Assembly: GCA_020628175.1 (NCBI GenBank)
Contig: JAHDFK010000004.1
Location: forward strand, 71,775 to 135,774
DNA length: 64,000 nucleotides
Direction: 5' to 3'
Source of the DNA: Wenyingzhuangia sp.
GTDB taxonomy: Bacteria; Bacteroidota; Bacteroidia; Flavobacteriales; Flavobacteriaceae
Positions 1-64,000 of this stretch are shown in pieces (position 1 is the first letter of the stretch; the number at the start of each line of letters is the position of its first letter). The position numbers were made by a program, and so were the translations under genes. The notes under the pieces were generated by a model. The model had not been told where the DNA came from and did no database searches. It was given only the letters and a program-made list of their open reading frames with translations.

Positions 1-552
1 TAGTGTTTGTTTGTTAGCCGGACAAAGACGCTCTATCTTTTTTACATCATCTATAAATCCCATGTCTAACATCATATCGGCCTCATCCAAAACCAATGTT
101 TCTATATAATCTAAATTTAAAACATCTCGTTTGTGTAAATCTAACAACCTTCCTGGAGTGGCTACTAAAATATCTACACCTTTGGTTAACACATCTATTT
201 GAGGCTCCATCGACATTCCTCCGTAAACAGAAGTTGTTCTTAAGTTCGTATAAACAGCATATTTTTTAAAATTCTCTTCTATCTGTATGGCAAGCTCACG
301 TGTAGGACTTACAATTAAGGCTTTAATTTTTTTAGTCCCTTTTTTAGCTTCTTGCTTTGCAAACAATCTATCTAATATAGGTAAGGCAAATGCTGCTGTT
401 TTACCTGTTCCTGTTTGTGCACACCCAATAATATCAATGCCATCTAATATAAGAGGTATTGCTTTTTTCTGAATTGGAGTTGGACTTGTATAATTTAACT
501 CTGAAACAGCTTTTAAAACTTTAGCGTTTAAATGTAACTCTTTAAATGACAT
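1..552 (-). CDS. DEAD-box RNA helicase, N-terminal part (runs off the left edge)
   Basis: ATP-dependent RNA helicase acting in cytoplasmic RNA remodelling. The reverse-strand reading from ATG at 552 gives 184 codons with no stop before base 1, so the C-terminal half lies outside the window. Motifs appear in family order: the Q motif (YTSPTPIQKKAIP, about residues 21-33), motif I (AQTGTGKTAAF, about 45-55), motif Ia (SPTRELAIQ), motif Ib (ATPGRLLDL) and motif II (LVLDEADMMLDMGF). The SAT motif would follow just beyond the edge. An exact TAnnTTTG promoter element sits about 20 bases upstream of the ATG. The family is certain; which paralogue (RhlE-like or other) cannot be settled without the C-terminus. 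Confidence 0.95.
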   Translation of the reverse strand, partial: MSFKELHLNAKVLKAVSELNYTSPTPIQKKAIPLILDGIDIIGCAQTGTGKTAAFALPILDRLFAKQEAKKGTKKIKALIVSPTRELAIQIEENFKKYAVYTNLRTTSVYGGMSMEPQIDVLTKGVDILVATPGRLLDLHKRDVLNLDYIETLVLDEADMMLDMGFIDDVKKIERLCPANKQTL

Positions 553-1114
553 ATCTATAAATATTGAAAGTACAAAGATAACGAAAGTAACAAGCTATTA
601 AGATAAAACCCATAGGTTATGTTTTTAAACTCTTATTACCAACACAAGATTGATTTGTTAACATTTAGATAACAAAGCCACCAACCTCAACACAATAAAA
701 AACAAAAAAGATAACACCCTATAAAACAGTATCTAAATTACAAATCTGACGTTTTTAGACCTCTTAAACTATTAAAAAACCAATAAAAACACCTTTTTTA
801 TGTTAATTTTTCATTAAAAACATCTTAAAATAACGTTTTTAAAAGAACACTAACACAATAGCAACAATACTAAACATATGGTAATACACTAACTCTAAAA
901 AACCACATTAGTAACATAAACCTTTAATGTATTAACCTAAAAACAGCCTATTTCATCATATTTTCAAATAACAGAGGTTAGTTTTGAATTATATTTAATT
1001 TTAAACCCCTTAAAATATTGATAACACAATAAACTACGTATTTCGAACTCGATAATTCATTAATTTTACAATAACACTAACAACTAAATTTTGTTTCACC
1101 CCTAATACGTAAAC
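553..1114. other. 562-bp AT-rich intergenic region between divergent genes
   Basis: Apart from the helicase promoter at the left end, I see no ORF, tRNA or strong hairpin. The right end is the leader of the beta-helix gene. It carries CACTAACAA about 35 bases before the ATG, a string that also occurs in the leader of the downstream paralogue (just before 3920). Its length would allow complex regulation, but no operator is evident. Confidence 0.4.
573..580 (-). promoter_or_regulatory. -7 promoter element of the DEAD-box helicase
   Basis: The reverse strand reads TATCTTTG, an exact match to the Bacteroidota -7 consensus TAnnTTTG, 20 bases before the ATG at 552. That leaves a leader of about 15 nt. 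No convincing -33 TTTG box was seen at the usual spacing. Confidence 0.45.
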
Positions 1115-3631
1115 ATGATGAAAAAAACTACACAGAGTATTTTTACAGCTATTATTTTGTTTTTTACTTTCAGCAATTTTGCTTTTGCCAATACTATTGA
1201 TTTTGATAGCAAATACAAAAACGAAGGAAATATTGCCTTAAAAATTCAGAAAGCTATTAACGAAGCTTCAAATGGAGACGTTATTTTATTTAACAGCAGT
1301 TACTACGACTTAGGTGGTGCTGATTTAATTACCATTAACAAACCTGTAACACTTAAAGGAGCAACAACAAATGGTTTTAACACATCTTTTTATGGTGCTT
1401 CTGGTATACAAACAACATTAGGTAACACTGCAACTATAGAAATTCGATCAAATAATGTAATGTTTGTAAACATTTCAATTGTTCGAAAAAATCAAGGAGA
1501 AAGCATTTACGACATCTTAATTGATGCTAGACATACCACCTACTTAGTTGATAATCCTATTACTGTAAACCAAAAGCAATATGGTGGTTTGGTGTTTAAC
1601 AATGTTGTATTAGACGGTGGTGCTTATAGTTTTCACTCTGGAAATGGTGTACAAATGACCATGACTAATGTTTCTATGGTAAACTGGAGAAGAACTGGTT
1701 TCTGGGCAAATAGATTTGGTAGATCAGACGCAAGTCCGAAAATGATTTTTGACCACTGTTTAGTAGATACTGACGAAATTGTTGGTTTTGATGATAGAGG
1801 ATTCTCTTTTGATGCTGGAAACTCTGAATACCCTGTTATTTGGGACTTTAACAATACAACTATCAAAGATTCTAAAATTATAAATACTGGAATTGCCTTA
1901 TCTAGATGTGAAAACATGACTATTGAAGGATGTACTTTTGAAGATAAAGAAGGAGCTATTGACATCATACACATAGAAGAGTTTTCTAACAATGTAAGAG
2001 TACGTAACAATGTTTTTGATTGTAAGGTTGAGGATCCGTACAAGCGTTCTAGAATTGTACAATTAGACCGTGAATTACAAATTACTAGCAATGTTTCTTT
2101 TACAGGAAATAGAATTGTTGGGCAATACAATTTCTTTATCTCATCGTATGCTCCTAACAATATCACCATCACTGGAAACGATTTTACAGCTGCTTCTGCC
2201 GCAAACCCTAACTCTATTAATTTAGCTTATTATGAATCTAGAGATAGAGAACCTATCAATCATGAATTAGTTTCAAATAACATAACAATTAAAAACAACC
2301 CTGGTTTAGGTTACGATGCTAACAATGGTTTCACAGCTTATTTTCCTAAAAGTAACGCAGTATATACGGTAGAGGGATATACAAGTGCTCAAAAAAATAT
2401 TACATTACACAACAACCCACCTGCTTCTGTAGCCAATGGTATTTACGAAATAACAAATAAAGATAATGGACAAAAATTAGCTGCTTCAAGCAATGGTTTT
2501 GGTGTGGTTACATCAACAACTTCTAACGAAAACTCGCAATGGAAAGTTACATTTGTACCACCATACTCTTACACACTACAAAATGTAGCTACTGGTAGAT
2601 ATATGGAAACGCACTTAGGATATACTGAATTTGATATCATTAACAACCAACCTCAAAACATACGTCCATTTTTAAATGATGTCCCTACAAATGGAACAAA
2701 ACCTTTCTGGGCTATTTTAGATGTTGGGAATGGAAACTTTGAAATTTTTCCAGGTGGAAACGAAAGACAATCAGCATTTTCATCTGATGGATCTTCTACT
2801 AAATTAGTCTTTACTATTTCTATAGACAGTAAAGGTGCAAGAACAAACATTCCTTTAACAAACAAAGTAAAATGGTCATTTAAAAAAATAGGAAACACTA
2901 CAAACGATACAACAGAAGCAACAAGCGATTCAGCTCCTATTGGAAGTACCATAGCACTACGTAAAACAGGTGGAGACAAAAAATACATTTCTGCAGTAAC
3001 AGAATTAGGACAAGATTTGTATGCAAACCAAGATCAAGTATTTGGAGACAGACAAAAATTTAAAGTTGAAGCGCACCCTTCTGGTAACGGTATTGCATTA
3101 AAATCAATAGCCTCTAACAAATATTTGCAAATTATAAATGGTAACAATAATGCTATTGTAGATGCCAATGCGAACAACTCTTTAACTAACAATACGTTAT
3201 TCAAATGGACATCTTTAGGAGCTAATAAAGTAGCGTTAAAAAGTTTAAGCAGCAATTTATGGTTACAAGCTCCTCACAACTCAAATCTTACGCCTTTATT
3301 TGTAAAAGGACAAGCTGCAAAAAGCTGGGAAACTTTTGAGTTTTCTGTTATAGCAAACACAACTAACACTAATAAACATAGAGAAATAAGTTCAGGTAAT
3401 TTTTCTAACAACTATAACAGTTTTTCTTTATCTCCTTCAGTTACCAATAACAATACTACTGTTACCATTCAAAGTAACACTCCAGTAAAAACAATTGTAG
3501 TATATAATATGTTTGGTCAAGTTGTTTTAAAATCCCAATCTAACAATTCTTTTAAAACTGATAGACTTACCTCTGGAATGTATTTGGTACAAGTAAACGG
3601 TTCTAAAACAAAAAAATTAATTATCAACTAA
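1115..3631 (+). CDS. Secreted right-handed beta-helix protein with beta-trefoil domains and T9SS sorting domain
   Basis: 838 aa, probably exported and then secreted or surface-anchored by the type IX system. Residues 1-25 form a Sec signal peptide ending FAFA. Residues 30-430 are Asn-rich and repetitive with runs such as NVRVRNNVFDC and NITITGNDF, as in pectate-lyase-like parallel beta-helices (polysaccharide lyases, GH28, GH82). Two beta-trefoil-like (ricin/fascin-type) segments follow: about 437-600 (NGIYEITNKDNGQKLAA) and about 606-745 (IALRKTGGDKKYISAV). The last 75 residues are a type A T9SS sorting domain (MFGQVV..., TSGMYLVQV, KKLIIN). The next gene is a close paralogue. A role on algal polysaccharide is inferred; I could not assign a CAZy family or place catalytic residues. 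Confidence 0.8.
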   Translation: MMKKTTQSIFTAIILFFTFSNFAFANTIDFDSKYKNEGNIALKIQKAINEASNGDVILFNSSYYDLGGADLITINKPVTLKGATTNGFNTSFYGASGIQTTLGNTATIEIRSNNVMFVNISIVRKNQGESIYDILIDARHTTYLVDNPITVNQKQYGGLVFNNVVLDGGAYSFHSGNGVQMTMTNVSMVNWRRTGFWANRFGRSDASPKMIFDHCLVDTDEIVGFDDRGFSFDAGNSEYPVIWDFNNTTIKDSKIINTGIALSRCENMTIEGCTFEDKEGAIDIIHIEEFSNNVRVRNNVFDCKVEDPYKRSRIVQLDRELQITSNVSFTGNRIVGQYNFFISSYAPNNITITGNDFTAASAANPNSINLAYYESRDREPINHELVSNNITIKNNPGLGYDANNGFTAYFPKSNAVYTVEGYTSAQKNITLHNNPPASVANGIYEITNKDNGQKLAASSNGFGVVTSTTSNENSQWKVTFVPPYSYTLQNVATGRYMETHLGYTEFDIINNQPQNIRPFLNDVPTNGTKPFWAILDVGNGNFEIFPGGNERQSAFSSDGSSTKLVFTISIDSKGARTNIPLTNKVKWSFKKIGNTTNDTTEATSDSAPIGSTIALRKTGGDKKYISAVTELGQDLYANQDQVFGDRQKFKVEAHPSGNGIALKSIASNKYLQIINGNNNAIVDANANNSLTNNTLFKWTSLGANKVALKSLSSNLWLQAPHNSNLTPLFVKGQAAKSWETFEFSVIANTTNTNKHREISSGNFSNNYNSFSLSPSVTNNNTTVTIQSNTPVKTIVVYNMFGQVVLKSQSNNSFKTDRLTSGMYLVQVNGSKTKKLIIN

Positions 3632-3655
3632 TTTTTAAAGCATTTCTAAAAGTAT

Positions 3656-3685
3656 ATAAAGGCTACCTAGATAGGTAGCCTTTAT
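3656..3685 (+). terminator. Intrinsic terminator after the first beta-helix gene
   Basis: A perfect 13-bp stem (ATAAAGGCTACCT paired with AGGTAGCCTTTAT) closes an AGAT loop 25 bases after the stop codon. It separates the two paralogues into different transcription units. Confidence 0.85.
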
Positions 3686-3966
3686 TGTTGTTTTCTATTT
3701 TACAAAAGTCAAAATACTGTTTTACAAACACTTAACTAACATACTATAACAAAAAACACAAACCAACAAACGAGGTTTTCTTTTACAGCATTGATAAACA
3801 AATATTAATTTTAATACAAATAATTCAAAAAAATAACTAAAAAAATTAATAATCCTCAATAAAAACCCTTATTAATACATTATTTTTAATTAATTTAACT
3901 GCACACTAACAAATTAATAAATAATTAAAAATGAGTAAACTCAAATCTTTACCCCCTACGAAGAAA

Positions 3967-6495
3967 ATGTTAAAAAAAGTAATCGCTTTTTTTACAATCG
4001 CCTTTCTTTCATCCTTAACAATCACTGCCGCAAACATCAATTTTAATTCCAGATACGGAAATAATGGAGATGTTGCTGGTAAAATTCAAAGAGCAATTAA
4101 CGAAGCCTCAAATGGTGATGTTATTATATTTAATAGTAGCTATTACGATTTAGGAGGAACGGAATTAATTACAATCAACAAACCGATTACACTACAAGGA
4201 GCCAATCCTAATGGTTTTAATGCCAACTTTTTTGGAGCTTCGGGTATACAAACAACACTTGGAAACACAGCAACTATTGCTATCCGATCTAACAATGTTA
4301 GATTTAGAAACATCTCTATTGTGAGAAAAAATCAAGGAGAAGGTGTTTTTGATATTTTAATTGATGCCCGTCACACTACTTACCTAGCAGACAACCCAAT
4401 AGCTGTAAACCAACAAACATACAACGGAATTTCTTTAAACAATGTTGTATTAGATGGTGGAGCTTACTGTTTTCATTCTGGTAATGGAGTAGGTATTGCA
4501 ATGAACAATGTGTCTATGGTTAACTGGAGAAGAACAGGTTTCTGGGCCAATAGATTTGGACGATCTAACGCAACTCCTAAAATGGAATTTGACCACTGTT
4601 TGATTGATACTGACGATATTGTTGGTTTTGACGACAGAGCTTTTTCTTTTGATGCTGGAAACAATGAATACCCTGTAATATGGGATTTTAACAACACTAC
4701 AATTAAAGATACTCGAATAGAAAACTCTGGTATTGCTTTATCTCGTTGTGAAAACGTAACAATTGAAGGGTGTACATTTTTTGACAACGAAGGAGCTATT
4801 GATATTTTACATATCGAAGAGTTTTCGAACAATGTAAGAGTAAACGGAAATGTGTTTGACTGTCAGGTAGTAGATCCTAACAGAAGAAGTAGAATTGTAC
4901 AATTAGACCGTGAATTACAAATTACAAGCGATGTAGAATTTACAAACAACCGTATTGTTGGTAACTACAACTTCTTTATATCTGCGTATGCACCTAATAA
5001 CATTACAATTACTGGTAACGATTTTACAGCTGCTAGTGCCGCAAACCCTAACTCTATTAATTTAGCTTTTTACGAGTCGAGAGATAGAGAACCTATTGAT
5101 AATGAATTTGTATCGAATGACATTACAATTAGAAACAATCCAGGATTAGGAAATGCAGCAAACAACGGGTTTACAGGTCATTTTCCTATTAACAATGCTC
5201 GTTTTACCGTACAAGGTTACACAAACGCTCAAAAAAACATCTCAAGATTCAATCCACCACCAGCAGTAATTGCTAACGGTACCTACGAAATAGTAAGTAG
5301 AGCGAATGGTAACAAGCTAGCTGCTAACAGTAGTGGTTTTGGTGTTATTGCTACAAGTACATCAAATGCAAATTCGCAATGGAGAGTTACTTTTAGACCA
5401 CCTTATTCGTATCATTTACAAAATGTAGGTACTGGAAGATATTTAGAAACACATTTAGGATATACTGAGTTCGATATTATTAACAATCAACCTCAAAACA
5501 TAAGCCCATTTTTAAACAATGTACCTAATGGAGCTGCAAAACCTTTTTGGGCAATTTTAAATGTTGGAAATAGCAATTTCGAAATATTCCCAGGAGGTAA
5601 CGAGCGTCAATCTGCCTTATCGGTTAATGGAAGTGCTCCTAAATTTATTTTCACAATATCTATAGACAACCAAGGACGTAGAACCAATGTACCTCTAACA
5701 GATGCTGTACGTTGGATGATAAGACCTGTAGGAGCAACAACAACTCCTCCTCCAACTACAACACCAAGTAATGGTAGTGCTCCAATTGGAAGTGTTATTT
5801 CTTTACGTAAGTCTGGTGGTGATAGAAGATTTGTTTCTGCTGTTGCAGAATTAGGAAACGATTTGTACGCAAATCAACCCCAAGCTTTTGGAAATAGACA
5901 ATATTTTAGAGTAGAAGCGCATAGCTCTGGAAACGGAATTGCTTTGAAAAATCTTTCATCCAATAAATATATTAGAATTATTGGAACAAACAACGCTGGA
6001 GCTATTGTAGATGCTTTAGGAGGTACAGGTGGATGGACTCGATTTGAATGGAGATCTTTAGGAGGTAATAGAGTTGCCTTTAAAAGTTTAGCAAATAACC
6101 TATGGTTGCAAGCTCCACACAATGCAGATTTCACACCTTTATTTATTAGAGGAGCTGAAGCAAGATCTTGGGAAACTTTTGAATACCAAGTTATCAGTAA
6201 TATTTCTAGCGCTAATAAACTAGAAGAAGCAACAGATTTAGAATTTGAAAATATTGAATTTGATTTTAACATTAGCCCTACAGTTGCCCAAAGTGGAGAT
6301 GTGGTTGAAATTACAACACAAGGAAAAAGCAGTTCTAATGCTAACGATATAAAAATATTTAATGTAAACGGACAATTATTAATAAACACGAAACTAACAG
6401 GTACCTCTACGCAAGTAAACACTAACAAACTAACTTCTGGTATTTATTTAGTTCGAGTAAATAATGAGAAGTCCAAGAAGTTAATTATAAAGTAG
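3967..6495 (+). CDS. Second secreted beta-helix / beta-trefoil T9SS protein, tandem paralogue
   Basis: 843 aa from ATG 3967, with the same architecture as the preceding gene: signal peptide (MLKKVIAFFTIAFLSSLTI), beta-helix to about residue 425, a ricin-like segment, a Pro/Thr linker (TTTPPPTTTP), a fascin-like segment, and a type A T9SS domain ending SGIYLVRV...KKLIIK. The two proteins align almost without gaps through the helix and share long identical stretches, for example around WRRTGFWANRFGRS. The ORF can also start at ATG 3931, adding MSKLKSLPPTKK. I prefer 3967 because it matches the paralogue's signal peptide and gives a normal short n-region. Upstream of each ATG lies a similar C-rich stretch (ACCCCTA or ACCCCCTA), which supports homologous leaders. 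The substrate is unknown. Confidence 0.8.
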   Translation: MLKKVIAFFTIAFLSSLTITAANINFNSRYGNNGDVAGKIQRAINEASNGDVIIFNSSYYDLGGTELITINKPITLQGANPNGFNANFFGASGIQTTLGNTATIAIRSNNVRFRNISIVRKNQGEGVFDILIDARHTTYLADNPIAVNQQTYNGISLNNVVLDGGAYCFHSGNGVGIAMNNVSMVNWRRTGFWANRFGRSNATPKMEFDHCLIDTDDIVGFDDRAFSFDAGNNEYPVIWDFNNTTIKDTRIENSGIALSRCENVTIEGCTFFDNEGAIDILHIEEFSNNVRVNGNVFDCQVVDPNRRSRIVQLDRELQITSDVEFTNNRIVGNYNFFISAYAPNNITITGNDFTAASAANPNSINLAFYESRDREPIDNEFVSNDITIRNNPGLGNAANNGFTGHFPINNARFTVQGYTNAQKNISRFNPPPAVIANGTYEIVSRANGNKLAANSSGFGVIATSTSNANSQWRVTFRPPYSYHLQNVGTGRYLETHLGYTEFDIINNQPQNISPFLNNVPNGAAKPFWAILNVGNSNFEIFPGGNERQSALSVNGSAPKFIFTISIDNQGRRTNVPLTDAVRWMIRPVGATTTPPPTTTPSNGSAPIGSVISLRKSGGDRRFVSAVAELGNDLYANQPQAFGNRQYFRVEAHSSGNGIALKNLSSNKYIRIIGTNNAGAIVDALGGTGGWTRFEWRSLGGNRVAFKSLANNLWLQAPHNADFTPLFIRGAEARSWETFEYQVISNISSANKLEEATDLEFENIEFDFNISPTVAQSGDVVEITTQGKSSSNANDIKIFNVNGQLLINTKLTGTSTQVNTNKLTSGIYLVRVNNEKSKKLIIK

Positions 6496-6523
6496 ACCCC
6501 TATACTTTGTACTTAACAAAAGT

Positions 6524-6553
6524 AACCCCAACTTATTTAATTAAGTTGGGGTT
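6524..6553. terminator. Bidirectional terminator between convergent genes
   Basis: An 11-bp perfect stem AACCCCAACTT / AAGTTGGGGTT with an 8-base loop and T-rich flanks. It lies between the second beta-helix gene and the convergent DsbA-like gene, and can serve both. Confidence 0.85.
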
Positions 6554-6581
6554 TTCTATTTTTAAAATAAGTGTTCTACTA

Positions 6582-7325
6582 CTATTCTAACTCTAAACTT
6601 AAAAATTGTTGCAACCTATTTTCTAAGTCATTTGCTTTTGCAAAACCATTACTTAAAAAGGCTCTTTTCACTCCTTCTTGCACCACTAGAGTTGGCATAC
6701 CGCTAATTTTATTTTGCGTAAAGTTTTCGTAATCTTTAGCAACCAATTCTAAATATTTTTCTTCTTTAGCATGAGCTTTAAAAACGTCAAAATCAAAATC
6801 AATCTCTTTTAAATACCTTTCATAAACATTCACATCTTCTACATTTACACCATCTCTATATACAGCAGTTAAAAGTAAATTGGCAAATTTTAAAGCCTCT
6901 TTAGGTTTGTTTTCTTTTACAACACACATAGCTACTGCGGTAGGTAGCGAATTTAACATTACATCTCCTTCTCCAAACAGTTTCTCTAAAAAAGCCTCTC
7001 CAAACTTTACACCAGATACTTCTTCGACACTTTTATAAGCACCTTGTTTTATATAAGGAGCCACATCATTAATAAGCCCTACTCTGTCCCCTGTAAACAA
7101 TCCTCCATTTACAATTTCAAACTCTATTTCTGGATGTTTTTCTACAAACTGATGAAACTCGTTTTTAAACCCATAACACCAACCGCAAAGTGCATCGTAG
7201 TAATAGGTTATTTTAATTGTATCTGTTTTTGTATTTGTGTTTTTAATTTCATTTTTTGTCGTTAAATCAGTATCACATGAACCCGATACGATATCACAAC
7301 TTTGATCCTTAGAAGTAGTACTCAT
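6582..7325 (-). CDS. DsbA-family thioredoxin-fold protein (CGWC)
   Basis: 247 aa. The redox motif CGWC lies at residues 47-50 in YYYDALCGWCYGF, and a cis-Pro loop (SGMPTLVV) near residue 210, with the DsbA-type helical insertion between them. This marks a FrnE/DsbA-like thiol oxidoreductase. There is no signal peptide, so it is probably cytoplasmic. A 40-residue N-terminal extension carries two further cysteines (10 and 17) and is rich in Thr, Asn and Lys; its role is unclear. Starting downstream would lose nothing of the fold, but no other ATG precedes the CGWC. A FrnE-like pseudogene sits at the other end of the window (62308-62977). Confidence 0.85.
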   Translation of the reverse strand: MSTTSKDQSCDIVSGSCDTDLTTKNEIKNTNTKTDTIKITYYYDALCGWCYGFKNEFHQFVEKHPEIEFEIVNGGLFTGDRVGLINDVAPYIKQGAYKSVEEVSGVKFGEAFLEKLFGEGDVMLNSLPTAVAMCVVKENKPKEALKFANLLLTAVYRDGVNVEDVNVYERYLKEIDFDFDVFKAHAKEEKYLELVAKDYENFTQNKISGMPTLVVQEGVKRAFLSNGFAKANDLENRLQQFLSLELE

Positions 7326-7343
7326 ATTATTTTATTTTTATCA

Positions 7344-7370
7344 ATTATGAAAATAGTATAACTTCATAAT
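7344..7370. promoter_or_regulatory. Inverted repeat upstream of the DsbA-like gene
   Basis: ATTATGAA (7344-7351) and TTCATAAT (7363-7370) form an 8-bp inverted repeat with an 11-base gap, 19 bases upstream of the DsbA-like ATG. The spacing suits a dimeric regulator, but the half-sites are AT-rich and could be chance. Confidence 0.25.
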
Positions 7371-7402
7371 TTAACATTTAAACTTTTTATTTTGTAAGAA
7401 TA

Positions 7403-8866
7403 CTAAATACCATCTATAAAATTCTCAAAAGTATCTTTAAAACTATACCCTTCTGCTATTTCTTCTTTGGCTATTTTTTTATGCTCTACCAACGACCATA
7501 AGACAAATTCTTTAAAAAAGTTGATATCCTCTGTTGCAATGTCTGGTTGATATTTTAAAATAAGACTTGTTAAAGGCTCAATATAGCTTAACTGTTGTTC
7601 GTATTCAGCGTTTGTCAAATCATTCGACAACTCAAAATTTGTTCCGGCAGCAAACCAATCAATAACGGAATCATAAGGCGTTTCTGCATTTTTACGAACT
7701 AACTTATCTATGGCTGGGAAATACTCTGGAAATAATGATTTTACAGCCTCATGTATCAAACTTTCTGCTACAAAAGCAGCTCCTTCTTGCTCTCCTTCAT
7801 ACACCAACTCCACTTTACCATTAATCGCTGGTATTACTCCCATAAAATCGCTCAAACGAATCGTGGTATGTACATCTTTAGAGGCTAACATTCTTAGCTC
7901 TGCCGTACTCATTAAACTCTCGAAAGCTGAGATACTTAAACGAGCACTCACCCCACTTTTAACATCTACATAAGGACTCTTTCGAGCTTCAAAACCAATT
8001 TGCTCTAATAAATCTTTTACAATCTCTGGTACATGTACAGCTTCGGCCTGCTCTTTTTCTAACTTAGCTTCTTGTTGGGTAATTGTTTTTGCTATATCAA
8101 TAGACTCAGGATAATGGGTTAAAATCTGAGAACCAATCCTATCTTTTAAAGGCGTAATAATACTTCCTCTATTGGTATAATCTTCTGGATTTGCTGTAAA
8201 CACAAATTGCATATCCAAATCGAACCTCAACTTAAATCCTCGTATTTGTATATCTCCTTCTTGTAAAATATTAAATAAAGCTACCTGAATTCTTGCTTGT
8301 AAATCTGGCAATTCATTAATTACAAAAATAGAACGATTGGCACGCGGAATCATTCCATAGTGAATTACACGATCATCTGCATACGATAATTTTAAATTGG
8401 CTGCTTTGATAGGGTCAATATCTCCAATAATATCTGCCACAGTAACATCGGGAGTTGCTAGTTTTTCGGCAAATCTTTCAGATTTATGCAACCAAATAAT
8501 AGGTGTCTCCTCTCCTTTTTCGGCAATTAATTCTTGTGCATATCTCGAAATTGGACGCAAGGGGTCATCATTAATTTCTGAACCTTGTACCACCGGTATA
8601 TATTCGTCTAATAAATGTACCATTTGACGTGCCAACCTTGTTTTGGCTTGTCCTCTTAACCCTAATAAATTGATGTTATGTTTTGATAAAATAGCGCGCT
8701 CTAATTGCGGAATTACCGTATTCTCGTAACCATGTACCCCTGTAAAAGGCACCAAACCTTCTTTTTTTAGGGTTATTAAATTAGTTCTTAATTCTTCTTT
8801 TATTGATTTATAAGTGTAGCCTGCCGCTTTTAAAGCGCCTAATGTTTTTATATCTGTATAACTCAT
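7403..8866 (-). CDS. MoxR / Mg-chelatase-like AAA+ ATPase
   Basis: 487 aa. The P-loop is GLRGQAKT (a GxxGxAKT variant typical of chelatase-like AAA+ proteins), followed by a Walker B-like IFVINELPDL and a sensor region (FVFTANPEDY). MoxR/chelatase ATPases act with VWA proteins to remodel or metallate targets, and the adjacent upstream gene encodes such a VWA protein. I chose ATG 8866, giving MSYTDIKTL. It lies 4 bases after the VWA stop and has AAAGGA about 8 bases upstream, one of few Shine-Dalgarno-like sites in the window. The longer reading would need a TTG at 8914 and a 44-base overlap. The client is unknown. Confidence 0.9.
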   Translation of the reverse strand: MSYTDIKTLGALKAAGYTYKSIKEELRTNLITLKKEGLVPFTGVHGYENTVIPQLERAILSKHNINLLGLRGQAKTRLARQMVHLLDEYIPVVQGSEINDDPLRPISRYAQELIAEKGEETPIIWLHKSERFAEKLATPDVTVADIIGDIDPIKAANLKLSYADDRVIHYGMIPRANRSIFVINELPDLQARIQVALFNILQEGDIQIRGFKLRFDLDMQFVFTANPEDYTNRGSIITPLKDRIGSQILTHYPESIDIAKTITQQEAKLEKEQAEAVHVPEIVKDLLEQIGFEARKSPYVDVKSGVSARLSISAFESLMSTAELRMLASKDVHTTIRLSDFMGVIPAINGKVELVYEGEQEGAAFVAESLIHEAVKSLFPEYFPAIDKLVRKNAETPYDSVIDWFAAGTNFELSNDLTNAEYEQQLSYIEPLTSLILKYQPDIATEDINFFKEFVLWSLVEHKKIAKEEIAEGYSFKDTFENFIDGI

Positions 8867-8870
8867 AATA

Positions 8871-10004
8871 CTATCCTTTAATTCTTTTTTTTCTATTTTG
8901 TTCGTAATCTTCAAAAATCATCTCTCCCAAACCTTTTAAACCTGTATAAAAAGCTTTTCCTTGATTTGCTTGTGTAAACGCTTTTACAAATTGCATTAGA
9001 TAATGATCTTGAGCAATCATAAATGTAGTGATAGGTATGTGTAACTTTCGTGCTTGATTTGCCTTGTCGTAACATTTACTCATAATATGTCTGTCTAGGC
9101 CATTGCTGTTTTTATAATAACGTCCATCGGGTAAACGCAAACAACTCGGCTTTCCATCAGTAATCATAAAAATTTGCTTGTTGGTATTTTTCTTTCTTCG
9201 TAACAAATCCATTGCCAACTCTAAACCTGCAACAGTATTTGTATGATAAGGCCCTACTTGTAAATAAGGTAAATCTTGAATAGAAATTCGCCAAGAATCG
9301 TTTCCAAAAACTATAATATCTAACGTATCTTTTGGATAGCGCGTAGTAATCAACTCAGCCAATGCCATGGCAACCTTTTTTGCAGGTGTAATTCTATCTT
9401 CTCCATAAAGAATCATGCTATGGCTAATATCAATCATTAAAACCGTGCTCATTTGCGATTTATGACTTGTTTCATTCACAACTAAATCATCTTCAGTTAA
9501 TCTAAACCCACCTATAACACCATTGTTTACTTGTGCATTTTTAATACTTTCTGTCATCGAAACATGATCCAAACCATCGCCAAACTGATAAGTTCGGGTT
9601 TCGCCAGTAAGCTCATCTCCTAAACCTACTTTTTTAGTACTATGGTTTCCAGATCCTGATTTTTTTAACTTCCCGAAAATTTGGTTTAAAGCCCTTTGTC
9701 GTATCGCTCTTTCTGTTTTTGGGGTTATGCCTACTCCATCACTTCCATCGGGTTTGGTTTTTTGTTGTAAAAACCCTTTATCAAATAAATCGCGCTTAAA
9801 ATTTTCCAAAGTATACTCGGGTGTTGTAAGCTCGTAAGTTTTGTCTAACTCTGCTAACCAATCTAAAGCCTCATCTACATCGCCAGATGTATGGGTGATT
9901 AATTCTTTAAAAATATCTAACAATTTATCAAACACACTAAGTTCGGGGGCTTCGTATTTTTTAAATACAAACCCTGTGTAAGCAGTATCTCTCTTCTTAT
10001 TCAT
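8871..10004 (-). CDS. VWA-domain protein, partner of the MoxR-like ATPase
   Basis: 377 aa. The C-terminal half is a von Willebrand factor A domain with a MIDAS signature: DISHS in VLMIDISHSMILYG, and MITDGKPS for the distal TDG motif. The N-terminal half is charged and helical without a recognised domain. There is no signal peptide or membrane segment, so it is cytoplasmic like RavA-ViaA or chelatase I-D pairs. It is the first gene of a two-gene operon; the ATPase ATG follows its stop after 4 bases. VWA-AAA pairs insert metals or remodel complexes, but nothing nearby names the target. Confidence 0.9.
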   Translation of the reverse strand: MNKKRDTAYTGFVFKKYEAPELSVFDKLLDIFKELITHTSGDVDEALDWLAELDKTYELTTPEYTLENFKRDLFDKGFLQQKTKPDGSDGVGITPKTERAIRQRALNQIFGKLKKSGSGNHSTKKVGLGDELTGETRTYQFGDGLDHVSMTESIKNAQVNNGVIGGFRLTEDDLVVNETSHKSQMSTVLMIDISHSMILYGEDRITPAKKVAMALAELITTRYPKDTLDIIVFGNDSWRISIQDLPYLQVGPYHTNTVAGLELAMDLLRRKKNTNKQIFMITDGKPSCLRLPDGRYYKNSNGLDRHIMSKCYDKANQARKLHIPITTFMIAQDHYLMQFVKAFTQANQGKAFYTGLKGLGEMIFEDYEQNRKKRIKG

Positions 10005-10084
10005 GTTGTGATGATTTAGGATTACAAGTTAATTAGATTTATGAACTAATGCGTTAGTCGTAAAAGTATTTGATTTATTAAGAT

Positions 10085-11092
10085 TTAATTTAAGTTTTGC
10101 CTTTCTTTTACCAACCCACTAATTTGTTCTAACCAATAATTGGTTTGAGCTCCTTTATTTCCGGTACTATACGTATTTGTTTTATCAGTCAATAAATCGT
10201 TAACAATAGACGTTACCAGAGGTAATTGTACATGTTCTGGATAGCTAATCTTAGTACTACTTACAACACCTTTTGTATCTGTAAATTCTATAGGAGCATC
10301 GTTAAAACAAGCCATTTTTAACACTCCTAACTCCCCTTTTATAATTAACTCATCTTTTCTCTGGGGTGTTGCTGTATTAAAGCTCCAAAAACACGTTGCA
10401 ATACATTTATTTTTAAATCTAATTTGTGCACTCACAACATCATTACAAGCATGTAGTTTAGATTGGTTATCTACCATAGAATTTACAGCAATAATATCGC
10501 CAAATAAAAACTCTAGTATATTAATTTGATGTGAACCTAAATCATAAAAATATCCATCTCCAGCCACATCAGGATTTATTCTCCAATTGGTTTCAAAATA
10601 ACCCTCTTTTACCACATCTAAAGGTTTGGTTAAGTTTAGCTGTACCTGTAAAGGCTTTCCTATTTTACCATTATCTAAAAACTCTTTAACCTTTAAGAAA
10701 TTAGGCAAACACGTTCTGTAATAAGCCACATACAATGGTAATTGTTTTTGTTTAAAAACGGTAACAATATCTTTACAAGCTTGGTAGGTAACTGCCATAG
10801 GTTTTTCTATATAACATGCTTTGCCCGCAGCCGCTACTTGTAAAGCGTATTGCTTATGGTATTTTGGAGGTGTTGCAATGTACACAATATCTATATCGGG
10901 ATGCTCTATCACCTCGCTTGCATTTGTGGTCCAGTTTTCTATAGCATGTCTTTTCGCAAAATCTTCGGCCTTAGCAGCGGTTCTCCTCATTACAGAAATT
11001 ACCTTTGAGTTTGGTGTTTTATACATAGCAGGAACACTTTTTACTTCGCATACGCTACCTACACCAATAACTCCCCAATTGACTTGTTTCAT
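10085..11092 (-). CDS. Gfo/Idh/MocA-family NAD(P)-dependent oxidoreductase
   Basis: 335 aa. The N-terminal Rossmann fold has GVIGVGSV; the family EKP motif (CYIEKPMAVT) lies near residue 97, and the C-terminal alpha/beta domain includes DLGSHQINILEFLFG. Members oxidise or isomerise sugars, inositols or their derivatives. Cytoplasmic, as there is no signal peptide. It is separated from the VWA gene by 80 bases, so co-transcription is uncertain. The substrate cannot be read from the sequence, though a GH16 enzyme 2.5 kb away would fit a sugar role. Confidence 0.9.
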   Translation of the reverse strand: MKQVNWGVIGVGSVCEVKSVPAMYKTPNSKVISVMRRTAAKAEDFAKRHAIENWTTNASEVIEHPDIDIVYIATPPKYHKQYALQVAAAGKACYIEKPMAVTYQACKDIVTVFKQKQLPLYVAYYRTCLPNFLKVKEFLDNGKIGKPLQVQLNLTKPLDVVKEGYFETNWRINPDVAGDGYFYDLGSHQINILEFLFGDIIAVNSMVDNQSKLHACNDVVSAQIRFKNKCIATCFWSFNTATPQRKDELIIKGELGVLKMACFNDAPIEFTDTKGVVSSTKISYPEHVQLPLVTSIVNDLLTDKTNTYSTGNKGAQTNYWLEQISGLVKERQNLN

Positions 11093-11161
11093 TGTTTTAT
11101 ATTTTAAACATGTTTATTGATTATTAAAAATACATTTTGTTTATTTGCGGTACCTACAAAA

Positions 11162-11245
11162 AGTGAGGTGCCAGAGTGGTAATGGAGCAGCCTGGAAAGC
11201 TGTGGTCGAGAAATCGGCTCATGAGTTCGAATCTCATTCTCACTG
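11162..11245 (+). tRNA. tRNA-Ser(GGA)
   Basis: The acceptor stem AGTGAGG pairs with TCTCACT (one G-T), followed by discriminator G. The anticodon stem GCAGC/GCTGT encloses loop CTGGAAA with anticodon GGA at 11194-11196, which reads UCC/UCU serine codons. A long variable arm (11204-11220) is diagnostic of the serine class, and the T arm is ATGAG-TTCGAAT-CTCAT. CCA is not encoded. The gene ends 12 bases before the convergent WYL gene. I saw no integrated element or direct repeat of its 3' end nearby. Confidence 0.95.
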
Positions 11246-11257
11246 CTTATACAAAGG

Positions 11258-12265
11258 CTAGTTGTAATTTTCTAAACTAGCCTTTATTCTATTTTTTATT
11301 TTTGTTACAAATGCTGCAGGAGCCACTACTTTTATTGCCTCTCCGTACGACAGTAATTGCTGTTCTAATTCGTAATTAGGTACAACTTCTAGGGTAAACG
11401 TAAGTCCCTCTTTTGTAAGAGCTCCATTTTTCTGACTACCGTGTAAAGGTTTTGTTACTACATAAGCCGCTAAGGTTGGATTGGCCTGTAAAGTTATAAT
11501 AATTGTATTTTCTTCTTTGTTTCTAGTCACTCCAATAACATCTTCGTAATATTCATTAAAATCTATCTTAGATACTTCATACGCCTCATTTGTTTCGTTT
11601 ATAGCAACAATTCTATCGATAGCCAAAGTTGTAATAGGTTTGTATTTTGAATTGATTCCTAACACAAACCACCTATTGTTGTATTGCTTTAAATATTGAG
11701 GATGCATCGGAATTTCTTCTATCACATCATTTCTAAACGTTTGGTAACTTATTTGTAGTGTTTTATGATATTGAATAGCGTTAAACAGTGTATTTAAATG
11801 CTCTAAACCTTTTAAATAAGGGTTATTCTCAAAACCTAAAATTTCTCGTGTAGCATCGTGGATATCAAAATCTTTTTCAAGCTTTAACACCAATTCTTCT
11901 ACCCAATTAAATTGAGGCAAACCTTTAATTCTATTTAATGTTAGTAAAGCTTCTTTTAATTGTAAGGCTTCTGTTTCGTTTATCGGCTGGCTATTGATAG
12001 AGAAATTTGCATCTGTATAACTGTAATACGCTACTCTACCTTCTTTTACCACATCCAACTCAACTCCATAACCTTGTTCGCTCTTCATAAAATTTATATC
12101 ATCATAAATTTGTCTACGCTTTACACCTGCCGTATCTCCATTAAAATCATACAAAGCTTTATTACACACCGCTATCAAATCTTTCATTGCGTAGCGTTTT
12201 CCTGTGTTTCTAAAACATTTATCTAAAGCCTGGTATCTAATAATTGCATTTTTATTGGTAGCCAT
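11258..12265 (-). CDS. WYL-domain transcriptional regulator
   Basis: 335 aa. The N-terminal 100 residues look like a winged helix-turn-helix (AIIRYQALDKCFRNTG..., RRQIYDDINFM). The middle and C-terminal parts form a WYL ligand-sensing domain (ISYQTFRNDV, NNRWFVLGINSK, LAIDRIV) and a C-terminal extension. WYL proteins are DNA-binding regulators that sense nucleotides or nucleic acid, often tied to DNA damage or defence. No defence genes adjoin this one. The divergent neighbour is a 69-aa unknown gene 98 bases away, which it may regulate. Confidence 0.85.
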   Translation of the reverse strand: MATNKNAIIRYQALDKCFRNTGKRYAMKDLIAVCNKALYDFNGDTAGVKRRQIYDDINFMKSEQGYGVELDVVKEGRVAYYSYTDANFSINSQPINETEALQLKEALLTLNRIKGLPQFNWVEELVLKLEKDFDIHDATREILGFENNPYLKGLEHLNTLFNAIQYHKTLQISYQTFRNDVIEEIPMHPQYLKQYNNRWFVLGINSKYKPITTLAIDRIVAINETNEAYEVSKIDFNEYYEDVIGVTRNKEENTIIITLQANPTLAAYVVTKPLHGSQKNGALTKEGLTFTLEVVPNYELEQQLLSYGEAIKVVAPAAFVTKIKNRIKASLENYN

Positions 12266-12363
12266 TTTCTTGTTTTAAGAATGATCTGTATAAAAATAAT
12301 GAATTGTGCAGAAACACAACACATATCTATTTGATATTTGAATAAAATATAAAAAATAGGATT

Positions 12364-12573
12364 ATGACATTATCATTACACGAACAGAGAAAAAAATTAA
12401 ATCATCTTTTTGATTTATTAATCAACAACAGAACATTACCAGAAAAAGACTTTGATAATGCTATGCAACAATGGATTTATGCCAATAAAAAATTAGAAAC
12501 TAAAGAGGAGAAAGCAGAATTTACCAATACCTATACTAAAAGTACATGGAACCAAATAGCGAAATACTGCTAA
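12364..12573 (+). CDS. Small hypothetical protein (69 aa)
   Basis: MTLSLHEQRKKL... is charged and helical, with no membrane segment or Cys pair. The A-rich leader (ATAGGATT before the ATG), normal codon use and a strong terminator 25 bases downstream support a real gene. It is divergent from the WYL regulator. I do not recognise the family. Confidence 0.65.
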   Translation: MTLSLHEQRKKLNHLFDLLINNRTLPEKDFDNAMQQWIYANKKLETKEEKAEFTNTYTKSTWNQIAKYC

Positions 12574-12597
12574 TACTATGAAAGCTATAAAAACATA

Positions 12598-12626
12598 AAA
12601 CCAACATATAAAAAATATGTTGGTTT
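12598..12626 (+). terminator. Terminator of the 69-aa gene
   Basis: A 12-bp stem AAACCAACATAT / ATATGTTGGTTT with a 5-base A loop, followed by a T-rich stretch, 25 bases after the stop codon. Confidence 0.8.
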
Positions 12627-12840
12627 GTTTTACTTAATTCTTATCAAATCGTAGTTGGTCTAATGTTTTACTTTTTTTATACTCTAATGATTTGGAATAA
12701 TTTAGTAAAAAAGACACTACTTCTTTTTTTGGTTTTTTTGCAAATCTGTTTTTTTGATTTGCAGAAGAGTTTACGTAGTTTTTCATCATACACATTTAGT
12801 TTAGTTAATGATATAACGAAAAGAAACCTTTTTTATTATA

Positions 12841-13428
12841 TCAATTATAGATAGCTATTTGATTTTCATTAACTAGCGCTCTTAAGTTTATCAAAGCATA
12901 TCGCATTCTACCTAAAGACGTATTGATACTTACACTGGTTTGTTCTGCAATTTCTTTAAAACTTAGGCCCATAAAAATTCTCATTTTTAAAACCTGTTGC
13001 TGTTCTTCGGGCAAGGTCTTCATCAACTCCATAATACTAGTAATAGTTTGTTGTTCCTCTAAACTATTCTCTAAAAAATTATTTTCAGCGGTTATAAAAT
13101 CAAGAATATCGTAATTCTCAGAAGCAAATTTTGTTTTTTTACGCTTATTACTTCTGTAATAATCCATTACTAAATTATGTGCTATTCTTAGAGCCCAAGG
13201 TAAAAACTTACCTTCTTCGTTATAATTCCCTTTTTTAAGGGTGTGAATTATTTTAATGAATGTATCCTGAAAAATATCATTCGCTAATTCTCTATCAGCT
13301 GTTTTTGATAATATATACCCAAATATTTTTTGTTGATGCCTGTTTATTAAAATAGACAAACACTCCTCTCCTCCATTAATATACATTGATACTAATTCTG
13401 CATCGGTTTTACTACGTAACGACTTCAT
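12841..13428 (-). CDS. ECF-type RNA polymerase sigma factor
   Basis: 195 aa with the two-domain layout of sigma-70 family group 4. Region 2 spans about residues 10-95 (ELVSMYINGGEECLSILINRH, LANDIFQDTFIKI, WALRIAHNLVMDYYR); region 4 spans about 130-190 (LKMRIFMGLSFKEIAEQTSV, LGRMRYALINLR). No anti-sigma gene lies next to it, so the signal is not evident. The gene stands alone, with the convergent 69-aa gene on one side and the GH16 gene, which has its own terminator, upstream. Confidence 0.95.
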   Translation of the reverse strand: MKSLRSKTDAELVSMYINGGEECLSILINRHQQKIFGYILSKTADRELANDIFQDTFIKIIHTLKKGNYNEEGKFLPWALRIAHNLVMDYYRSNKRKKTKFASENYDILDFITAENNFLENSLEEQQTITSIMELMKTLPEEQQQVLKMRIFMGLSFKEIAEQTSVSINTSLGRMRYALINLRALVNENQIAIYN

Positions 13429-13516
13429 TTAATTAATTTAAAATATGGTTAAGTAGTTTTGGGCTATAGGCTTTTGTTTTGTGGTTGGTTAAATATACTA
13501 AAAAATATAGGAAACA

Positions 13517-13548
13517 AAAAAGGGTTCGTAAATTTACGAACCCTTTTT
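13517..13548 (-). terminator. Perfect palindromic terminator after the GH16 gene
   Basis: A 32-bp perfect palindrome whose half is AAAAAGGGTTCGTAAA, lying 18 bases beyond the GH16 stop, with the T run on the reverse strand. It insulates the sigma-factor gene from GH16 transcription. Confidence 0.85.
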
Positions 13549-13566
13549 AAACATTTTTGCAAACAA

Positions 13567-14718
13567 TTACTTTGTTTTTGGTTTAAATACTCTTAACCAA
13601 TCTACTTTCATTGTATTTTTTGTTTCGTCTGCTAAATCACTATCTGTTGGTGTTCTACCATCAAAAACGTGCCAGTTTTGAGACTCTATATTTATAATAA
13701 TATCTAATTCTTTTGTAAATCCTTTACCTCCTTGGTAATTGTATGGATCAATAATACTTACTTTAGACTTCGCGTCTGCTTTCTTTAACTCATCTAAAGA
13801 GTACGTTTCTGAAGTGCTATTGTTTGTTATTTTTTGGTACCCTCCGTTAAAGTCTAACTTTCCATCAGTCATGGTTGGGTAACCATAATTCCATTTACCA
13901 TTTTGTTTGGTAGCTACAGCTTTGTCATATAAAACACGCTCTAATTTTCCATCAATATAATATTCAAAATGCTTAGGACTTACCCAATTCACACCAATAT
14001 TAACGTATTGTCTTTCTCCGTTATTCCAACTAAACTCACCCCAGCTAGTTACCCCTTCTCTTTTATGCCAACTACCTAAATCTCTTGGTTGGTAATCTGT
14101 AAAAGGCTCTCTAATAAATGAGTGATGACTTAAATGTATAAATTGTGAGAAATAAGCATTCCCAGGATCTTTTCCTCCATAACATTCAATTATATCTATC
14201 TCTTGTGTATCGTCTGGGCTTAACAACCAAACATCAGAAGCTAAAGCAATATCAGCAACACTTACTCTTGCTTCTACAAAAACTGGATATAAAACTTTAC
14301 TATTTGATGTAATGCATCCCGCATTTACTCCTTGATTTGATTTTCCCATTTTATTAGGCCAAGGAGAAGCTGGTGATAATTCATTTTCTTTATTCCATCT
14401 AGAAGCTTTTAAAACCAACTCTTTACCATCTACAAACACATGGTTGTATTTCCAATAGGTTGTTCCAGGTCCATCCCACCCGTTGTGATAAAAATTATAC
14501 CACTTATTATTTTCACCAAAATTTATTTTTTCATTAGCAGGCTTATGAACATAGTTAAAGTCATCAGACAATTCTTTCTGAATTTCCCAATCTGTATTAT
14601 TTGCCGTTAGTAAAGAAGGTAATGGTGTTTGCTCTAATTCGCTAACCGGCTTTTTCTCAGCACATGAAATCGCTCCGGCACTTGCCAAAACCAATAATAG
14701 TTTATGTAGCTTCATCAA
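13567..14718 (-). CDS. GH16 endo-glycosidase lipoprotein (beta-agarase / porphyranase type)
   Basis: 383 aa. The signal peptide ends in a lipobox (GAISC, Cys19), so the protein is probably lipid-anchored and may be surface-exposed. The GH16 catalytic signature EIDIIE lies at residues 173-178, giving E173 as nucleophile, D175 as helper and E178 as acid/base. This is the beta-bulge form ExDxxE. The surrounding SDVWLLSPDDTQ and the length resemble red-algal galactanases (agarase, porphyranase) more than laminarinases. Hydrolysis of beta-1,4 linkages in agar or porphyran is inferred from the family. There is no SusC/SusD pair, sulfatase or other CAZyme next to it, so it is outside a recognisable PUL. 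Confidence 0.85.
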   Translation of the reverse strand: MMKLHKLLLVLASAGAISCAEKKPVSELEQTPLPSLLTANNTDWEIQKELSDDFNYVHKPANEKINFGENNKWYNFYHNGWDGPGTTYWKYNHVFVDGKELVLKASRWNKENELSPASPWPNKMGKSNQGVNAGCITSNSKVLYPVFVEARVSVADIALASDVWLLSPDDTQEIDIIECYGGKDPGNAYFSQFIHLSHHSFIREPFTDYQPRDLGSWHKREGVTSWGEFSWNNGERQYVNIGVNWVSPKHFEYYIDGKLERVLYDKAVATKQNGKWNYGYPTMTDGKLDFNGGYQKITNNSTSETYSLDELKKADAKSKVSIIDPYNYQGGKGFTKELDIIINIESQNWHVFDGRTPTDSDLADETKNTMKVDWLRVFKPKTK

Positions 14719-14771
14719 TTTTTAGTTTAGTTATATTTAAAGTTTAAGCTCTTAAATTATAAATTTAGCCC

Positions 14772-14779
14772 CAAATGTA
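14772..14779 (-). promoter_or_regulatory. -7 promoter element of the GH16 gene
   Basis: The reverse strand reads TACATTTG, matching TAnnTTTG, 54 bases upstream of the GH16 ATG. No clear -33 partner. Confidence 0.4.
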
Positions 14780-14896
14780 CAATAAATCCATTTATAATGT
14801 AATTTAAATGTACTCCATTTAACAGAATTAATAATCGTGGAACTCCTTTAATACAATCAAATCAGTTAATTTTACAAGCATATTGAAATTATTAAG

Positions 14897-17686
14897 ATGA
14901 GTAACATACTAGATAAATTATCTCCTAAAGAACATATCATTATTAAAGGTGCTGGGTTGCATAATTTAAAAGATATTGATGTAGCTATTCCTAGAAATAA
15001 ACTTGTTGTAATTACAGGCTTATCAGGTTCTGGAAAATCTAGTTTGGCTTTTGATACCTTGTATGCAGAAGGTCAGAGAAGATATGTCGAAAGTTTATCC
15101 TCTTATGCGCGTCAATTTTTAGGAAAACTAAACAAACCTAAAGTAGATTATATCAAAGGAATTGCACCTGCAATTGCTATTGAACAAAAAGTAAACTCTT
15201 CTAACCCGCGTTCTACGGTAGGTACCACAACAGAAATTTACGATTACTTAAAATTATTGTATGCTAGAATTGGGAAAACCATATCTCCAATTTCTGGAAA
15301 TGTTGTTAAAAAAGAAACTGTTTCAGATGTAATACAACATCTAAAAAGTTTAGACGAAAAAACAAAACTTTTATTATTAGCGCCCTACGATTTGGGAGAT
15401 AGAAAACCTGAAAAAGCGTTTCAAATACTTGTACAACAAGGGTACGCAAGAATAAAAGTAGACGATATTACTTACAGAATTGAAGAAGTAATTACAACTG
15501 ATATACAACCTAGCACAAAATTACAGTTAGTAATTGATAGAATTGTGGTTAAAAATGATGAGGACTATTACAACAGATTGGCCGACTCTATACAAACTGC
15601 TTTTTACGAAGGAAAAGGAATATGTGCTTTAGAAAATTTAAATACAAAAACTACTCGAGAATTTAGCAATAAATTTGAACTTGATGGAATGAGCTTTTAC
15701 GAGCCTAATACCCATTTTTTTAGTTTTAACAACCCTTATGGAGCTTGTCCTACTTGCGAGGGTTATGGTAATGTAATTGGTATTGATGAGGAATTGGTTA
15801 TACCCAACACTGCTCTTTCTATTTATGAAGGTTGTATTGCCCCTTGGAAAAGTGAAAGCAGTGCTGCTTATCAAAACCAATTGATCAATCAAGCTTTCGA
15901 ATACGATATTCCAATTCATAAACCTTGGTTTGAACTAACACAAGCACAAAAAGACTTAGTTTGGAATGGTACCAAAACATTTGATGGACTACATACTTTC
16001 TTTAAATACCTTGAAGAAAAAAGTTATAAAATTCAATTTCGTGTCATGTTATCACGCTACCGTGGTAAAACAAAATGTAACACCTGTAAAGGCGCTCGTT
16101 TACGTCCGGAAACAAACAATGTTTTTGTAGGTACAAAAACAATTAACGAGCTCATTAATTTACCCATTGATGAACTTACAGTGTACATGAAAAATTTGGA
16201 ACTTGATATATATGACGCATCTATAGCCAAAAGACTGTTGGTAGAAATAAACAATAGAGTGCAATTTTTAAACAATGTTGGTTTAGGATATTTAACATTA
16301 AATAGAGCTTCTAACACTTTATCGGGTGGAGAGAGCCAGCGTATCAACCTAGCCACTTCTTTAGGGAGTAGCTTAGTAGGTTCTATGTATATTTTAGACG
16401 AACCTAGTATTGGTTTACACCCTAAAGACAGCTTAAAATTAATTGAGGTTTTAAAACAACTCCGCAACTTAGGAAATACGGTAATTGTTGTAGAACACGA
16501 TGAAGATATTATGAAACAAGCCGATTATATTATAGATATTGGCCCTAATGCAGGTGTATTTGGTGGAGAGCTTGTTGCTGAAGGAACTTACCAGCAAATT
16601 TTAACAGCACACACACACACAGCAAACTATTTGAATGGTACTGATACGATTGAAGTTCCTAAAAAACGTAGAACATCTAAAAAAACAATAAATATTGTTG
16701 GGGCGAGAGAAAACAATTTAAAAAATATTGACGTGCAAATACCCTTAAACTCTTTATCTGTAATTACAGGAGTTTCAGGTAGTGGTAAAAGTACATTGGT
16801 AAAAAATATTGTGTACCCTACTCTACAAAAACATCTATTTGGACAAGGTTCTAAAATTGGAGAAGTTACTAAAGTTGATGGTGATTTGGATACACTTAAA
16901 AATGTAGAATTTATAGATCAAAACCCTATTGGTAAATCTTCTCGATCGAATCCTGTGACTTACATAAAAGCATACGACGACATACGAGCTGTATTTGCTA
17001 ACGAAAACTTGGCTAAAATGAGAAACTACCAACCCAAACATTTCTCTTTTAATGTAGACGGTGGTAGATGTGAAACTTGTAAAGGAGAAGGTGAAGTTAC
17101 CATAGAAATGCAATTTATGGCAGATGTGCACTTGCCTTGTGAAACTTGCCAAGGGAAACGTTTTCAGAAAGAAGTTTTAGAAGTAAAATTCCACAATAAA
17201 AACATTAGCGAAGTTTTAAATTTATCTATCGATGAAGCTTTGCAATTCTTTACAGAAACCAAACAAACCAAAATTTGTAAAAAACTGCAACCTTTACAAG
17301 ATGTTGGTTTGGGCTATGTTGCCCTTGGGCAATCTTCTTCTACCTTATCTGGTGGAGAAGCGCAACGAATTAAACTAGCTTCGTTTTTAGTAAAAGGAAC
17401 ACGTCAAGATGCTACCTTATTTATTTTTGATGAACCCACAACAGGATTGCATTTTCATGACATTAAAAAACTATTAAAATCGATGAATGCGCTTATCGAA
17501 AACGGCCACTCTTTAATTGTAATTGAACATAATATAGATTTTATAAAATGTGCAGACTATATTATTGATATTGGTAAAGAAGGGGGTAAAAAAGGAGGTG
17601 ATGTTTTGTTTGCTGGTACACCCGAAGAACTTGTAAAAAATACAACATCGTATACGGCAGCATTTTTAAAAGAAAAATTAGCCTAA
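14897..17686 (+). CDS. uvrA: Excinuclease ABC subunit A
   Basis: 929 aa (family about 940). UvrA is the dimeric damage-sensing ATPase of nucleotide excision repair and loads UvrB. Two ABC modules are complete: Walker A GLSGSGKSSLAFDT near residue 40, zinc-finger cysteines (CPTCEGYG near 285 and CNTCKG near 393), signature TLSGGESQRINLA near 472 and Walker B MYILDEPSIGLH; then a second Walker A GVSGSGKSTL near 630, zinc cysteines CETCKG/CETCQG near 725-755, signature TLSGGEAQRIKLA and LFIFDEPTTGLH. The stop overlaps the next ATG by one base. uvrB lies 3.4 kb downstream, closer than usual. Confidence 0.98.
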   Translation: MSNILDKLSPKEHIIIKGAGLHNLKDIDVAIPRNKLVVITGLSGSGKSSLAFDTLYAEGQRRYVESLSSYARQFLGKLNKPKVDYIKGIAPAIAIEQKVNSSNPRSTVGTTTEIYDYLKLLYARIGKTISPISGNVVKKETVSDVIQHLKSLDEKTKLLLLAPYDLGDRKPEKAFQILVQQGYARIKVDDITYRIEEVITTDIQPSTKLQLVIDRIVVKNDEDYYNRLADSIQTAFYEGKGICALENLNTKTTREFSNKFELDGMSFYEPNTHFFSFNNPYGACPTCEGYGNVIGIDEELVIPNTALSIYEGCIAPWKSESSAAYQNQLINQAFEYDIPIHKPWFELTQAQKDLVWNGTKTFDGLHTFFKYLEEKSYKIQFRVMLSRYRGKTKCNTCKGARLRPETNNVFVGTKTINELINLPIDELTVYMKNLELDIYDASIAKRLLVEINNRVQFLNNVGLGYLTLNRASNTLSGGESQRINLATSLGSSLVGSMYILDEPSIGLHPKDSLKLIEVLKQLRNLGNTVIVVEHDEDIMKQADYIIDIGPNAGVFGGELVAEGTYQQILTAHTHTANYLNGTDTIEVPKKRRTSKKTINIVGARENNLKNIDVQIPLNSLSVITGVSGSGKSTLVKNIVYPTLQKHLFGQGSKIGEVTKVDGDLDTLKNVEFIDQNPIGKSSRSNPVTYIKAYDDIRAVFANENLAKMRNYQPKHFSFNVDGGRCETCKGEGEVTIEMQFMADVHLPCETCQGKRFQKEVLEVKFHNKNISEVLNLSIDEALQFFTETKQTKICKKLQPLQDVGLGYVALGQSSSTLSGGEAQRIKLASFLVKGTRQDATLFIFDEPTTGLHFHDIKKLLKSMNALIENGHSLIVIEHNIDFIKCADYIIDIGKEGGKKGGDVLFAGTPEELVKNTTSYTAAFLKEKLA

Positions 17687-18054
17687 TGGAAGCAAAACAA
17701 GAAATACGCCCTGTAATTCCAAACGCAAAAATAAATGCAAGTATATCTGAGGCTGAACTTTTTCAGAACACAGTAGTACGCCCTATAATTAAGCTACAAC
17801 ATTCTTTAATTATACTATTATTTAACAACTATTTAGAGCATTCTAAGTTTAATTTAAATAGATTAGAGCTAACTAAGAAAAATGAATTTATAAGAACTGC
17901 TATTACTAAAAACACTAATCTAAAAAATCAATATATTGGCTTAATTACTGGATTGTTTACCGAAACAGAATTCCAAAAATATCTTGAAAATGCTACAGAA
18001 CACAACAGACGAATTGTACAAATGATTGTACAGCGATTACAAAACACTTTGTAA
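17686..18054 (+). CDS. Conserved hypothetical protein translationally coupled to uvrA
   Basis: 122 aa, all-helical, no signal peptide or membrane segment. The ATG shares its first base with the uvrA stop codon (TAATG), so it is probably coupled and made with UvrA. Features include an N-terminal EIRPVIPNAKI stretch and a C-terminal helix ending IVQRLQNTL. I recall similar small proteins beside DNA-repair or housekeeping genes in flavobacteria, some labelled glyoxalase, but there is no glyoxalase motif here. Function unknown. Confidence 0.75.
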   Translation: MEAKQEIRPVIPNAKINASISEAELFQNTVVRPIIKLQHSLIILLFNNYLEHSKFNLNRLELTKKNEFIRTAITKNTNLKNQYIGLITGLFTETEFQKYLENATEHNRRIVQMIVQRLQNTL

Positions 18055-18080
18055 CTCTAGCTACAAAAACAGTTACCATC

Positions 18081-18116
18081 AAAAAATCCCATTTGAATTC
18101 TCAAATGGGATTTTTT
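18081..18116. terminator. Bidirectional terminator between the uvrA unit and the ABC-F gene
   Basis: A 16-bp perfect stem (AAAAAATCCCATTTGA with its complement) and an ATTC loop, with A and T runs on both sides. It lies between convergent genes. Confidence 0.9.
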
Positions 18117-18136
18117 CTACGATATAGCTAAGTATA

Positions 18137-19756
18137 TTAATTATACATTTTAGCTCTTAATTCTTTTACTTTAGGATCTTCTAAATACTCATCAAAAGTT
18201 GCATACTTATCAATAACTCCTTTTGGTGTAATTTCAATAATTCTATTGGCAACTGTTTGTGCAAACTCATGATCGTGTGTAGAAAACAACACAGTACCTT
18301 TAAAGTTTTTTAACGAGTTGTTTAAAGCCTGAATCGACTCTAAGTCTAAGTGATTTGTAGGTTCGTCTAACACCAATACGTTGGCTCTTGTCATCATCAT
18401 TCTAGACAACATACAACGTACTTTTTCTCCCCCAGATAATACATTACATTTTTTTAATGCTTCTTCTCCACTAAAAATCATCTTTCCTAAGAAACCTCTC
18501 AAGTGCACCTCTTCTCTTTCTTCTTCCGTTTTCGCATACTGACGTAACCAATCTACCAAATCTAATTTTTCATCAACAAAAAACTCTGAATTGTCAGAAG
18601 GTAAATACGATTGGTTTGTTGTAACTCCCCACTTATACTCTCCAGTTTCTGCAGACTCATTACCCATTATAGTTTGGTAAAAAGAAGTAACCGCTTTAGA
18701 GTTTTTAGAAACTACCAAAACTTTATCTCCTTTCGATAAGTTGATATCAATATCTTTAAACAAAGTTTCACCTTCAAATGTTTTTGATAGATTCTCTATA
18801 TTCAAAATCTGATCTCCAGCTTCTCTATCTCTTTCAAAAATAATAGCAGGATACCTTCTGCTCGAAGGCTGAATTTCATCTACATTTAATTTATCAATCA
18901 TTTTTTTACGAGACGTAGCCTGTTTAGACTTGGCCATGTTTGCAGAAAAACGACGGATAAACTCTTCTAATTCTTTCTTTTTATCTTCTGCCTTTTTATT
19001 AGCCTGTTGACGTTGCTTCGCTGCTAATTGAGAAGATTCATACCAAAATGTATAGTTTCCAGAAAAATGGTTGATTTTTCCAAAATCAATATCAGAAATA
19101 TGTGTACATACAGAATCTAAAAAGTGACGGTCATGCGATACTACAATGACAGTATTTTCATAATTTGCTAAAAAGTTTTCTAACCACGATATGGTTTCAA
19201 AATCCAAGTCGTTGGTAGGCTCATCCATAATTAAAACATCAGGATTTCCAAACAAACATTGTGCTAACAACACACGTACTTTTGTCTGTCCTTCTAAGTC
19301 GGCTAATAAAGTATAATGCAAATCATCTTTAATTCCTAAGTTCGATAACATAGTAGCTGCTGCCGCATCGGCATTCCAACCATCCATTTCTTCAAACTTT
19401 ACCTGTAACTCTCCTATTTTCTCTGCATTTTCATCAGAATAATCAGCATACAAAGCATCTATTTCAGATTTGATTTTATACAAATCTTTATTCCCCATTA
19501 AAACAGCTTCTAATACGGTATACTCATCAAACTCATAATGGTTTTGAGTTAATACAGACATACGCTTACCTGGATCTAAACTTACATGACCAGAAGTGGG
19601 TTCCATTTTACCAGATAAGATCTTTAAAAATGTAGATTTTCCTGCTCCGTTGGCACCAATAATACCGTAGCAATTTCCTTGGGTAAATTTTGTATTTACT
19701 TCATCAAATAAAACTCTTTTTCCGAATTGTACTGATAAGTTTGAAACTGTTAACAT
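18137..19756 (-). CDS. ABC-F family ATPase (YbiT-like)
   Basis: 539 aa, no membrane segment: a soluble ribosome-associated ABC-F protein. NBD1 has Walker A GANGAGKST (34-42) and Walker B VLIMDEPTNDLD (174-185). The charged inter-domain linker (about 240-300) is the P-site tRNA-interaction motif. NBD2 has signature LSGGEKVRC and Walker B VLVLDEPTNHLD. Two departures: the NBD1 signature is LADLEGQTKV instead of LSGGQ, as in YbiT-like members, and the NBD2 Walker A is VVSKNSKAVTSF (about 348-359), lacking the glycines and GK(S/T). NBD2 may bind nucleotide poorly. Such proteins relieve stalled ribosomes. Confidence 0.93.
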   Translation of the reverse strand: MLTVSNLSVQFGKRVLFDEVNTKFTQGNCYGIIGANGAGKSTFLKILSGKMEPTSGHVSLDPGKRMSVLTQNHYEFDEYTVLEAVLMGNKDLYKIKSEIDALYADYSDENAEKIGELQVKFEEMDGWNADAAAATMLSNLGIKDDLHYTLLADLEGQTKVRVLLAQCLFGNPDVLIMDEPTNDLDFETISWLENFLANYENTVIVVSHDRHFLDSVCTHISDIDFGKINHFSGNYTFWYESSQLAAKQRQQANKKAEDKKKELEEFIRRFSANMAKSKQATSRKKMIDKLNVDEIQPSSRRYPAIIFERDREAGDQILNIENLSKTFEGETLFKDIDINLSKGDKVLVVSKNSKAVTSFYQTIMGNESAETGEYKWGVTTNQSYLPSDNSEFFVDEKLDLVDWLRQYAKTEEEREEVHLRGFLGKMIFSGEEALKKCNVLSGGEKVRCMLSRMMMTRANVLVLDEPTNHLDLESIQALNNSLKNFKGTVLFSTHDHEFAQTVANRIIEITPKGVIDKYATFDEYLEDPKVKELRAKMYN

Positions 19757-19779
19757 GATTCTTACTTTAAAATTTTGTG

Positions 19780-19787
19780 CAAAAATA
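19780..19787 (-). promoter_or_regulatory. -7 promoter element of the ABC-F gene
   Basis: The reverse strand reads TATTTTTG (TAnnTTTG) 23 bases upstream of the ATG at 19756. The identical octamer precedes typA, the DUF4494 gene and the YchJ-like gene in this window. Confidence 0.5.
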
Positions 19788-19836
19788 CAAAATCAGTAGT
19801 ATTTAAGTAACTTTAGACTAGGTTTATATTCATAAA

Positions 19837-19863
19837 AAAAGCGATAAAAATATTATCGCTTTT
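19837..19863 (-). terminator. Terminator of the fasciclin gene
   Basis: Stem AAAAGCGATAA / TTATCGCTTTT with a short loop, 47 bases beyond the fasciclin stop. The run of As on the + strand gives the T run on the transcript. Confidence 0.8.
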
Positions 19864-19909
19864 AAAAAATCACTAAAACTAAAATTATGCTATACTTTAC
19901 TTCTAAAGT

Positions 19910-20893
19910 CTAGTTTTCTGGTAACAAAACACCATCTATAGCATGTACAATACCATTTATAGCTTGTATATCATTTAATACAAATTTCACAGCCTCTGTA
20001 TTTCCATTTCCTTTTATAGATGTTGCCGAACTAATTGCAATAGTTTGGGTTTGTTCTGTTTCAGGTGTTGTAGCTCCTAAGCTTGGTAAATCACTCGCTT
20101 CTGCGTTTGCCCCACCAATTACATGGTATGTTAACACAGTTGTTAATGCGTCACCCTCTGGTACAGCTGCCAATTTTGTAAAAGCATCGTCTAAAGGTGC
20201 AAAAACCGTTGCAGGATTCAATCCATCTACCGTGGCTACTAAATTTTGTTTCACTAACAATTCTGTTAATTTAGACAAACGCTTGTCTGCAATAGCAAAT
20301 GTTGAAATTTTAGGTAAATCAATTACTTTGTCTACAGCATGTACAATACCATTATTAGCATCAAAAGCATCTGCTGCGGTAACCGTTACATCTCCATTAA
20401 TCTTAACCTTATCGCTTTCAACAGCATAGAATGTTGATAAATTGGTCGCTTTTTTTGCTACATTCTCTGGCCCCACAGCTGCATTTTTCACATATCCTGG
20501 AGCAGAATCTATTACTGCAGCAGCTTTTAACTCTGACCCTACAATTACGTGATTCAATAAAATATTTTTTACCAAAGCTATTTCTTCATCCGTATCTATA
20601 TCTGCCAAACCATTTGTAAATCCTTTTGCACTTAAAAAAGCAGAAAAAGCAGCGTTATTAGGAGCAAAAACAGTTAATGTATTACTTTCATCATTTACAA
20701 CACTCATCAAGTCGGTAGCTTTTAAAGCAGCTGCTAAAGAAGAATAATCTGCTGTGGTAGTTACAAACTCACCTATAGAAAGTTCAACAACTTTATTAAC
20801 TTTATCTTTTACATCATCATCACTACAACTCACAAAAGAGTGTGATAAAAATAAGGCACCTACAATAAATAAAGATTTGCTAATTGTTTTCAT
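19910..20893 (-). CDS. Fasciclin (FAS1) domain lipoprotein
   Basis: 327 aa. A lipoprotein signal peptide ends FVSC with mature SDDDVKD. Two FAS1 domains follow, about residues 35-185 (TVFAPNNAAFSAFL, NNGIVHAVDKVI) and about 190-327 (ATVFAPLDDAFTKL, INGIVHAIDGVLLP). FAS1 proteins mediate adhesion or extracellular matrix contacts. I chose ATG 20893 because it gives a standard signal peptide; the longer reading to 20920 adds MLLIFKYTI without reason. A TAnnTTTG element lies 68 bases upstream. Confidence 0.92.
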   Translation of the reverse strand: MKTISKSLFIVGALFLSHSFVSCSDDDVKDKVNKVVELSIGEFVTTTADYSSLAAALKATDLMSVVNDESNTLTVFAPNNAAFSAFLSAKGFTNGLADIDTDEEIALVKNILLNHVIVGSELKAAAVIDSAPGYVKNAAVGPENVAKKATNLSTFYAVESDKVKINGDVTVTAADAFDANNGIVHAVDKVIDLPKISTFAIADKRLSKLTELLVKQNLVATVDGLNPATVFAPLDDAFTKLAAVPEGDALTTVLTYHVIGGANAEASDLPSLGATTPETEQTQTIAISSATSIKGNGNTEAVKFVLNDIQAINGIVHAIDGVLLPEN

Positions 20894-20960
20894 AATCGTG
20901 TATTTAAATATTAATAACACTTAAAACTACTCATTATCAGACACCTAATAAATGTATATA

Positions 20961-20968
20961 CAAATATA
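20961..20968 (-). promoter_or_regulatory. -7 promoter element of the fasciclin gene
   Basis: The reverse strand reads TATATTTG, 68 bases upstream of ATG 20893. TTG repeats near 20991-21000 on the same strand could be the -33 region. Confidence 0.45.
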
Positions 20969-21069
20969 ACCGTTGTTTATAATTTATGAAAACAACAACA
21001 AAAAGAAGTTCTTATTATTTATTTTCATAAATTTTCTTAAAGAGAAAAATCACTTCCAAAATGTATGCT

Positions 21070-21077
21070 TAAGTTTG
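21070..21077 (+). promoter_or_regulatory. -7 promoter element immediately before uvrB
   Basis: TAAGTTTG (exact TAnnTTTG) ends 4 bases before the uvrB ATG. If used, transcription would start at or next to the A of ATG and make a leaderless mRNA. Confidence 0.4.
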
Positions 21078-21081
21078 TATT

Positions 21082-23070
21082 ATGGATTTTAAAGTCGTTT
21101 CAAAATATCAACCTACCGGAGATCAGCCCAACGCTATTAAAGAATTATCACAAGGTATTTTTAATGGAGATAAGTACCAAACACTATTAGGTGTTACAGG
21201 TTCTGGTAAAACTTTTACCGTTGCCAATGTAATACAAGAGGTTAAAAAACCTACTTTGGTATTGGCTCATAACAAAACCTTAGCTGCACAGCTTTATTCT
21301 GAGTTTAAAAATTTCTTCCCTGAAAACTCGGTAGAATATTTTGTTTCGTACTACGATTATTATCAACCAGAAGCCTACATACCCACAACAGGAGTTTATA
21401 TAGAAAAAGATTTATCTATTAACGAAGAAATAGAACGCTTGCGTTTGAGTACCACCTCTGCCCTTTTATCGGGTAGAAAAGATGTTTTAGTGGTTGCTTC
21501 GGTGTCATGTCTGTACGGTGTTGGTAATCCAGAAGAGTTTAAAAGTAATGTTATCCACATTCAGGTAGATCAAGCCATTAGTCGTACCAAATTTCTACAT
21601 CAGTTAGTACAAAGTTTGTATGCCCGTACCGAAGAAGAAATGAAAAGTGGAAACTTTAAAGTAAAAGGAGACACTATTACTATTTTTCCATCGTACGGAG
21701 AATACGCTTACAGGGTACATTTTTTTGGAGATGAAATTGAAGAAATAGAATCGTACGATTTAGAAAACAAACAAGTTATAGAACGTTTCGAAGCTTTAGA
21801 CATTTACCCCGCAAACCTGTTTGTAACCTCGCCAGACACCTTACAAAGTGCCATTCATCAAATACAAGACGATTTGATGAAACAATACGATTACTTTAAT
21901 GAAATTGGTAAAAATTTAGAGGCAAAACGCTTAAAAGAACGTACAGAATTCGACTTAGAAATGATTCGTGAATTAGGATATTGTAGCGGAATCGAAAATT
22001 ATTCTCGTTATTTAGATGGACGAGAACCTGGTACAAGACCTTATTGTTTGTTAGATTACTTCCCAGACGATTATTTAATGGTGATTGATGAAAGCCACGT
22101 AACCGTACCGCAAACACATGCCATGTATGGAGGCGATAGATCTAGAAAAGAAAATTTGGTAGAATTCGGTTTTCGTCTTCCCGCAGCCATGGACAACCGT
22201 CCGTTAAAATTCGAAGAGTTCGAGGCCATTCAAAACCAAGTTATCTATGTAACCGCTACCCCTGCCGATTATGAGTTAGAAAAAACAGGAGGTGTTGTAA
22301 CCGAGCAAGTAATACGTCCTACAGGTCTTTTAGACCCAATTATAGAGGTACGTCCAAGTAAAAATCAAATAGACGATTTGATAGAAGAAATACAAAAACG
22401 TATTGAAGTAGACGAACGTATTTTGGTTACCACCCTTACCAAACGTATGGCAGAAGAATTGGCAAAATACCTAACGCGAATTCAAATTCGTTGTCGTTAC
22501 GTACACTCCGATGTAGATACGCTAGAGCGTGTAGAAATCATGCAAGATTTACGTAAAGGCCTCTTCGATGTACTTATAGGTGTTAATCTATTGCGTGAAG
22601 GTTTAGATTTGCCCGAAGTATCTTTAGTTGCCATTATAGATGCCGATAAAGAAGGTTTCTTACGCTCCCACCGTTCCATTACCCAAACCGTAGGTAGAGC
22701 CGCTCGTAACGTAAACGGTATGGCCATTATGTATGGCGATAAAATTACCAAAAGCATGCAATTAACCATAGACGAAACGGCGCGTAGACGTGAAAAACAA
22801 ATTGCTTATAACGAAGCTAACGGAATTACACCAACACAAATTAAAAAAGATTTCGGAAACAATTTAACAGACAATTCAGGAACCAACTACGAAGAAATTC
22901 AACAAAACTTAGCAGCGGAAGAAGACATTGAATATCTATCAAAATCAGCTATAGAAGATAGAATAAGAACCAAACAGAAGGCAATGGAAAAAGCTGCCAA
23001 AGAGTTAGATTTTATTGTGGCTGCCAAATTTAGAGATGAAATTAAATTGTTAAAAAACAAGCTTTCTTAA
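21082..23070 (+). CDS. uvrB: Excinuclease ABC subunit B
   Basis: 662 aa (family about 660-680). UvrB is the helicase-like damage-verification subunit that receives DNA from UvrA and recruits UvrC. Seen in order: Walker A GVTGSGKTFTVANV near residue 40, the beta-hairpin YYDYYQPEAYIP near 93-104, the DEAD-like DESHVT near 338, helicase motifs (YVTATPADYEL, VGRAARNVNG) and a C-terminal UVR domain (MEKAAKELDFIVAAKFRDE). The start MDFKVVSKYQPTGDQP is the conserved one. Its -7 element lies unusually close. Confidence 0.98.
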   Translation: MDFKVVSKYQPTGDQPNAIKELSQGIFNGDKYQTLLGVTGSGKTFTVANVIQEVKKPTLVLAHNKTLAAQLYSEFKNFFPENSVEYFVSYYDYYQPEAYIPTTGVYIEKDLSINEEIERLRLSTTSALLSGRKDVLVVASVSCLYGVGNPEEFKSNVIHIQVDQAISRTKFLHQLVQSLYARTEEEMKSGNFKVKGDTITIFPSYGEYAYRVHFFGDEIEEIESYDLENKQVIERFEALDIYPANLFVTSPDTLQSAIHQIQDDLMKQYDYFNEIGKNLEAKRLKERTEFDLEMIRELGYCSGIENYSRYLDGREPGTRPYCLLDYFPDDYLMVIDESHVTVPQTHAMYGGDRSRKENLVEFGFRLPAAMDNRPLKFEEFEAIQNQVIYVTATPADYELEKTGGVVTEQVIRPTGLLDPIIEVRPSKNQIDDLIEEIQKRIEVDERILVTTLTKRMAEELAKYLTRIQIRCRYVHSDVDTLERVEIMQDLRKGLFDVLIGVNLLREGLDLPEVSLVAIIDADKEGFLRSHRSITQTVGRAARNVNGMAIMYGDKITKSMQLTIDETARRREKQIAYNEANGITPTQIKKDFGNNLTDNSGTNYEEIQQNLAAEEDIEYLSKSAIEDRIRTKQKAMEKAAKELDFIVAAKFRDEIKLLKNKLS

Positions 23071-23072
23071 TC

Positions 23073-23160
23073 CTTGGGCGTTCCCTAACGGTCGGGCTAT
23101 ACGCTCTATCTTTTGGTTTTATCAAACACAAAAGGATGTCGCTGCTATCCTTAACGCAAA
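23073..23160. repeat. Flavobacterial intergenic repeat (about 88 bp, hairpin-containing)
   Basis: Just after the uvrB stop, this GC-richer segment begins TTGGGCGTTCCC, continues GGTCGGGCTATACGCTCTATC and ends AAGGATGTCGCTGCTATCC then AACGC. Its outer ends pair (GCGTT 23078-23082 with AACGC 23153-23157) and an inner CTTTTG...CAAAAG pair closes a loop. I recall closely similar elements scattered between genes in many Flavobacteriia genomes. Only one copy lies in this window, so its repeat status rests on that recollection. Confidence 0.6.
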
Positions 23161-23211
23161 AAAGTTGATAACTAATCTTAAAAACATTCACAATTTAACA
23201 GTAAAACTTGT

Positions 23212-23219
23212 TATTTTTG
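23212..23219 (+). promoter_or_regulatory. -7 promoter element of the DUF4494 gene
   Basis: TATTTTTG, 20 bases upstream of ATG 23240. It supports that start, since a longer reading from 23165 would place the promoter inside the coding sequence. Confidence 0.5.
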
Positions 23220-23239
23220 GTGCTCAAAATTTATTTATT

Positions 23240-23833
23240 ATGTGGTACGAAGTAAAAGTTAAATACAGTAAAATAGACGACAACGAGAAGATTAAAACCT
23301 TTAATCAACCCTATCTATTCGATGCCTTAACCTTTACAGAAGCAGAAGCGCGTGCCAACGAAGAAATGGGTAAATATTTATCAGAAGGATTTAAAATCAC
23401 CAACATAAAGGTGGCTAATTTTTCTGAAATCTTTCCAAGCGAACACGGAGATCGTTGGTTTAAATGTAAAGTATCACTAGTTACTTTAGATGAAGACAAA
23501 GGCTTAGAACGTAGAACAAACACTTACATTTTAGTACAAGCAAACGATGTAAAAGACGCTTACGAATATATTTTAGAGCAATTCTCAGACACCGTGTCAG
23601 ACTTTTCAATTCCAAGTATTCAAGAATCACCAATTATAGACATCTTCCCTTTCTTTGATGGGGACGAAGAACCACAAGAAACACCTACATCTCACCACGC
23701 TACAAGTGAAACAGCTTACACAGAAAGCTCTTTACAAGAAGATGAGAGTGAAATTTCTCACAAATCGCCAATAGACGATGCTGTATTAGAAGAAGATGAA
23801 ATTAGTACTGACGAAGAATTAATAGAAGACTAA
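23240..23833 (+). CDS. DUF4494 protein
   Basis: 198 aa. The first about 140 residues (MWYEVKVKYSKIDDNEKIK, FTEAEARANEEM, DRWFKCKVSLVTLDEDKG) match the DUF4494 family known only from Bacteroidota, with no assigned function. The last 55 residues are a disordered acidic Glu/Asp/Ser tail, probably variable. No signal peptide, so cytoplasmic. Start chosen at the conserved MWYEV, with a promoter just upstream. The stop directly abuts the ATG of the next gene. Confidence 0.85.
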   Translation: MWYEVKVKYSKIDDNEKIKTFNQPYLFDALTFTEAEARANEEMGKYLSEGFKITNIKVANFSEIFPSEHGDRWFKCKVSLVTLDEDKGLERRTNTYILVQANDVKDAYEYILEQFSDTVSDFSIPSIQESPIIDIFPFFDGDEEPQETPTSHHATSETAYTESSLQEDESEISHKSPIDDAVLEEDEISTDEELIED

Positions 23834-24211
23834 ATGCAAAATATTGCTTTTTTAATAGGGGGCCTTTTCGGATGTACCGCTATACTTTTAGGTGCATTTG
23901 GAAGCCATTTATTAAAAAAGAAATGGTCTAAAGATATTCTAGATACTTTTGAAATTGGAGTAAAATATCAAATGTACCATGCATTATTTTTAATTTTATT
24001 AGGAACCACATTACCATTTACCTCATTATATAGCACATTAGCTATTCTATTTTGTGCTGTTGGTGTTCTTCTTTTTTCGGGTAGTATTTACGGTATTTGT
24101 ATAAAAAAAAGTGCTAGTAAACCTGTAAAACTATTAGGACCGCTAACTCCTTTGGGAGGTTTATGTTTGTTAGCCTCTTGGATATGTTTTTTAGTAGCTG
24201 TTATACAATAA
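23834..24211 (+). CDS. DUF423 membrane protein (YgdD-like)
   Basis: 125 aa with four hydrophobic segments (about 5-22, 42-60, 67-88, 98-122) and the DUF423 signatures GAFGSHLLK near the N-terminus, YQMYHALFLI and the C-terminal PLGGLCLLASW. Inner-membrane protein of unknown biochemical role. It follows DUF4494 with no gap and is probably co-transcribed. Confidence 0.88.
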   Translation: MQNIAFLIGGLFGCTAILLGAFGSHLLKKKWSKDILDTFEIGVKYQMYHALFLILLGTTLPFTSLYSTLAILFCAVGVLLFSGSIYGICIKKSASKPVKLLGPLTPLGGLCLLASWICFLVAVIQ

Positions 24212-24362
24212 CCCAACATTCAATTACGGGTATAATATAACCTTATCTATTACACCATCACTTAACTTATTATATCAAAAAAAATCTCTTGAGCAAAAGG
24301 TATATTTTAGAGCATACTCTTTAAGAATTTAATACTATTTTTATAGTAAATAATTATACTTA

Positions 24363-24647
24363 ATGATTACGTTAAAAAACTTTAAAATTGTAGCCTTATT
24401 AGAAGGTATTTCATATTTGTTATTACTTGGAGTTGGTTCTCCTTTAAAACATTTTACTGGTAACGATATATTAGTTAGAACTTTAGGAATGCCTCATGGT
24501 ATTTTATTTGTTGCCTATGTAATAATGGCTTTTTTATTAAAAGACGAACAAAAATGGAATACAAAAGAGTTTCTAATTATTTTAATTTGCTCGTTACTTC
24601 CATTTGGAACTTTTTACGTAGATAAGAAATACCTACAAACCAAATAA
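24363..24647 (+). CDS. DUF3817 small membrane protein
   Basis: 94 aa. Three hydrophobic segments and the pattern LEGISYLLLLGVGSPLKH...GMPHGILFVAYV followed by FGTFYVDKKYL identify the DUF3817 (YdzA-like) family of integral membrane proteins without known activity. It ends 10 bases before murB and is probably co-transcribed with it. Confidence 0.88.
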   Translation: MITLKNFKIVALLEGISYLLLLGVGSPLKHFTGNDILVRTLGMPHGILFVAYVIMAFLLKDEQKWNTKEFLIILICSLLPFGTFYVDKKYLQTK

Positions 24648-24657
24648 GCTCTCTTCA

Positions 24658-25659
24658 ATGAAATATCAATCTAATTTTTCATTAAAAGAATTCAACACGT
24701 TTGGTATCGATGTAAAAGCAAAAAAGTTTATTTCGGTTACCTCTATTTACGAATTAAAACAAGTTCTTAAAGAAAATAAAGAATACTTTTTAATTGGAGG
24801 TGGTAGTAATATGCTACTAACAAAAAATATAGAAAAAACAGTTATTCACTTAAATCTAAAAGGACTCATAGTAAATAACGAAAACAGCGACACTGTTGAG
24901 GTTACAGGAATGGCTGGTGAAAATTGGCATGAATTTGTTTTGTGGTGTATTCAGCAAAATTATGGGGGCTTAGAAAATTTATCTTTAATTCCTGGTAATG
25001 TAGGTACTTCTCCTATTCAAAACATAGGAGCTTATGGTGTAGAAATAAAAGACAACTTATTATTTGTAGAAGCTTTACATGTTAAGACGCTAGAAATTGA
25101 AAGATTCTCAAACTCAGATTGTGAATTTGGTTATAGAGATTCTATTTTTAAAAACAAATTAAAAGACCAATATGTAATTACAAGTGTAACTTTTAAACTT
25201 ACTAAACGTAATCATAAAACAAACACCTCTTATGGCGCTATACAAGAACTTTTAACTGATATTAAATACCCAACATTAACAGATATTAGTAATGCTGTTA
25301 TAGCTATTAGAAAAAGTAAATTACCCGATCCTAAAAAAATAGGTAATAGTGGTAGTTTTTTTAAAAACCCTATCATTAATTACGAAGCTTTTAAAAAATT
25401 ACAGTACAAGTATCCAAAAGTTCCATTTTATAAAATTTCAGACGCATTTGTAAAAATTCCCGCAGGTTGGCTTATTGAACAAGCTGGTTTTAAAGGACAA
25501 CAATTTGGAAATGCGGGAGTACATAACAAGCAAGCTTTAGTACTTGTTAATTATGGAAATGCTACAGGTCTTGAGATTTTTGATATTGCCCAAAAAATTC
25601 AAAAAGAAATTTTTACTCTTTTTAACATTACTCTAGAAATAGAAGTAAATATATTTTAG
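24658..25659 (+). CDS. murB: UDP-N-acetylenolpyruvoylglucosamine reductase (MurB)
   Basis: 333 aa. MurB reduces UDP-GlcNAc-enolpyruvate to UDP-MurNAc with NADPH and FAD in peptidoglycan synthesis. Seen: FAD-binding GGGSNMLL near 48-55, NVGTSPIQNIGAYGVEIKD near 117-135, the active-site region GNSGSFFKNP near 229-238 with its catalytic Ser, and GWLIEQAGFKG near 271. Length fits the type I enzyme. A strong terminator follows. Confidence 0.97.
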   Translation: MKYQSNFSLKEFNTFGIDVKAKKFISVTSIYELKQVLKENKEYFLIGGGSNMLLTKNIEKTVIHLNLKGLIVNNENSDTVEVTGMAGENWHEFVLWCIQQNYGGLENLSLIPGNVGTSPIQNIGAYGVEIKDNLLFVEALHVKTLEIERFSNSDCEFGYRDSIFKNKLKDQYVITSVTFKLTKRNHKTNTSYGAIQELLTDIKYPTLTDISNAVIAIRKSKLPDPKKIGNSGSFFKNPIINYEAFKKLQYKYPKVPFYKISDAFVKIPAGWLIEQAGFKGQQFGNAGVHNKQALVLVNYGNATGLEIFDIAQKIQKEIFTLFNITLEIEVNIF

Positions 25660-25687
25660 TTTTAAACACATCTAATTACAGAAAATA

Positions 25688-25721
25688 AAAAAGGCTACTA
25701 ATTAGATTTAGTAGCCTTTTT
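25688..25721. terminator. Bidirectional terminator after murB
   Basis: Stem AAAAAGGCTACTAA / TTAGTAGCCTTTTT with a 6-base loop, between convergent murB and the EF-hand gene. Its core GGCTACT resembles the terminator after the first beta-helix gene. Confidence 0.88.
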
Positions 25722-25744
25722 GACATGTAAAATTGTTACTTATT

Positions 25745-26437
25745 CTAATTTCTAGAATTCATAAATCTTTTCTTGTATTCTTCTAAAGATAACTCCTCAT
25801 CTAAATCAATATTTTTTCTATTAATCTTCACAGGAGCTTCTTGCTTTACAACTTGAGGCGTTTGTACTACTTGTTGTGCTTTTAATCGTTCTTGCTCTTC
25901 TAACCAAAGTTTCACTTTTTCGAACTCATCTGCAGTAACATCTCCATTTTTATCTACATCATAACCGTTAAACCAACCTTTAATCTCAGAGGTCGTAGAA
26001 TTATAACCAGCAGTTGTAGTGTAGTATTTTACCATTTCATCAGCATCTACTGTTAAATTTTTATTGTAATCCATTAAAGAAAATTCTCTTAATGTTTCTG
26101 GTCTCACATAATTTTGAGAATAACTAGATGTTTGCGTCTTTTGTTCTGACTTTTTCATCGCCAAATCCCAGTTGATTCCGTTCTCTACTTCTTCGTAAGA
26201 AACTTCATTGTCTCCGTTAGCATCAAATCCTAAAAAACAAACTTCACCATTCATTTGCTCTCCTTTTTCATTAATTTTATTGCTGTAGTACATTTTCATT
26301 TCCCACAATAAAATTACAGCATCTCCATTTTTATCCATCAGCTCAAATTGTTTGTGAGCATTTTTGTTTTTTTGAGCATAGCTATTTGCGCATAAAAACA
26401 GTACTAACAATGTTAAGGTAAGTTTCGTTATTCTCAT
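25745..26437 (-). CDS. Secreted EF-hand calcium-binding protein
   Basis: 230 aa. The signal peptide (MRITKLTLTLLVLFLCANSYAQ) puts it in the periplasm or outside. Four EF-hand loops are visible: 35-46 (DKNGDAVILLWE), 72-83 (DANGDNEVSYEE), 123-134 (DYNKNLTVDADE) and 160-171 (DVDKNGDVTADE). The first lacks a usual ligand at its middle and may be weak. The C-terminal part is Gln/Lys-rich. A calcium-dependent structural or sensor role is inferred. Confidence 0.9.
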   Translation of the reverse strand: MRITKLTLTLLVLFLCANSYAQKNKNAHKQFELMDKNGDAVILLWEMKMYYSNKINEKGEQMNGEVCFLGFDANGDNEVSYEEVENGINWDLAMKKSEQKTQTSSYSQNYVRPETLREFSLMDYNKNLTVDADEMVKYYTTTAGYNSTTSEIKGWFNGYDVDKNGDVTADEFEKVKLWLEEQERLKAQQVVQTPQVVKQEAPVKINRKNIDLDEELSLEEYKKRFMNSRN

Positions 26438-26523
26438 ATTTACTGATATTATTTTAGTTTTGTTATGAAGTATAAAATTATTAATATTTTTATAGTATTA
26501 AAAAAAATCACTTCAAAATTATT

Positions 26524-27003
26524 CTATTTATTCGGCCAAATTGCCTCGTCTTCCTCATTCCAATGTACACCAAATTGTATTTCTGTTAAAATCTCGTTAG
26601 TAAACCAGAAAAACATATTTGCTTCATCAACATCAATCAACTCATGCTTAGAGTTTTCGGGAGTTGAATAATCTTCGAATTCCATATCTCCAAGATTTTC
26701 TTTTTCTATAAAATTTTGAATAAACTCTATATTCTCCCCTATCAAAGATTGGTTATTTAACTTAAAATTACTTGAATTTACGGTTATTGTTTCTAATTTC
26801 CAACTTTCTTCCTCATCAAAAGAAAAAGAAACGCCATATTTTTCGTAATCCCAAGTCTCAACAGCATCCCCTGTATCAAAATCTTTTTCGATTTCTTTTT
26901 CTGTCGGTAATCCTAAAATCTCTAAGACTTCCTCTCGAAACATCCCAAATTTAATAGTACCAACTCCTACACCTATCTCAATTTCATTTATCTTTTCTAT
27001 CAT
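26524..27003 (-). CDS. Hypothetical protein with an SmpA-like motif
   Basis: 159 aa, acidic, no signal peptide. The segment IKFGMFREEVLEILGLP resembles the GMxxxEVxxxLGxP turn of SmpA/BamE-like and some immunity-type folds, followed by beta strands (ETWDYEKYGVSFSF). I chose ATG 27003, 7 bases after the response-regulator stop with an AAGAG leader. The longer reading uses TTG at 27024 and overlaps the upstream gene. It is last in an operon with the ABC exporter and NtrC-like regulator. Function unknown. Confidence 0.75.
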   Translation of the reverse strand: MIEKINEIEIGVGVGTIKFGMFREEVLEILGLPTEKEIEKDFDTGDAVETWDYEKYGVSFSFDEEESWKLETITVNSSNFKLNNQSLIGENIEFIQNFIEKENLGDMEFEDYSTPENSKHELIDVDEANMFFWFTNEILTEIQFGVHWNEEDEAIWPNK

Positions 27004-27010
27004 TCTCTTT

Positions 27011-28174
27011 TTATTTACTCGCAAATAAAGTTACATCACTCGCACTAATTTGTGTCTCTCCTAAAATTAACAAACGTTCTACAACATTTCTTAACTCCCT
27101 TATATTACCAGTCCAATTATACTCTTGCAACTTCTTTATAGCAGCATCCGAAAAATCTTTAGGCACCATACCTTGTTCTTTTGCAATCAACTTAGAAAAA
27201 TGTTGAATTAACAATGGAATATCATCTCTTCTATCGTTTAATGAGGGAACTTTGATCAAAATAACGGCTAATCTATGGTATAAATCTTCTCTAAAACGTC
27301 CTTCTGCTATTTCTTCTCTTAAATTCTTATTTGTAGCGGCCAATACCCTTACATTGACCTTTATATCTTTATCAGAACCTACTCTACTAATTTTATTTTC
27401 TTGCAAAGCACGTAACACCTTAGCTTGTGCAGAAAGACTCATATCTCCTATTTCGTCTAAAAAAATAGTTCCACCATTTGCAGCTTCAAATTTACCTGCT
27501 CTATCTTTATTAGCTCCTGTAAAAGAACCCTTTACATGCCCAAACAACTCACTTTCTATCAATTCAGAAGGGATCGCAGCACAATTTACCTCGACCATTG
27601 GCGCTTTAGAACGCTCACTTAAATCATGTAATCTATGTGCAACTAGTTCTTTACCTGTTCCATTGGGGCCTGTAATTAGTACCCGTGCATCTGTTGGAGC
27701 TACCTTATCAATCATCATTTTTATCTGATTGATCGGTTCACTATCTCCAATCATAGTGTATTTTTTACTTACTTTCTTCTTTAAAATTTTATTTTCTACA
27801 AGTAATTGTTTCTGATCTAAAGCATTACGAACCGTATTTAATAGTCTATTTAAATCTGGTGGTTTCGAAATATAATCATAAGCTCCTAAACGCATCGTTT
27901 GTACGGCTGTCTCTAAATCTCCATGTCCCGAAATCATAATTACAGGAATTTCAGGTTTTAATGCCTTTAATTTTTCGAGTACTTCTACCCCATCCATTTT
28001 GGGCATCTTAATATCACACAAAATCAAATCAAAATCAGCATTAGTAACCATTTCTATACCTGCCAATCCATCTTCTGCTTCTTCTACCTGATAACTTTTA
28101 TTTTCATCGGCTATAATACGTTTTAATACACGTCTAATAGCCGCCTCATCTTCTATAATTAATATCTTACTCAT
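27011..28174 (-). CDS. NtrC-family sigma-54 response regulator without a Fis domain
   Basis: 387 aa. The receiver domain (1-120) has phospho-acceptor D54 (LILCDIKMPKMDG). The AAA+ domain (about 140-385) has Walker A GPNGTGKE (169-176), Walker B GTIFLDEIGD, an arginine-finger region and the sigma-54 loop GSFTGA (216-221) in place of the usual GAFTGA. The chain stops after WTGNIRELRNVVERLLILG, with no room for the C-terminal Fis-type helix-turn-helix. It may act from solution or use a partner to find DNA. No sensor kinase is adjacent. It starts 3 bases after the ABC permease gene stops. Confidence 0.93.
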   Translation of the reverse strand: MSKILIIEDEAAIRRVLKRIIADENKSYQVEEAEDGLAGIEMVTNADFDLILCDIKMPKMDGVEVLEKLKALKPEIPVIMISGHGDLETAVQTMRLGAYDYISKPPDLNRLLNTVRNALDQKQLLVENKILKKKVSKKYTMIGDSEPINQIKMMIDKVAPTDARVLITGPNGTGKELVAHRLHDLSERSKAPMVEVNCAAIPSELIESELFGHVKGSFTGANKDRAGKFEAANGGTIFLDEIGDMSLSAQAKVLRALQENKISRVGSDKDIKVNVRVLAATNKNLREEIAEGRFREDLYHRLAVILIKVPSLNDRRDDIPLLIQHFSKLIAKEQGMVPKDFSDAAIKKLQEYNWTGNIRELRNVVERLLILGETQISASDVTLFASK

Positions 28175-28177
28175 TGT

Positions 28178-29425
28178 TTAGTTTTTTTGAAACATCCATT
28201 TAACCAATTGTTTCATTGTAGGCTTGTTTCCATAGCTTAATATACCAATTCTATATATTTTACTGGCAACAAATACCGTTGTAATAAAGCTAACCAATAA
28301 TAATGCCAATGACAAAATAATTTGCCAAGCAGGAACACCATACGGAATTCGCATTAACATTAAGATTGGAGATGTAAATGGAATTAATGAGAACATAGTA
28401 GCTGTACTTCCATTTGGATTCCCATTAATTACAGTTGCCATACCAATATAAACAGCAAACATTAATGGCAACAATATAGGATGTACAAATTGTTGTGTAT
28501 CTGTCTCGCTATTCACTGCTGCACCAATTGCTGCATAAAAACCACTATATAGTAAATAACCCGATAAAAAGAACAGCACAAAGCTCACACATATTTCTAA
28601 GTAATTTAAACTCCATATAACTTCAAAAAAACTAGCTATTTTTACAGTTTCTTCCCCTCCTGTAGATGGAAATAAACCTTGAAGTGCTATCAATCCTACA
28701 AGCAATAAAATAGCCCAAATAACAAATTGCAATACACCTGCTAAAGCATTACCAATAATTTTACCTAACATTAACTGAAATGGTTTTACAGTACAAATCA
28801 TAATTTCGACAACTCTACTGTTTTTTTCTTCTATAATACTACGCATTACAGAGTTTCCATAAATTATCACAAACATCATTACCAAGTATCCAGAACCTAC
28901 CGCTACAATCCCTTTTATCCATTTTTGAATTTCAGATTTCGATTGACTTTTAAACTCAACCTGTATTTTCGTTTTTTTTGAAATTTCTTGTATCAACTCT
29001 TTAGACACATTATTACCTTCTAGAATCTTTTTTGTTTTATATGTTTCTAAAACTTTTTTCACCCCTTCTATAGGCAAAGAGCTGTTTCCATAAATCGTTA
29101 ATTCTTTTAAGTCTTTTGTTACATAAATCAATCCAGCATAATCCTCTTGATCTACAATAGTTTTTGCTATTGTGTAAGTATCTACAACTATTTCTTCTAA
29201 ATTTAACCACGAAAATTCTTTTGCAATTTGTTCTTGTATCACTTCTGGAGCCACAACTAACACGTTTACTGTTTCCGCTATCTTTTCTTCTTTTGTTGCG
29301 AAATAGAAAATAGCCGCAAACATTCCTATCATTAACAACGGACTTAAAAAAATAAGAATCAAATACGCTTTGCTGCGTACTTTGGTTAAAAATTCTCTTT
29401 TTATAATTAATAATAGTTTACGCAT
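28178..29425 (-). CDS. ABC-2 type exporter permease (NatB-like)
   Basis: 415 aa. An N-terminal helix (about 18-45), a large extracytoplasmic domain (about 50-170), then five or six C-terminal transmembrane segments from about 175, including EEKNSRVVEIMICTVKPFQLMLGKI, the typical coupling motif of NatB/YhaP permeases. It partners with the ATPase encoded upstream (8-base overlap) to extrude an unknown substrate, perhaps Na+ or a lipid or peptide. Confidence 0.92.
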   Translation of the reverse strand: MRKLLLIIKREFLTKVRSKAYLILIFLSPLLMIGMFAAIFYFATKEEKIAETVNVLVVAPEVIQEQIAKEFSWLNLEEIVVDTYTIAKTIVDQEDYAGLIYVTKDLKELTIYGNSSLPIEGVKKVLETYKTKKILEGNNVSKELIQEISKKTKIQVEFKSQSKSEIQKWIKGIVAVGSGYLVMMFVIIYGNSVMRSIIEEKNSRVVEIMICTVKPFQLMLGKIIGNALAGVLQFVIWAILLLVGLIALQGLFPSTGGEETVKIASFFEVIWSLNYLEICVSFVLFFLSGYLLYSGFYAAIGAAVNSETDTQQFVHPILLPLMFAVYIGMATVINGNPNGSTATMFSLIPFTSPILMLMRIPYGVPAWQIILSLALLLVSFITTVFVASKIYRIGILSYGNKPTMKQLVKWMFQKN

Positions 29426-30344
29426 TTTCTATTGTTTTAATAAAAATTTCTTGAAGATCTGGAATATGCTGTTTAAACACTTTTATACTTCCTATATTTA
29501 ACATTTCTTTTAATAAGGCATCACTCGTATCATAAACATTCGCAACTTCTAACCTTACTGTACTTTCAGTTTGTTCTTTAAGTGTTACCGTATAAGTAAC
29601 TACATTATTTAAAAAACTATCTAATTTTATTGCATCAAATTCAGATAACGTTATTTCGTATATTTCGTTCGCATGTGTAGTACGAATTTCATCAATACTA
29701 CCTTCTAAAATAATTTCTCCTTTGTGTATCAAGCTTAGTGCATCGCACATTTGAGTTACAGACTCCATTCTGTGTGATGAAAAAATAACTGTGGTTCCTT
29801 GTTTTGCCAATCTTTTAATCTCATCTGCTATTAATTGCGCATTTAAAGGATCGAAACCACTAAAAGGCTCGTCTAATATTAACAATTCCGGCTGGTGCAA
29901 AACAGTAATTAAAAACTGTACTTTTTGAGCCATCCCTTTGGATAGATCTTCTATTTTTTTCTTATTCCAATCTTTAATATCAAATCTATCTAACCAAAAA
30001 TTTAATTGCTTTTTGGCTTCTAATTTAGTCATGCCTTTTAATTGTCCAAAATACAAAGCTTGTTCTTCAATAGTCATATTTTTATACAAACCTCTTTCTT
30101 CTGGTAAATACCCAATACTATTTACATGATGACTTTGTAAGGGTTTGTTTTGAAACAAAATTTCTCCTTCATCAAACTCTATAATTGTATTTAGTATACG
30201 TATCAATGTTGTTTTACCAGCTCCATTCTGACCGATCAATCCGTATACAGAGCCTTTTTTAATCGCTATATCAACCGATTTTAAAGCGCATTTTTCTCCA
30301 TAAAACTTATGTAATCTTTTAATATTGATAATATAATCTTCCAT
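29418..30344 (-). CDS. ABC exporter ATP-binding protein (NatA-like)
   Basis: 308 aa. A single ABC domain: Walker A GQNGAGKTTL near 38-47, signature DLSKGMAQKVQFL near 138 and Walker B LLILDEPFSGFDP near 157-169. The signature is a variant (LSKGM in place of LSGGQ), common in NatA-like proteins. The C-terminal 90 residues form the regulatory extension. First gene of the operon with the permease and the NtrC-like regulator. Confidence 0.93.
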   Translation of the reverse strand: MEDYIINIKRLHKFYGEKCALKSVDIAIKKGSVYGLIGQNGAGKTTLIRILNTIIEFDEGEILFQNKPLQSHHVNSIGYLPEERGLYKNMTIEEQALYFGQLKGMTKLEAKKQLNFWLDRFDIKDWNKKKIEDLSKGMAQKVQFLITVLHQPELLILDEPFSGFDPLNAQLIADEIKRLAKQGTTVIFSSHRMESVTQMCDALSLIHKGEIILEGSIDEIRTTHANEIYEITLSEFDAIKLDSFLNNVVTYTVTLKEQTESTVRLEVANVYDTSDALLKEMLNIGSIKVFKQHIPDLQEIFIKTIENA

Positions 30345-30520
30345 AAATATTTAACGAATTAAGAAGTGTAAATATATTACTTGTTCTTTTAAGTTTTACA
30401 CGGTTTCTACGTTAATTCGTTTCTTCTGTTTTTTAAGAAAATCACAATAATAATTATTTTAAAAACAATTATCAAAACTATAAACCGCTTAAAACTAACA
30501 ACTTTATAAAAAAGGAACTA

Positions 30521-30550
30521 AAAAAAAACTATGCATGCATAGTTTTTTTT
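30521..30550. promoter_or_regulatory. Perfect 30-bp palindrome, probable operator of the MarR regulator
   Basis: The 15-base half-site AAAAAAAACTATGCA is followed by its exact reverse complement. The core is CTATGCATGCATAG. It lies 13 bases before the MarR ATG and overlaps the likely promoter region (TATATTTA at 30553). Position and dyad symmetry fit a winged-helix dimer that represses its own operon. A terminator reading is less likely because no gene is transcribed into it. Confidence 0.7.
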
Positions 30551-30563
30551 AGTATATTTAAAC

Positions 30564-31001
30564 ATGAAAAATGAAATAATTGCTTTTGATTATCTCTATC
30601 GGAGTACTTGGCAGCTGATTAATAAGATGTATAACGAAGAAGCCCTAAAGAGAGATTATTTAATGACCGTTGGTTTTGTACTTATTAGTATAGATTATAA
30701 AAACGGAACAGCATCAACCCTTTTAGGCCCCAAAATGGGAATTGAAGCCAACAGCTTATCGAGAACACTTAATAAAATGGAAAAAATGCTTCTGATTTAT
30801 CGAGAGAAAAATCCTGAAGACGGAAGAAGTGTTTTAATAAAGTTAACCGATAAAGGAAAAGAGCAACGAGAAGTAGCCAAACAAATTGTTATAAAATTTA
30901 ATAAGGCTGTAGAAAATAATGTAACCAAAGAACAAATTGAATCTTTTAAAATTGTTACGCATACAATACAAGATTTGATAGAACAAAAATTAATTTTTTA
31001 G
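30564..31001 (+). CDS. MarR-family transcriptional regulator of the beta-oxidation operon
   Basis: 145 aa, the usual MarR length. A winged helix-turn-helix spans about residues 50-110 (ANSLSRTLNKMEKMLLIYRE, GRSVLIKLTDKGKEQ). First gene of an operon with fadN, fadA and fadE; fadN begins 2 bases after its stop. By analogy with FadR-type MarR or TetR repressors it probably senses acyl-CoA and binds the palindrome just upstream; ligand and site are inferred. Confidence 0.92.
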   Translation: MKNEIIAFDYLYRSTWQLINKMYNEEALKRDYLMTVGFVLISIDYKNGTASTLLGPKMGIEANSLSRTLNKMEKMLLIYREKNPEDGRSVLIKLTDKGKEQREVAKQIVIKFNKAVENNVTKEQIESFKIVTHTIQDLIEQKLIF

Positions 31002-31003
31002 GT

Positions 31004-33406
31004 ATGAAAAGAAAAATCAATAAAGTAGCAGTTATAGGATCTGGAATTATGGGTTCTGGTATTGCTTGTCATTTTGCCAACATAGGCATTGAGGTATTAT
31101 TATTAGATATTGCTCCTAAAGAATTGTCTGATAAAGAAAAAGCGCAAGGATTAGAGTTAAGCCATCCAAAAGTAAAAAATAGAATTGTAGATACAAATCT
31201 AATAAAAGCTATAAAATCGAACCCCGCCCCTTTATACAAAAAACAATTTTCCGATAGAATTTCTACAGGAAATTTGGAAGATGATATTGCTAAGATAAAA
31301 GATGTTGATTGGATTATAGAAGTTGTTGTAGAACGTTTAGATATCAAACAAATTGTATTTGAACAAATAGAACAACACCGAACTCCTGGTACTTTAGTAA
31401 CCAGTAACACCTCTGGTATTCCTATACAATTTATGAATAAAGGGCGTTCTAAAGATTTTAGAGAACATTTTGCGGTATCACATTTCTTTAACCCTCCAAG
31501 ATATTTAAAACTTTTTGAAGTTGTACCGGGTCCAGATTGCAAACCCGAAGTCACAGATTTCTTAATGTCGTTTGGTTCTAAATTTTTAGGAAAAACCGCT
31601 GTTTTAGCTAAAGACACTCCTGCATTTATAGGAAACCGAATCGGGATTTTTGGAATTATGAGCATGCTACATATTGTAAAAGAATTAGGCATGACTGTAG
31701 AAGAGGTTGATAAACTTACAGGTCCTATTATTGGTAGACCAAAATCTGCAACATTTAGAACTGTAGACGTTGTTGGTTTAGATACCTTAGTACATGTGGC
31801 AAATGGTTTGTATGAAAATTGCAAAGAAGACGAAGCTTTAGAACTTTTTAAACTTCCTGCATTTATAACAACCATGCTAGATAATAAATGGTTAGGTAGC
31901 AAAACAGGAAAAGGATTTTACCAAAAACATGTTGACGAAAAAGGGAAAAAATCAATATTAGCTTTAAACCTAGAAACCCTAGAATACAAGCCTTCTAAAA
32001 AGGCTAGTTTTGGTAGTTTAAACGCTACAAAAACAATAGATAAAGTTGTAGATCGTTTTAAAGTGTTAATTACCGGTAAAGACAAAGCTGGTGAATTTTA
32101 CAGAAAAACTTTTGCGGCATTATTTGCATACGTAAGTCATCGAATTCCTGAAATATCAGACGAATTGTACCGTATAGACGATGCAATGAAAGCAGGTTTT
32201 GGTTGGCAACATGGTCCTTTCGAAATTTGGGATGCTATTGGTATTCAAAAAGGTATTGAACTAATGAAAGCAGAAAATCTTGGTTACGCCAACTGGATAG
32301 ATTCGATGCTGAGCCATGGAAATGATCACTTTTACACCCTTAAAGATGGAAAGAAAGAATATTACGAAAGTAAACAAAATAGTTACACTAAGATTCCGGG
32401 ACAAGACAGCTTTATTATTTTAGATAACATACGAGAAACCAAAACAATTTGGTCTAACTCCGAAGCTTCTATTCAACATTTAGGAGATGGAGTTTTAAAT
32501 GTCGAGTTCCAATCTAAAATGAATACTTTAGGAAGTGGTGTTTTACAAGCCATTAACAAAGGAATTGATTTAGCCGAAACAGAATACGATGCTGTTATTT
32601 TAGGAAATCAGGCGACTAATTTTTCGGTAGGTGCAAATTTGGCCATGGTTTTTATGTTAGCTATAGAACAAGAATATGATGAACTAAATTTTGCTGTACA
32701 ATATTTTCAAAATACAGTAATGAGAATGCGTTACTCTTCGTGTCCTACATTAATTACTCCAAGAGGTTTAACCCTTGGTGGTGGTTGCGAACTTAGCTTA
32801 CATGCAGATAAAGTAATTGCCGCTGCAGAAACCTATACAGGTCTTGTAGAATTTGGTGTTGGTGTTATTCCTGGTGGTGGTGGTACCAAAGAAATGACCA
32901 AAAGAGTATTAGATTCTGTAATTAAAGATGATGTAAAACTAAACCGAATGCGTGATGCTTTTATTAACATAGCCATGGCCAAAGTAGCTACTTCTGCACA
33001 CGAAGCCTATGATTACGGCTATTATACAGCCCATAAAGATTTAGTGGTTGTGAATGAGAAACAACAAATAGCTACAGCTAAAAGACATGCCATACAAATG
33101 TTAGAAGACGGGTACTTGAAACCGAGTCCTGAAAAAGTAAAAGTATTAGGACAGCAAGTATTGGGTATGTTTCAGGTAGGTGCCGATAGTTTGGTTGCCG
33201 GAAAATACGCTTCGGAACACGACCGCTTGATCGCCAATAAACTTGGATATGTTATGGCTGGTGGAGATTTATCTGAACCTACATTCGTATCTGAACAATA
33301 TTTACTGAATTTAGAAAGAGATGCTTTTTTATCTCTTTTAGGAGAAAGAAAAACGTTAGAAAGAATTCAACACATGCTAAAAACAGGAAAGCCTTTGAGG
33401 AATTAA
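31004..33406 (+). CDS. fadN: 3-hydroxyacyl-CoA dehydrogenase / enoyl-CoA hydratase
   Basis: 800 aa bifunctional beta-oxidation enzyme. The N-terminal NAD-binding domain has VIGSGIMGSGIACHF (about 9-23) and HFFNPPRYLKLFEVVP, then the dehydrogenase C-terminal domains (about 190-440). The crotonase domain is C-terminal (about 490-700), with NFSVGANLAM, the oxyanion-hole GLTLGGGCELSLHAD and the catalytic GVGVIPGGGGTKEM. Dehydrogenase first and hydratase last is the FadN order, opposite to FadB/FadJ. Length and the fadA-fadE neighbours mirror B. subtilis fadNAE. Cytoplasmic. Confidence 0.92.
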   Translation: MKRKINKVAVIGSGIMGSGIACHFANIGIEVLLLDIAPKELSDKEKAQGLELSHPKVKNRIVDTNLIKAIKSNPAPLYKKQFSDRISTGNLEDDIAKIKDVDWIIEVVVERLDIKQIVFEQIEQHRTPGTLVTSNTSGIPIQFMNKGRSKDFREHFAVSHFFNPPRYLKLFEVVPGPDCKPEVTDFLMSFGSKFLGKTAVLAKDTPAFIGNRIGIFGIMSMLHIVKELGMTVEEVDKLTGPIIGRPKSATFRTVDVVGLDTLVHVANGLYENCKEDEALELFKLPAFITTMLDNKWLGSKTGKGFYQKHVDEKGKKSILALNLETLEYKPSKKASFGSLNATKTIDKVVDRFKVLITGKDKAGEFYRKTFAALFAYVSHRIPEISDELYRIDDAMKAGFGWQHGPFEIWDAIGIQKGIELMKAENLGYANWIDSMLSHGNDHFYTLKDGKKEYYESKQNSYTKIPGQDSFIILDNIRETKTIWSNSEASIQHLGDGVLNVEFQSKMNTLGSGVLQAINKGIDLAETEYDAVILGNQATNFSVGANLAMVFMLAIEQEYDELNFAVQYFQNTVMRMRYSSCPTLITPRGLTLGGGCELSLHADKVIAAAETYTGLVEFGVGVIPGGGGTKEMTKRVLDSVIKDDVKLNRMRDAFINIAMAKVATSAHEAYDYGYYTAHKDLVVVNEKQQIATAKRHAIQMLEDGYLKPSPEKVKVLGQQVLGMFQVGADSLVAGKYASEHDRLIANKLGYVMAGGDLSEPTFVSEQYLLNLERDAFLSLLGERKTLERIQHMLKTGKPLRN

Positions 33407-33444
33407 AAAAGAGAATTGAGTTATTAGACTATAGATAGAAGCAT

Positions 33445-33807
33445 ATGCATATAGTAGAAAATTTAAAAATTTGGCAAAAATCAATAAAACTGAGTAAAAA
33501 AGTTTACCAGATAATAAATGAATTACCTAGTGATGAAAAATTTGGTTTGGTTAGTCAAATAAAAAGGAGTGCAATCTCAATTGTATCAAATATTGCAGAA
33601 GGTGCAGGTAGAAATTCTAACAACGAATTCTATCATTTTTTAGGTATCGCTAATGGTTCTTCTTATGAATTACATACTCAATTAACTCTCTGTCATGAAT
33701 TAAAATTAATTCCAAAAAATAAATTAAAAGATGTGTTAGAACAATGTATAAAAATTCAAAAAATGATTTATGGCTTTCAAAAATCTCTAAAAAAACCTAA
33801 CAACTAA
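33445..33807 (+). CDS. Four-helix-bundle protein (S23 / 23S rRNA intervening-sequence type)
   Basis: 120 aa. ENLKIWQKSIKLSKKVYQI, FGLVSQIKRSAISIVSNIAEGAGR and EFYHFLGIANGSSYEL are hallmarks of the S23/IVP family, whose genes lie in 23S rRNA intervening sequences or singly between Bacteroidota genes. Here it is placed between fadN (38 bases upstream) and fadA (26 bases downstream), so it would be made with the beta-oxidation enzymes. Function is unknown; members may bind nucleic acid. Confidence 0.92.
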   Translation: MHIVENLKIWQKSIKLSKKVYQIINELPSDEKFGLVSQIKRSAISIVSNIAEGAGRNSNNEFYHFLGIANGSSYELHTQLTLCHELKLIPKNKLKDVLEQCIKIQKMIYGFQKSLKKPNN

Positions 33808-33833
33808 ATTCTAAAAGCTCAAAACTAATAATC

Positions 33834-35018
33834 ATGAAAACAGCATATATAGTAAAAGGATACAGAACAGCAGTAGGAAAAGCGCCTAAAGGAATATTTC
33901 GTTTTAAAAGACCCGATGAGCTAGCTGCAGAAACTATTGAATATCTACTAGAAAAAACACCCGAATTAGACAAAAAACGCATTGATGATGTAATTGTAGG
34001 GAATGCAATGCCAGAAGCAGAACAAGGTTTAAATATGGGACGCCTCATATCTTTAATGGGCTTAAAAATTAACGATGTTGCAGGTATGACTGTAAATCGC
34101 TACTGTGCTTCTGGATTAGAAACAATATCAATAGCCGCTGCAAAAATTCAATCTGGAATGGCCGATTGTATCATTGCAGGAGGTGTAGAAAGTATGTCTT
34201 ATATACCTATGGGTGGTTACAAACCATCGCCTAATTACAGTGAAACCAAAGCAGGTAATGAAGAATACTACTGGGGAATGGGACTAACTGCAGAAGCTGT
34301 AGCAGAGCAATACAAAATAACCCGAGAAGCTCAAGATTTATTTTCTTACAACTCACATCAAAAGGCATTAAAAGCACAAGAGAACAATACGTTTGATGAT
34401 GATATTGTACCGATAAACATTGAAGAGATTTTTATTGATGCGCAAGGAAAAAAACAAACAAAAAACTACAAAGTTACTCAAGATGAAGGGCCAAGAAAAA
34501 ACACATCTTTAGAAGCATTAGCAAAATTAAGACCTGTATTTGCTAACAAAGGATCTGTAACTGCAGGAAATTCTTCTCAAATGAGTGATGGTGCTGCTTT
34601 TGTGATTGTAATGAGTGAAGAAATGGTGAAAGAACTAAAACTAGAACCTGTAGCTCGTATGGTTTCTTTTGCTGCGGTAGGTGTTGAACCTAGAATTATG
34701 GGTATAGGACCTGTAAAAGCAATTCCCAAAGCTTTAGAAAGAGCAGGCATGCAATTAAAAGATATTGAGTTGATTGAATTAAATGAAGCCTTTGCTTCTC
34801 AATCTTTAGCTGTTATAAATGAATTAGGATTAAATCCAGACATTGTAAACGTGAACGGTGGGGCTATCTCTTTAGGACACCCTTTGGGCTGTACAGGTGC
34901 AAAACTTTCTGTACAATTAATTAACGAAATGAGAAGACGGAAAAACAAATATGGAATTGTTACAATGTGTGTAGGTACCGGACAAGGTGCTGCTGGAGTT
35001 TATGAATTTTTAAAATAA
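33834..35018 (+). CDS. fadA: Acetyl-CoA C-acyltransferase (3-ketoacyl-CoA thiolase)
   Basis: 394 aa. Catalyses thiolytic release of acetyl-CoA, the last step of beta-oxidation. The acylation cysteine is C91 in [10 protein letters not shown]; the C-terminal triad is in [22 protein letters not shown] (His) and [12 protein letters not shown] (proton-relay Cys). Size and position match FadA of fadNAE operons. Cytoplasmic tetramer by family. Confidence 0.95.
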
Positions 35019-35030
35019 AAAAATACGATT

Positions 35031-36827
35031 ATGGAAAATACAATCAAAGGAGGAGAATTTATAGTAAAACAAACAGACCCTACTACTATTTTTATTGTAG
35101 AAGATTTTAACGAAGAACAAACCATGATGAAAGAATCTGTTACAGATTTTATCGATCGTGAGGTTTGGCCCCATAAAGAACGTTTTGAAAAAAAGGATTA
35201 TGCTTTTACAGAAGAGCTAATGAGAAAAGCTGGAGAAATGGGCTTTTTAAGTATTGCGGTTCCAGAAACCTATGGAGGAATGGGAATGTCTTTTATGTCT
35301 ACCATTTTAGTATGTGATTACATTTCTGGTGCTACAGGGTCTTTTGCTACAGCCTTTGGAGCTCACACAGGTATTGGTACCATGCCAATTGTACTGTATG
35401 GTAACGAAGCGCAAAAACAAAAGTACGTTCCTAAATTAACTACTGGAGAATGGTTTGGTGCTTACTGTTTAACAGAACCTGATGCCGGTTCTGATGCCAA
35501 TTCTGGAAAAACAAAAGCTGTCTTATCTGATGACGGAAAAACGTATAAAATTTCTGGTCAGAAAATGTGGATTTCTAATGCGGGCTTCTGTAATTTAATG
35601 ATTGTGTTTGCACGAATTGAAGAAGACAAAAATTTAACTGCCTTTATTGTAGAATACGACAAAGAAAACCCAAATGGAATTACCATGGGGGATGAAGAAA
35701 AAAAACTAGGAATTAGAGCTTCATCAACACGACAAGTATTTTTTAACGAAACAAGTGTACCTGTAGAAAACATGTTGTCTGAAAGACAAAATGGTTTTAA
35801 AATAGCCTTAAACATATTAAATATTGGGCGTATTAAACTGGCTGCTGCTTGTTTAGATGCAAGTAGACGTATTATTACAAATGCAGTTGTATATGCTAAC
35901 GAGCGTAAACAATTTGGAACATCCATAGCTAGCTTTGGAGCTATACAAGAGAAATTAGCATTAATGACAACTAAAACATTTGTAACAGAATGTGGTGTTT
36001 ATAGAGCTGGAGGGGCTATCCAGCAAAAGATAGAAGCCTTAAAAAATGAAGGTTTAGATCATCAAAAAGCTGAATTAAAAGGAGTTGAAGACTTTGCGTT
36101 GGAATGTGCCATCTTAAAAGTATATGGTTCTGAAGTAGGACAATATGTATCTGACGAAGGAATACAAATTTACGGAGGTATGGGATTCTCTGAAGACACA
36201 CCAATGGAAGGTGCATGGAGAGATGCGCGTATTTCTAGAATATACGAAGGTACCAACGAAATTAATCGCTTATTAACCATAGGAATGCTTATGAAAAAAG
36301 CTCTTAAGGGAGAAATTGACTTAATGACACCTGCAATGGCTGTAGCGAATGATTTAATGGCAATCCCCTCTTTTGATACACCTGATTATTCCGTTTTATT
36401 TTCTGAAGAAAAAGAAATTCTTGAAAAATTAAAGAAGGCCTTTTTAATGATAGCAGGAAAGGCCGTAGAAAAGTTTGCGATGGAACTTGAGCAACAACAA
36501 GAAATTGTTTTATGTGCTGCAGAAATTTTGATAGAAATCTATATGGTAGAATCTACCTTATTAAAAACTGAAAAGCTTGTTGCTAAAACATCTGAAAAAG
36601 AAGCTGATTTACAGATTGCTATGACTCGTTTGAATTTATTTAATGCTGTAGAAATTATAAATACAAAAGGAAAAGAAGCTATTATTTCTTTTACAGAAGC
36701 AGACGAGCAAAGAATGCTATTAATGGGATTAAAAAGGTTTACAAAATACACTAACTACCCTAACATTGTAGCCCTAAAAAAACAGATAGCATCTATTGTT
36801 ATTAACAAAAATCAATTTCCTTGTTAA
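35031..36827 (+). CDS. fadE: Acyl-CoA dehydrogenase
   Basis: 598 aa. An FAD enzyme that makes the trans-2-enoyl-CoA. Seen: YCLTEPDAGSDANSGKTKA and KMWISNAGF for FAD and substrate binding, NERKQFGTSIASFGAIQEKLA, IQIYGGMGFSEDTPMEGAWRD and RIYEGTNEINRLL near the C-terminal part of the ACAD fold. About 180 extra residues at the end form a helical domain, as in the approximately 594-aa B. subtilis FadE. Last gene of the operon; a terminator follows. Confidence 0.94.
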   Translation: MENTIKGGEFIVKQTDPTTIFIVEDFNEEQTMMKESVTDFIDREVWPHKERFEKKDYAFTEELMRKAGEMGFLSIAVPETYGGMGMSFMSTILVCDYISGATGSFATAFGAHTGIGTMPIVLYGNEAQKQKYVPKLTTGEWFGAYCLTEPDAGSDANSGKTKAVLSDDGKTYKISGQKMWISNAGFCNLMIVFARIEEDKNLTAFIVEYDKENPNGITMGDEEKKLGIRASSTRQVFFNETSVPVENMLSERQNGFKIALNILNIGRIKLAAACLDASRRIITNAVVYANERKQFGTSIASFGAIQEKLALMTTKTFVTECGVYRAGGAIQQKIEALKNEGLDHQKAELKGVEDFALECAILKVYGSEVGQYVSDEGIQIYGGMGFSEDTPMEGAWRDARISRIYEGTNEINRLLTIGMLMKKALKGEIDLMTPAMAVANDLMAIPSFDTPDYSVLFSEEKEILEKLKKAFLMIAGKAVEKFAMELEQQQEIVLCAAEILIEIYMVESTLLKTEKLVAKTSEKEADLQIAMTRLNLFNAVEIINTKGKEAIISFTEADEQRMLLMGLKRFTKYTNYPNIVALKKQIASIVINKNQFPC

Positions 36828-36837
36828 ATATTTATCA

Positions 36838-36859
36838 AAAACTGTTTTTTAACAGTTTT
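36838..36859 (+). terminator. Terminator of the fadNAE operon
   Basis: Stem AAAACTGTT / AACAGTTTT with a TTTT loop, 10 bases after the fadE stop. The trailing T run is short, so it may leak. Confidence 0.6.
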
Positions 36860-36875
36860 ACTACGTAGAAATGCT

Positions 36876-36883
36876 TATATTTG
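36876..36883 (+). promoter_or_regulatory. -7 promoter element for a candidate small RNA
   Basis: TATATTTG (exact TAnnTTTG) lies between the fadE terminator and a second strong hairpin, with no coding sequence on this strand. A transcript would start near 36888. Confidence 0.4.
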
Positions 36884-36887
36884 AAAT

Positions 36888-36962
36888 GTAAATTTAGGTT
36901 GAATGAAATTTACTTCATACCGGAAATAAAGTACCTATTTCGTACTTTGTTTCTGGTTTTTT
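36888..36962 (+). ncRNA. Candidate small RNA downstream of fadE
   Basis: About 75 nt bounded by the TATATTTG element and the strong terminator at 36919-36962, with no ORF. Its 3' half is antisense to the end of the tiny Lys-rich gene on the other strand. The hairpin pairs fully only as + strand RNA (two G-U pairs; two A-C mismatches on the other strand), which supports + strand transcription. An alternative is a second operon terminator with a 3' UTR. Confidence 0.35.
36919..36962 (+). terminator. Strong terminator hairpin with wobble pairs
   Basis: A 16-bp stem (36919-36934 with 36942-36957) with a 7-base loop and a T run to 36962. Two G-U wobbles pair on the + strand but would be A-C mismatches on the reverse strand, so it acts on + strand RNA. 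The loop holds the stop codon of the reverse-strand Lys-rich gene. Confidence 0.8.
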
Positions 36963-37096
36963 ATTTGCTCTTTTAAAGCTTTTAAACGCTCTTTATGAGC
37001 TATATCTTTTTCTTGAATCTTCTTTTTCTTTCGATCCATTAATTTGCTATGTTTCGACTTATTTTTTGTGTTTTTATCACTTCCTGCTTTTGCCAT
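36935..37096 (-). CDS. Tiny Lys-rich protein (53 aa)
   Basis: 53 codons from ATG 37096, below usual size cut-offs. MAKAGSDKNTKNKSKHSKLM continues with KKKK and a charged helix; 17 of 53 residues are Lys. The ATG follows the YchJ-like stop by 10 bases, so it is probably the second gene of that unit. Its stop lies in the loop of the terminator on the other strand. A basic, possibly RNA-binding protein is a guess; the open frame itself is clear. Confidence 0.6.
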   Translation of the reverse strand: MAKAGSDKNTKNKSKHSKLMDRKKKKIQEKDIAHKERLKALKEQIKNQKQSTK

Positions 37097-37106
37097 AAAT
37101 TATAAT

Positions 37107-37592
37107 TTAAAAATGCACTCCATCAATATAGGTCCAATGCCCATTTTCTTTTACGAATCTCGATTTCTCATATATAAGTTGCTCATTTCCATCTTCTAAA
37201 AATCGAGCCTTAAAAGTTACGAAACCTGTTTCATCAATAGGTTCATCAAACGCTACAATTTCTAAACCTAACCATGTTACTGATGTTGCCCATTCTAGTA
37301 TAGATTCGCGTTCTTTTACAGGTCTGGTAGATGAATGATGACTTAGTAGTAAATAATCAATATTACCATAAACATACGCAGCATAGCGAGATCGCATTAA
37401 ATCTACAGGAGCTATGGCTTTTGTTATATTAGTATGTATGGGCTTACAACATTGCTGCAACAACTTTTTAGATCCGCAAACACAATACAGACTTTCTCTA
37501 TTTGCATTGGTAGTTGCTTCTAGGTTAAAACGAAACTTTTTTTGTTGTTTTAATTCTTTTTGTTTTGCAATTAATTTCGAAAATTTGGACAC
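37107..37592 (-). CDS. YchJ-like SEC-C metal-binding protein
   Basis: 161 aa. The SEC-C zinc motif CVCGSKKLLQQCC lies at about residues 37-49; the rest is a NTF2-like YchJ domain (MRSRYAAYVYGNIDYLL, TFKARFLEDGNEQLIYEKSRF, WTYIDG). A GTG start at 37592 is the only plausible start before the SEC-C motif, giving a 35-residue Lys-rich extension. Its -7 element TATTTTTG lies 20 bases upstream. Function of YchJ is unknown. Confidence 0.85.
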   Translation of the reverse strand: MSKFSKLIAKQKELKQQKKFRFNLEATTNANRESLYCVCGSKKLLQQCCKPIHTNITKAIAPVDLMRSRYAAYVYGNIDYLLLSHHSSTRPVKERESILEWATSVTWLGLEIVAFDEPIDETGFVTFKARFLEDGNEQLIYEKSRFVKENGHWTYIDGVHF

Positions 37593-37611
37593 CCGACTTG
37601 ACTTTAGAGGA

Positions 37612-37619
37612 CAAAAATA
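37612..37619 (-). promoter_or_regulatory. -7 promoter element of the YchJ-like gene
   Basis: The reverse strand reads TATTTTTG, 20 bases before the GTG start, just after the stop of the preceding gene. It supports the GTG start. Confidence 0.45.
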
Positions 37620-37622
37620 ATT

Positions 37623-38483
37623 CTAATCTTTTAACTTCACTAAAAATATCTTTTGTTTATGATCGTATACTTCTCCTTTAAATTTCTTTTTAGACGCCTC
37701 TCTACTTATATATACTTCGTTTTTATCTTTCCAAGCAATCCCTTCTACCTGACTTTCTTTACCTATTTTGGAAGTGATGTCTATTTTAGAAAAATTCTTG
37801 TTTTTTAAATTTAAGTATACTAAAAACGATTTTTCTTTTTTAGTATATACAGTAGCTATTAATTTGTCTGTGTCTTTAAAATAATCTACCGATGTCAATA
37901 AACCATCAATAGCGAATGTGTGTTGTTTTAGAGCTGTATAATTTCCATTTTCTTTAGACAAACTATAGACTGTAGTTGTTTTATGAACCCAATTTTTAGT
38001 GAATAGTAACAATTGATCTCCGTGAGTTGTTATAGCCTCACAATCAAAAGAAGTCTTGTTTTTTTTAGTACCAAACGTTTCTTGATCCTGGTAATTATAT
38101 CTAATCCTCTCTGCCTTTACAGTGTTGTATTTTTGAAAATCTAATTTCAAAATCTTGTAAATTACCAAATCCGTTCTATCTCCATAATTATTACCTGTAT
38201 CGGCTACATAAATATAGGTTTCATCTTGTGTAATATCTTCCCAATCAATATTATTTGCATTTGTAACTGTAACTGTTCTTACAATTTTTCCAGATGTAGG
38301 ACTGATTACATACAACTCTGGTTTTCCTCCAGAATCATTAAACGTAATCAAATCATTGTTATAATATAGTAAGCCAGATGTTTCTTTTACTTTTTTAGAT
38401 AATTTGATTTCATCTTTAATTTTAACAGATTGTGAACACATCGTTAAGGTATAGAGTAAGCTTAGATATCGAAAGTACTTCAT
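37623..38483 (-). CDS. Putative beta-propeller lipoprotein
   Basis: 286 aa. The start at ATG 38483 gives a lipoprotein-like signal peptide (MKYFRYLSLLYTLTMC). The longer ORF from 38531 would begin inside the typA terminator and is rejected. The mature part is rich in beta strands with repeated units (YIYVADTGNNYG, VYSLSKENGNYTALKQ, VEGIAWKDKNEVYISREA), like SdiA/esterase-type or phytase-like propellers. A secreted or periplasmic binding role is likely; substrate unknown. Confidence 0.75.
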   Translation of the reverse strand: MKYFRYLSLLYTLTMCSQSVKIKDEIKLSKKVKETSGLLYYNNDLITFNDSGGKPELYVISPTSGKIVRTVTVTNANNIDWEDITQDETYIYVADTGNNYGDRTDLVIYKILKLDFQKYNTVKAERIRYNYQDQETFGTKKNKTSFDCEAITTHGDQLLLFTKNWVHKTTTVYSLSKENGNYTALKQHTFAIDGLLTSVDYFKDTDKLIATVYTKKEKSFLVYLNLKNKNFSKIDITSKIGKESQVEGIAWKDKNEVYISREASKKKFKGEVYDHKQKIFLVKLKD

Positions 38484-38497
38484 ACCTTTAAAAATAA

Positions 38498-38526
38498 AAA
38501 ACTCCTTCAAATAATTGAAGGAGTTT
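38498..38526 (-). terminator. Terminator of typA
   Basis: Stem AAACTCCTTCAA / TTGAAGGAGTTT with an ATAA loop, 25 bases beyond the typA stop. Confidence 0.88.
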
Positions 38527-38551
38527 ATCATATAATATTCAGAATTATAAA

Positions 38552-40324
38552 TTACCCTTTAAAAGTAATTTTACGCATTCTTAAATTTTCTGGTGTAATC
38601 TCTAAATATTCATCTTCTCTAATGTATTCCATACATTCTTCTAAAGAAAAATCTACTTTAGGAGCAATCTTAACAGCATCATCATTCCCTGATGAACGTA
38701 CGTTTGTTAATTTTTTTCCTTTAATTAAGTTTACAGCCATATCATCAGATTTACTATTCTCTCCAACAACCTGACCTTTGTATATATCTTGGTTTGGATC
38801 TATAAAGAATCTACCTCTATCTTGTAACCTATCGATAGCGTACGCAGTAGCTTTACCTGTTTCAGAAGATATAATTGCTCCTTTTAATTCTTCTGGGAAC
38901 TCTCCTTTATAAGGACCGTACTCAGAAAAACGGTGGTTGATAATCGCTTGTCCTGCTGTAGCTGTTAAAATTTTATTTCTTAAACCTATCAATCCTCTAG
39001 AAGGAATGGTAAATTCTAGGTGCTGTAAATCTCCTTTTGGTTCCATTACCATTAAGTCTCCTTTACGTAACGAAACTAAATTTACCGCTTTAGAAGATAC
39101 TTCTTCTGGAACATCAATTGTTAATGTTTCGTATGGCTCACACTTAACACCATCAATTTCTTTTAAAATTACTTGAGGACGACCTACTTGTAATTCATAT
39201 CCTTCACGACGCATTGTTTCGATCAATACAGATAAGTGTAATACACCACGTCCGTATACATTAAATTTGTCTTCAGAATCTGTTGTTTCAACTTTTAAAG
39301 CTAAGTTCTTTTCTAATTCTTTAAATAAACGATCACGTAAGTGACGAGAAGTTACAAACTTACCTTCTTTACCAAAAAATGGTGAATTGTTAATAGTAAA
39401 CAACATACTCATTGTAGGCTGATCAATTTCTGTTCTAGGCAATGCTTCTGGATTATCAATATCTGCTACTGTATCTCCAATTTCAAAATCATCTAAACCA
39501 GTAATTGCACAAATATCTCCACAACGTACTTTTTCTACTTGGACTTTCCCCATACCTTCGAAAACATGTAATTCTTTAATTCTAACTTTTTTAGTAGAAC
39601 CATCAGCTTTACATAACATGTAATCTTTGTTTACTTCTAAATCTCCACGGAAAATACGTCCAATAGCAATTCTTCCTTTAAATGAAGAAAAGTCTAAAGA
39701 AGTAATTTGCATTTGAGGAGTTCCTTCATTGTATTTTGTTGCTGGTATAGACTCTAAAACAGCATCTAATAAAGGTACAATATCTGTTGTCTGATCTTTC
39801 CAATCAGTACTCATCCAGTTGTTTTTAGCAGAACCATAAATTGTTGTAAAATCTAATTGTTCTTCCGAAGCTTCTAAAGCAAACATTAAATCAAAAACTT
39901 TTTCGTGTACAATATCTGGAGTACAGTTTTCTTTATCTACTTTGTTTACTACAACAATTGGTGTTAATCCTAACTCAATAGCTTTACCTAATACAAAACG
40001 AGTTTGAGGCATTGGTCCCTCAAAAGCATCTACTAATAATAAAACACCGTCAGCCATTTTTAATACACGCTCTACTTCACCACCAAAATCGGCGTGACCA
40101 GGAGTATCAATTACATTGATTTTTGTTCCTTTATAATTTACAGATACGTTTTTAGAAAGAATTGTAATACCTCTTTCACGCTCTAAATCATTGTTATCTA
40201 AAAGTAAATCTGTACGTTCTTTACGTTCGTCTAATACTTTTGCTTGATCAATAATTTTATCTACCAAGGTAGTCTTACCGTGGTCAACGTGCGCTATAAT
40301 AGCAATGTTTCTTATTTCTTGCAT
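38552..40324 (-). CDS. typA: Translational GTPase TypA/BipA
   Basis: 590 aa (family about 600-610). A ribosome-binding GTPase acting in 50S assembly at low temperature. G1 AHVDHGKTTLVDKI near 12-25, G3 DTPGHADFGGEVERVL near 72-87, G4 NKVDKENC near 125; domains II, III and the TypA-specific C-terminal domain follow (GRGVLHLSVLIETMRREGYEL, SRGLIGLRNKILT). A TATTTTTG promoter lies 23 bases upstream. Confidence 0.97.
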   Translation of the reverse strand: MQEIRNIAIIAHVDHGKTTLVDKIIDQAKVLDERKERTDLLLDNNDLERERGITILSKNVSVNYKGTKINVIDTPGHADFGGEVERVLKMADGVLLLVDAFEGPMPQTRFVLGKAIELGLTPIVVVNKVDKENCTPDIVHEKVFDLMFALEASEEQLDFTTIYGSAKNNWMSTDWKDQTTDIVPLLDAVLESIPATKYNEGTPQMQITSLDFSSFKGRIAIGRIFRGDLEVNKDYMLCKADGSTKKVRIKELHVFEGMGKVQVEKVRCGDICAITGLDDFEIGDTVADIDNPEALPRTEIDQPTMSMLFTINNSPFFGKEGKFVTSRHLRDRLFKELEKNLALKVETTDSEDKFNVYGRGVLHLSVLIETMRREGYELQVGRPQVILKEIDGVKCEPYETLTIDVPEEVSSKAVNLVSLRKGDLMVMEPKGDLQHLEFTIPSRGLIGLRNKILTATAGQAIINHRFSEYGPYKGEFPEELKGAIISSETGKATAYAIDRLQDRGRFFIDPNQDIYKGQVVGENSKSDDMAVNLIKGKKLTNVRSSGNDDAVKIAPKVDFSLEECMEYIREDEYLEITPENLRMRKITFKG

Positions 40325-40346
40325 GGTATGCTTTAAATTTAAAGCG

Positions 40347-40354
40347 CAAAAATA
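40347..40354 (-). promoter_or_regulatory. -7 promoter element of typA
   Basis: The reverse strand reads TATTTTTG, 22 bases upstream of ATG 40324. Confidence 0.5.
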
Positions 40355-40417
40355 GTTAAAAGAACTCAGATTCTATGCTTAAACTTTGTTATTTAACGTT
40401 TTTATAGGATCTGTTGT

Positions 40418-40930
40418 TTAGTTGGCGCTAAAAAAATCTTCTGGATACGGTTCTCCTAACTCATCTGGTGTTAATTTTCTACCCATTTCAAAAGCATTTT
40501 CAATGGCTATTTCTTCCGTCCATTTTCCTATTACAATATCTTGCGTTATAAATTCGTAGGCAACAATACCGTTGTACAATTCTTTTTCTGATGTATAATT
40601 AAAATGAATAATAAGTGTATTGTTAAACACAAAACCATACCCCGTTTGATGTTGCTCCCCCTCTATCAACCAACTTGCTTCTATTTGATTGCTTATCAAA
40701 TCGATATGTAACAGACCTGTGTAATAACTATCTTCAAAATCAGGGTTTCCACCAGCTACTTCGTATACGCCACATACATTAATCATATTTATACGAAAGT
40801 CCGGATGAGCTTCAGAAAATTCAACCAACTCTCCTCTTTTAATCAACTCCTCTTTTTTTGCTTCTCTATTTGCTAAAGCTAGTTTCGATTTTTCGTACCA
40901 ATATTTTAAACGCTGTTCAAATACTTCCAT
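40418..40930 (-). CDS. Hypothetical protein coupled to a metallophosphoesterase
   Basis: 170 aa. An N-terminal helix (about 1-35) is followed by alternating beta strands (YTGLLHIDLISNQIEASW, GYGFVFNNTLIIHFNY) and a DELGEPYPEDFF tail. No signal peptide or known motif. Its ATG overlaps the upstream phosphoesterase stop by one base, so the two are translated together. I do not recognise the family. Confidence 0.7.
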   Translation of the reverse strand: MEVFEQRLKYWYEKSKLALANREAKKEELIKRGELVEFSEAHPDFRINMINVCGVYEVAGGNPDFEDSYYTGLLHIDLISNQIEASWLIEGEQHQTGYGFVFNNTLIIHFNYTSEKELYNGIVAYEFITQDIVIGKWTEEIAIENAFEMGRKLTPDELGEPYPEDFFSAN

Positions 40931-42177
40931 TAACTATCAGAATTTAGTGTAATTACCGTAATTTCTGGCCAAATACCTACTCTACCCGGAAAACCTAAAA
41001 AACCAAAACCTCTATTTACGTATAAATATTGTCCTTTATTTTGATACAATCCAGCCCAGCGTTTGTATATATATTTTGAGGGACTCCATTTAAAACCAGG
41101 TATTTCTACACCAAATTGCATTCCGTGTGTATGCCCAGAAAGAGTTAAATCTATATGTTGCTCATGCGGTACTACTTTTTCATCCCAGTGTGTAGGATCG
41201 TGAGATAATAGAACTTTAAAGGTATCTTTTTTAGTCCCTTCTAATGCTACTGATAAATCACCTTTTTGCGGAAATGGTGGCTTTCCCCAGTTTTCTACAC
41301 CAATAATTTCTAATTCTTCTCCGTTTTTGGTAATCGTTCTATTTTTATTATTTAGTAAATCAAAGCCCATTTCTTTCTGATATTGAAATAAACTTAATAG
41401 ATTTTGCTCTTTTTCTTCATTACTTTTCCACCTTTTATGCGTTCCATAATCGTGATTTCCTAAACTAGAAAACACACCTAAAGGCGCCTTCATTTGCTTA
41501 AACATATCAATATACGGTACTATTTCTACGGCATCATTATTCACCAAGTCTCCCGTAAATAAAATTAAATCCGCATTCTGTTCTTTGATCAAATCCACAC
41601 CATGTTGTACTTCATTGATATCATCAAAACTCCCTGAATGAATATCTGAAATATGAACAATTTTTAAACCATGAAATGATTTTGGTAAGTTTTTAAAAGA
41701 TAACGCAACTTGTTTTACTTTGTAATTGTATTTTCCTTTAGTGATACCATATAACATAGAAAAAAAAGGAATACTGGCTATACCTAAGCCTACCTGCCCT
41801 ATAAATTTTCTTCGTTCCCCAAAATTTACAGTACTATCTGTAGGAACAAAAATCTTAAAAAGACTTTTCCCTAAATATTCTACAATTCTAATAACATCAT
41901 CAAAACCTGCTGTTAAAAATAGTCCTATTTTTAAAACTAGAAACGCAAATGTATATCCAAACCATAAATTAATCCATAAATTCCCTTGAGTAGGCCTGTC
42001 ATCAAATTTAAAAAGTATCAATGCAAAACAAGCATAACTAACAAACATACTTACGATATAAAACCATTTAAAAACATACTTAATGCTCTGGTTGTTAAAG
42101 TAATTTTTAAAGCTGGTAAATAAATACACATCTAGTACTAAAAGTATGGCTACAAAAAATAATATTCGTTTGATCAT
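40930..42177 (-). CDS. Membrane-anchored metallophosphoesterase (YkuE-like)
   Basis: 415 aa. Four N-terminal membrane segments (about 3-22, 34-56, 66-88 and 128-150) anchor a calcineurin-like domain with the metal-binding motifs in order: HISDIHSG (near 175), GDLVNND, GNHDYG, LSHDPTHWD and SGHTHGMQFG. YkuE-like members hydrolyse lipid-linked or cell-envelope phosphoesters. A TATATTTG element lies 23 bases upstream. Confidence 0.93.
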   Translation of the reverse strand: MIKRILFFVAILLVLDVYLFTSFKNYFNNQSIKYVFKWFYIVSMFVSYACFALILFKFDDRPTQGNLWINLWFGYTFAFLVLKIGLFLTAGFDDVIRIVEYLGKSLFKIFVPTDSTVNFGERRKFIGQVGLGIASIPFFSMLYGITKGKYNYKVKQVALSFKNLPKSFHGLKIVHISDIHSGSFDDINEVQHGVDLIKEQNADLILFTGDLVNNDAVEIVPYIDMFKQMKAPLGVFSSLGNHDYGTHKRWKSNEEKEQNLLSLFQYQKEMGFDLLNNKNRTITKNGEELEIIGVENWGKPPFPQKGDLSVALEGTKKDTFKVLLSHDPTHWDEKVVPHEQHIDLTLSGHTHGMQFGVEIPGFKWSPSKYIYKRWAGLYQNKGQYLYVNRGFGFLGFPGRVGIWPEITVITLNSDS

Positions 42178-42199
42178 AACGTAATTTTGGTTGGTATAT

Positions 42200-42207
42200 C
42201 AAATATA
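42200..42207 (-). promoter_or_regulatory. -7 promoter element of the phosphoesterase gene
   Basis: The reverse strand reads TATATTTG, 23 bases upstream of ATG 42177, directly next to the terminator of the upstream giant gene. Confidence 0.5.
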
Positions 42208-42764
42208 AAAAAAAGGGTCTGCTAAGTATTAGTAGACCCTTTTTTTATTTTTTAGAAAGTGTAATTACTCTAGATATATCTTTTTGGTAAAGCTTTCTGT
42301 ATTGGTAACAACTTTTACAATATAGAAATTGTTAGACAATCCATTTGTTTTTACTACCGAATGGTTCGTCTCTTTTGTTTCTTTATAACTTAACAACGTA
42401 CTTCCTGTTAAACTATAAACTTCTATTTTCTCTATAGCTCCTTTTTCTAAAGTAACTTCTAATTCATTATTTGTGAAACTTACTACGTTCTTAACTCCTT
42501 CTGTAAGTATAGCGTCGTTACTTAAAGTGTCTTCTCCTTTAAATACCAAACTAAATCTATCACTTGTTTCTCCAGAAGTTACAAATGCTGTATACATATC
42601 TTCTTTTATATTATTTACTGTATTTTCTACTTTATCGTATACATAAACAGAACCCGTATAATCTTCTACACCATCCAATGTAAAGGTTATTTCTCTATCT
42701 GTATCTACAACAACTCCTATAGGTAATTCTAAATCATCACTCGCTGCCGGTACACTTGTGATTA
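42206..42764. repeat. Near-identical 3' end repeat, copy 1 (about 559 bp)
   Basis: This stretch covers the terminator and last ~165 codons of the first giant gene and matches 47737-48296 at the end of the second. I compared them line by line: one T-run length difference (7 vs 8) and one base change at 42273/47805, then identity through 42764, after which the genes diverge at once. The unit is in direct orientation, 5.5 kb apart. Confidence 0.9.
42207..42246 (-). terminator. Terminator of the first giant T9SS gene
   Basis: Stem GGGTCTGCTAA / TTAGTAGACCC (one wobble or mismatch) flanked by A8 and T7 runs, 19 bases beyond the stop. Duplicated after the second giant gene. Confidence 0.85.
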
Positions 42765-45700
42765 CAAATCTATCTTCTTCTCCTGGTACAATCCAGTAAG
42801 CATCGTTGTTGTAATAATCAAACATAAAAGCATCTTTCCCTACTTCCTTAGCCATTGAACTTCCATCTAAAGCTGTTGCTAATTGACGGTGGTACACTTT
42901 TCCCTCTGAATTTGTATACCCAAATCCTAAACGGATAATTGGACGGATTGTTTTCGTTTTATTGGTTTTAAAGAAATGACGAGAAGGATCGAAAGCCACT
43001 CCACTACGCAAACTGTTCTCAAACTGAACATCTCCTGTGGCATCTCCATAAACTACAAATCCTTGTCCTGGCTTTAAATAACCTGATGGCGTTGTTGCGT
43101 CTGTTACTCCTGTTACTTCATCTTCTAAAGTTGCTGCTGCTACTGTCATTCCTGCTCCTATCGTTGCGTATCCTCCACTATTATCTGTAACTGCTGGGAA
43201 ATGCTCATCTCCTATAGGTTGATCCCATACATAAATAATTCCTTCTGTTACTCCTGAATTTAAGGTGTTAAATGCATGACCATCTATCGTTGATGGATAT
43301 GGATTTCCTGTTAACAAGAAATTTCCTGAGGTTAAAGGTACCGTAATGTCTCCGTTATTTGGACTCCCTATAAAGTTATAGTTGTTTAACGTTCCTGTTC
43401 CTTTCATCGTAAACCCTACTCCTGGGTTCATTGTAGTTGCTTCTGTAATTTCTAAAAAGGCAAAATCGTTATTCATCGTATGCGTCCAACGCGTACTTAA
43501 TGTGTTAGCAGAACCATCTAAATCTCTTGTAAAACTAGGATCTGTATTATCTCCTAAAGTAGCTCCTGTATTAAACTTTAAATTGTTTGTTAAACTAAAG
43601 CTTCCTGAAGTTTGTACTGGAGATGCAAAATAGTTGTAACGGTAAGGTGAATCTGTAGCTTCTCCTAAAACCTTATAAATATTTCCTGTTCCCGTATTTT
43701 CATTCACTCCTACTGAGTTCTGAATCAGTTCTGCTTCTCCTTCTAAATAAATATCTCCATTTAATACCAAATCTGTTGTACTTGCATATTTATCTTCAGA
43801 TAATGTAAATGTTACGCCTGCATCAACATTTAAACATGTACATTCAAAACTTTCTCCTGACACCAATGTAAAAGTTAAATCATCTTTTATAATAAATCTT
43901 TTAGCATCGTCATCTATATTAGCAACACCTCCTGGACCTGATCCTCCAGACCATCCTCCTTCTGAGATGTCAAAAACAATTTCATATCCATCTTTTCTTA
44001 TCAAGGTAAATACAACGCCATCTGGTAGTGTTACACCACTAAAACTTAAGTCTGTTCCACTTGCTGGTACAGGTGTTATTGTTGTTTGATCTCCTGTAGT
44101 CGTAAAATCTCCATCAACATCTATCAATAAATCAAAATCTTGAGGCTCTAAGATATCAGTCATATCAAAAGATAAACTTACAGTACCTACACTTCCTGTG
44201 TTTTGAACTTTCCAATCTCTATTTACTTTTAAAATTGGTAATCCACACTCTATTCCAAAAACTGTCCCAGATGATTTTGATCCCCAAGCTAAAAAGTCTA
44301 AATCGTCATCAAAACTAGAACTATTCAATGCATTGGTAGCTGCTATACTTCCTAATCCAACAGTTAATACACTGTTTTCACTTCCTGATTTTGATTGTTT
44401 TTGATTCAATCCTGAAGCATCATCTTGACCTATAACCCCAACACGTTCGTAGTAATCTGCATTGATTGTTTTGTCCCAAATTACGGTAGTTCCATCACTC
44501 GCTATATAATTTATAGAACTATCTAATGTAATACCATATTTACTTGCTAAATAACTATTGATCTTATTTCTGTCTGAATCTGATAAATTACTAGAATATG
44601 AAATTATTTCGGCTATTTGTCCTGTAATACCTCTAGAATTATAGATTCCTCTATCTGCACCAATAGTATAACTTGTATTTGTTGTTTCGTTTGTTACTAA
44701 AACTTTTGTGTGTACTTCTGTTCTAACCGGTCTTGCGTGTGTTAATAAATCTGTTGTAGTTCCATTTACATACGAAGTTCCATTTTTCGTATTGTTAGGT
44801 GTCCATATGCTACTGTACACTTGTGTTTCGTCTTCATGACCGTGAAAAACACCTGCTCCATTGTTATTTGTAAAAGGAGTTTCCCAACTTCTGACAGACG
44901 TATGGTTGTATACAATAAAAACAGTTTTTACATCTAAATTACCACTTATTGTTAAAGCATCATTTCCGTTAAAATCAATAGAGGGATTGAAGTTAATTCC
45001 ACTATCATTTAACTGAGGGTTATCATTCGCAGTAACAAAATCAAAAGAATTATGAGAATCTTGCCATTGAGAGACATCCGAACCAGAAGTAACAACATTA
45101 TTATCTGCTCTTAACCATAAACTTAAATTCGTAGTATCAACATCTCCAGGTCCAGAAATAGTTCTATCGTAAGCTAATGTAAAATAACCATCAGCATTAA
45201 GGTTTACATTATTAAAAGTAAGAGTATTTCCAACCAATGAAACGTTTTCTGTTTGAATCGTAGCATCTGAGAAATCAGTATCTGTATCTATTAGTAATGC
45301 GTAATCAAAATCTAATCCTGTGTTAGGAACTCCAGATCCTAAGGTAAAACTAACATTTACGGTACCTGGTGTACCTGTAGTTTGAGTTCTCCATACTCTA
45401 CCTACTATATTCTTGTAGTTATTTATCGTAGAAGTTGGTACAACAGACTCACTTGCTCCGTTATTAGCAATCATAACAAATTGATCATCTCCTGTAAAAG
45501 CAATTTCTTTTTCTATAACAACACCTAAAGTAGTATTTTGTTCCTGAGATTTAATTTGTGACAATGCTGATTGATCATCTCTACCGATACCTATTATATT
45601 TGTTTCATATCCTACTGTATTATTCCAAATAATTTGATCATCACTATCTCTATAATTCCCTGATGTTATTCCATCAGTACTACTTAGCGTAATACCATAC

Positions 45701-47598
45701 TTGATCGCTAAATAAGAATAAATTTTTCTTAAATCGGTGTTTGTAAGTGTTTGGTTGTAAATGATTACCTCAGAAACATATCCATTGAATCCGTCTGAAG
45801 CTGATCCTTTACCTAAAACACCTGTATGATCTCCAGTTAAGAAAGAATTCACCAAATCAGTACTCTCAGTATACGCACCATCTCTTAATTCAGAAACTAG
45901 CTTTCCTGAAGCACTATCTAAACTACCTCGCACCAATGCAATAGAATTGATTGGTGTATTAAAATTATTTACAGAAGTAGTCAATGAATTTGAAAATTGA
46001 TCTAACTCTAGTGAATTATCTAGGTTGTATCCAAAATCTAATGCATTATTACTTGAAGAACCTTCTGTACCTAATAAAAAGTTATCTGTATCACTACCAT
46101 CTCTCTCAACGATTGCTATAATATTATAATTACTATCGTTAATAGCATCAAGATCTAAGTTAAAATAACCATTATCACCATTTTCAAAATAAACAGATGG
46201 GTTAAAGTTATGTTGATTTTCGCTAAGCACAGGAAAATTACTTGTACCAGATTGCGAAGCATTTAAACTTGATACTGAATTGTTCCATTGAGTAATAACT
46301 TCCCCGTCAATAGTTGCAGATGTACTTGCACCTTTGTACCAATGTGTAATTCCTGAAGAAACATTTCCAGGAGTAAAAATAGCAGACTTTAATCCTACTG
46401 TAAATATTTGACCATCTGTAAAGTTTACAGCATCGAAGTTTAACAAAGTACCTCCTGTTATTGAAGTTGCATCAATTACAGTAGCATCTGAAAAATTTGT
46501 ATCATTATCTAAAATTAAAACATAATCACTAGCATTTCCAGTATCCGGAATTCCAGTTCCCAACTCAAATGAAACTGTTACGGAACCAGGAGTACCATTT
46601 GTCTCAACTTTCCACAAACGTTCTAAACTAGATATAACTCCAGTAGGTAAATTAGATGACGAATATGTTGTTGATAAGTTATTGTTTCCAAATAACAAAT
46701 AATCTAAATCGCTTGTAAATGTAGCACCTTTATCAACCGTCAAAATAGGTTCATCTATTGAACTAACACCAACTGTATCTTCATAATCTGCATTATTATC
46801 TCTACCATAGTGAAGTCTATTGTTATTAAAATCTATATTTTCTGAAGCATCCCAAATTAAACTACCATCACTCAAAACATAATCTCCACTCGTTCCTCCA
46901 GATGTGTTTTCTAATTCAACACCATACTTTCTTGATAAATAGGTTTCTACTTTTAATCTATCTGTTTCAGATAGCTCCGTACTGTAAGCTATTATTTCTG
47001 AAATTTGTCCTGTAATACTTCTCGTTGAAAACGTTCTATCTCTACCTACATAATAAGTCGACGTAGTATTATCATTGGCTGTCAAAATTCTAGAATGTAT
47101 TTCAACTGTTTTGGGTCTTGGATGAGCTAACAAGTCAACCACACTACCATTTACAAAAGAACTTCCGTTTTTGGTTGCAGTTGGTGTCCATACATCACTA
47201 TACACAGTTGTATCGTCTATTTGACCGTGAAAAATACCCGCTCCGTTATTATTTGTAAATGGAACTTCCCAAGGCCTAACTGAAGTATGTTGATATACAA
47301 TAAAGAATGTTCTAATATCTAAATTTGTAGTCGCTAATTGTAAATGTGAACTTCCATCAAATACAATAGAACTTTGATTATTAATCCCTGTTAAATCTAA
47401 TGTGGGTGTTCCTGAAGCTGTATTAAATACATATCCATTTGTAGATTGGTCTGTCCAACTTGTAACACTTCCCCCGGATACAGCAACACCTGTATCTGCT
47501 TTTAACCACAAATTTAAATTTGAAGATACATTTGCCGGTCCTTGTGCATAGGAACAAATTGAAATTACTAATAAAACGATTTTAAGAAAATTCTTCAT
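42265..47598 (-). CDS. Giant LamG-like T9SS-secreted protein (1777 aa)
   Basis: 1777 aa. Signal peptide (MKNFLKIVLLVISICSYAQ), then three repeated units of about 400 residues, starting near 25 (NLNLWLKADTGV), 416 (ITHWYKGASTS) and 826 (NLSLWLRADNNV). Each is a concanavalin-like sandwich ending in YL..KYGI followed by a segment such as SGNYRDSDDQIIWNNTVGY, as in LamG/DUF8202 proteins. From about 1212 (GGWSGGSGPGG) comes a region shared with its neighbour, ending in a T9SS sorting domain (residues about 1700-1777). A cell-surface adhesin or glycan-binding role is inferred. A -7 element lies upstream. Confidence 0.82.
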   Translation of the reverse strand: MKNFLKIVLLVISICSYAQGPANVSSNLNLWLKADTGVAVSGGSVTSWTDQSTNGYVFNTASGTPTLDLTGINNQSSIVFDGSSHLQLATTNLDIRTFFIVYQHTSVRPWEVPFTNNNGAGIFHGQIDDTTVYSDVWTPTATKNGSSFVNGSVVDLLAHPRPKTVEIHSRILTANDNTTSTYYVGRDRTFSTRSITGQISEIIAYSTELSETDRLKVETYLSRKYGVELENTSGGTSGDYVLSDGSLIWDASENIDFNNNRLHYGRDNNADYEDTVGVSSIDEPILTVDKGATFTSDLDYLLFGNNNLSTTYSSSNLPTGVISSLERLWKVETNGTPGSVTVSFELGTGIPDTGNASDYVLILDNDTNFSDATVIDATSITGGTLLNFDAVNFTDGQIFTVGLKSAIFTPGNVSSGITHWYKGASTSATIDGEVITQWNNSVSSLNASQSGTSNFPVLSENQHNFNPSVYFENGDNGYFNLDLDAINDSNYNIIAIVERDGSDTDNFLLGTEGSSSNNALDFGYNLDNSLELDQFSNSLTTSVNNFNTPINSIALVRGSLDSASGKLVSELRDGAYTESTDLVNSFLTGDHTGVLGKGSASDGFNGYVSEVIIYNQTLTNTDLRKIYSYLAIKYGITLSSTDGITSGNYRDSDDQIIWNNTVGYETNIIGIGRDDQSALSQIKSQEQNTTLGVVIEKEIAFTGDDQFVMIANNGASESVVPTSTINNYKNIVGRVWRTQTTGTPGTVNVSFTLGSGVPNTGLDFDYALLIDTDTDFSDATIQTENVSLVGNTLTFNNVNLNADGYFTLAYDRTISGPGDVDTTNLSLWLRADNNVVTSGSDVSQWQDSHNSFDFVTANDNPQLNDSGINFNPSIDFNGNDALTISGNLDVKTVFIVYNHTSVRSWETPFTNNNGAGVFHGHEDETQVYSSIWTPNNTKNGTSYVNGTTTDLLTHARPVRTEVHTKVLVTNETTNTSYTIGADRGIYNSRGITGQIAEIISYSSNLSDSDRNKINSYLASKYGITLDSSINYIASDGTTVIWDKTINADYYERVGVIGQDDASGLNQKQSKSGSENSVLTVGLGSIAATNALNSSSFDDDLDFLAWGSKSSGTVFGIECGLPILKVNRDWKVQNTGSVGTVSLSFDMTDILEPQDFDLLIDVDGDFTTTGDQTTITPVPASGTDLSFSGVTLPDGVVFTLIRKDGYEIVFDISEGGWSGGSGPGGVANIDDDAKRFIIKDDLTFTLVSGESFECTCLNVDAGVTFTLSEDKYASTTDLVLNGDIYLEGEAELIQNSVGVNENTGTGNIYKVLGEATDSPYRYNYFASPVQTSGSFSLTNNLKFNTGATLGDNTDPSFTRDLDGSANTLSTRWTHTMNNDFAFLEITEATTMNPGVGFTMKGTGTLNNYNFIGSPNNGDITVPLTSGNFLLTGNPYPSTIDGHAFNTLNSGVTEGIIYVWDQPIGDEHFPAVTDNSGGYATIGAGMTVAAATLEDEVTGVTDATTPSGYLKPGQGFVVYGDATGDVQFENSLRSGVAFDPSRHFFKTNKTKTIRPIIRLGFGYTNSEGKVYHRQLATALDGSSMAKEVGKDAFMFDYYNNDAYWIVPGEEDRFVITSVPAASDDLELPIGVVVDTDREITFTLDGVEDYTGSVYVYDKVENTVNNIKEDMYTAFVTSGETSDRFSLVFKGEDTLSNDAILTEGVKNVVSFTNNELEVTLEKGAIEKIEVYSLTGSTLLSYKETKETNHSVVKTNGLSNNFYIVKVVTNTESFTKKIYLE

Positions 47599-47622
47599 TC
47601 TGTTTATTTATTTTTTCAATTA

Positions 47623-47630
47623 CAAAAGTA
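47623..47630 (-). promoter_or_regulatory. -7 promoter element of the first giant gene
   Basis: The reverse strand reads TACTTTTG, 25 bases before the ATG at 47598. It lies downstream of the terminator of the other giant gene, so the two are separate units. Confidence 0.45.
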
Positions 47631-47736
47631 ATTCTTTTTAAACAAAAAAAACTAACTAAATCTTGATTATACAATATATGTTAACAATAATTTTATTAGA
47701 CTAAAAATACACAAGTATGTTAATTATTGTAAAAAA

Positions 47737-48296
47737 TAAAAAAAAGGGTCTGCTAAGTATTAGTAGACCCTTTTTTTTATTTTTTAGAAAGTGTAATTAC
47801 TCTACATATATCTTTTTGGTAAAGCTTTCTGTATTGGTAACAACTTTTACAATATAGAAATTGTTAGACAATCCATTTGTTTTTACTACCGAATGGTTCG
47901 TCTCTTTTGTTTCTTTATAACTTAACAACGTACTTCCTGTTAAACTATAAACTTCTATTTTCTCTATAGCTCCTTTTTCTAAAGTAACTTCTAATTCATT
48001 ATTTGTGAAACTTACTACGTTCTTAACTCCTTCTGTAAGTATAGCGTCGTTACTTAAAGTGTCTTCTCCTTTAAATACCAAACTAAATCTATCACTTGTT
48101 TCTCCAGAAGTTACAAATGCTGTATACATATCTTCTTTTATATTATTTACTGTATTTTCTACTTTATCGTATACATAAACAGAACCCGTATAATCTTCTA
48201 CACCATCCAATGTAAAGGTTATTTCTCTATCTGTATCTACAACAACTCCTATAGGTAATTCTAAATCATCACTCGCTGCCGGTACACTTGTGATTA
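47737..48296. repeat. Near-identical 3' end repeat, copy 2
   Basis: Partner of 42206-42764 (see there): terminator plus the last ~165 codons of the second giant gene. The protein ends KKIYVE here against KKIYLE in the other copy. Confidence 0.9.
47738..47778 (-). terminator. Terminator of the second giant T9SS gene
   Basis: The same hairpin as at 42207-42246, with an 8-base T run, 19 bases beyond the stop codon. Confidence 0.85.
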
Positions 48297-51200
48297 TAAA
48301 TCTATCTTCTTCACCTTCAATAACCCAGTAAGCATCGTTGTTAAAGTAATCAAACATAAATGCGTCTTTTCCTACTTCTTTAGCCATAGAGCTTCCGTCT
48401 AATGCAGTTGCTAATTGACGGTGATATACTTTACCATTACCAAGCTTAAATTCAAAACCTAAACGAATAATTGGACGAATTGTCTTAATTTCATTTGTTT
48501 TGAAAAAATGCCTTGCCCCATCATACTCTGCTCCAGAAACTCTTAAAGAGTTGTCAAATTTCACATCTCCATCTGCTGTAGCATATACAATAAATCCTTG
48601 ACCTGGACGTAGGTATTCTGTTGGCGTTGTCGCTCCAGATACTCCTGTAGTTTCATCTTCTAAAGTAGCTGCTCCTACTGTCATTCCTGCCCCAATTGTA
48701 GCATATCCTCCACTATTGTCGGTTAATGCTGGAAAGTGTTCACTTCCCCCTGGTTGATCCCACAAATAAATAATACCTTCTGTAACTCCTGATCCCCCTG
48801 TGTTTAATGTATTAAAGTCATGTGCATTAATTGTTGATGGATATAAGTTACCTGTCAACAAGAAATTTCCTGTAGTTACAGGTACAGTTATGTCTCCATT
48901 ATTAGGATTCCCGATAAAGTTGTATTTGTTTTTAGGGTCTAATGCGGCAACTCCTGTTCCTTTCATGGTATAACCAACTCCAGGATTCATAGACTCATTT
49001 TCATCTACTTCGGTAAACTGAATTGCATTATTCATTGTATGTAACCAACGTCTACTAATCGTTGTTCCAGACCCATCTAAATCATTTGTGTAAGTAAAAT
49101 CCGTATTATCATCCAACGTAGCGCCTGTATTTAACTTTAAATTATTTATTAAAGAGAAACTACCCGAAGTATTTACAACAGAAGCAAAATAGTTATATCT
49201 AAATTCAGATCTTGTTGCATCATCTAAAATTTTATGAATAGTACCTGTACCTGTATTTGTATTTACTCCTGTAGATTTCTGAATTAACTCAGAATCTCCT
49301 TCTAAATAAATATCTCCATCTAACTCTAATAAACCTTCAACTCTTAAATATGAATTTGTAGGTACTGTTACAACAGCATCTGTAGCAACACTTAAACACT
49401 GACAGTTTGCATTTTGAGTTAACGACACACTATCTTCTATAGAAACAGATTTTGCAAAATCACTTGTATTTGGTGAACCATCAGGTGCAGAACCACCAGA
49501 CCATGTACCTCCTGCATATGATATTTGAGATTGTGCCGTTTTAGTTCTTAACGTAAATACAGCTCCATTTGGTAAATTAACACTTGAAAAAACTAAGTTA
49601 TCATCTGTTAAAACACCTGTAGTTATAGGAGTAACTCCTGTATAATCACCATCTCCATCGGTATCAATCAATAAATCAAAATTATTTTCGTTAGATATTG
49701 TAGACATATCAAATGACACAGAAACTGTTCCTACACTACCAATATTAACTACTTTCCAATCTCTATCTAATCTTCTAAATACTTGAGGACAAGTTCCTGT
49801 AGGCGCACCATCATCTATTAAAGAAGGTATTGCATCAGTACCATTGTTTCCCCATAATAAATAATCTTTATCATCATCAAAATCAGTTGTATTGTCAACA
49901 TTCGAAGCTTCTACAGTTGCTCCTAATGCTACTGTAACAATTCCTCCTTCAGCTTCAGATCTTGATTGTTTTTGTAACAAAGCAGTATCTTCATCAGCAC
50001 CAATACCAGCTACATTTCGATGAAATGCTGCATTTGCTACCGCATCCCATAAAACACTTCCACTACTATCCACGTAGTTACCGTTTAAACCTCCTGCAGA
50101 ATTATCTAATGTAATTCCATATTTAATAGCTAAATAACTTTCAATTCTTCTAATTTCTGCATCAGGAATAGTTTGTCCTTGAAAGTATATTATTTCAGAA
50201 ATATTTCCTTCATAATAATCTTCACTAGAACCTCCATCAAATGTAGCAGCTAAAGAAGCATCTCCCACATATCCATATCTTGTTACACCTGTACCAATAT
50301 TAGAATTATTTACATCTCCTGTAAAATCGTCCGCACCATTTGATCTTATAAAGGTGTCATTTGCACCCGTACTTGCATCAAAAATAAAACCTGCAATATT
50401 GGTTCTTCCGTTATTATTTACACTTGTACCTGTAGAGGTATATTCTATACCAAAACCTGCTCCTTCTGTATATGAGAATCCTAATTTACCATCTCCACCA
50501 ATGTATGTTCCAAAATATTTAGAACTATCAAAGTCTAAAAATGCTCTATTACTTGTATCAGGAGTACCCGATGGGGTTGAACTATGATCTGTTTTATATA
50601 CCACCCACGTATATAATTTATCTATTTCACCAGCCGAGCTAAAATTTAAACTTTCAACAGCAAAATGTTGTCTAACACCATCAAAAGACATGGTAGGGTT
50701 GTAATTAGTCATATCAGTATCATCCGTTGGCTTGTCTAAGTTTGTACTTTGAACAACTCCATTTCCATTAAAACTTTCATCTGTTACCGAAGAAATAATA
50801 CCACTTGTACTTGTTACACCTTTGTCTGCACGTACCCACATATTTAAACCAAAGCCTGCATTAACTGCACCTGGTGTTGGTTGTTCAGGTAATAGTAAAG
50901 TATATGCTAATCTTTCACCATCTAACATATCTCTAGAAAAATAATAATTTGTTCCATCATCGGTTAAGGTTACTTTTGTATCAGAATTATCAAATACGTC
51001 ATCAGTACTAATTATTGCTTCAATAGATATTAAGTCATCTGGAAAAAATGATTTCGGAATAGCAACAAATACAGTTCCTGTGTTTCCTCCTGTTTCTGTA
51101 AATAACCACTGTCTAGATGTTAAATATTGGCTCAGAAGAGGATTGAAGTTTAAAACTCCTACTCCAGATCCGTTACTACCAAACAATAATGAGGTTCCTA

Positions 51201-53481
51201 AAGGAACTGATGTTCTAGAGGCATCAGCATTAGGCGAAGAAAAATCGTTGGTTGTTGCTACAATTAAATCTTGCGCAGATGTTGATTGTGCAACTTTTTG
51301 ATCTATATCACTATCTTCTGAATCATTTATCAAACCAGCAATACCATTCCAATAATCTGTATTGTTCCAAATAATTGCTCCTGCTGAATTTCTATAATCA
51401 AAAATAGATGGATGTAAACTTACACCATATTTTAATCCTAAATATGTTTCTATTTGTTTTGTCTCCAAATCAGAAAAACCAGTTCTATCCGCAACAATAA
51501 CTTCAGAAATTTGTCCATCATAATAAATATTATTTCTTGATCCATTTTCAGTGTTTGCTTCTGAACCATCTCCTATAAAACCATATCTTGGAGTAGTTGA
51601 TGAATTATTTCTCACTACAATATTACCAGAAGTTAAATCACTATTAAACTCTATATTACCATCAAACTTCATAAATGTTTCGTTGGTCTGACCTGAATCA
51701 AAAATAAACTCAGCAATATGCGGGATACCATCATTTCCTAACGATTCACTAAACTGATCTTTTGTTCCACTTGACTGATAAGAAAAAGCTAATTTCCCAT
51801 CAGGTCTAATAAACATATTGTAAGATTCACTTCTATCAAAATCTACCAACGCCCAGTTATCAAAATCCGGATTCGCGTCTTGCGTATCAAACTCTGTACT
51901 ATACACCACAAATCCGTGTAAATCTGTAATTACATCTGCTGCTTCGTATCTTTTATTCTCAATAGCTAAATAATCATTTGCACCATCAAAATCTAATGTT
52001 GGATTAAAGTTCATAAAAGCATCTGCCGGAGTTCTATCTGTATTAGTCTGAAACGCATTTGCTTGATTTAAACTACCATCTCTTAAATCTAACCCAGAAC
52101 CAGAGTCTATATCATCAGCCTTGATAATTAAATCAAACCTAGTCACATCAATACCTGCTAATTTTGGCACATCAAAAGCACCCGTAATAAAAGTAATTCT
52201 ATCTCCATCATTTAAATTGATAGCTCTGTATAAGTATGTCCCATCATCCATTAGAGGATATGTCGTATCAGTTCCATCAAAAACATCATCTGTACTTACA
52301 ATTAACTGAGCAGTTGTCCCTGAAGGAAATTCTGATTTAGGAAAGGCTACATACACCAACCCTGTATCGTTAGTACCTTCTTTAAACAACCATTGTTTAT
52401 TAAAAATATAGTTGTTTGGGCTACTGAATAATGTATACCCATGCTCATCATTTTCTCCAAACAATAAATAATCACCTAAAGGTAATGAGGTTCTAGACAT
52501 TGCATTGTTAGATGATGTAAAATCATCATTTGTTGCAACAATCAAACCTGTATCTCCAGATTTTGCTATTTTTTGATTGATTGCACTTGTAGTACTGTCA
52601 TTAATTAAACCTCCTACATTGTGCCAATAGTCTGTATTATCCCATAACACATCTCCTGCAGAATTCACATAATTTGTATTCGAGACATCTAAAGTAACTC
52701 CATACTTTAAAGCTAAGTACGATTCTATTCTAAGCATTTCATTTGCAGTAATTGCTCCTTTGTCAAAAAGGATAATTTCAGCAATATTACCATCATAATA
52801 AATCTCATTTTTCCCTCCATTTTCACTAGATGCTTCAGAACCGTCACCAACAAAACCGTATCTATCAGCTGTTATGGTAATATCAGAGTCTGTTCTATCA
52901 AAAGTTCTATCCAAACGACCATCAACTTTCAATCGAGTTTCATTGGTAAAAGCATTATCAAAAATAAACGTACCTATGTGAGGTTGATTATCGTTTGTTA
53001 CTTGAAAAGCTCTATTATCTCTTATATCTCCACCATCTTTATAAGACATTTGTAAAGTTCCGCTTCCAGAAACATTAATATTATAAGCATCACTCCTATC
53101 AAAATCTAAAAACGACCAGTTATCACTTGTTCCATTAGCAGAAAAACCAGTCTTGTATACTACAAAAGCATATAAGTCCTCTATTGTAGAACCCGATGCA
53201 TAATTTAATGTTTCTACAGCAAAGAAATCATCTGTACCGTCAAACGTAAAACTTTCGTTAAAGTTCATTAAATCTGTCTGACTCGCTTTTGCTGCTGCTG
53301 TAGTTTGGTAAGCATCAAAGCCGGATCCACTTCGATCTCCCCAGGTAAGCGTACCACTATCAGTTATATTACTATCCCCACTATACCAAAGACTCATATT
53401 GGTTGTTGGTACACCCCCAGGAGTTTGCGAAAACACAACAGAAGTTAGTAAAACAAAAAATAATAAAGTATTTTTTTTCAT
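47797..53481 (-). CDS. Giant LamG-like T9SS-secreted protein (1894 aa)
   Basis: 1894 aa. Signal peptide (MKKNTLLFFVLLTSVVFSQ) and three LamG/DUF8202-like units beginning near 28 (NMSLWYSGDSNI), 450 (DLIIKADDIDSG) and 877 (GLNMWVRADKGV), each followed by YLALKYGV-type and DVLWDNTDYW/AIIWNNTDYW motifs. From about 1322 (GGTWSGGSAPDG) it resembles its neighbour and ends in the same T9SS sorting domain. The units differ from those of the neighbour in sequence, whereas the tail is nearly identical. A surface adhesin or binding function is inferred; no catalytic motif seen. Confidence 0.82.
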   Translation of the reverse strand: MKKNTLLFFVLLTSVVFSQTPGGVPTTNMSLWYSGDSNITDSGTLTWGDRSGSGFDAYQTTAAAKASQTDLMNFNESFTFDGTDDFFAVETLNYASGSTIEDLYAFVVYKTGFSANGTSDNWSFLDFDRSDAYNINVSGSGTLQMSYKDGGDIRDNRAFQVTNDNQPHIGTFIFDNAFTNETRLKVDGRLDRTFDRTDSDITITADRYGFVGDGSEASSENGGKNEIYYDGNIAEIILFDKGAITANEMLRIESYLALKYGVTLDVSNTNYVNSAGDVLWDNTDYWHNVGGLINDSTTSAINQKIAKSGDTGLIVATNDDFTSSNNAMSRTSLPLGDYLLFGENDEHGYTLFSSPNNYIFNKQWLFKEGTNDTGLVYVAFPKSEFPSGTTAQLIVSTDDVFDGTDTTYPLMDDGTYLYRAINLNDGDRITFITGAFDVPKLAGIDVTRFDLIIKADDIDSGSGLDLRDGSLNQANAFQTNTDRTPADAFMNFNPTLDFDGANDYLAIENKRYEAADVITDLHGFVVYSTEFDTQDANPDFDNWALVDFDRSESYNMFIRPDGKLAFSYQSSGTKDQFSESLGNDGIPHIAEFIFDSGQTNETFMKFDGNIEFNSDLTSGNIVVRNNSSTTPRYGFIGDGSEANTENGSRNNIYYDGQISEVIVADRTGFSDLETKQIETYLGLKYGVSLHPSIFDYRNSAGAIIWNNTDYWNGIAGLINDSEDSDIDQKVAQSTSAQDLIVATTNDFSSPNADASRTSVPLGTSLLFGSNGSGVGVLNFNPLLSQYLTSRQWLFTETGGNTGTVFVAIPKSFFPDDLISIEAIISTDDVFDNSDTKVTLTDDGTNYYFSRDMLDGERLAYTLLLPEQPTPGAVNAGFGLNMWVRADKGVTSTSGIISSVTDESFNGNGVVQSTNLDKPTDDTDMTNYNPTMSFDGVRQHFAVESLNFSSAGEIDKLYTWVVYKTDHSSTPSGTPDTSNRAFLDFDSSKYFGTYIGGDGKLGFSYTEGAGFGIEYTSTGTSVNNNGRTNIAGFIFDASTGANDTFIRSNGADDFTGDVNNSNIGTGVTRYGYVGDASLAATFDGGSSEDYYEGNISEIIYFQGQTIPDAEIRRIESYLAIKYGITLDNSAGGLNGNYVDSSGSVLWDAVANAAFHRNVAGIGADEDTALLQKQSRSEAEGGIVTVALGATVEASNVDNTTDFDDDKDYLLWGNNGTDAIPSLIDDGAPTGTCPQVFRRLDRDWKVVNIGSVGTVSVSFDMSTISNENNFDLLIDTDGDGDYTGVTPITTGVLTDDNLVFSSVNLPNGAVFTLRTKTAQSQISYAGGTWSGGSAPDGSPNTSDFAKSVSIEDSVSLTQNANCQCLSVATDAVVTVPTNSYLRVEGLLELDGDIYLEGDSELIQKSTGVNTNTGTGTIHKILDDATRSEFRYNYFASVVNTSGSFSLINNLKLNTGATLDDNTDFTYTNDLDGSGTTISRRWLHTMNNAIQFTEVDENESMNPGVGYTMKGTGVAALDPKNKYNFIGNPNNGDITVPVTTGNFLLTGNLYPSTINAHDFNTLNTGGSGVTEGIIYLWDQPGGSEHFPALTDNSGGYATIGAGMTVGAATLEDETTGVSGATTPTEYLRPGQGFIVYATADGDVKFDNSLRVSGAEYDGARHFFKTNEIKTIRPIIRLGFEFKLGNGKVYHRQLATALDGSSMAKEVGKDAFMFDYFNNDAYWVIEGEEDRFIITSVPAASDDLELPIGVVVDTDREITFTLDGVEDYTGSVYVYDKVENTVNNIKEDMYTAFVTSGETSDRFSLVFKGEDTLSNDAILTEGVKNVVSFTNNELEVTLEKGAIEKIEVYSLTGSTLLSYKETKETNHSVVKTNGLSNNFYIVKVVTNTESFTKKIYVE

Positions 53482-53689
53482 ATCTTAGTTTTAAATTCGG
53501 ACTCAATTTATATAAAAATTTCCAAAGTACCTCTGTTTTTTTATCGCATTTTAACATACGTTAACACAACTCATTCTTTCTTTCATACTCTTGACTTTTA
53601 TCAAGTTTTTTGAAGTTTTTATATTTCTTTCTTAAAGATTTATTTTTCCCATATTTTCATGTTATTTTGCATTAAATTTTAACGGAATC

Positions 53690-54751
53690 ATGCAAACAAT
53701 AACATCCACTAGCTACCCTGTTCATTTTCAAGAAAATGGTTATACATTCTTAAACACTTACATAGGAAACGGAAAGTTTAAAACTATTTTTATTTTAGTT
53801 GACGAGAATACGCACGAGCACTGTTTGCCTATTTTACAGCAAGAAATAGAACACGATGTTACTTTTGAGATTATAGAAATTGAATCTGGAGAAATAAACA
53901 AAAACTTAGGTACTTGTACAAGTTTGTGGCAAGCACTCACAGACTTGGGTGCCGACAGAAAAAGTTTACTTATAAATATAGGTGGTGGTGTTATTACCGA
54001 TATGGGAGGCTTTGTTGCCTCTACTTACAAACGTGGTATTAAATTTATAAACATACCAACAACGTTATTAAGTATGGTAGATGCTTCTGTTGGAGGAAAA
54101 ACAGGTGTTGATTTAGGAGTACTAAAAAATCAAATTGGATTGTTTGCAGATCCTGACATGGTTATCATCGATCCTTTGTATTTAAAAACATTGTCTGAAA
54201 GAGAAATTACTTCTGGAATGGCTGAAATCATCAAATACGGTCTTACATACGATGCTTCACTTTGGAAACAATTTTTAAAAACTACCGAACAAATTGATTT
54301 GGTAGGAATGATACATCGTTCTATAGAAATTAAAAACGAAGTTGTTTTAGAAGATAGACTTGAAGGAGGTTTGCGAAAAATTTTAAACTTTGGACACACC
54401 ATAGGACATGCTGTAGAATCGTATTTTTTAGAGTCTGAACATAAAACTACTTTAACTCATGGTCAAGCAATTGCTTTGGGTATGATTACAGAAACTTATA
54501 TTTCATCGAAACTTTTAAATTTTCCTGAAAACGATTTAAAAATTATAAAAGAAACAATTATAGGTATCTTTGGTAAAGTACCAGTACTTACAGAAGATTA
54601 TGAGGCTATTTTAGAATTTTTAAAACACGACAAGAAAAATGTAAATGGGCAAGTAAATTTTGTATTACTAAACAGTATTGAACATTGCGAAATAGACTGC
54701 AAAGTAACTACAGAGTTAATTACAGAATCTTTAAACTATTATTTAGCGTAA
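53690..54751 (+). CDS. aroB: 3-dehydroquinate synthase
   Basis: 353 aa. AroB converts DAHP to 3-dehydroquinate with NAD+ and Zn2+ in the shikimate pathway. Seen: NAD-binding GGGVITDMGGFVAS near 98-111, TLLSMVDASVGGKTGVDLG near 126-144 (active-site Lys), the zinc His in FGHTIGHAVE and LTHGQAIALGM. Length is normal. The ATG of a DUF1801 gene follows its stop directly. Confidence 0.97.
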   Translation: MQTITSTSYPVHFQENGYTFLNTYIGNGKFKTIFILVDENTHEHCLPILQQEIEHDVTFEIIEIESGEINKNLGTCTSLWQALTDLGADRKSLLINIGGGVITDMGGFVASTYKRGIKFINIPTTLLSMVDASVGGKTGVDLGVLKNQIGLFADPDMVIIDPLYLKTLSEREITSGMAEIIKYGLTYDASLWKQFLKTTEQIDLVGMIHRSIEIKNEVVLEDRLEGGLRKILNFGHTIGHAVESYFLESEHKTTLTHGQAIALGMITETYISSKLLNFPENDLKIIKETIIGIFGKVPVLTEDYEAILEFLKHDKKNVNGQVNFVLLNSIEHCEIDCKVTTELITESLNYYLA

Positions 54752-55093
54752 ATGTCGGGAATTGATACTTTTTTTGAGAAAATTGAAGAACCCAACAAAG
54801 GAATCTTTCTTTTTTTAATAAAACATATCAAAAATTTCCACCCAGAAATTCAATTGTATTACAAATGGAAATTACCTTATTTATATTTTAAGGAAAAACC
54901 TTTGTGCTATTTCTGGAAAGACAAAAACACAAACCAACCTTATATAGGATTTGCGAGAGGCTACAAATTAACACACCCTTCTTTAGAAGCAGGAAACAGA
55001 ACAACTATAAAAATTCTTCCCATTGCTACTTCTAAAGATATTGATTTGAAAACTCTAGACGAAGTACTAAACGAAGCTATTCTTTTATATTAA
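54752..55093 (+). CDS. DUF1801 protein
   Basis: 113 aa. IQLYYKWKLPYLYFKEKPLCYF, the pattern W..PYL...P and the overall length fit the DUF1801 (YdhG-like) family of small cytoplasmic proteins of unknown activity. It begins in the base after the aroB stop and precedes recQ by 11 bases, so aroB-DUF1801-recQ form one unit. Confidence 0.85.
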   Translation: MSGIDTFFEKIEEPNKGIFLFLIKHIKNFHPEIQLYYKWKLPYLYFKEKPLCYFWKDKNTNQPYIGFARGYKLTHPSLEAGNRTTIKILPIATSKDIDLKTLDEVLNEAILLY

Positions 55094-55104
55094 ATATATC
55101 TCTT

Positions 55105-57219
55105 ATGACTGATCAGAATAAACTTTTACACAAAACGCTAAAAGACTATTTTGGTTACGAACAATTTAGACCCCTACAAAAAGAAGTTATCTCAAGTATT
55201 TTAAATGGAGAAGATAATTTAGTAATTATGCCTACAGGTGGAGGAAAATCTATTTGCTACCAATTACCTGCCATTCTTTTTAAAGGACTCACACTTGTGA
55301 TCTCTCCGCTAATAGCGTTGATGAAAGATCAAGTAGATGCACTTAATGCCAATGGTATTCCTGCTGCATACATCAATAGTTCTCAGTCAGAAACAGAAAA
55401 TAATACGATTTTAGAAAGTGTAAAAGCCTCAGAAATCAAACTACTCTATTTAGCACCAGAAAGCTTAAGTTTTTTCGAACAACTAAGTCAGGTTTGCGAA
55501 ATTAGTTTAATTGCTGTTGATGAAGCACATTGTATCTCTTCGTGGGGTCACGATTTTAGACCAGCTTACACACAATTAGCCTTTTTAAAAAAAAGAGTTC
55601 CAAACACACCGCTAGTCGCTTTAACCGCCACTGCAGATAAAGCTACTAGAGAAGATATTGCCACGCAACTAAATATAGAGCACGCCAAAAGAAACATTAG
55701 TTCTTTTAACAGAGCCAACTTAAGTTTAGAAGTAAGACCGGCACAAGACAGAGTAAATCAAATTATAGATTTTGTCGCATCAAGACCTAATGAATCGGGT
55801 ATTGTATATTGCTTGAGTAGAAAACAAACCGAACAGCTCGCAGAACGATTGCAAAAAAAAGGCTACAAAGCAGCAGCCTACCACGCAGGATTACCTCCCG
55901 AAGTTAGAAGTAAAACACAAGAAAATTTTATTCACGATAGCACACCTATTATTTGTGCAACCATTGCTTTTGGAATGGGAATTGACAAATCGAACGTTCG
56001 ATGGATTATTCATTACAATCTTCCAAAAAACATAGAAGGTTATTATCAAGAAATTGGTCGTGCAGGAAGAGATGGATTAGATTCAGAGACCATTCTTTTT
56101 CATTCATATGCTGATGTGATTCAACTACAAAAGTTTGCCGAAACATCAGGAAACAAAGAAGTACAATTAGCTAAGTTAGAGCGTATGCGACAATATGCTG
56201 AAGCTACCAGTTGTAGAAGAAATATTCTGTTAAGCTATTTTGGAGAAACCGAAACTAAAAACTGTGGAAATTGCGACATTTGTAAACACCCTCCTACTTT
56301 TTTTGATGGAACTGTAATTGCTCAAAAACTACTTTCAGGAATTTTTAGACTTCAAGAAAAAGAAGCTGCCAACGTATTGATAGATTTTTTAAGAGGATCA
56401 CAAAACGCAACCATTCTCGATAAAAATTACCACCAATTAAAAACCTATGGAGTTGCTAAAGATATTTCGTGGAAAAACCTGCAACAATATCTAATTCAAT
56501 TAATCAATCAAGGATTTTGTGAAATTGCGTTTCACGAAAACAATAGCTTGAAGCTAAATCAACTTTCTAAAGACGTACTTTTTAATCGTGCGAAAGTAGC
56601 CCTAACCCAACCTACCGATTACGTAAAAGTTGATGCTAAGACACCACAAAAAAACAGCAAACCAACCAATAATTTATTCGAGCGTTTACGTGTGCTTCGT
56701 TTAGAATTAGCCACAGCTAAAGGCGTACCCGCATACGTTGTATTTAGTGACGCTACGTTAAAAAACATTGCAAATGAACGCCCTGTCACAGACGATGATT
56801 TTTTACAAATTGAAGGTGTTGGAAACAAAAAACTACAAGATTACGGATATGATTTTATTACCGAAATCATTAAATTTAATAAAGAAAAAACAAGCACTGT
56901 AAAGCGTTCTAAAAAAAGTAAAATCCCAACACATTTAGAAACCTACGAACTTTACAAACAAAACAAATCTCCCGAAGATATTGCTATTGAAAGAGGTTTG
57001 ACACTAAACACGATTCAAAGCCATTTTGTAAAACTCTATAACGAAGGTATTTCTGTTGATTTAACTGATTTTGTTTCTAAAAAAGAAATAGATGCCGTAC
57101 GTACAGCCAAAAACACTATAGAAAACCCTAACTCATTAAAGAGTTATTACGAATATTTTAACGAACAATTAGATTATGCCGCTATTAAAATGGCATTGGT
57201 TGTTATAGAAAACGAATAA
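55105..57219 (+). CDS. recQ: ATP-dependent DNA helicase RecQ
   Basis: 704 aa. A 3'-5' helicase for recombination and repair. Walker A MPTGGGKSICYQLPA near 43-57, DEAHCISSWGHDFRP near 145 (a DEAH box), motif VI QEIGRAGRDG near 315, the RecQ zinc cysteines (CRRNILLSYF, NCGNCDICK) near 373-396, winged helix to about 510, an HRDC domain near 530-600 (FERLRVLRLELATAKGVPAYVV) and a C-terminal helix-turn-helix (EDIAIERGLTLNTIQSHF). Typical of Bacteroidota long RecQ. Confidence 0.97.
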   Translation: MTDQNKLLHKTLKDYFGYEQFRPLQKEVISSILNGEDNLVIMPTGGGKSICYQLPAILFKGLTLVISPLIALMKDQVDALNANGIPAAYINSSQSETENNTILESVKASEIKLLYLAPESLSFFEQLSQVCEISLIAVDEAHCISSWGHDFRPAYTQLAFLKKRVPNTPLVALTATADKATREDIATQLNIEHAKRNISSFNRANLSLEVRPAQDRVNQIIDFVASRPNESGIVYCLSRKQTEQLAERLQKKGYKAAAYHAGLPPEVRSKTQENFIHDSTPIICATIAFGMGIDKSNVRWIIHYNLPKNIEGYYQEIGRAGRDGLDSETILFHSYADVIQLQKFAETSGNKEVQLAKLERMRQYAEATSCRRNILLSYFGETETKNCGNCDICKHPPTFFDGTVIAQKLLSGIFRLQEKEAANVLIDFLRGSQNATILDKNYHQLKTYGVAKDISWKNLQQYLIQLINQGFCEIAFHENNSLKLNQLSKDVLFNRAKVALTQPTDYVKVDAKTPQKNSKPTNNLFERLRVLRLELATAKGVPAYVVFSDATLKNIANERPVTDDDFLQIEGVGNKKLQDYGYDFITEIIKFNKEKTSTVKRSKKSKIPTHLETYELYKQNKSPEDIAIERGLTLNTIQSHFVKLYNEGISVDLTDFVSKKEIDAVRTAKNTIENPNSLKSYYEYFNEQLDYAAIKMALVVIENE

Positions 57220-57248
57220 AGCTATACCTTTAGTTATAAAACCATTTT

Positions 57249-57920
57249 ATGGAAATTGCACCCTTATTATTAACTTTTAAATTAGCAACCGCAACCACTA
57301 TTGTGTTGTTTTTTATTGCCATTCCTGTTTCGTACTGGTTAGTTAGCACCAAATCTAAATTAAAACCTATTATAGAAGCTACTATTAGCTTACCATTAGT
57401 ACTCCCTCCTACAGTATTGGGTTTCTATTTTTTACTACTCCTAAGTCCTAATTCATATATTGGAAGTTGGATTTTAAACACTTTTCATATTCAATTTGTA
57501 TTTTCTTTCTGGGGTTTATTGTTAGCTTCTCTTTTATACAGTTTGCCTTTTATGATACATCCTATACAGGCAGGATTGAGCTCTTTACCAAAATCGTATA
57601 CAGAAACAGCTATCTTAATGGGAAAATCTAAATCTACCATCATAAGTCGTATTTTACTACCCAACATAAAACCCGCACTTTTAACAGGAATTGTTTTAAG
57701 TTTTGCCCATACAGTTGGAGAGTTTGGTGTGGTACTTATGATTGGAGGTAACATACCTGGTAAAACCAAGGTAGCATCTATTGCTATTTACGATGAAGTT
57801 GAATCGTTAAATTACACAGCTGCAAATCAATACTCTTTTATTCTTTTAGCGCTCTCTTTTTTTATATTGATTAGTGTTTATATAACCAACGGAGGATATC
57901 TTAAAAAATTGATAAAATGA
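57249..57920 (+). CDS. modB: Molybdate ABC transporter permease ModB
   Basis: 223 aa with five or six membrane segments and the conserved EAA-like loop LPKSYTETAILMGKSKSTIISRI and GEFGVVLMIGGNIPGKTKVA, a ModB signature. It would move molybdate through the inner membrane with ModC, encoded next with a 4-base overlap. No modA (periplasmic binding protein) occurs in this window. Confidence 0.88.
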   Translation: MEIAPLLLTFKLATATTIVLFFIAIPVSYWLVSTKSKLKPIIEATISLPLVLPPTVLGFYFLLLLSPNSYIGSWILNTFHIQFVFSFWGLLLASLLYSLPFMIHPIQAGLSSLPKSYTETAILMGKSKSTIISRILLPNIKPALLTGIVLSFAHTVGEFGVVLMIGGNIPGKTKVASIAIYDEVESLNYTAANQYSFILLALSFFILISVYITNGGYLKKLIK

Positions 57921-58738
57921 TTGATTGCAACCTACAACACACTTATTTTTCCAATAAAAGAGAGTTTAACCTAAACATTAAAGCCTCTTTTAAAAAAAAT
58001 GCTATCAATATCATTTATGGTCCGTCAGGATCTGGTAAAACATCATTATTACGCTTAATTAGTGGCCTAGATAAAGCTAAAAAAGGAAGAATTACCAACG
58101 GAAAAACAAATTGGTTAAAAACAAGCTCTAAAGAGTTTTATCCTATTGCTAAAAGACAAATAGCTTACGTTTTTCAAGACTACGGCTTATTTCCAAACAT
58201 GACCGTTTTAAAAAATATTACATTTTCAAAAACAAACATCAATCAAAATCTACTTAACGATGTAATTTCAACACTAGAAATTAAACATTTATTAAATGTA
58301 AAACCCGATGAATTGTCTGGTGGCCAAAAACAACGTATAGCACTCGCTAGAGCACTACTACAAGAACCTAAACTATTACTCTTAGACGAACCTTTAAATT
58401 CTTTAGATCAGCATTTAAAAAACAAGCTACAAATCTATCTCATAAAACTACAACGCACCTACAAGTTTACCGTAATTATGGTAAGTCACAACATTGAGGA
58501 AGTTTTAAAAATATCAGATTATGTTTTTGTGATGAATCAGGGAGAAATTATTGAGCAAGGACTTGCTAACGATTTATTTTTAAACAACAAAAACAATACT
58601 TTAAGGGCAACTGTTTTAAGTATCGAAGAACAATCTGTAACAGTATTAATTGGCTCACAAAAAATAAACATTAAAAAGCAACAAATTCAAACCTCTGAAT
58701 TCGAAGTAGGTCAGCTTGTAGAAATTGGGTTTGCTTAA
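57917..58738 (+). CDS. modC: Molybdate ABC transporter ATPase ModC-like
   Basis: 273 aa. Walker A GPSGSGKTSLL near 35-45, signature LSGGQKQRIALARAL near 134-148 and Walker B LLLLDEPLNSLD near 156-167. The C-terminal 50 residues form a Mop/TOBE-type oxyanion-sensing region (VTVLIGSQKINIKKQQI). Overlaps modB by 4 bases (ATGA). ModC is the usual call; a sulfate-type CysA is less likely given the short ModB partner. Confidence 0.85.
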   Translation: MIDCNLQHTYFSNKREFNLNIKASFKKNAINIIYGPSGSGKTSLLRLISGLDKAKKGRITNGKTNWLKTSSKEFYPIAKRQIAYVFQDYGLFPNMTVLKNITFSKTNINQNLLNDVISTLEIKHLLNVKPDELSGGQKQRIALARALLQEPKLLLLDEPLNSLDQHLKNKLQIYLIKLQRTYKFTVIMVSHNIEEVLKISDYVFVMNQGEIIEQGLANDLFLNNKNNTLRATVLSIEEQSVTVLIGSQKINIKKQQIQTSEFEVGQLVEIGFA

Positions 58739-58899
58739 CGTTAGTTTGGAGATTTGGAAAACAAATTATTAGACGAACACAATTTCAATTAAAATCCAAG
58801 ATTTTAAGTTTATAACAAAGTTCAAATTAACGTTATTCGTTGTTTTGAAATGTTTTATGTTTTAAAGTTACTTATATTATTTTTTGGCTTAAAATTTGT

Positions 58900-58907
58900 T
58901 AATTTTG
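58900..58907 (+). promoter_or_regulatory. -7 promoter element before the metal-cluster gene
   Basis: TAATTTTG (exact TAnnTTTG), ending 6 bases before the ATG at 58914; as for uvrB the transcript would be nearly leaderless. It implies that the cluster has its own promoter after modC. Confidence 0.45.
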
Positions 58908-58913
58908 TATTTA

Positions 58914-59273
58914 ATGAAAATTCTATTATCCATATTGCTTTGTTTTTCATTCTCTGTTCAGTCTTTTGTAACAAAGTCTGTAACTTTCAATGAAAATAAA
59001 TGTCAGATGACTATGAGTAAGAAAGAAGTTAAAACTTCACATTCTTGTTGTCATAAAATGGATAAACAAAAAAGTAAAAAAGAGAATAATTCAAAAAGTA
59101 ACTGCTGTAAAGGATTCGATATTTGTACATGTAGTTTACAATTAGTTCTTCCGCCACTTTATTTTTCTATTGATTTTCGAAAAATAGAATTCACAAAATC
59201 ATACTTTGGATACTTAGAAAGTAATTCTACCTACACTTCTTCATTTTTTCAACCACCACAGTTTGTTTCTTAA
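58914..59273 (+). CDS. Cys/His-rich small envelope protein (HYC_CC_PP-like)
   Basis: 119 aa from ATG 58914; the longer reading uses TTG at 58896. An N-terminal signal or anchor (MKILLSILLCFSFSVQSF) precedes a basic Cys/His-rich segment with HSCCHKM and SNCCKGFDICTC, then LVLPPLYF. The H-CC / CC / PP pattern recalls the Bacteroidota HYC_CC_PP small proteins, which often lie beside metal genes; this is from memory. The Cys and His cluster could bind a soft metal such as copper or zinc. First gene of a five-gene cluster. Confidence 0.75.
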   Translation: MKILLSILLCFSFSVQSFVTKSVTFNENKCQMTMSKKEVKTSHSCCHKMDKQKSKKENNSKSNCCKGFDICTCSLQLVLPPLYFSIDFRKIEFTKSYFGYLESNSTYTSSFFQPPQFVS

Positions 59274-59332
59274 TTTCATTAGACGTTACTGTTTATTCAG
59301 TCTCTATTTTTTAAGAATTTAATAAAAATCAT

Positions 59333-60097
59333 ATGCAAACTTATAAATTTAGTTTGTGGTTGATGGTGCTTGTATTTTGCAAATCTTTTGCACAAGGGCC
59401 TCCAATCACAACAGATAAACCTATTATGTTAGGCCAAGGGACAAAATTGATAAAAATCCTTATAGAACATAAAAATGAAGAAGGAATTGAAAGTACTCGA
59501 ATTCCTTTAATGTTTCATTATTTACCTACTGCTAATACTTTAGTAGCGGTTCATTTACCTTATCTTTTTGGACAAAGAAAAGGAAATGATTTTCAATCTT
59601 TAGTACCCGAGTTGGTTCTAAAGTATCAATTGTATCGAAAAGATGGAAAAGCTAAAACTTTTAGAATAGTGGCAAAAACATTACAAAAAATTCCCTTTCA
59701 AGATGTAAAAGAATTACAAGGAGATGTATTAAATGAATACCAAGGATTTTACGGATTTGTTGCAGGCTACGAAAGTATTTCTCTTGGTATTTCTAATGAA
59801 TTAGGAATTAATACTGTTGCGAATACTAAATGGAATGAATTAAGCTACAAACTTGGGGTTGGCTTACCTTTATTAGAGCCTACTTACCCTGTAAAACAAT
59901 TGAATTTATTTTTTGAAACACAGCAAAGTTATTTTTATAATGTAAAAGATAACATTCTCAAATATGCTCAAGGTATTCAATATGCAAAGGGGCACTTTAC
60001 TTTCGATATAGCTTATCAATTTCCTATTTATCAAAAAACAGAAACAGTAAATAAATTTAAGAACAACTTATTACTAGGTACTCGTTTTGTTTTTTAA
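59333..60097 (+). CDS. Outer-membrane beta-barrel-like protein
   Basis: 254 aa. Signal peptide (ends CKSFAQ), then GPPITTDKPIMLGQGTKLIKI, resembling the family of phenol-degradation MetA/transporter-type barrels. Amphipathic strands continue to the aromatic C-terminus GTRFVF, typical of an outer-membrane barrel. It follows the Cys-rich gene by 59 bases and precedes the HMA gene by 20. Likely a pore or receptor in the outer membrane; the substrate is unproven, but the neighbours bind metal. Confidence 0.72.
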   Translation: MQTYKFSLWLMVLVFCKSFAQGPPITTDKPIMLGQGTKLIKILIEHKNEEGIESTRIPLMFHYLPTANTLVAVHLPYLFGQRKGNDFQSLVPELVLKYQLYRKDGKAKTFRIVAKTLQKIPFQDVKELQGDVLNEYQGFYGFVAGYESISLGISNELGINTVANTKWNELSYKLGVGLPLLEPTYPVKQLNLFFETQQSYFYNVKDNILKYAQGIQYAKGHFTFDIAYQFPIYQKTETVNKFKNNLLLGTRFVF

Positions 60098-60117
60098 ACA
60101 TTTAAAAACTAAGAATC

Positions 60118-60720
60118 ATGAAAAATATATTTATATACATATTTATTTTATTCTCAACTGTAACTTTCGCTCAGTTAGATGAATTTAACGTAAAAGTTGA
60201 TGGACTAGGCTGTCCTTTTTGTGCTTATGGCTTAGAGAAAAAATTTAAAGAGTTAAAAGGCATCAAAAAAATAGCTATTGAAATGAAGAAAGGTGAAATG
60301 ACCTTTAGCTATCCTTCTGAAAATAAATTAACTATCGAACAAGTTAACAAACAAGTTGAGAAAGCAGGTTATACCCCTGTTCATGTATTAATTACAAGAA
60401 ATACAGGTGAGGTAGAACAATCAGTTGTAAAACAAGCTACAAAAGTAGCAGACCTACAAACTTCTGAATTTAAAACCTATGGTAATTGTGATATGTGTAA
60501 AGCTAGAATAGAAAGAGCTGCTTTATCAATTAAGGGAGTTCAATCTGTTTCATGGAATAAAGAAACTAAAATGACTAAAATTGAGGCTAGTAACGCATCC
60601 ATTATAAAAAAAGCTCAAAAAGCAATTGCAAATGCAGGTCACGATACAGAGTTATTCAGTGCTCTAAAAACTAAATATGAGAGTTTACCTCCATGTTGTT
60701 TATACAAACGTAAAAAATAA
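60118..60720 (+). CDS. Secreted double-HMA metal-binding protein
   Basis: 200 aa. Signal peptide MKNIFIYIFILFSTVTFAQ. Two heavy-metal-associated (HMA) domains: residues about 22-90 with GLGCPFCAYGLEKKF (CPFC) and about 115-185 with YGNCDMCKARIERA (CDMC). The C-terminus PPCCLYKRKK adds two more Cys. HMA CxxC pairs bind Cu(I) and similar soft metals. Export makes it a periplasmic or surface metal carrier. It lies 5 bases before the NHL gene. Confidence 0.9.
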   Translation: MKNIFIYIFILFSTVTFAQLDEFNVKVDGLGCPFCAYGLEKKFKELKGIKKIAIEMKKGEMTFSYPSENKLTIEQVNKQVEKAGYTPVHVLITRNTGEVEQSVVKQATKVADLQTSEFKTYGNCDMCKARIERAALSIKGVQSVSWNKETKMTKIEASNASIIKKAQKAIANAGHDTELFSALKTKYESLPPCCLYKRKK

Positions 60721-60725
60721 GAATC

Positions 60726-61523
60726 ATGAAAAAAGCGTTATTTACACTATTCATACTAAGCAGTTTTATTTCATGTATTTCAAAAACGGAATGGACATTC
60801 GGTAAAAAAATCAGTTTGAATGAAATTAACCCTGTAGGAATATCTATACAAAAAAATGAAATTGTACTATCAGATACAGATCACCAACGTTTAGTTTGGC
60901 TAGATTCAGAATTCAAAACAACCAAAGTTGTTGATAATTTTGATAGACCCATGCATATCGAGGGAGGTATTAATAATATTTTTATTGCGAACTATGGTAC
61001 CGACCAAATATTAAAATATAATAGCGATTTAAAACCAATAGATGTTTCTGCTAAACTAGATGCTCCTTCTGGAATTTCTGTACATGATGATAAAATCGTT
61101 ATTGCTGATTTTTATAATCACAAAGTACCTTATTATGATGGTCAGCAGTGGAAATTTATAGGAAAGAAAGGAAAAGAAGATGGAGCATTTCATTATCCTA
61201 CAGATGTACAATTTCATGGAGATAAAATTTATGTTGCTGATGCATATAATCACCGTATCCAAGTATTTGATCTGAATGGGGATTTTCTATTCAAATTTGG
61301 AGAGCAAGAAGCCATAAATGCAGCTACCGGAATTTATGTTAATAACACTAATATATTTGTAACTGATTTTGAAAACGGACGAGTTTTGATATATGATTTA
61401 GAAGGAGCTCTTCAACAAATTTTAACCGAACATATATCTTCTCCTACAGATATTATTGTTTATAATAATTGTCTTTATATTCTAAATTACAAAGAAGGAG
61501 AAATTGTTTTATACCATAACTAA
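60726..61523 (+). CDS. NHL-repeat lipoprotein
   Basis: 265 aa. A lipobox in SSFISC marks it as a lipoprotein (Cys17). The remainder is a beta-propeller of NHL-type repeats (YPTDVQFHGDKIYVADAYNH, YNHRIQVFDLNGDFLFKFG, ATGIYVNNTNIFVTDFENGR). NHL propellers bind proteins or ligands, and some are copper-dependent lyases; no such catalytic residues could be assigned. Fourth gene of the metal-type cluster; may be a surface scaffold. Confidence 0.85.
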   Translation: MKKALFTLFILSSFISCISKTEWTFGKKISLNEINPVGISIQKNEIVLSDTDHQRLVWLDSEFKTTKVVDNFDRPMHIEGGINNIFIANYGTDQILKYNSDLKPIDVSAKLDAPSGISVHDDKIVIADFYNHKVPYYDGQQWKFIGKKGKEDGAFHYPTDVQFHGDKIYVADAYNHRIQVFDLNGDFLFKFGEQEAINAATGIYVNNTNIFVTDFENGRVLIYDLEGALQQILTEHISSPTDIIVYNNCLYILNYKEGEIVLYHN

Positions 61524-61530
61524 TCATTTA

Positions 61531-61566
61531 AAACTAGGAATGAAACTAAACCTTAATTCCTAGTTT
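61531..61566 (+). terminator. Hairpin between the NHL and HMA-MauE genes
   Basis: A perfect 11-bp stem AAACTAGGAAT / ATTCCTAGTTT with a 14-base loop and no T run. It may partly terminate or stabilise the mRNA and lower expression of the last gene. Confidence 0.4.
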
Positions 61567-61583
61567 ACATATTCTTAAGAACT

Positions 61584-62294
61584 ATGAAAAAAACATATAA
61601 TTTAACAGGAATGACATGTGGTAGTTGTGAAGCTAAAGTAAAAACTTCATTACTTACTGTTTCCGGAATAACTCATGTAGAGGCTTCAAAAGATAACAAT
61701 CAGGTTGTAATAGATGTTCAAAGAAATATTACCCAAAAAGAATTACAAAGTGTGTTAGATAGTAAATATCAACTTAGAGAACATAAATATTCTAATACCG
61801 AAACGAAAAATTGGTTTAACATCTACAAACCAGTTATTTTGATTTTTATTTATATTACCATCATCACTTTATGTATAGAATATTATTTAGAAACTTTTGT
61901 TTTTAAGAGATGGTGTAGACATTTCATGTCTGGATTCTTTTTAATCTTTTCTTTTTTCAAAATGTTAAATCTAAAAGGTTTCAGTAATAGCTACCAAATG
62001 TACGATGTGATTGCTAAAAGGTTTCCTATATGGGGCACTATATATGCTTTTCTTGAGTTGATTTTAGGTATTTCCTTTCTTCTGAATATTTTTCCATTAG
62101 TAACCAATAGTATAACTTTATTAATCATGACTATCAGTATTATAGGAGTTCTTCAAACAGTTTTAAATAAGAAAAAGATTCAATGCGCGTGTCTTGGAGA
62201 TGTTTTTAATCTTCCTATGAGTACCGTTACAATAATTGAAGATGGACTTATGATAGTAATGAGTTTTATAATGTTAGTATCGAATGTTAAATAG
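61584..62294 (+). CDS. HMA-MauE/DoxX-type membrane fusion protein
   Basis: 236 aa. The N-terminal HMA domain (about 1-70) has the canonical GMTCGSCEAKVK. From about 85 come four membrane segments, with motifs RWCRHFMSGFFLIFSFFKML and CACLGDVFNLPMSTVTIIED, the MauE/DoxX-like signature. A metal-binding head fused to a redox-type membrane part suggests metal transfer at the inner membrane, perhaps with thiol exchange by the CAC cysteines. Last gene of the cluster; convergent with the pseudogene. Confidence 0.85.
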   Translation: MKKTYNLTGMTCGSCEAKVKTSLLTVSGITHVEASKDNNQVVIDVQRNITQKELQSVLDSKYQLREHKYSNTETKNWFNIYKPVILIFIYITIITLCIEYYLETFVFKRWCRHFMSGFFLIFSFFKMLNLKGFSNSYQMYDVIAKRFPIWGTIYAFLELILGISFLLNIFPLVTNSITLLIMTISIIGVLQTVLNKKKIQCACLGDVFNLPMSTVTIIEDGLMIVMSFIMLVSNVK

Positions 62295-62307
62295 TGTACA
62301 ACGCCAT

Positions 62308-62977
62308 TTAACATTCATTACCTGTTATATCACAAGATTCTCCTACTACATTTGTAAACGCTAATTGCGTTAACATATCTTTTAATTTATAATTAGAAAC
62401 TGCACCAAACAACTTAAACTTGTTTGCAATTATATACGTAGGTACCGTTGTAATTTTCTTGTTTTTCACCTCTTTTTCTTTTTCCAAAACTAAATCACGA
62501 AGTTCTTTACTATTCCAAGCCTCTTTAACCTTTGGCTGTCAGGTACGAACTTAAAAGAGTTATTAACACTGGCAGTAAGGTGAGATCGCTACCCTGAGAA
62601 AAATAAGCCTTTTGCAAAGTATGTAGAACACGTAATCCATTTCCTTTTTCTTCTGCCTTTAAAATTAGTTGATGTATTTTTAAGGTATTCGGTATTCTAG
62701 AAAATTTATCAGGGTGAATTTCTAAGTTTTCTGCAGCTGCCGCTTCAGCAACATTTTCATAAGCTTTTAAAACATTCGTAACTCCTTTGTCTTTCCAATA
62801 GGTCTCAATATCAATTCCGATTTCTGGAATAGAAGGACGTATTTGAAATGGAATTAAATTTATTGATACCCGCGTATTTGTGTTCTTAACAGCATTTAAC
62901 AAACGAGTATGTCCTACAAAACACCAAGGACATATGATATCGTAAATTAAATCTATTTGTAATATTTCGTTTTTCAT
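62308..62977 (-). pseudogene. FrnE-like DsbA oxidoreductase, one-base frameshift
   Basis: From ATG 62977 the frame gives MKNEILQIDLIYDIICPWCF (CPWC at 16-19) and follows the FrnE family for ~140 residues, then stops at TAA near 62525. Dropping one G near 62527-62529 joins it to a second open frame (VKEAWNSKELRDLVLEKEKE, TTVPTYIIANKFKL) that completes the thioredoxin fold, including the cis-Pro TVPT, and ends in CDITGNEC. The whole span is 670 bases (3n+1), fitting a single insertion. It may be a sequencing error, as no other decay is seen. Confidence 0.85.
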
Positions 62978-63300
62978 AAGGTTTTAGACGTAGTACACAA
63001 CAAATAGTTACACTACTTACAGTATGTACTTTTTATAACTAAAAAACCACTCCTATAAAAAGGAGTGGCAAAAAAAAATGCTATGAAAAAGAAAATATTC
63101 TTTTCTGATATAAAGATATATATAATACTTGACAATAACAACAACGGAATAAACTTAAATATCTGAATAAAAACATATTACATTAAAAAAACATCACAAC
63201 AATACTAAACACACGGATAAATTCAACAAATATTCTTTATACTTATATCAAGGTGTATTATAACTGTAATCAAACAACGTTCCTTCTAATTACAATACTA
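62978..63300. other. 323-bp intergenic region with one terminator
   Basis: AT-rich, no ORF of note. It holds the hairpin at 63041-63068 and the leader of the FrnE-like pseudogene. No promoter match was found. Confidence 0.4.
63041..63068 (-). terminator. Terminator of the last gene
   Basis: Stem CCACTCCT / AGGAGTGG with a 6-base loop. The T run (from AAAAAA at 63041) is on the reverse strand, pointing to the gene at 63301, though it lies about 230 bases after its stop. Confidence 0.65.
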
Positions 63301-64000
63301 TTATTTCTCAGCTTCTTTTAATTTATTTCCATGATACGGACAATAGTTCCAATCACCATTTAAATATTCTTTATCAATATCACAAAACTTTAAAGGCAAC
63401 AATGCTGATGTCGGAGTTTTCCACTTATACACATCCTCTCCTACCGTTAGTGTAAAATCGTTTTTAATATATGGATTAAAAAAACGCTCTCCTTTTACAT
63501 CTTGATCAGAATAGACAAAAAAATGCATATTTTGTCCTAAACTCCCAAGTAAGCTTTTCAGAACAGGCTTAAACGAATCCAATATAGCTCTTAAATCAGA
63601 TGATAAACTCGTTTCTTTTATAAATTTGTGTTCAGCACCATATACATCTTTTAAAATCATTTTAGACGACAAATAAGCAGCATCTCTATAATGAAACGCT
63701 CCTGTAACACTGGCATCTGCATCAACAACTGCTAACATCATATATGGAGAAAGTATTTTTAAATACTCATCTATTGCACTTTTTTTAAGGTTTTTATTTC
63801 TTTCTAATGTTAACTGCCAAAATTCTTTAGGTATCCACCAAGCAAATTTTATAGACCCATCTCCACTCCTACTAATTTGAATTTGTTTAATAAAAGCATT
63901 GTACTTATTAGGATTATCTTGAGCTAAAACACCTAATGATGCTAAAACGGCTCAAGCTAAAAACTTGGGGATAAATGTATCTTTGTAGTTAAAAACAGAT
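63301..64000 (-). pseudogene. Unknown secreted protein with an in-frame TGA in its signal peptide (runs off the right edge)
   Basis: The frame is open on the reverse strand from the edge to 63301 except for one TGA at 63952-63954, inside what looks like a signal peptide (YKDTFIPKFLA*AVLASLGVLAQ). After it the mature protein runs on normally: KFAWWIPKEFWQLTLERNKN, a middle helical part and a C-terminal DWNYCPYHGNKL. No ATG lies between the TGA and a pair of Met codons at 63739-63741, which would leave only 146 aa and cut a continuous fold. A TGG to TGA change is the simplest cause, or a sequence error. I do not recognise the family. Confidence 0.6.

Follow-up and report, generated by a model that had tools for sequence, protein, structure and literature searches.

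A conserved barrel–HMA–NHL gene block of Bacteroidota that probably handles soft metal ions in the cell envelope

To our knowledge, little is known outside Proteobacteria about how copper passes across the outer membrane and is then transferred inward or disposed of. Several described systems resemble in part the gene block reported here, which comprises up to five genes (Table 1) and was analyzed in a window of 64,000 nucleotides from Wenyingzhuangia sp. (Flavobacteriaceae), this term denoting the whole stretch of DNA. MbnP- and MbnH-like genes are known from methanobactin operons, MauE and DoxX parts are associated with redox maturation, and Bufferin or Gig clusters combine a small exported Cys-rich protein with a DoxX-type membrane protein. 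These clusters are presented as a copper-stress system (PMC12452194, PMC10304878). An MNIO (DUF692) enzyme, which adjoins the precursor in a Bufferin cluster, was not recognized when the block and its neighbors, part of the window ORFs, were scanned with Pfam. Among the genes named as copper genes in the flavobacterium Bizionia argentinensis are those for exported HMA proteins of the MerP kind, for P-type ATPases, and for a TonB receptor resembling OprC, whereas the passages compared make no mention of the barrel, the NHL lipoprotein, or the ordered block (PMC11213822). The mer operon is similar in its combination of an exported HMA carrier and an inner-membrane protein with cysteines, although the proteins of the block include neither MerT nor MerA but do include two further components, an NHL lipoprotein and a barrel of the outer membrane. 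No Mer model of NCBIfam was passed by the five genes or the two genes upstream of them, and the best MerTP scores among the window proteins scanned were 44.5 for gene 3 and 28.4 for gene 5, against a cut-off of 180. MbnP and MbnH are protein families separate from those of the block; genes resembling them are its neighbors in 7 of 80 loci compared and were not seen beside it in the window. No description of the ordered block or of the barrel family was found in the literature searched, and both appear to be undescribed; genes 3, 4, and 5 belong to protein families that are already known.

The first-pass annotation of the window had proposed a cluster of five genes on a single strand, and the ORF list bears this out: the genes are real and placed as proposed, spanning 58914..62294 on the (+) strand with intergenic gaps of 59, 20, 5, and 60 bases. 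Upstream of the block lie a ModB gene, which scores above its model cut-off, and a ModC-like gene, which scores below its own. Downstream of gene 5, a DsbA-like gene is encoded on the other strand, and the window contains two DsbA-like genes.

Table 1. Positions (window coordinates) and assignments of the five genes.
Gene	Assignment	Position	Strand	Basis
1	Small Cys/His-rich envelope protein, 119 aa; candidate much-diverged HYC_CC_PP protein	58914..59273	+	ORF
2	Predicted outer-membrane beta-barrel, 254 aa, small channel fold	59333..60097	+	Structure prediction
3	Exported double-HMA protein (CPFC; GNCDMC) ending in a C-terminal Cys-Cys tail (C193, C194)	60118..60720	+	Pfam HMA, two stretches
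4	NHL-repeat beta-propeller lipoprotein, RPMH motif at 74-77	60726..61523	+	Pfam NHL
5	HMA fused to a MauE/DoxX-type membrane part	61584..62294	+	Pfam HMA + MauE

The HMA model (PF00403, gathering score 24.8) is passed with a CxxC motif by genes 3 and 5, at 65.2 and 39.9 bits, respectively, and the HMA parts match PDB domains of CopZ, MerP, a Cu-ATPase, and a Zn-ATPase. The terminal cysteines of gene 3 are invariant in an alignment of 27 sequences. Full-length gene 3 is patchily distributed (6 of 120 genomes in the family and 2 of 198 in the phylum), and most of the 90 genomes hit among the 120 Flavobacteriaceae scanned were hit through a GNC-type HMA protein that corresponds to its C-terminal half alone; gene 3 therefore resembles two kinds of exported HMA domain fused into one protein. 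Gene 4 matches NHL in four stretches (Pfam, 66.1 bits, gathering score 20), and C17 and R74 to H77 are each conserved in 75 of 76 sequences. Gene 2 has no Pfam match above cut-off, and its profile gave no sequence match among PDB chains at E up to 0.1. Its predicted structure is a beta-barrel, for which the nearest chains among those compared are the COG4313 channel (4rl8) and FapF; the likeness is one of fold, at approximately 10% identity. Based on this fold and on its neighborhood, gene 2 may encode a small outer-membrane metal channel.

In gene 5, MauE (PF07291) scores 47.9 bits against a gathering score of 27, and the AlphaFold model has a mean pLDDT of 90.1. Invariant residues in an alignment of 38 sequences include C12, C15, C201, C203, L204, G205, P211, M212, E219, M223, and M226, so that a membrane CxCLG motif is among the invariant features. 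Of 7999 proteins scored, 7707 reach an E value of 0.001 or lower against gene 5, and both HMA and MauE are present in all 120 matches listed; the close family, delimited at E 1e-40, occurs in 8 of 118 phylum genomes.

A profile scan with the gene 3 alignment, run on one genome per species, yielded 145 relatives, and the best 80 loci were used for comparison, every record title of which names Bacteroidota. In ORF clustering of these best 80 of 145, the barrel gene precedes gene 3 in 78 loci and the NHL gene follows it in 75, both on the same strand, and an HYC-cluster protein is encoded on the strand of gene 3 in 72 loci, in 71 of them immediately before gene 2. The median gaps in the order HYC, barrel, gene 3, and NHL are 75 (71 loci), 20 (78 loci), and 6 bases (75 loci); several of the loci from which a core member is missing end at a contig end. 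Independently of gene 3, the barrel was sought in 120 Flavobacteriaceae genomes and was present in 10, always adjoining a CPFC-type HMA gene, which is the full-length gene 3 in six genomes and the CPFC half only in four (G069, G093, G112, and G128); no barrel without a CPFC-HMA neighbor was found among the 120. Independent scattering, named in the first-pass annotation as what would speak against a common system, is accordingly not seen for genes 2–4. The unit of five genes proposed there survives in part: genes 2–4 belong together, whereas gene 5 is optional, with an HMA-MauE gene near 28 of the 80 loci. It is hardly credible that the grouping is an accident of housekeeping neighbors, since the order of the block is kept although the flanking genes vary between loci and the barrel never stands apart from the CPFC-HMA gene in the 120 genomes, even though two flanking blocks (clusters 5-9; clusters 10, 16, and 17) also recur, in up to 18 loci.

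Proteins of the HYC_CC_PP family (NF047658, cut-off 28 bits) are marked by HxC, a further Cys, CC, and a PP near the C-terminus, and two HYC-cluster relatives from the position of gene 1 pass the model at 107.4 and 74.5 bits, whereas gene 1 of the window gave no match to it in NCBIfam even at E up to 1. In an alignment with the HYC cluster, C30, C46, C64, C65, P114, and P115 correspond, and the motif His, in the column of residue 28, is replaced by Asn. A profile built from 75 HYC-cluster proteins gives gene 1 a score of 7.0 bits, which was equalled by 2 of 1000 shuffles. Judging from its sequence, the window protein may at most be a diverged member of HYC_CC_PP, or else a stand-in; by score it is not the HYC_CC_PP protein usual at this position, and to that extent the set proposed in the first-pass annotation is not supported as it stands. 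The HYC_CC_PP family is also widespread independently, in 108 of 120 Flavobacteriaceae genomes. Gene 1 additionally gave a weak CopL-like match (NCBIfam, 18.6 bits, cut-off 40), and an EOS1 match at 22.1 bits, below the Pfam cut-off of 23, was regarded as chance.

The position of the HMA-MauE gene varies: it lies before the block in loci L031 and L073 and within it in L042. Outside the block, relatives of gene 5 accompany AraC-type regulators that carry a CxxC close to their start, and copper-oxidase-like, CusA-like, and P-type-ATPase genes, the last three named from models run on representatives only. In the Flavobacteriaceae, a module of HYC, HMA-MauE, TonB-receptor-like, and HMA genes is found at four loci (L099, L100, L101, and L103), and a fifth (L102) has it without HMA-MauE. 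The HMA-MauE family recurs in copper-type loci, and we know of no role described for it. In a quick tree of 42 gene 5 sequences, 12 of them non-block rows from hand-picked regions, the block and non-block labels require six changes, at least three of which are forced by well-supported branches, and most block members fall in a main branch different from that of the window gene.

Metal genes recur around the block. The gene that follows gene 4 is visible in 74 loci and is HMA-MauE in 19, a P-type ATPase in 10, MbnP in 3, and ArsP_1 in 3; in 14 it lies on the opposite strand, and in 17 it is another close gene, several of these being housekeeping genes by eye. The copper P-type ATPase (one representative scores 586 bits with TIGR01511, cut-off 397) follows gene 4 directly in all 10 of the 80 loci that have it, and these are not independent because seven are from Maribacter. 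MbnP was identified by a representative at 101 (Pfam, cut-off 27), and its MbnH-like companion scores 250, below the cut-off of 362.85. The ArsP_1 permease occurs in 4 of the 80 loci; its representative reaches 193 in Pfam (cut-off 32) and only 45 with the SO_0444 Cu/Zn-efflux model (cut-off 300). A copper-oxidase-like gene in one locus scores 426, below the model cut-off of 479, and a CusA representative passes its model at 769 (cut-off 701). Furthermore, a distant barrel, CPFC-HMA, and NHL block lies in a mer-like cluster at L105, where ArsR, MerTP (303.5, cut-off 180), and MerA (495, cut-off 454) pass their cut-offs, and a second distant barrel–HMA–NHL block lies in a cluster (L106) judged mer-like by its likeness to L105.

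ORFs with an HMA domain or of the P-type-ATPase kind make up 41 of 406 near the block versus 10 of 400 far from it (Fisher p ~8e-6), a comparison that is optimistic because it draws on related loci and includes gene 5 in the count. The tally of metal neighbors per locus is biased, its families having been named after their recurrence was noticed, and the near/far test is less so. No counted metal gene lies near the block in 30 of the 80 loci, of which 8 have less than 3 kb to the right and one (L060) carries an uncounted CusA-like ORF. The link to metals proposed in the first-pass annotation is supported by these recurrent neighbors and by the enrichment of HMA ORFs near the block. Copper is the best guess for the metal, although HMA domains do not identify it and some neighbors, namely MerA/MerTP and a CDF-like gene in L007, point to other metals. 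The assignment of the L007 neighbor is a resemblance to a CDF transporter noted by eye.

The reading we favor, with a probability of approximately 0.68, is that the block is a conserved Bacteroidota set handling soft metal ions in the cell envelope, most likely Cu(I). In this scheme, gene 2 would form the small outer-membrane channel, the double-HMA protein would use its two CxxC sites and its Cys-Cys tail to capture the metal in the periplasm, the propeller of the gene 4 lipoprotein would hold or dock the metal or its carrier at the envelope, and gene 1 would act as a thiol buffer. The metal would then be passed to an inner-membrane or periplasmic partner, a slot that seems to be variably filled, by HMA-MauE in the window and by a copper P-type ATPase, an ArsP_1-type permease, or MbnP in other genomes; in gene 5, the N-terminal HMA together with the membrane CxC, Met, and Glu residues may form the hand-over site. 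The parts of the block and their conservation are established from the sequences, whereas the identity of the metal, the outer-to-inner membrane transfer suggested in the first-pass annotation, the order of hand-over, and its direction (supply versus removal) belong to the inferred scheme. On this reading, the block offers a compact, testable set of parts for envelope copper handling in Bacteroidota, one of which, a channel-like family lacking a Pfam match, was found only beside a metal-carrier gene in 120 genomes.

Concerning direction, the neighbors can be read in two ways. Detoxification of soft metals (Cu, Ag, and Hg), with periplasmic capture feeding an efflux pump or reductase as MerP/MerT do for MerA, is a serious contender to which we give somewhat less than an even chance: the CopA-type ATPases immediately after gene 4 and the distant blocks within mer-like clusters argue for it, whereas many loci have no recognized efflux gene nearby, and in 4 of 15 gene 3 genomes both the heavy-metal P-type ATPase and CusA went undetected at the thresholds given below. 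Copper acquisition, in which scarce copper would be taken up across the outer membrane and delivered to cuproenzymes, with gene 5 importing or handing on Cu(I), is a more tentative proposal and has the odds against it. It is consistent with the presence, within the fetched stretches, of MbnP- and MbnH-like genes at 7 of the 80 loci and of TonB-receptor-like genes at 10, and with the Flavobacteriaceae module in which HMA-MauE adjoins such a receptor gene. However, export or detoxification genes are about equally frequent (CopA in 10 loci, ArsP_1 in 4, copper-oxidase-like in 1, and MerA in distant relatives), the Maribacter loci with the P-type ATPase supply seven of the TonB loci, and TonB receptors as a class are not metal-specific. 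A thiol-redox system, in which the MauE/DoxX CxC would perform disulfide chemistry with the HMA domains as redox partners and metal would be secondary, has a small chance of being correct. Of the two DsbA-like genes of the window, one follows gene 5 directly on the opposite strand, 5 of the 80 loci contain a cluster judged TlpA-like by eye, and a thioredoxin-like ORF (by eye) follows gene 5 in L032, but no such gene belongs to the conserved order, metal genes are the commoner neighbors, and Met and Glu residues are conserved beside the CxC of gene 5.

The suggestion that the block works without a usual pump is right in part: none was seen among its 48 ORFs, which show no DKTGT P-type ATPase motif and no RND-like ORF by motif and size only, whereas CopA directly follows gene 4 in 10 of 74 loci. 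By eye, the only window ORFs longer than 1000 aa begin in the manner of exported surface proteins, and scans of seven proteins, those of the block and of the two genes upstream, found no ATPase or RND pump. An unlikely possibility is that the block carries copper-like metals across the envelope with neither an ATPase nor an RND pump. A dedicated outer-membrane barrel would then be paired with a CPFC-HMA carrier, and the DoxX-type protein with its fused HMA domain would represent a new class of metal transporters in the inner membrane. Fifteen gene 3 genomes were chosen by hand, 14 with the block and one (G258) taken on its gene 3 hit alone, and in four of them (G004, G006, G010, and G036, completeness not stated) neither a heavy-metal P-type ATPase (E 1e-20) nor CusA (E 1e-100) was detected. 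In control genomes, the P-type ATPase model was matched in 14 of 14 and the CusA model in 5 of 14. Among the Flavobacteriaceae genomes, 2 of 10 with the barrel and 15 of 110 without it lack the P-type ATPase, so that barrel carriers do not clearly lack it more often. One of the four genomes is that of Aureicoccus marinus (G006, 3.0 Mb), which carries the complete order of HYC, barrel, double HMA, NHL, and HMA-MauE genes on a 3.05-Mb scaffold (L064). Many of the named carriers of the block belong to marine genera.

A second ordered module is found in Flavobacteriaceae, in which a gene of HYC_CC_PP, the small Cys protein family that usually occupies the position of gene 1 in relatives, is followed by genes for an HMA-MauE protein, a TonB-receptor-like protein, and a GNC-type HMA protein resembling the C-terminal half of gene 3 (loci L099, L100, L101, and L103). 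The HYC_CC_PP/HMA-MauE/TonB module is present in four of five Flavobacteriaceae regions, all of which were fetched for that module, and the fifth (L102) is without the HMA-MauE gene. Furthermore, HYC-cluster genes immediately precede CusA-like RND pump genes in three regions (L104, L114, and L060), and the pump in L104 scores above the CusA model cut-off.

Features of the window itself are listed in the table. By eye, MoeA-like and MoaC-like genes were identified downstream of gene 4 in L026, a region of another genome; the proximity of molybdate-type genes to the block, there and in the window, is possibly coincidental. The DsbA-like gene appears disrupted and may represent a pseudogene or a sequence error. 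The N-termini of the two very large ORFs resemble those of exported surface proteins, and the tandem proteins are apparently exported, with similar starts (both by eye).

Features of the window outside the five-gene block
Feature	Position	Strand	Basis or location
ModB and ModC-like genes, molybdate transporter	57249-58738		immediately upstream of block
DsbA-like ORF	62525-62977	-	DSBA domain match; downstream of block
Apparent tail of DsbA-like gene, different frame	62308-62487	-	by eye
Two adjacent very large ORFs, 1777 and 1894 aa	42268-53481	-	ORF survey
Tandem pair of large proteins, 838 and 854 aa	1115-6492	+	ORF survey
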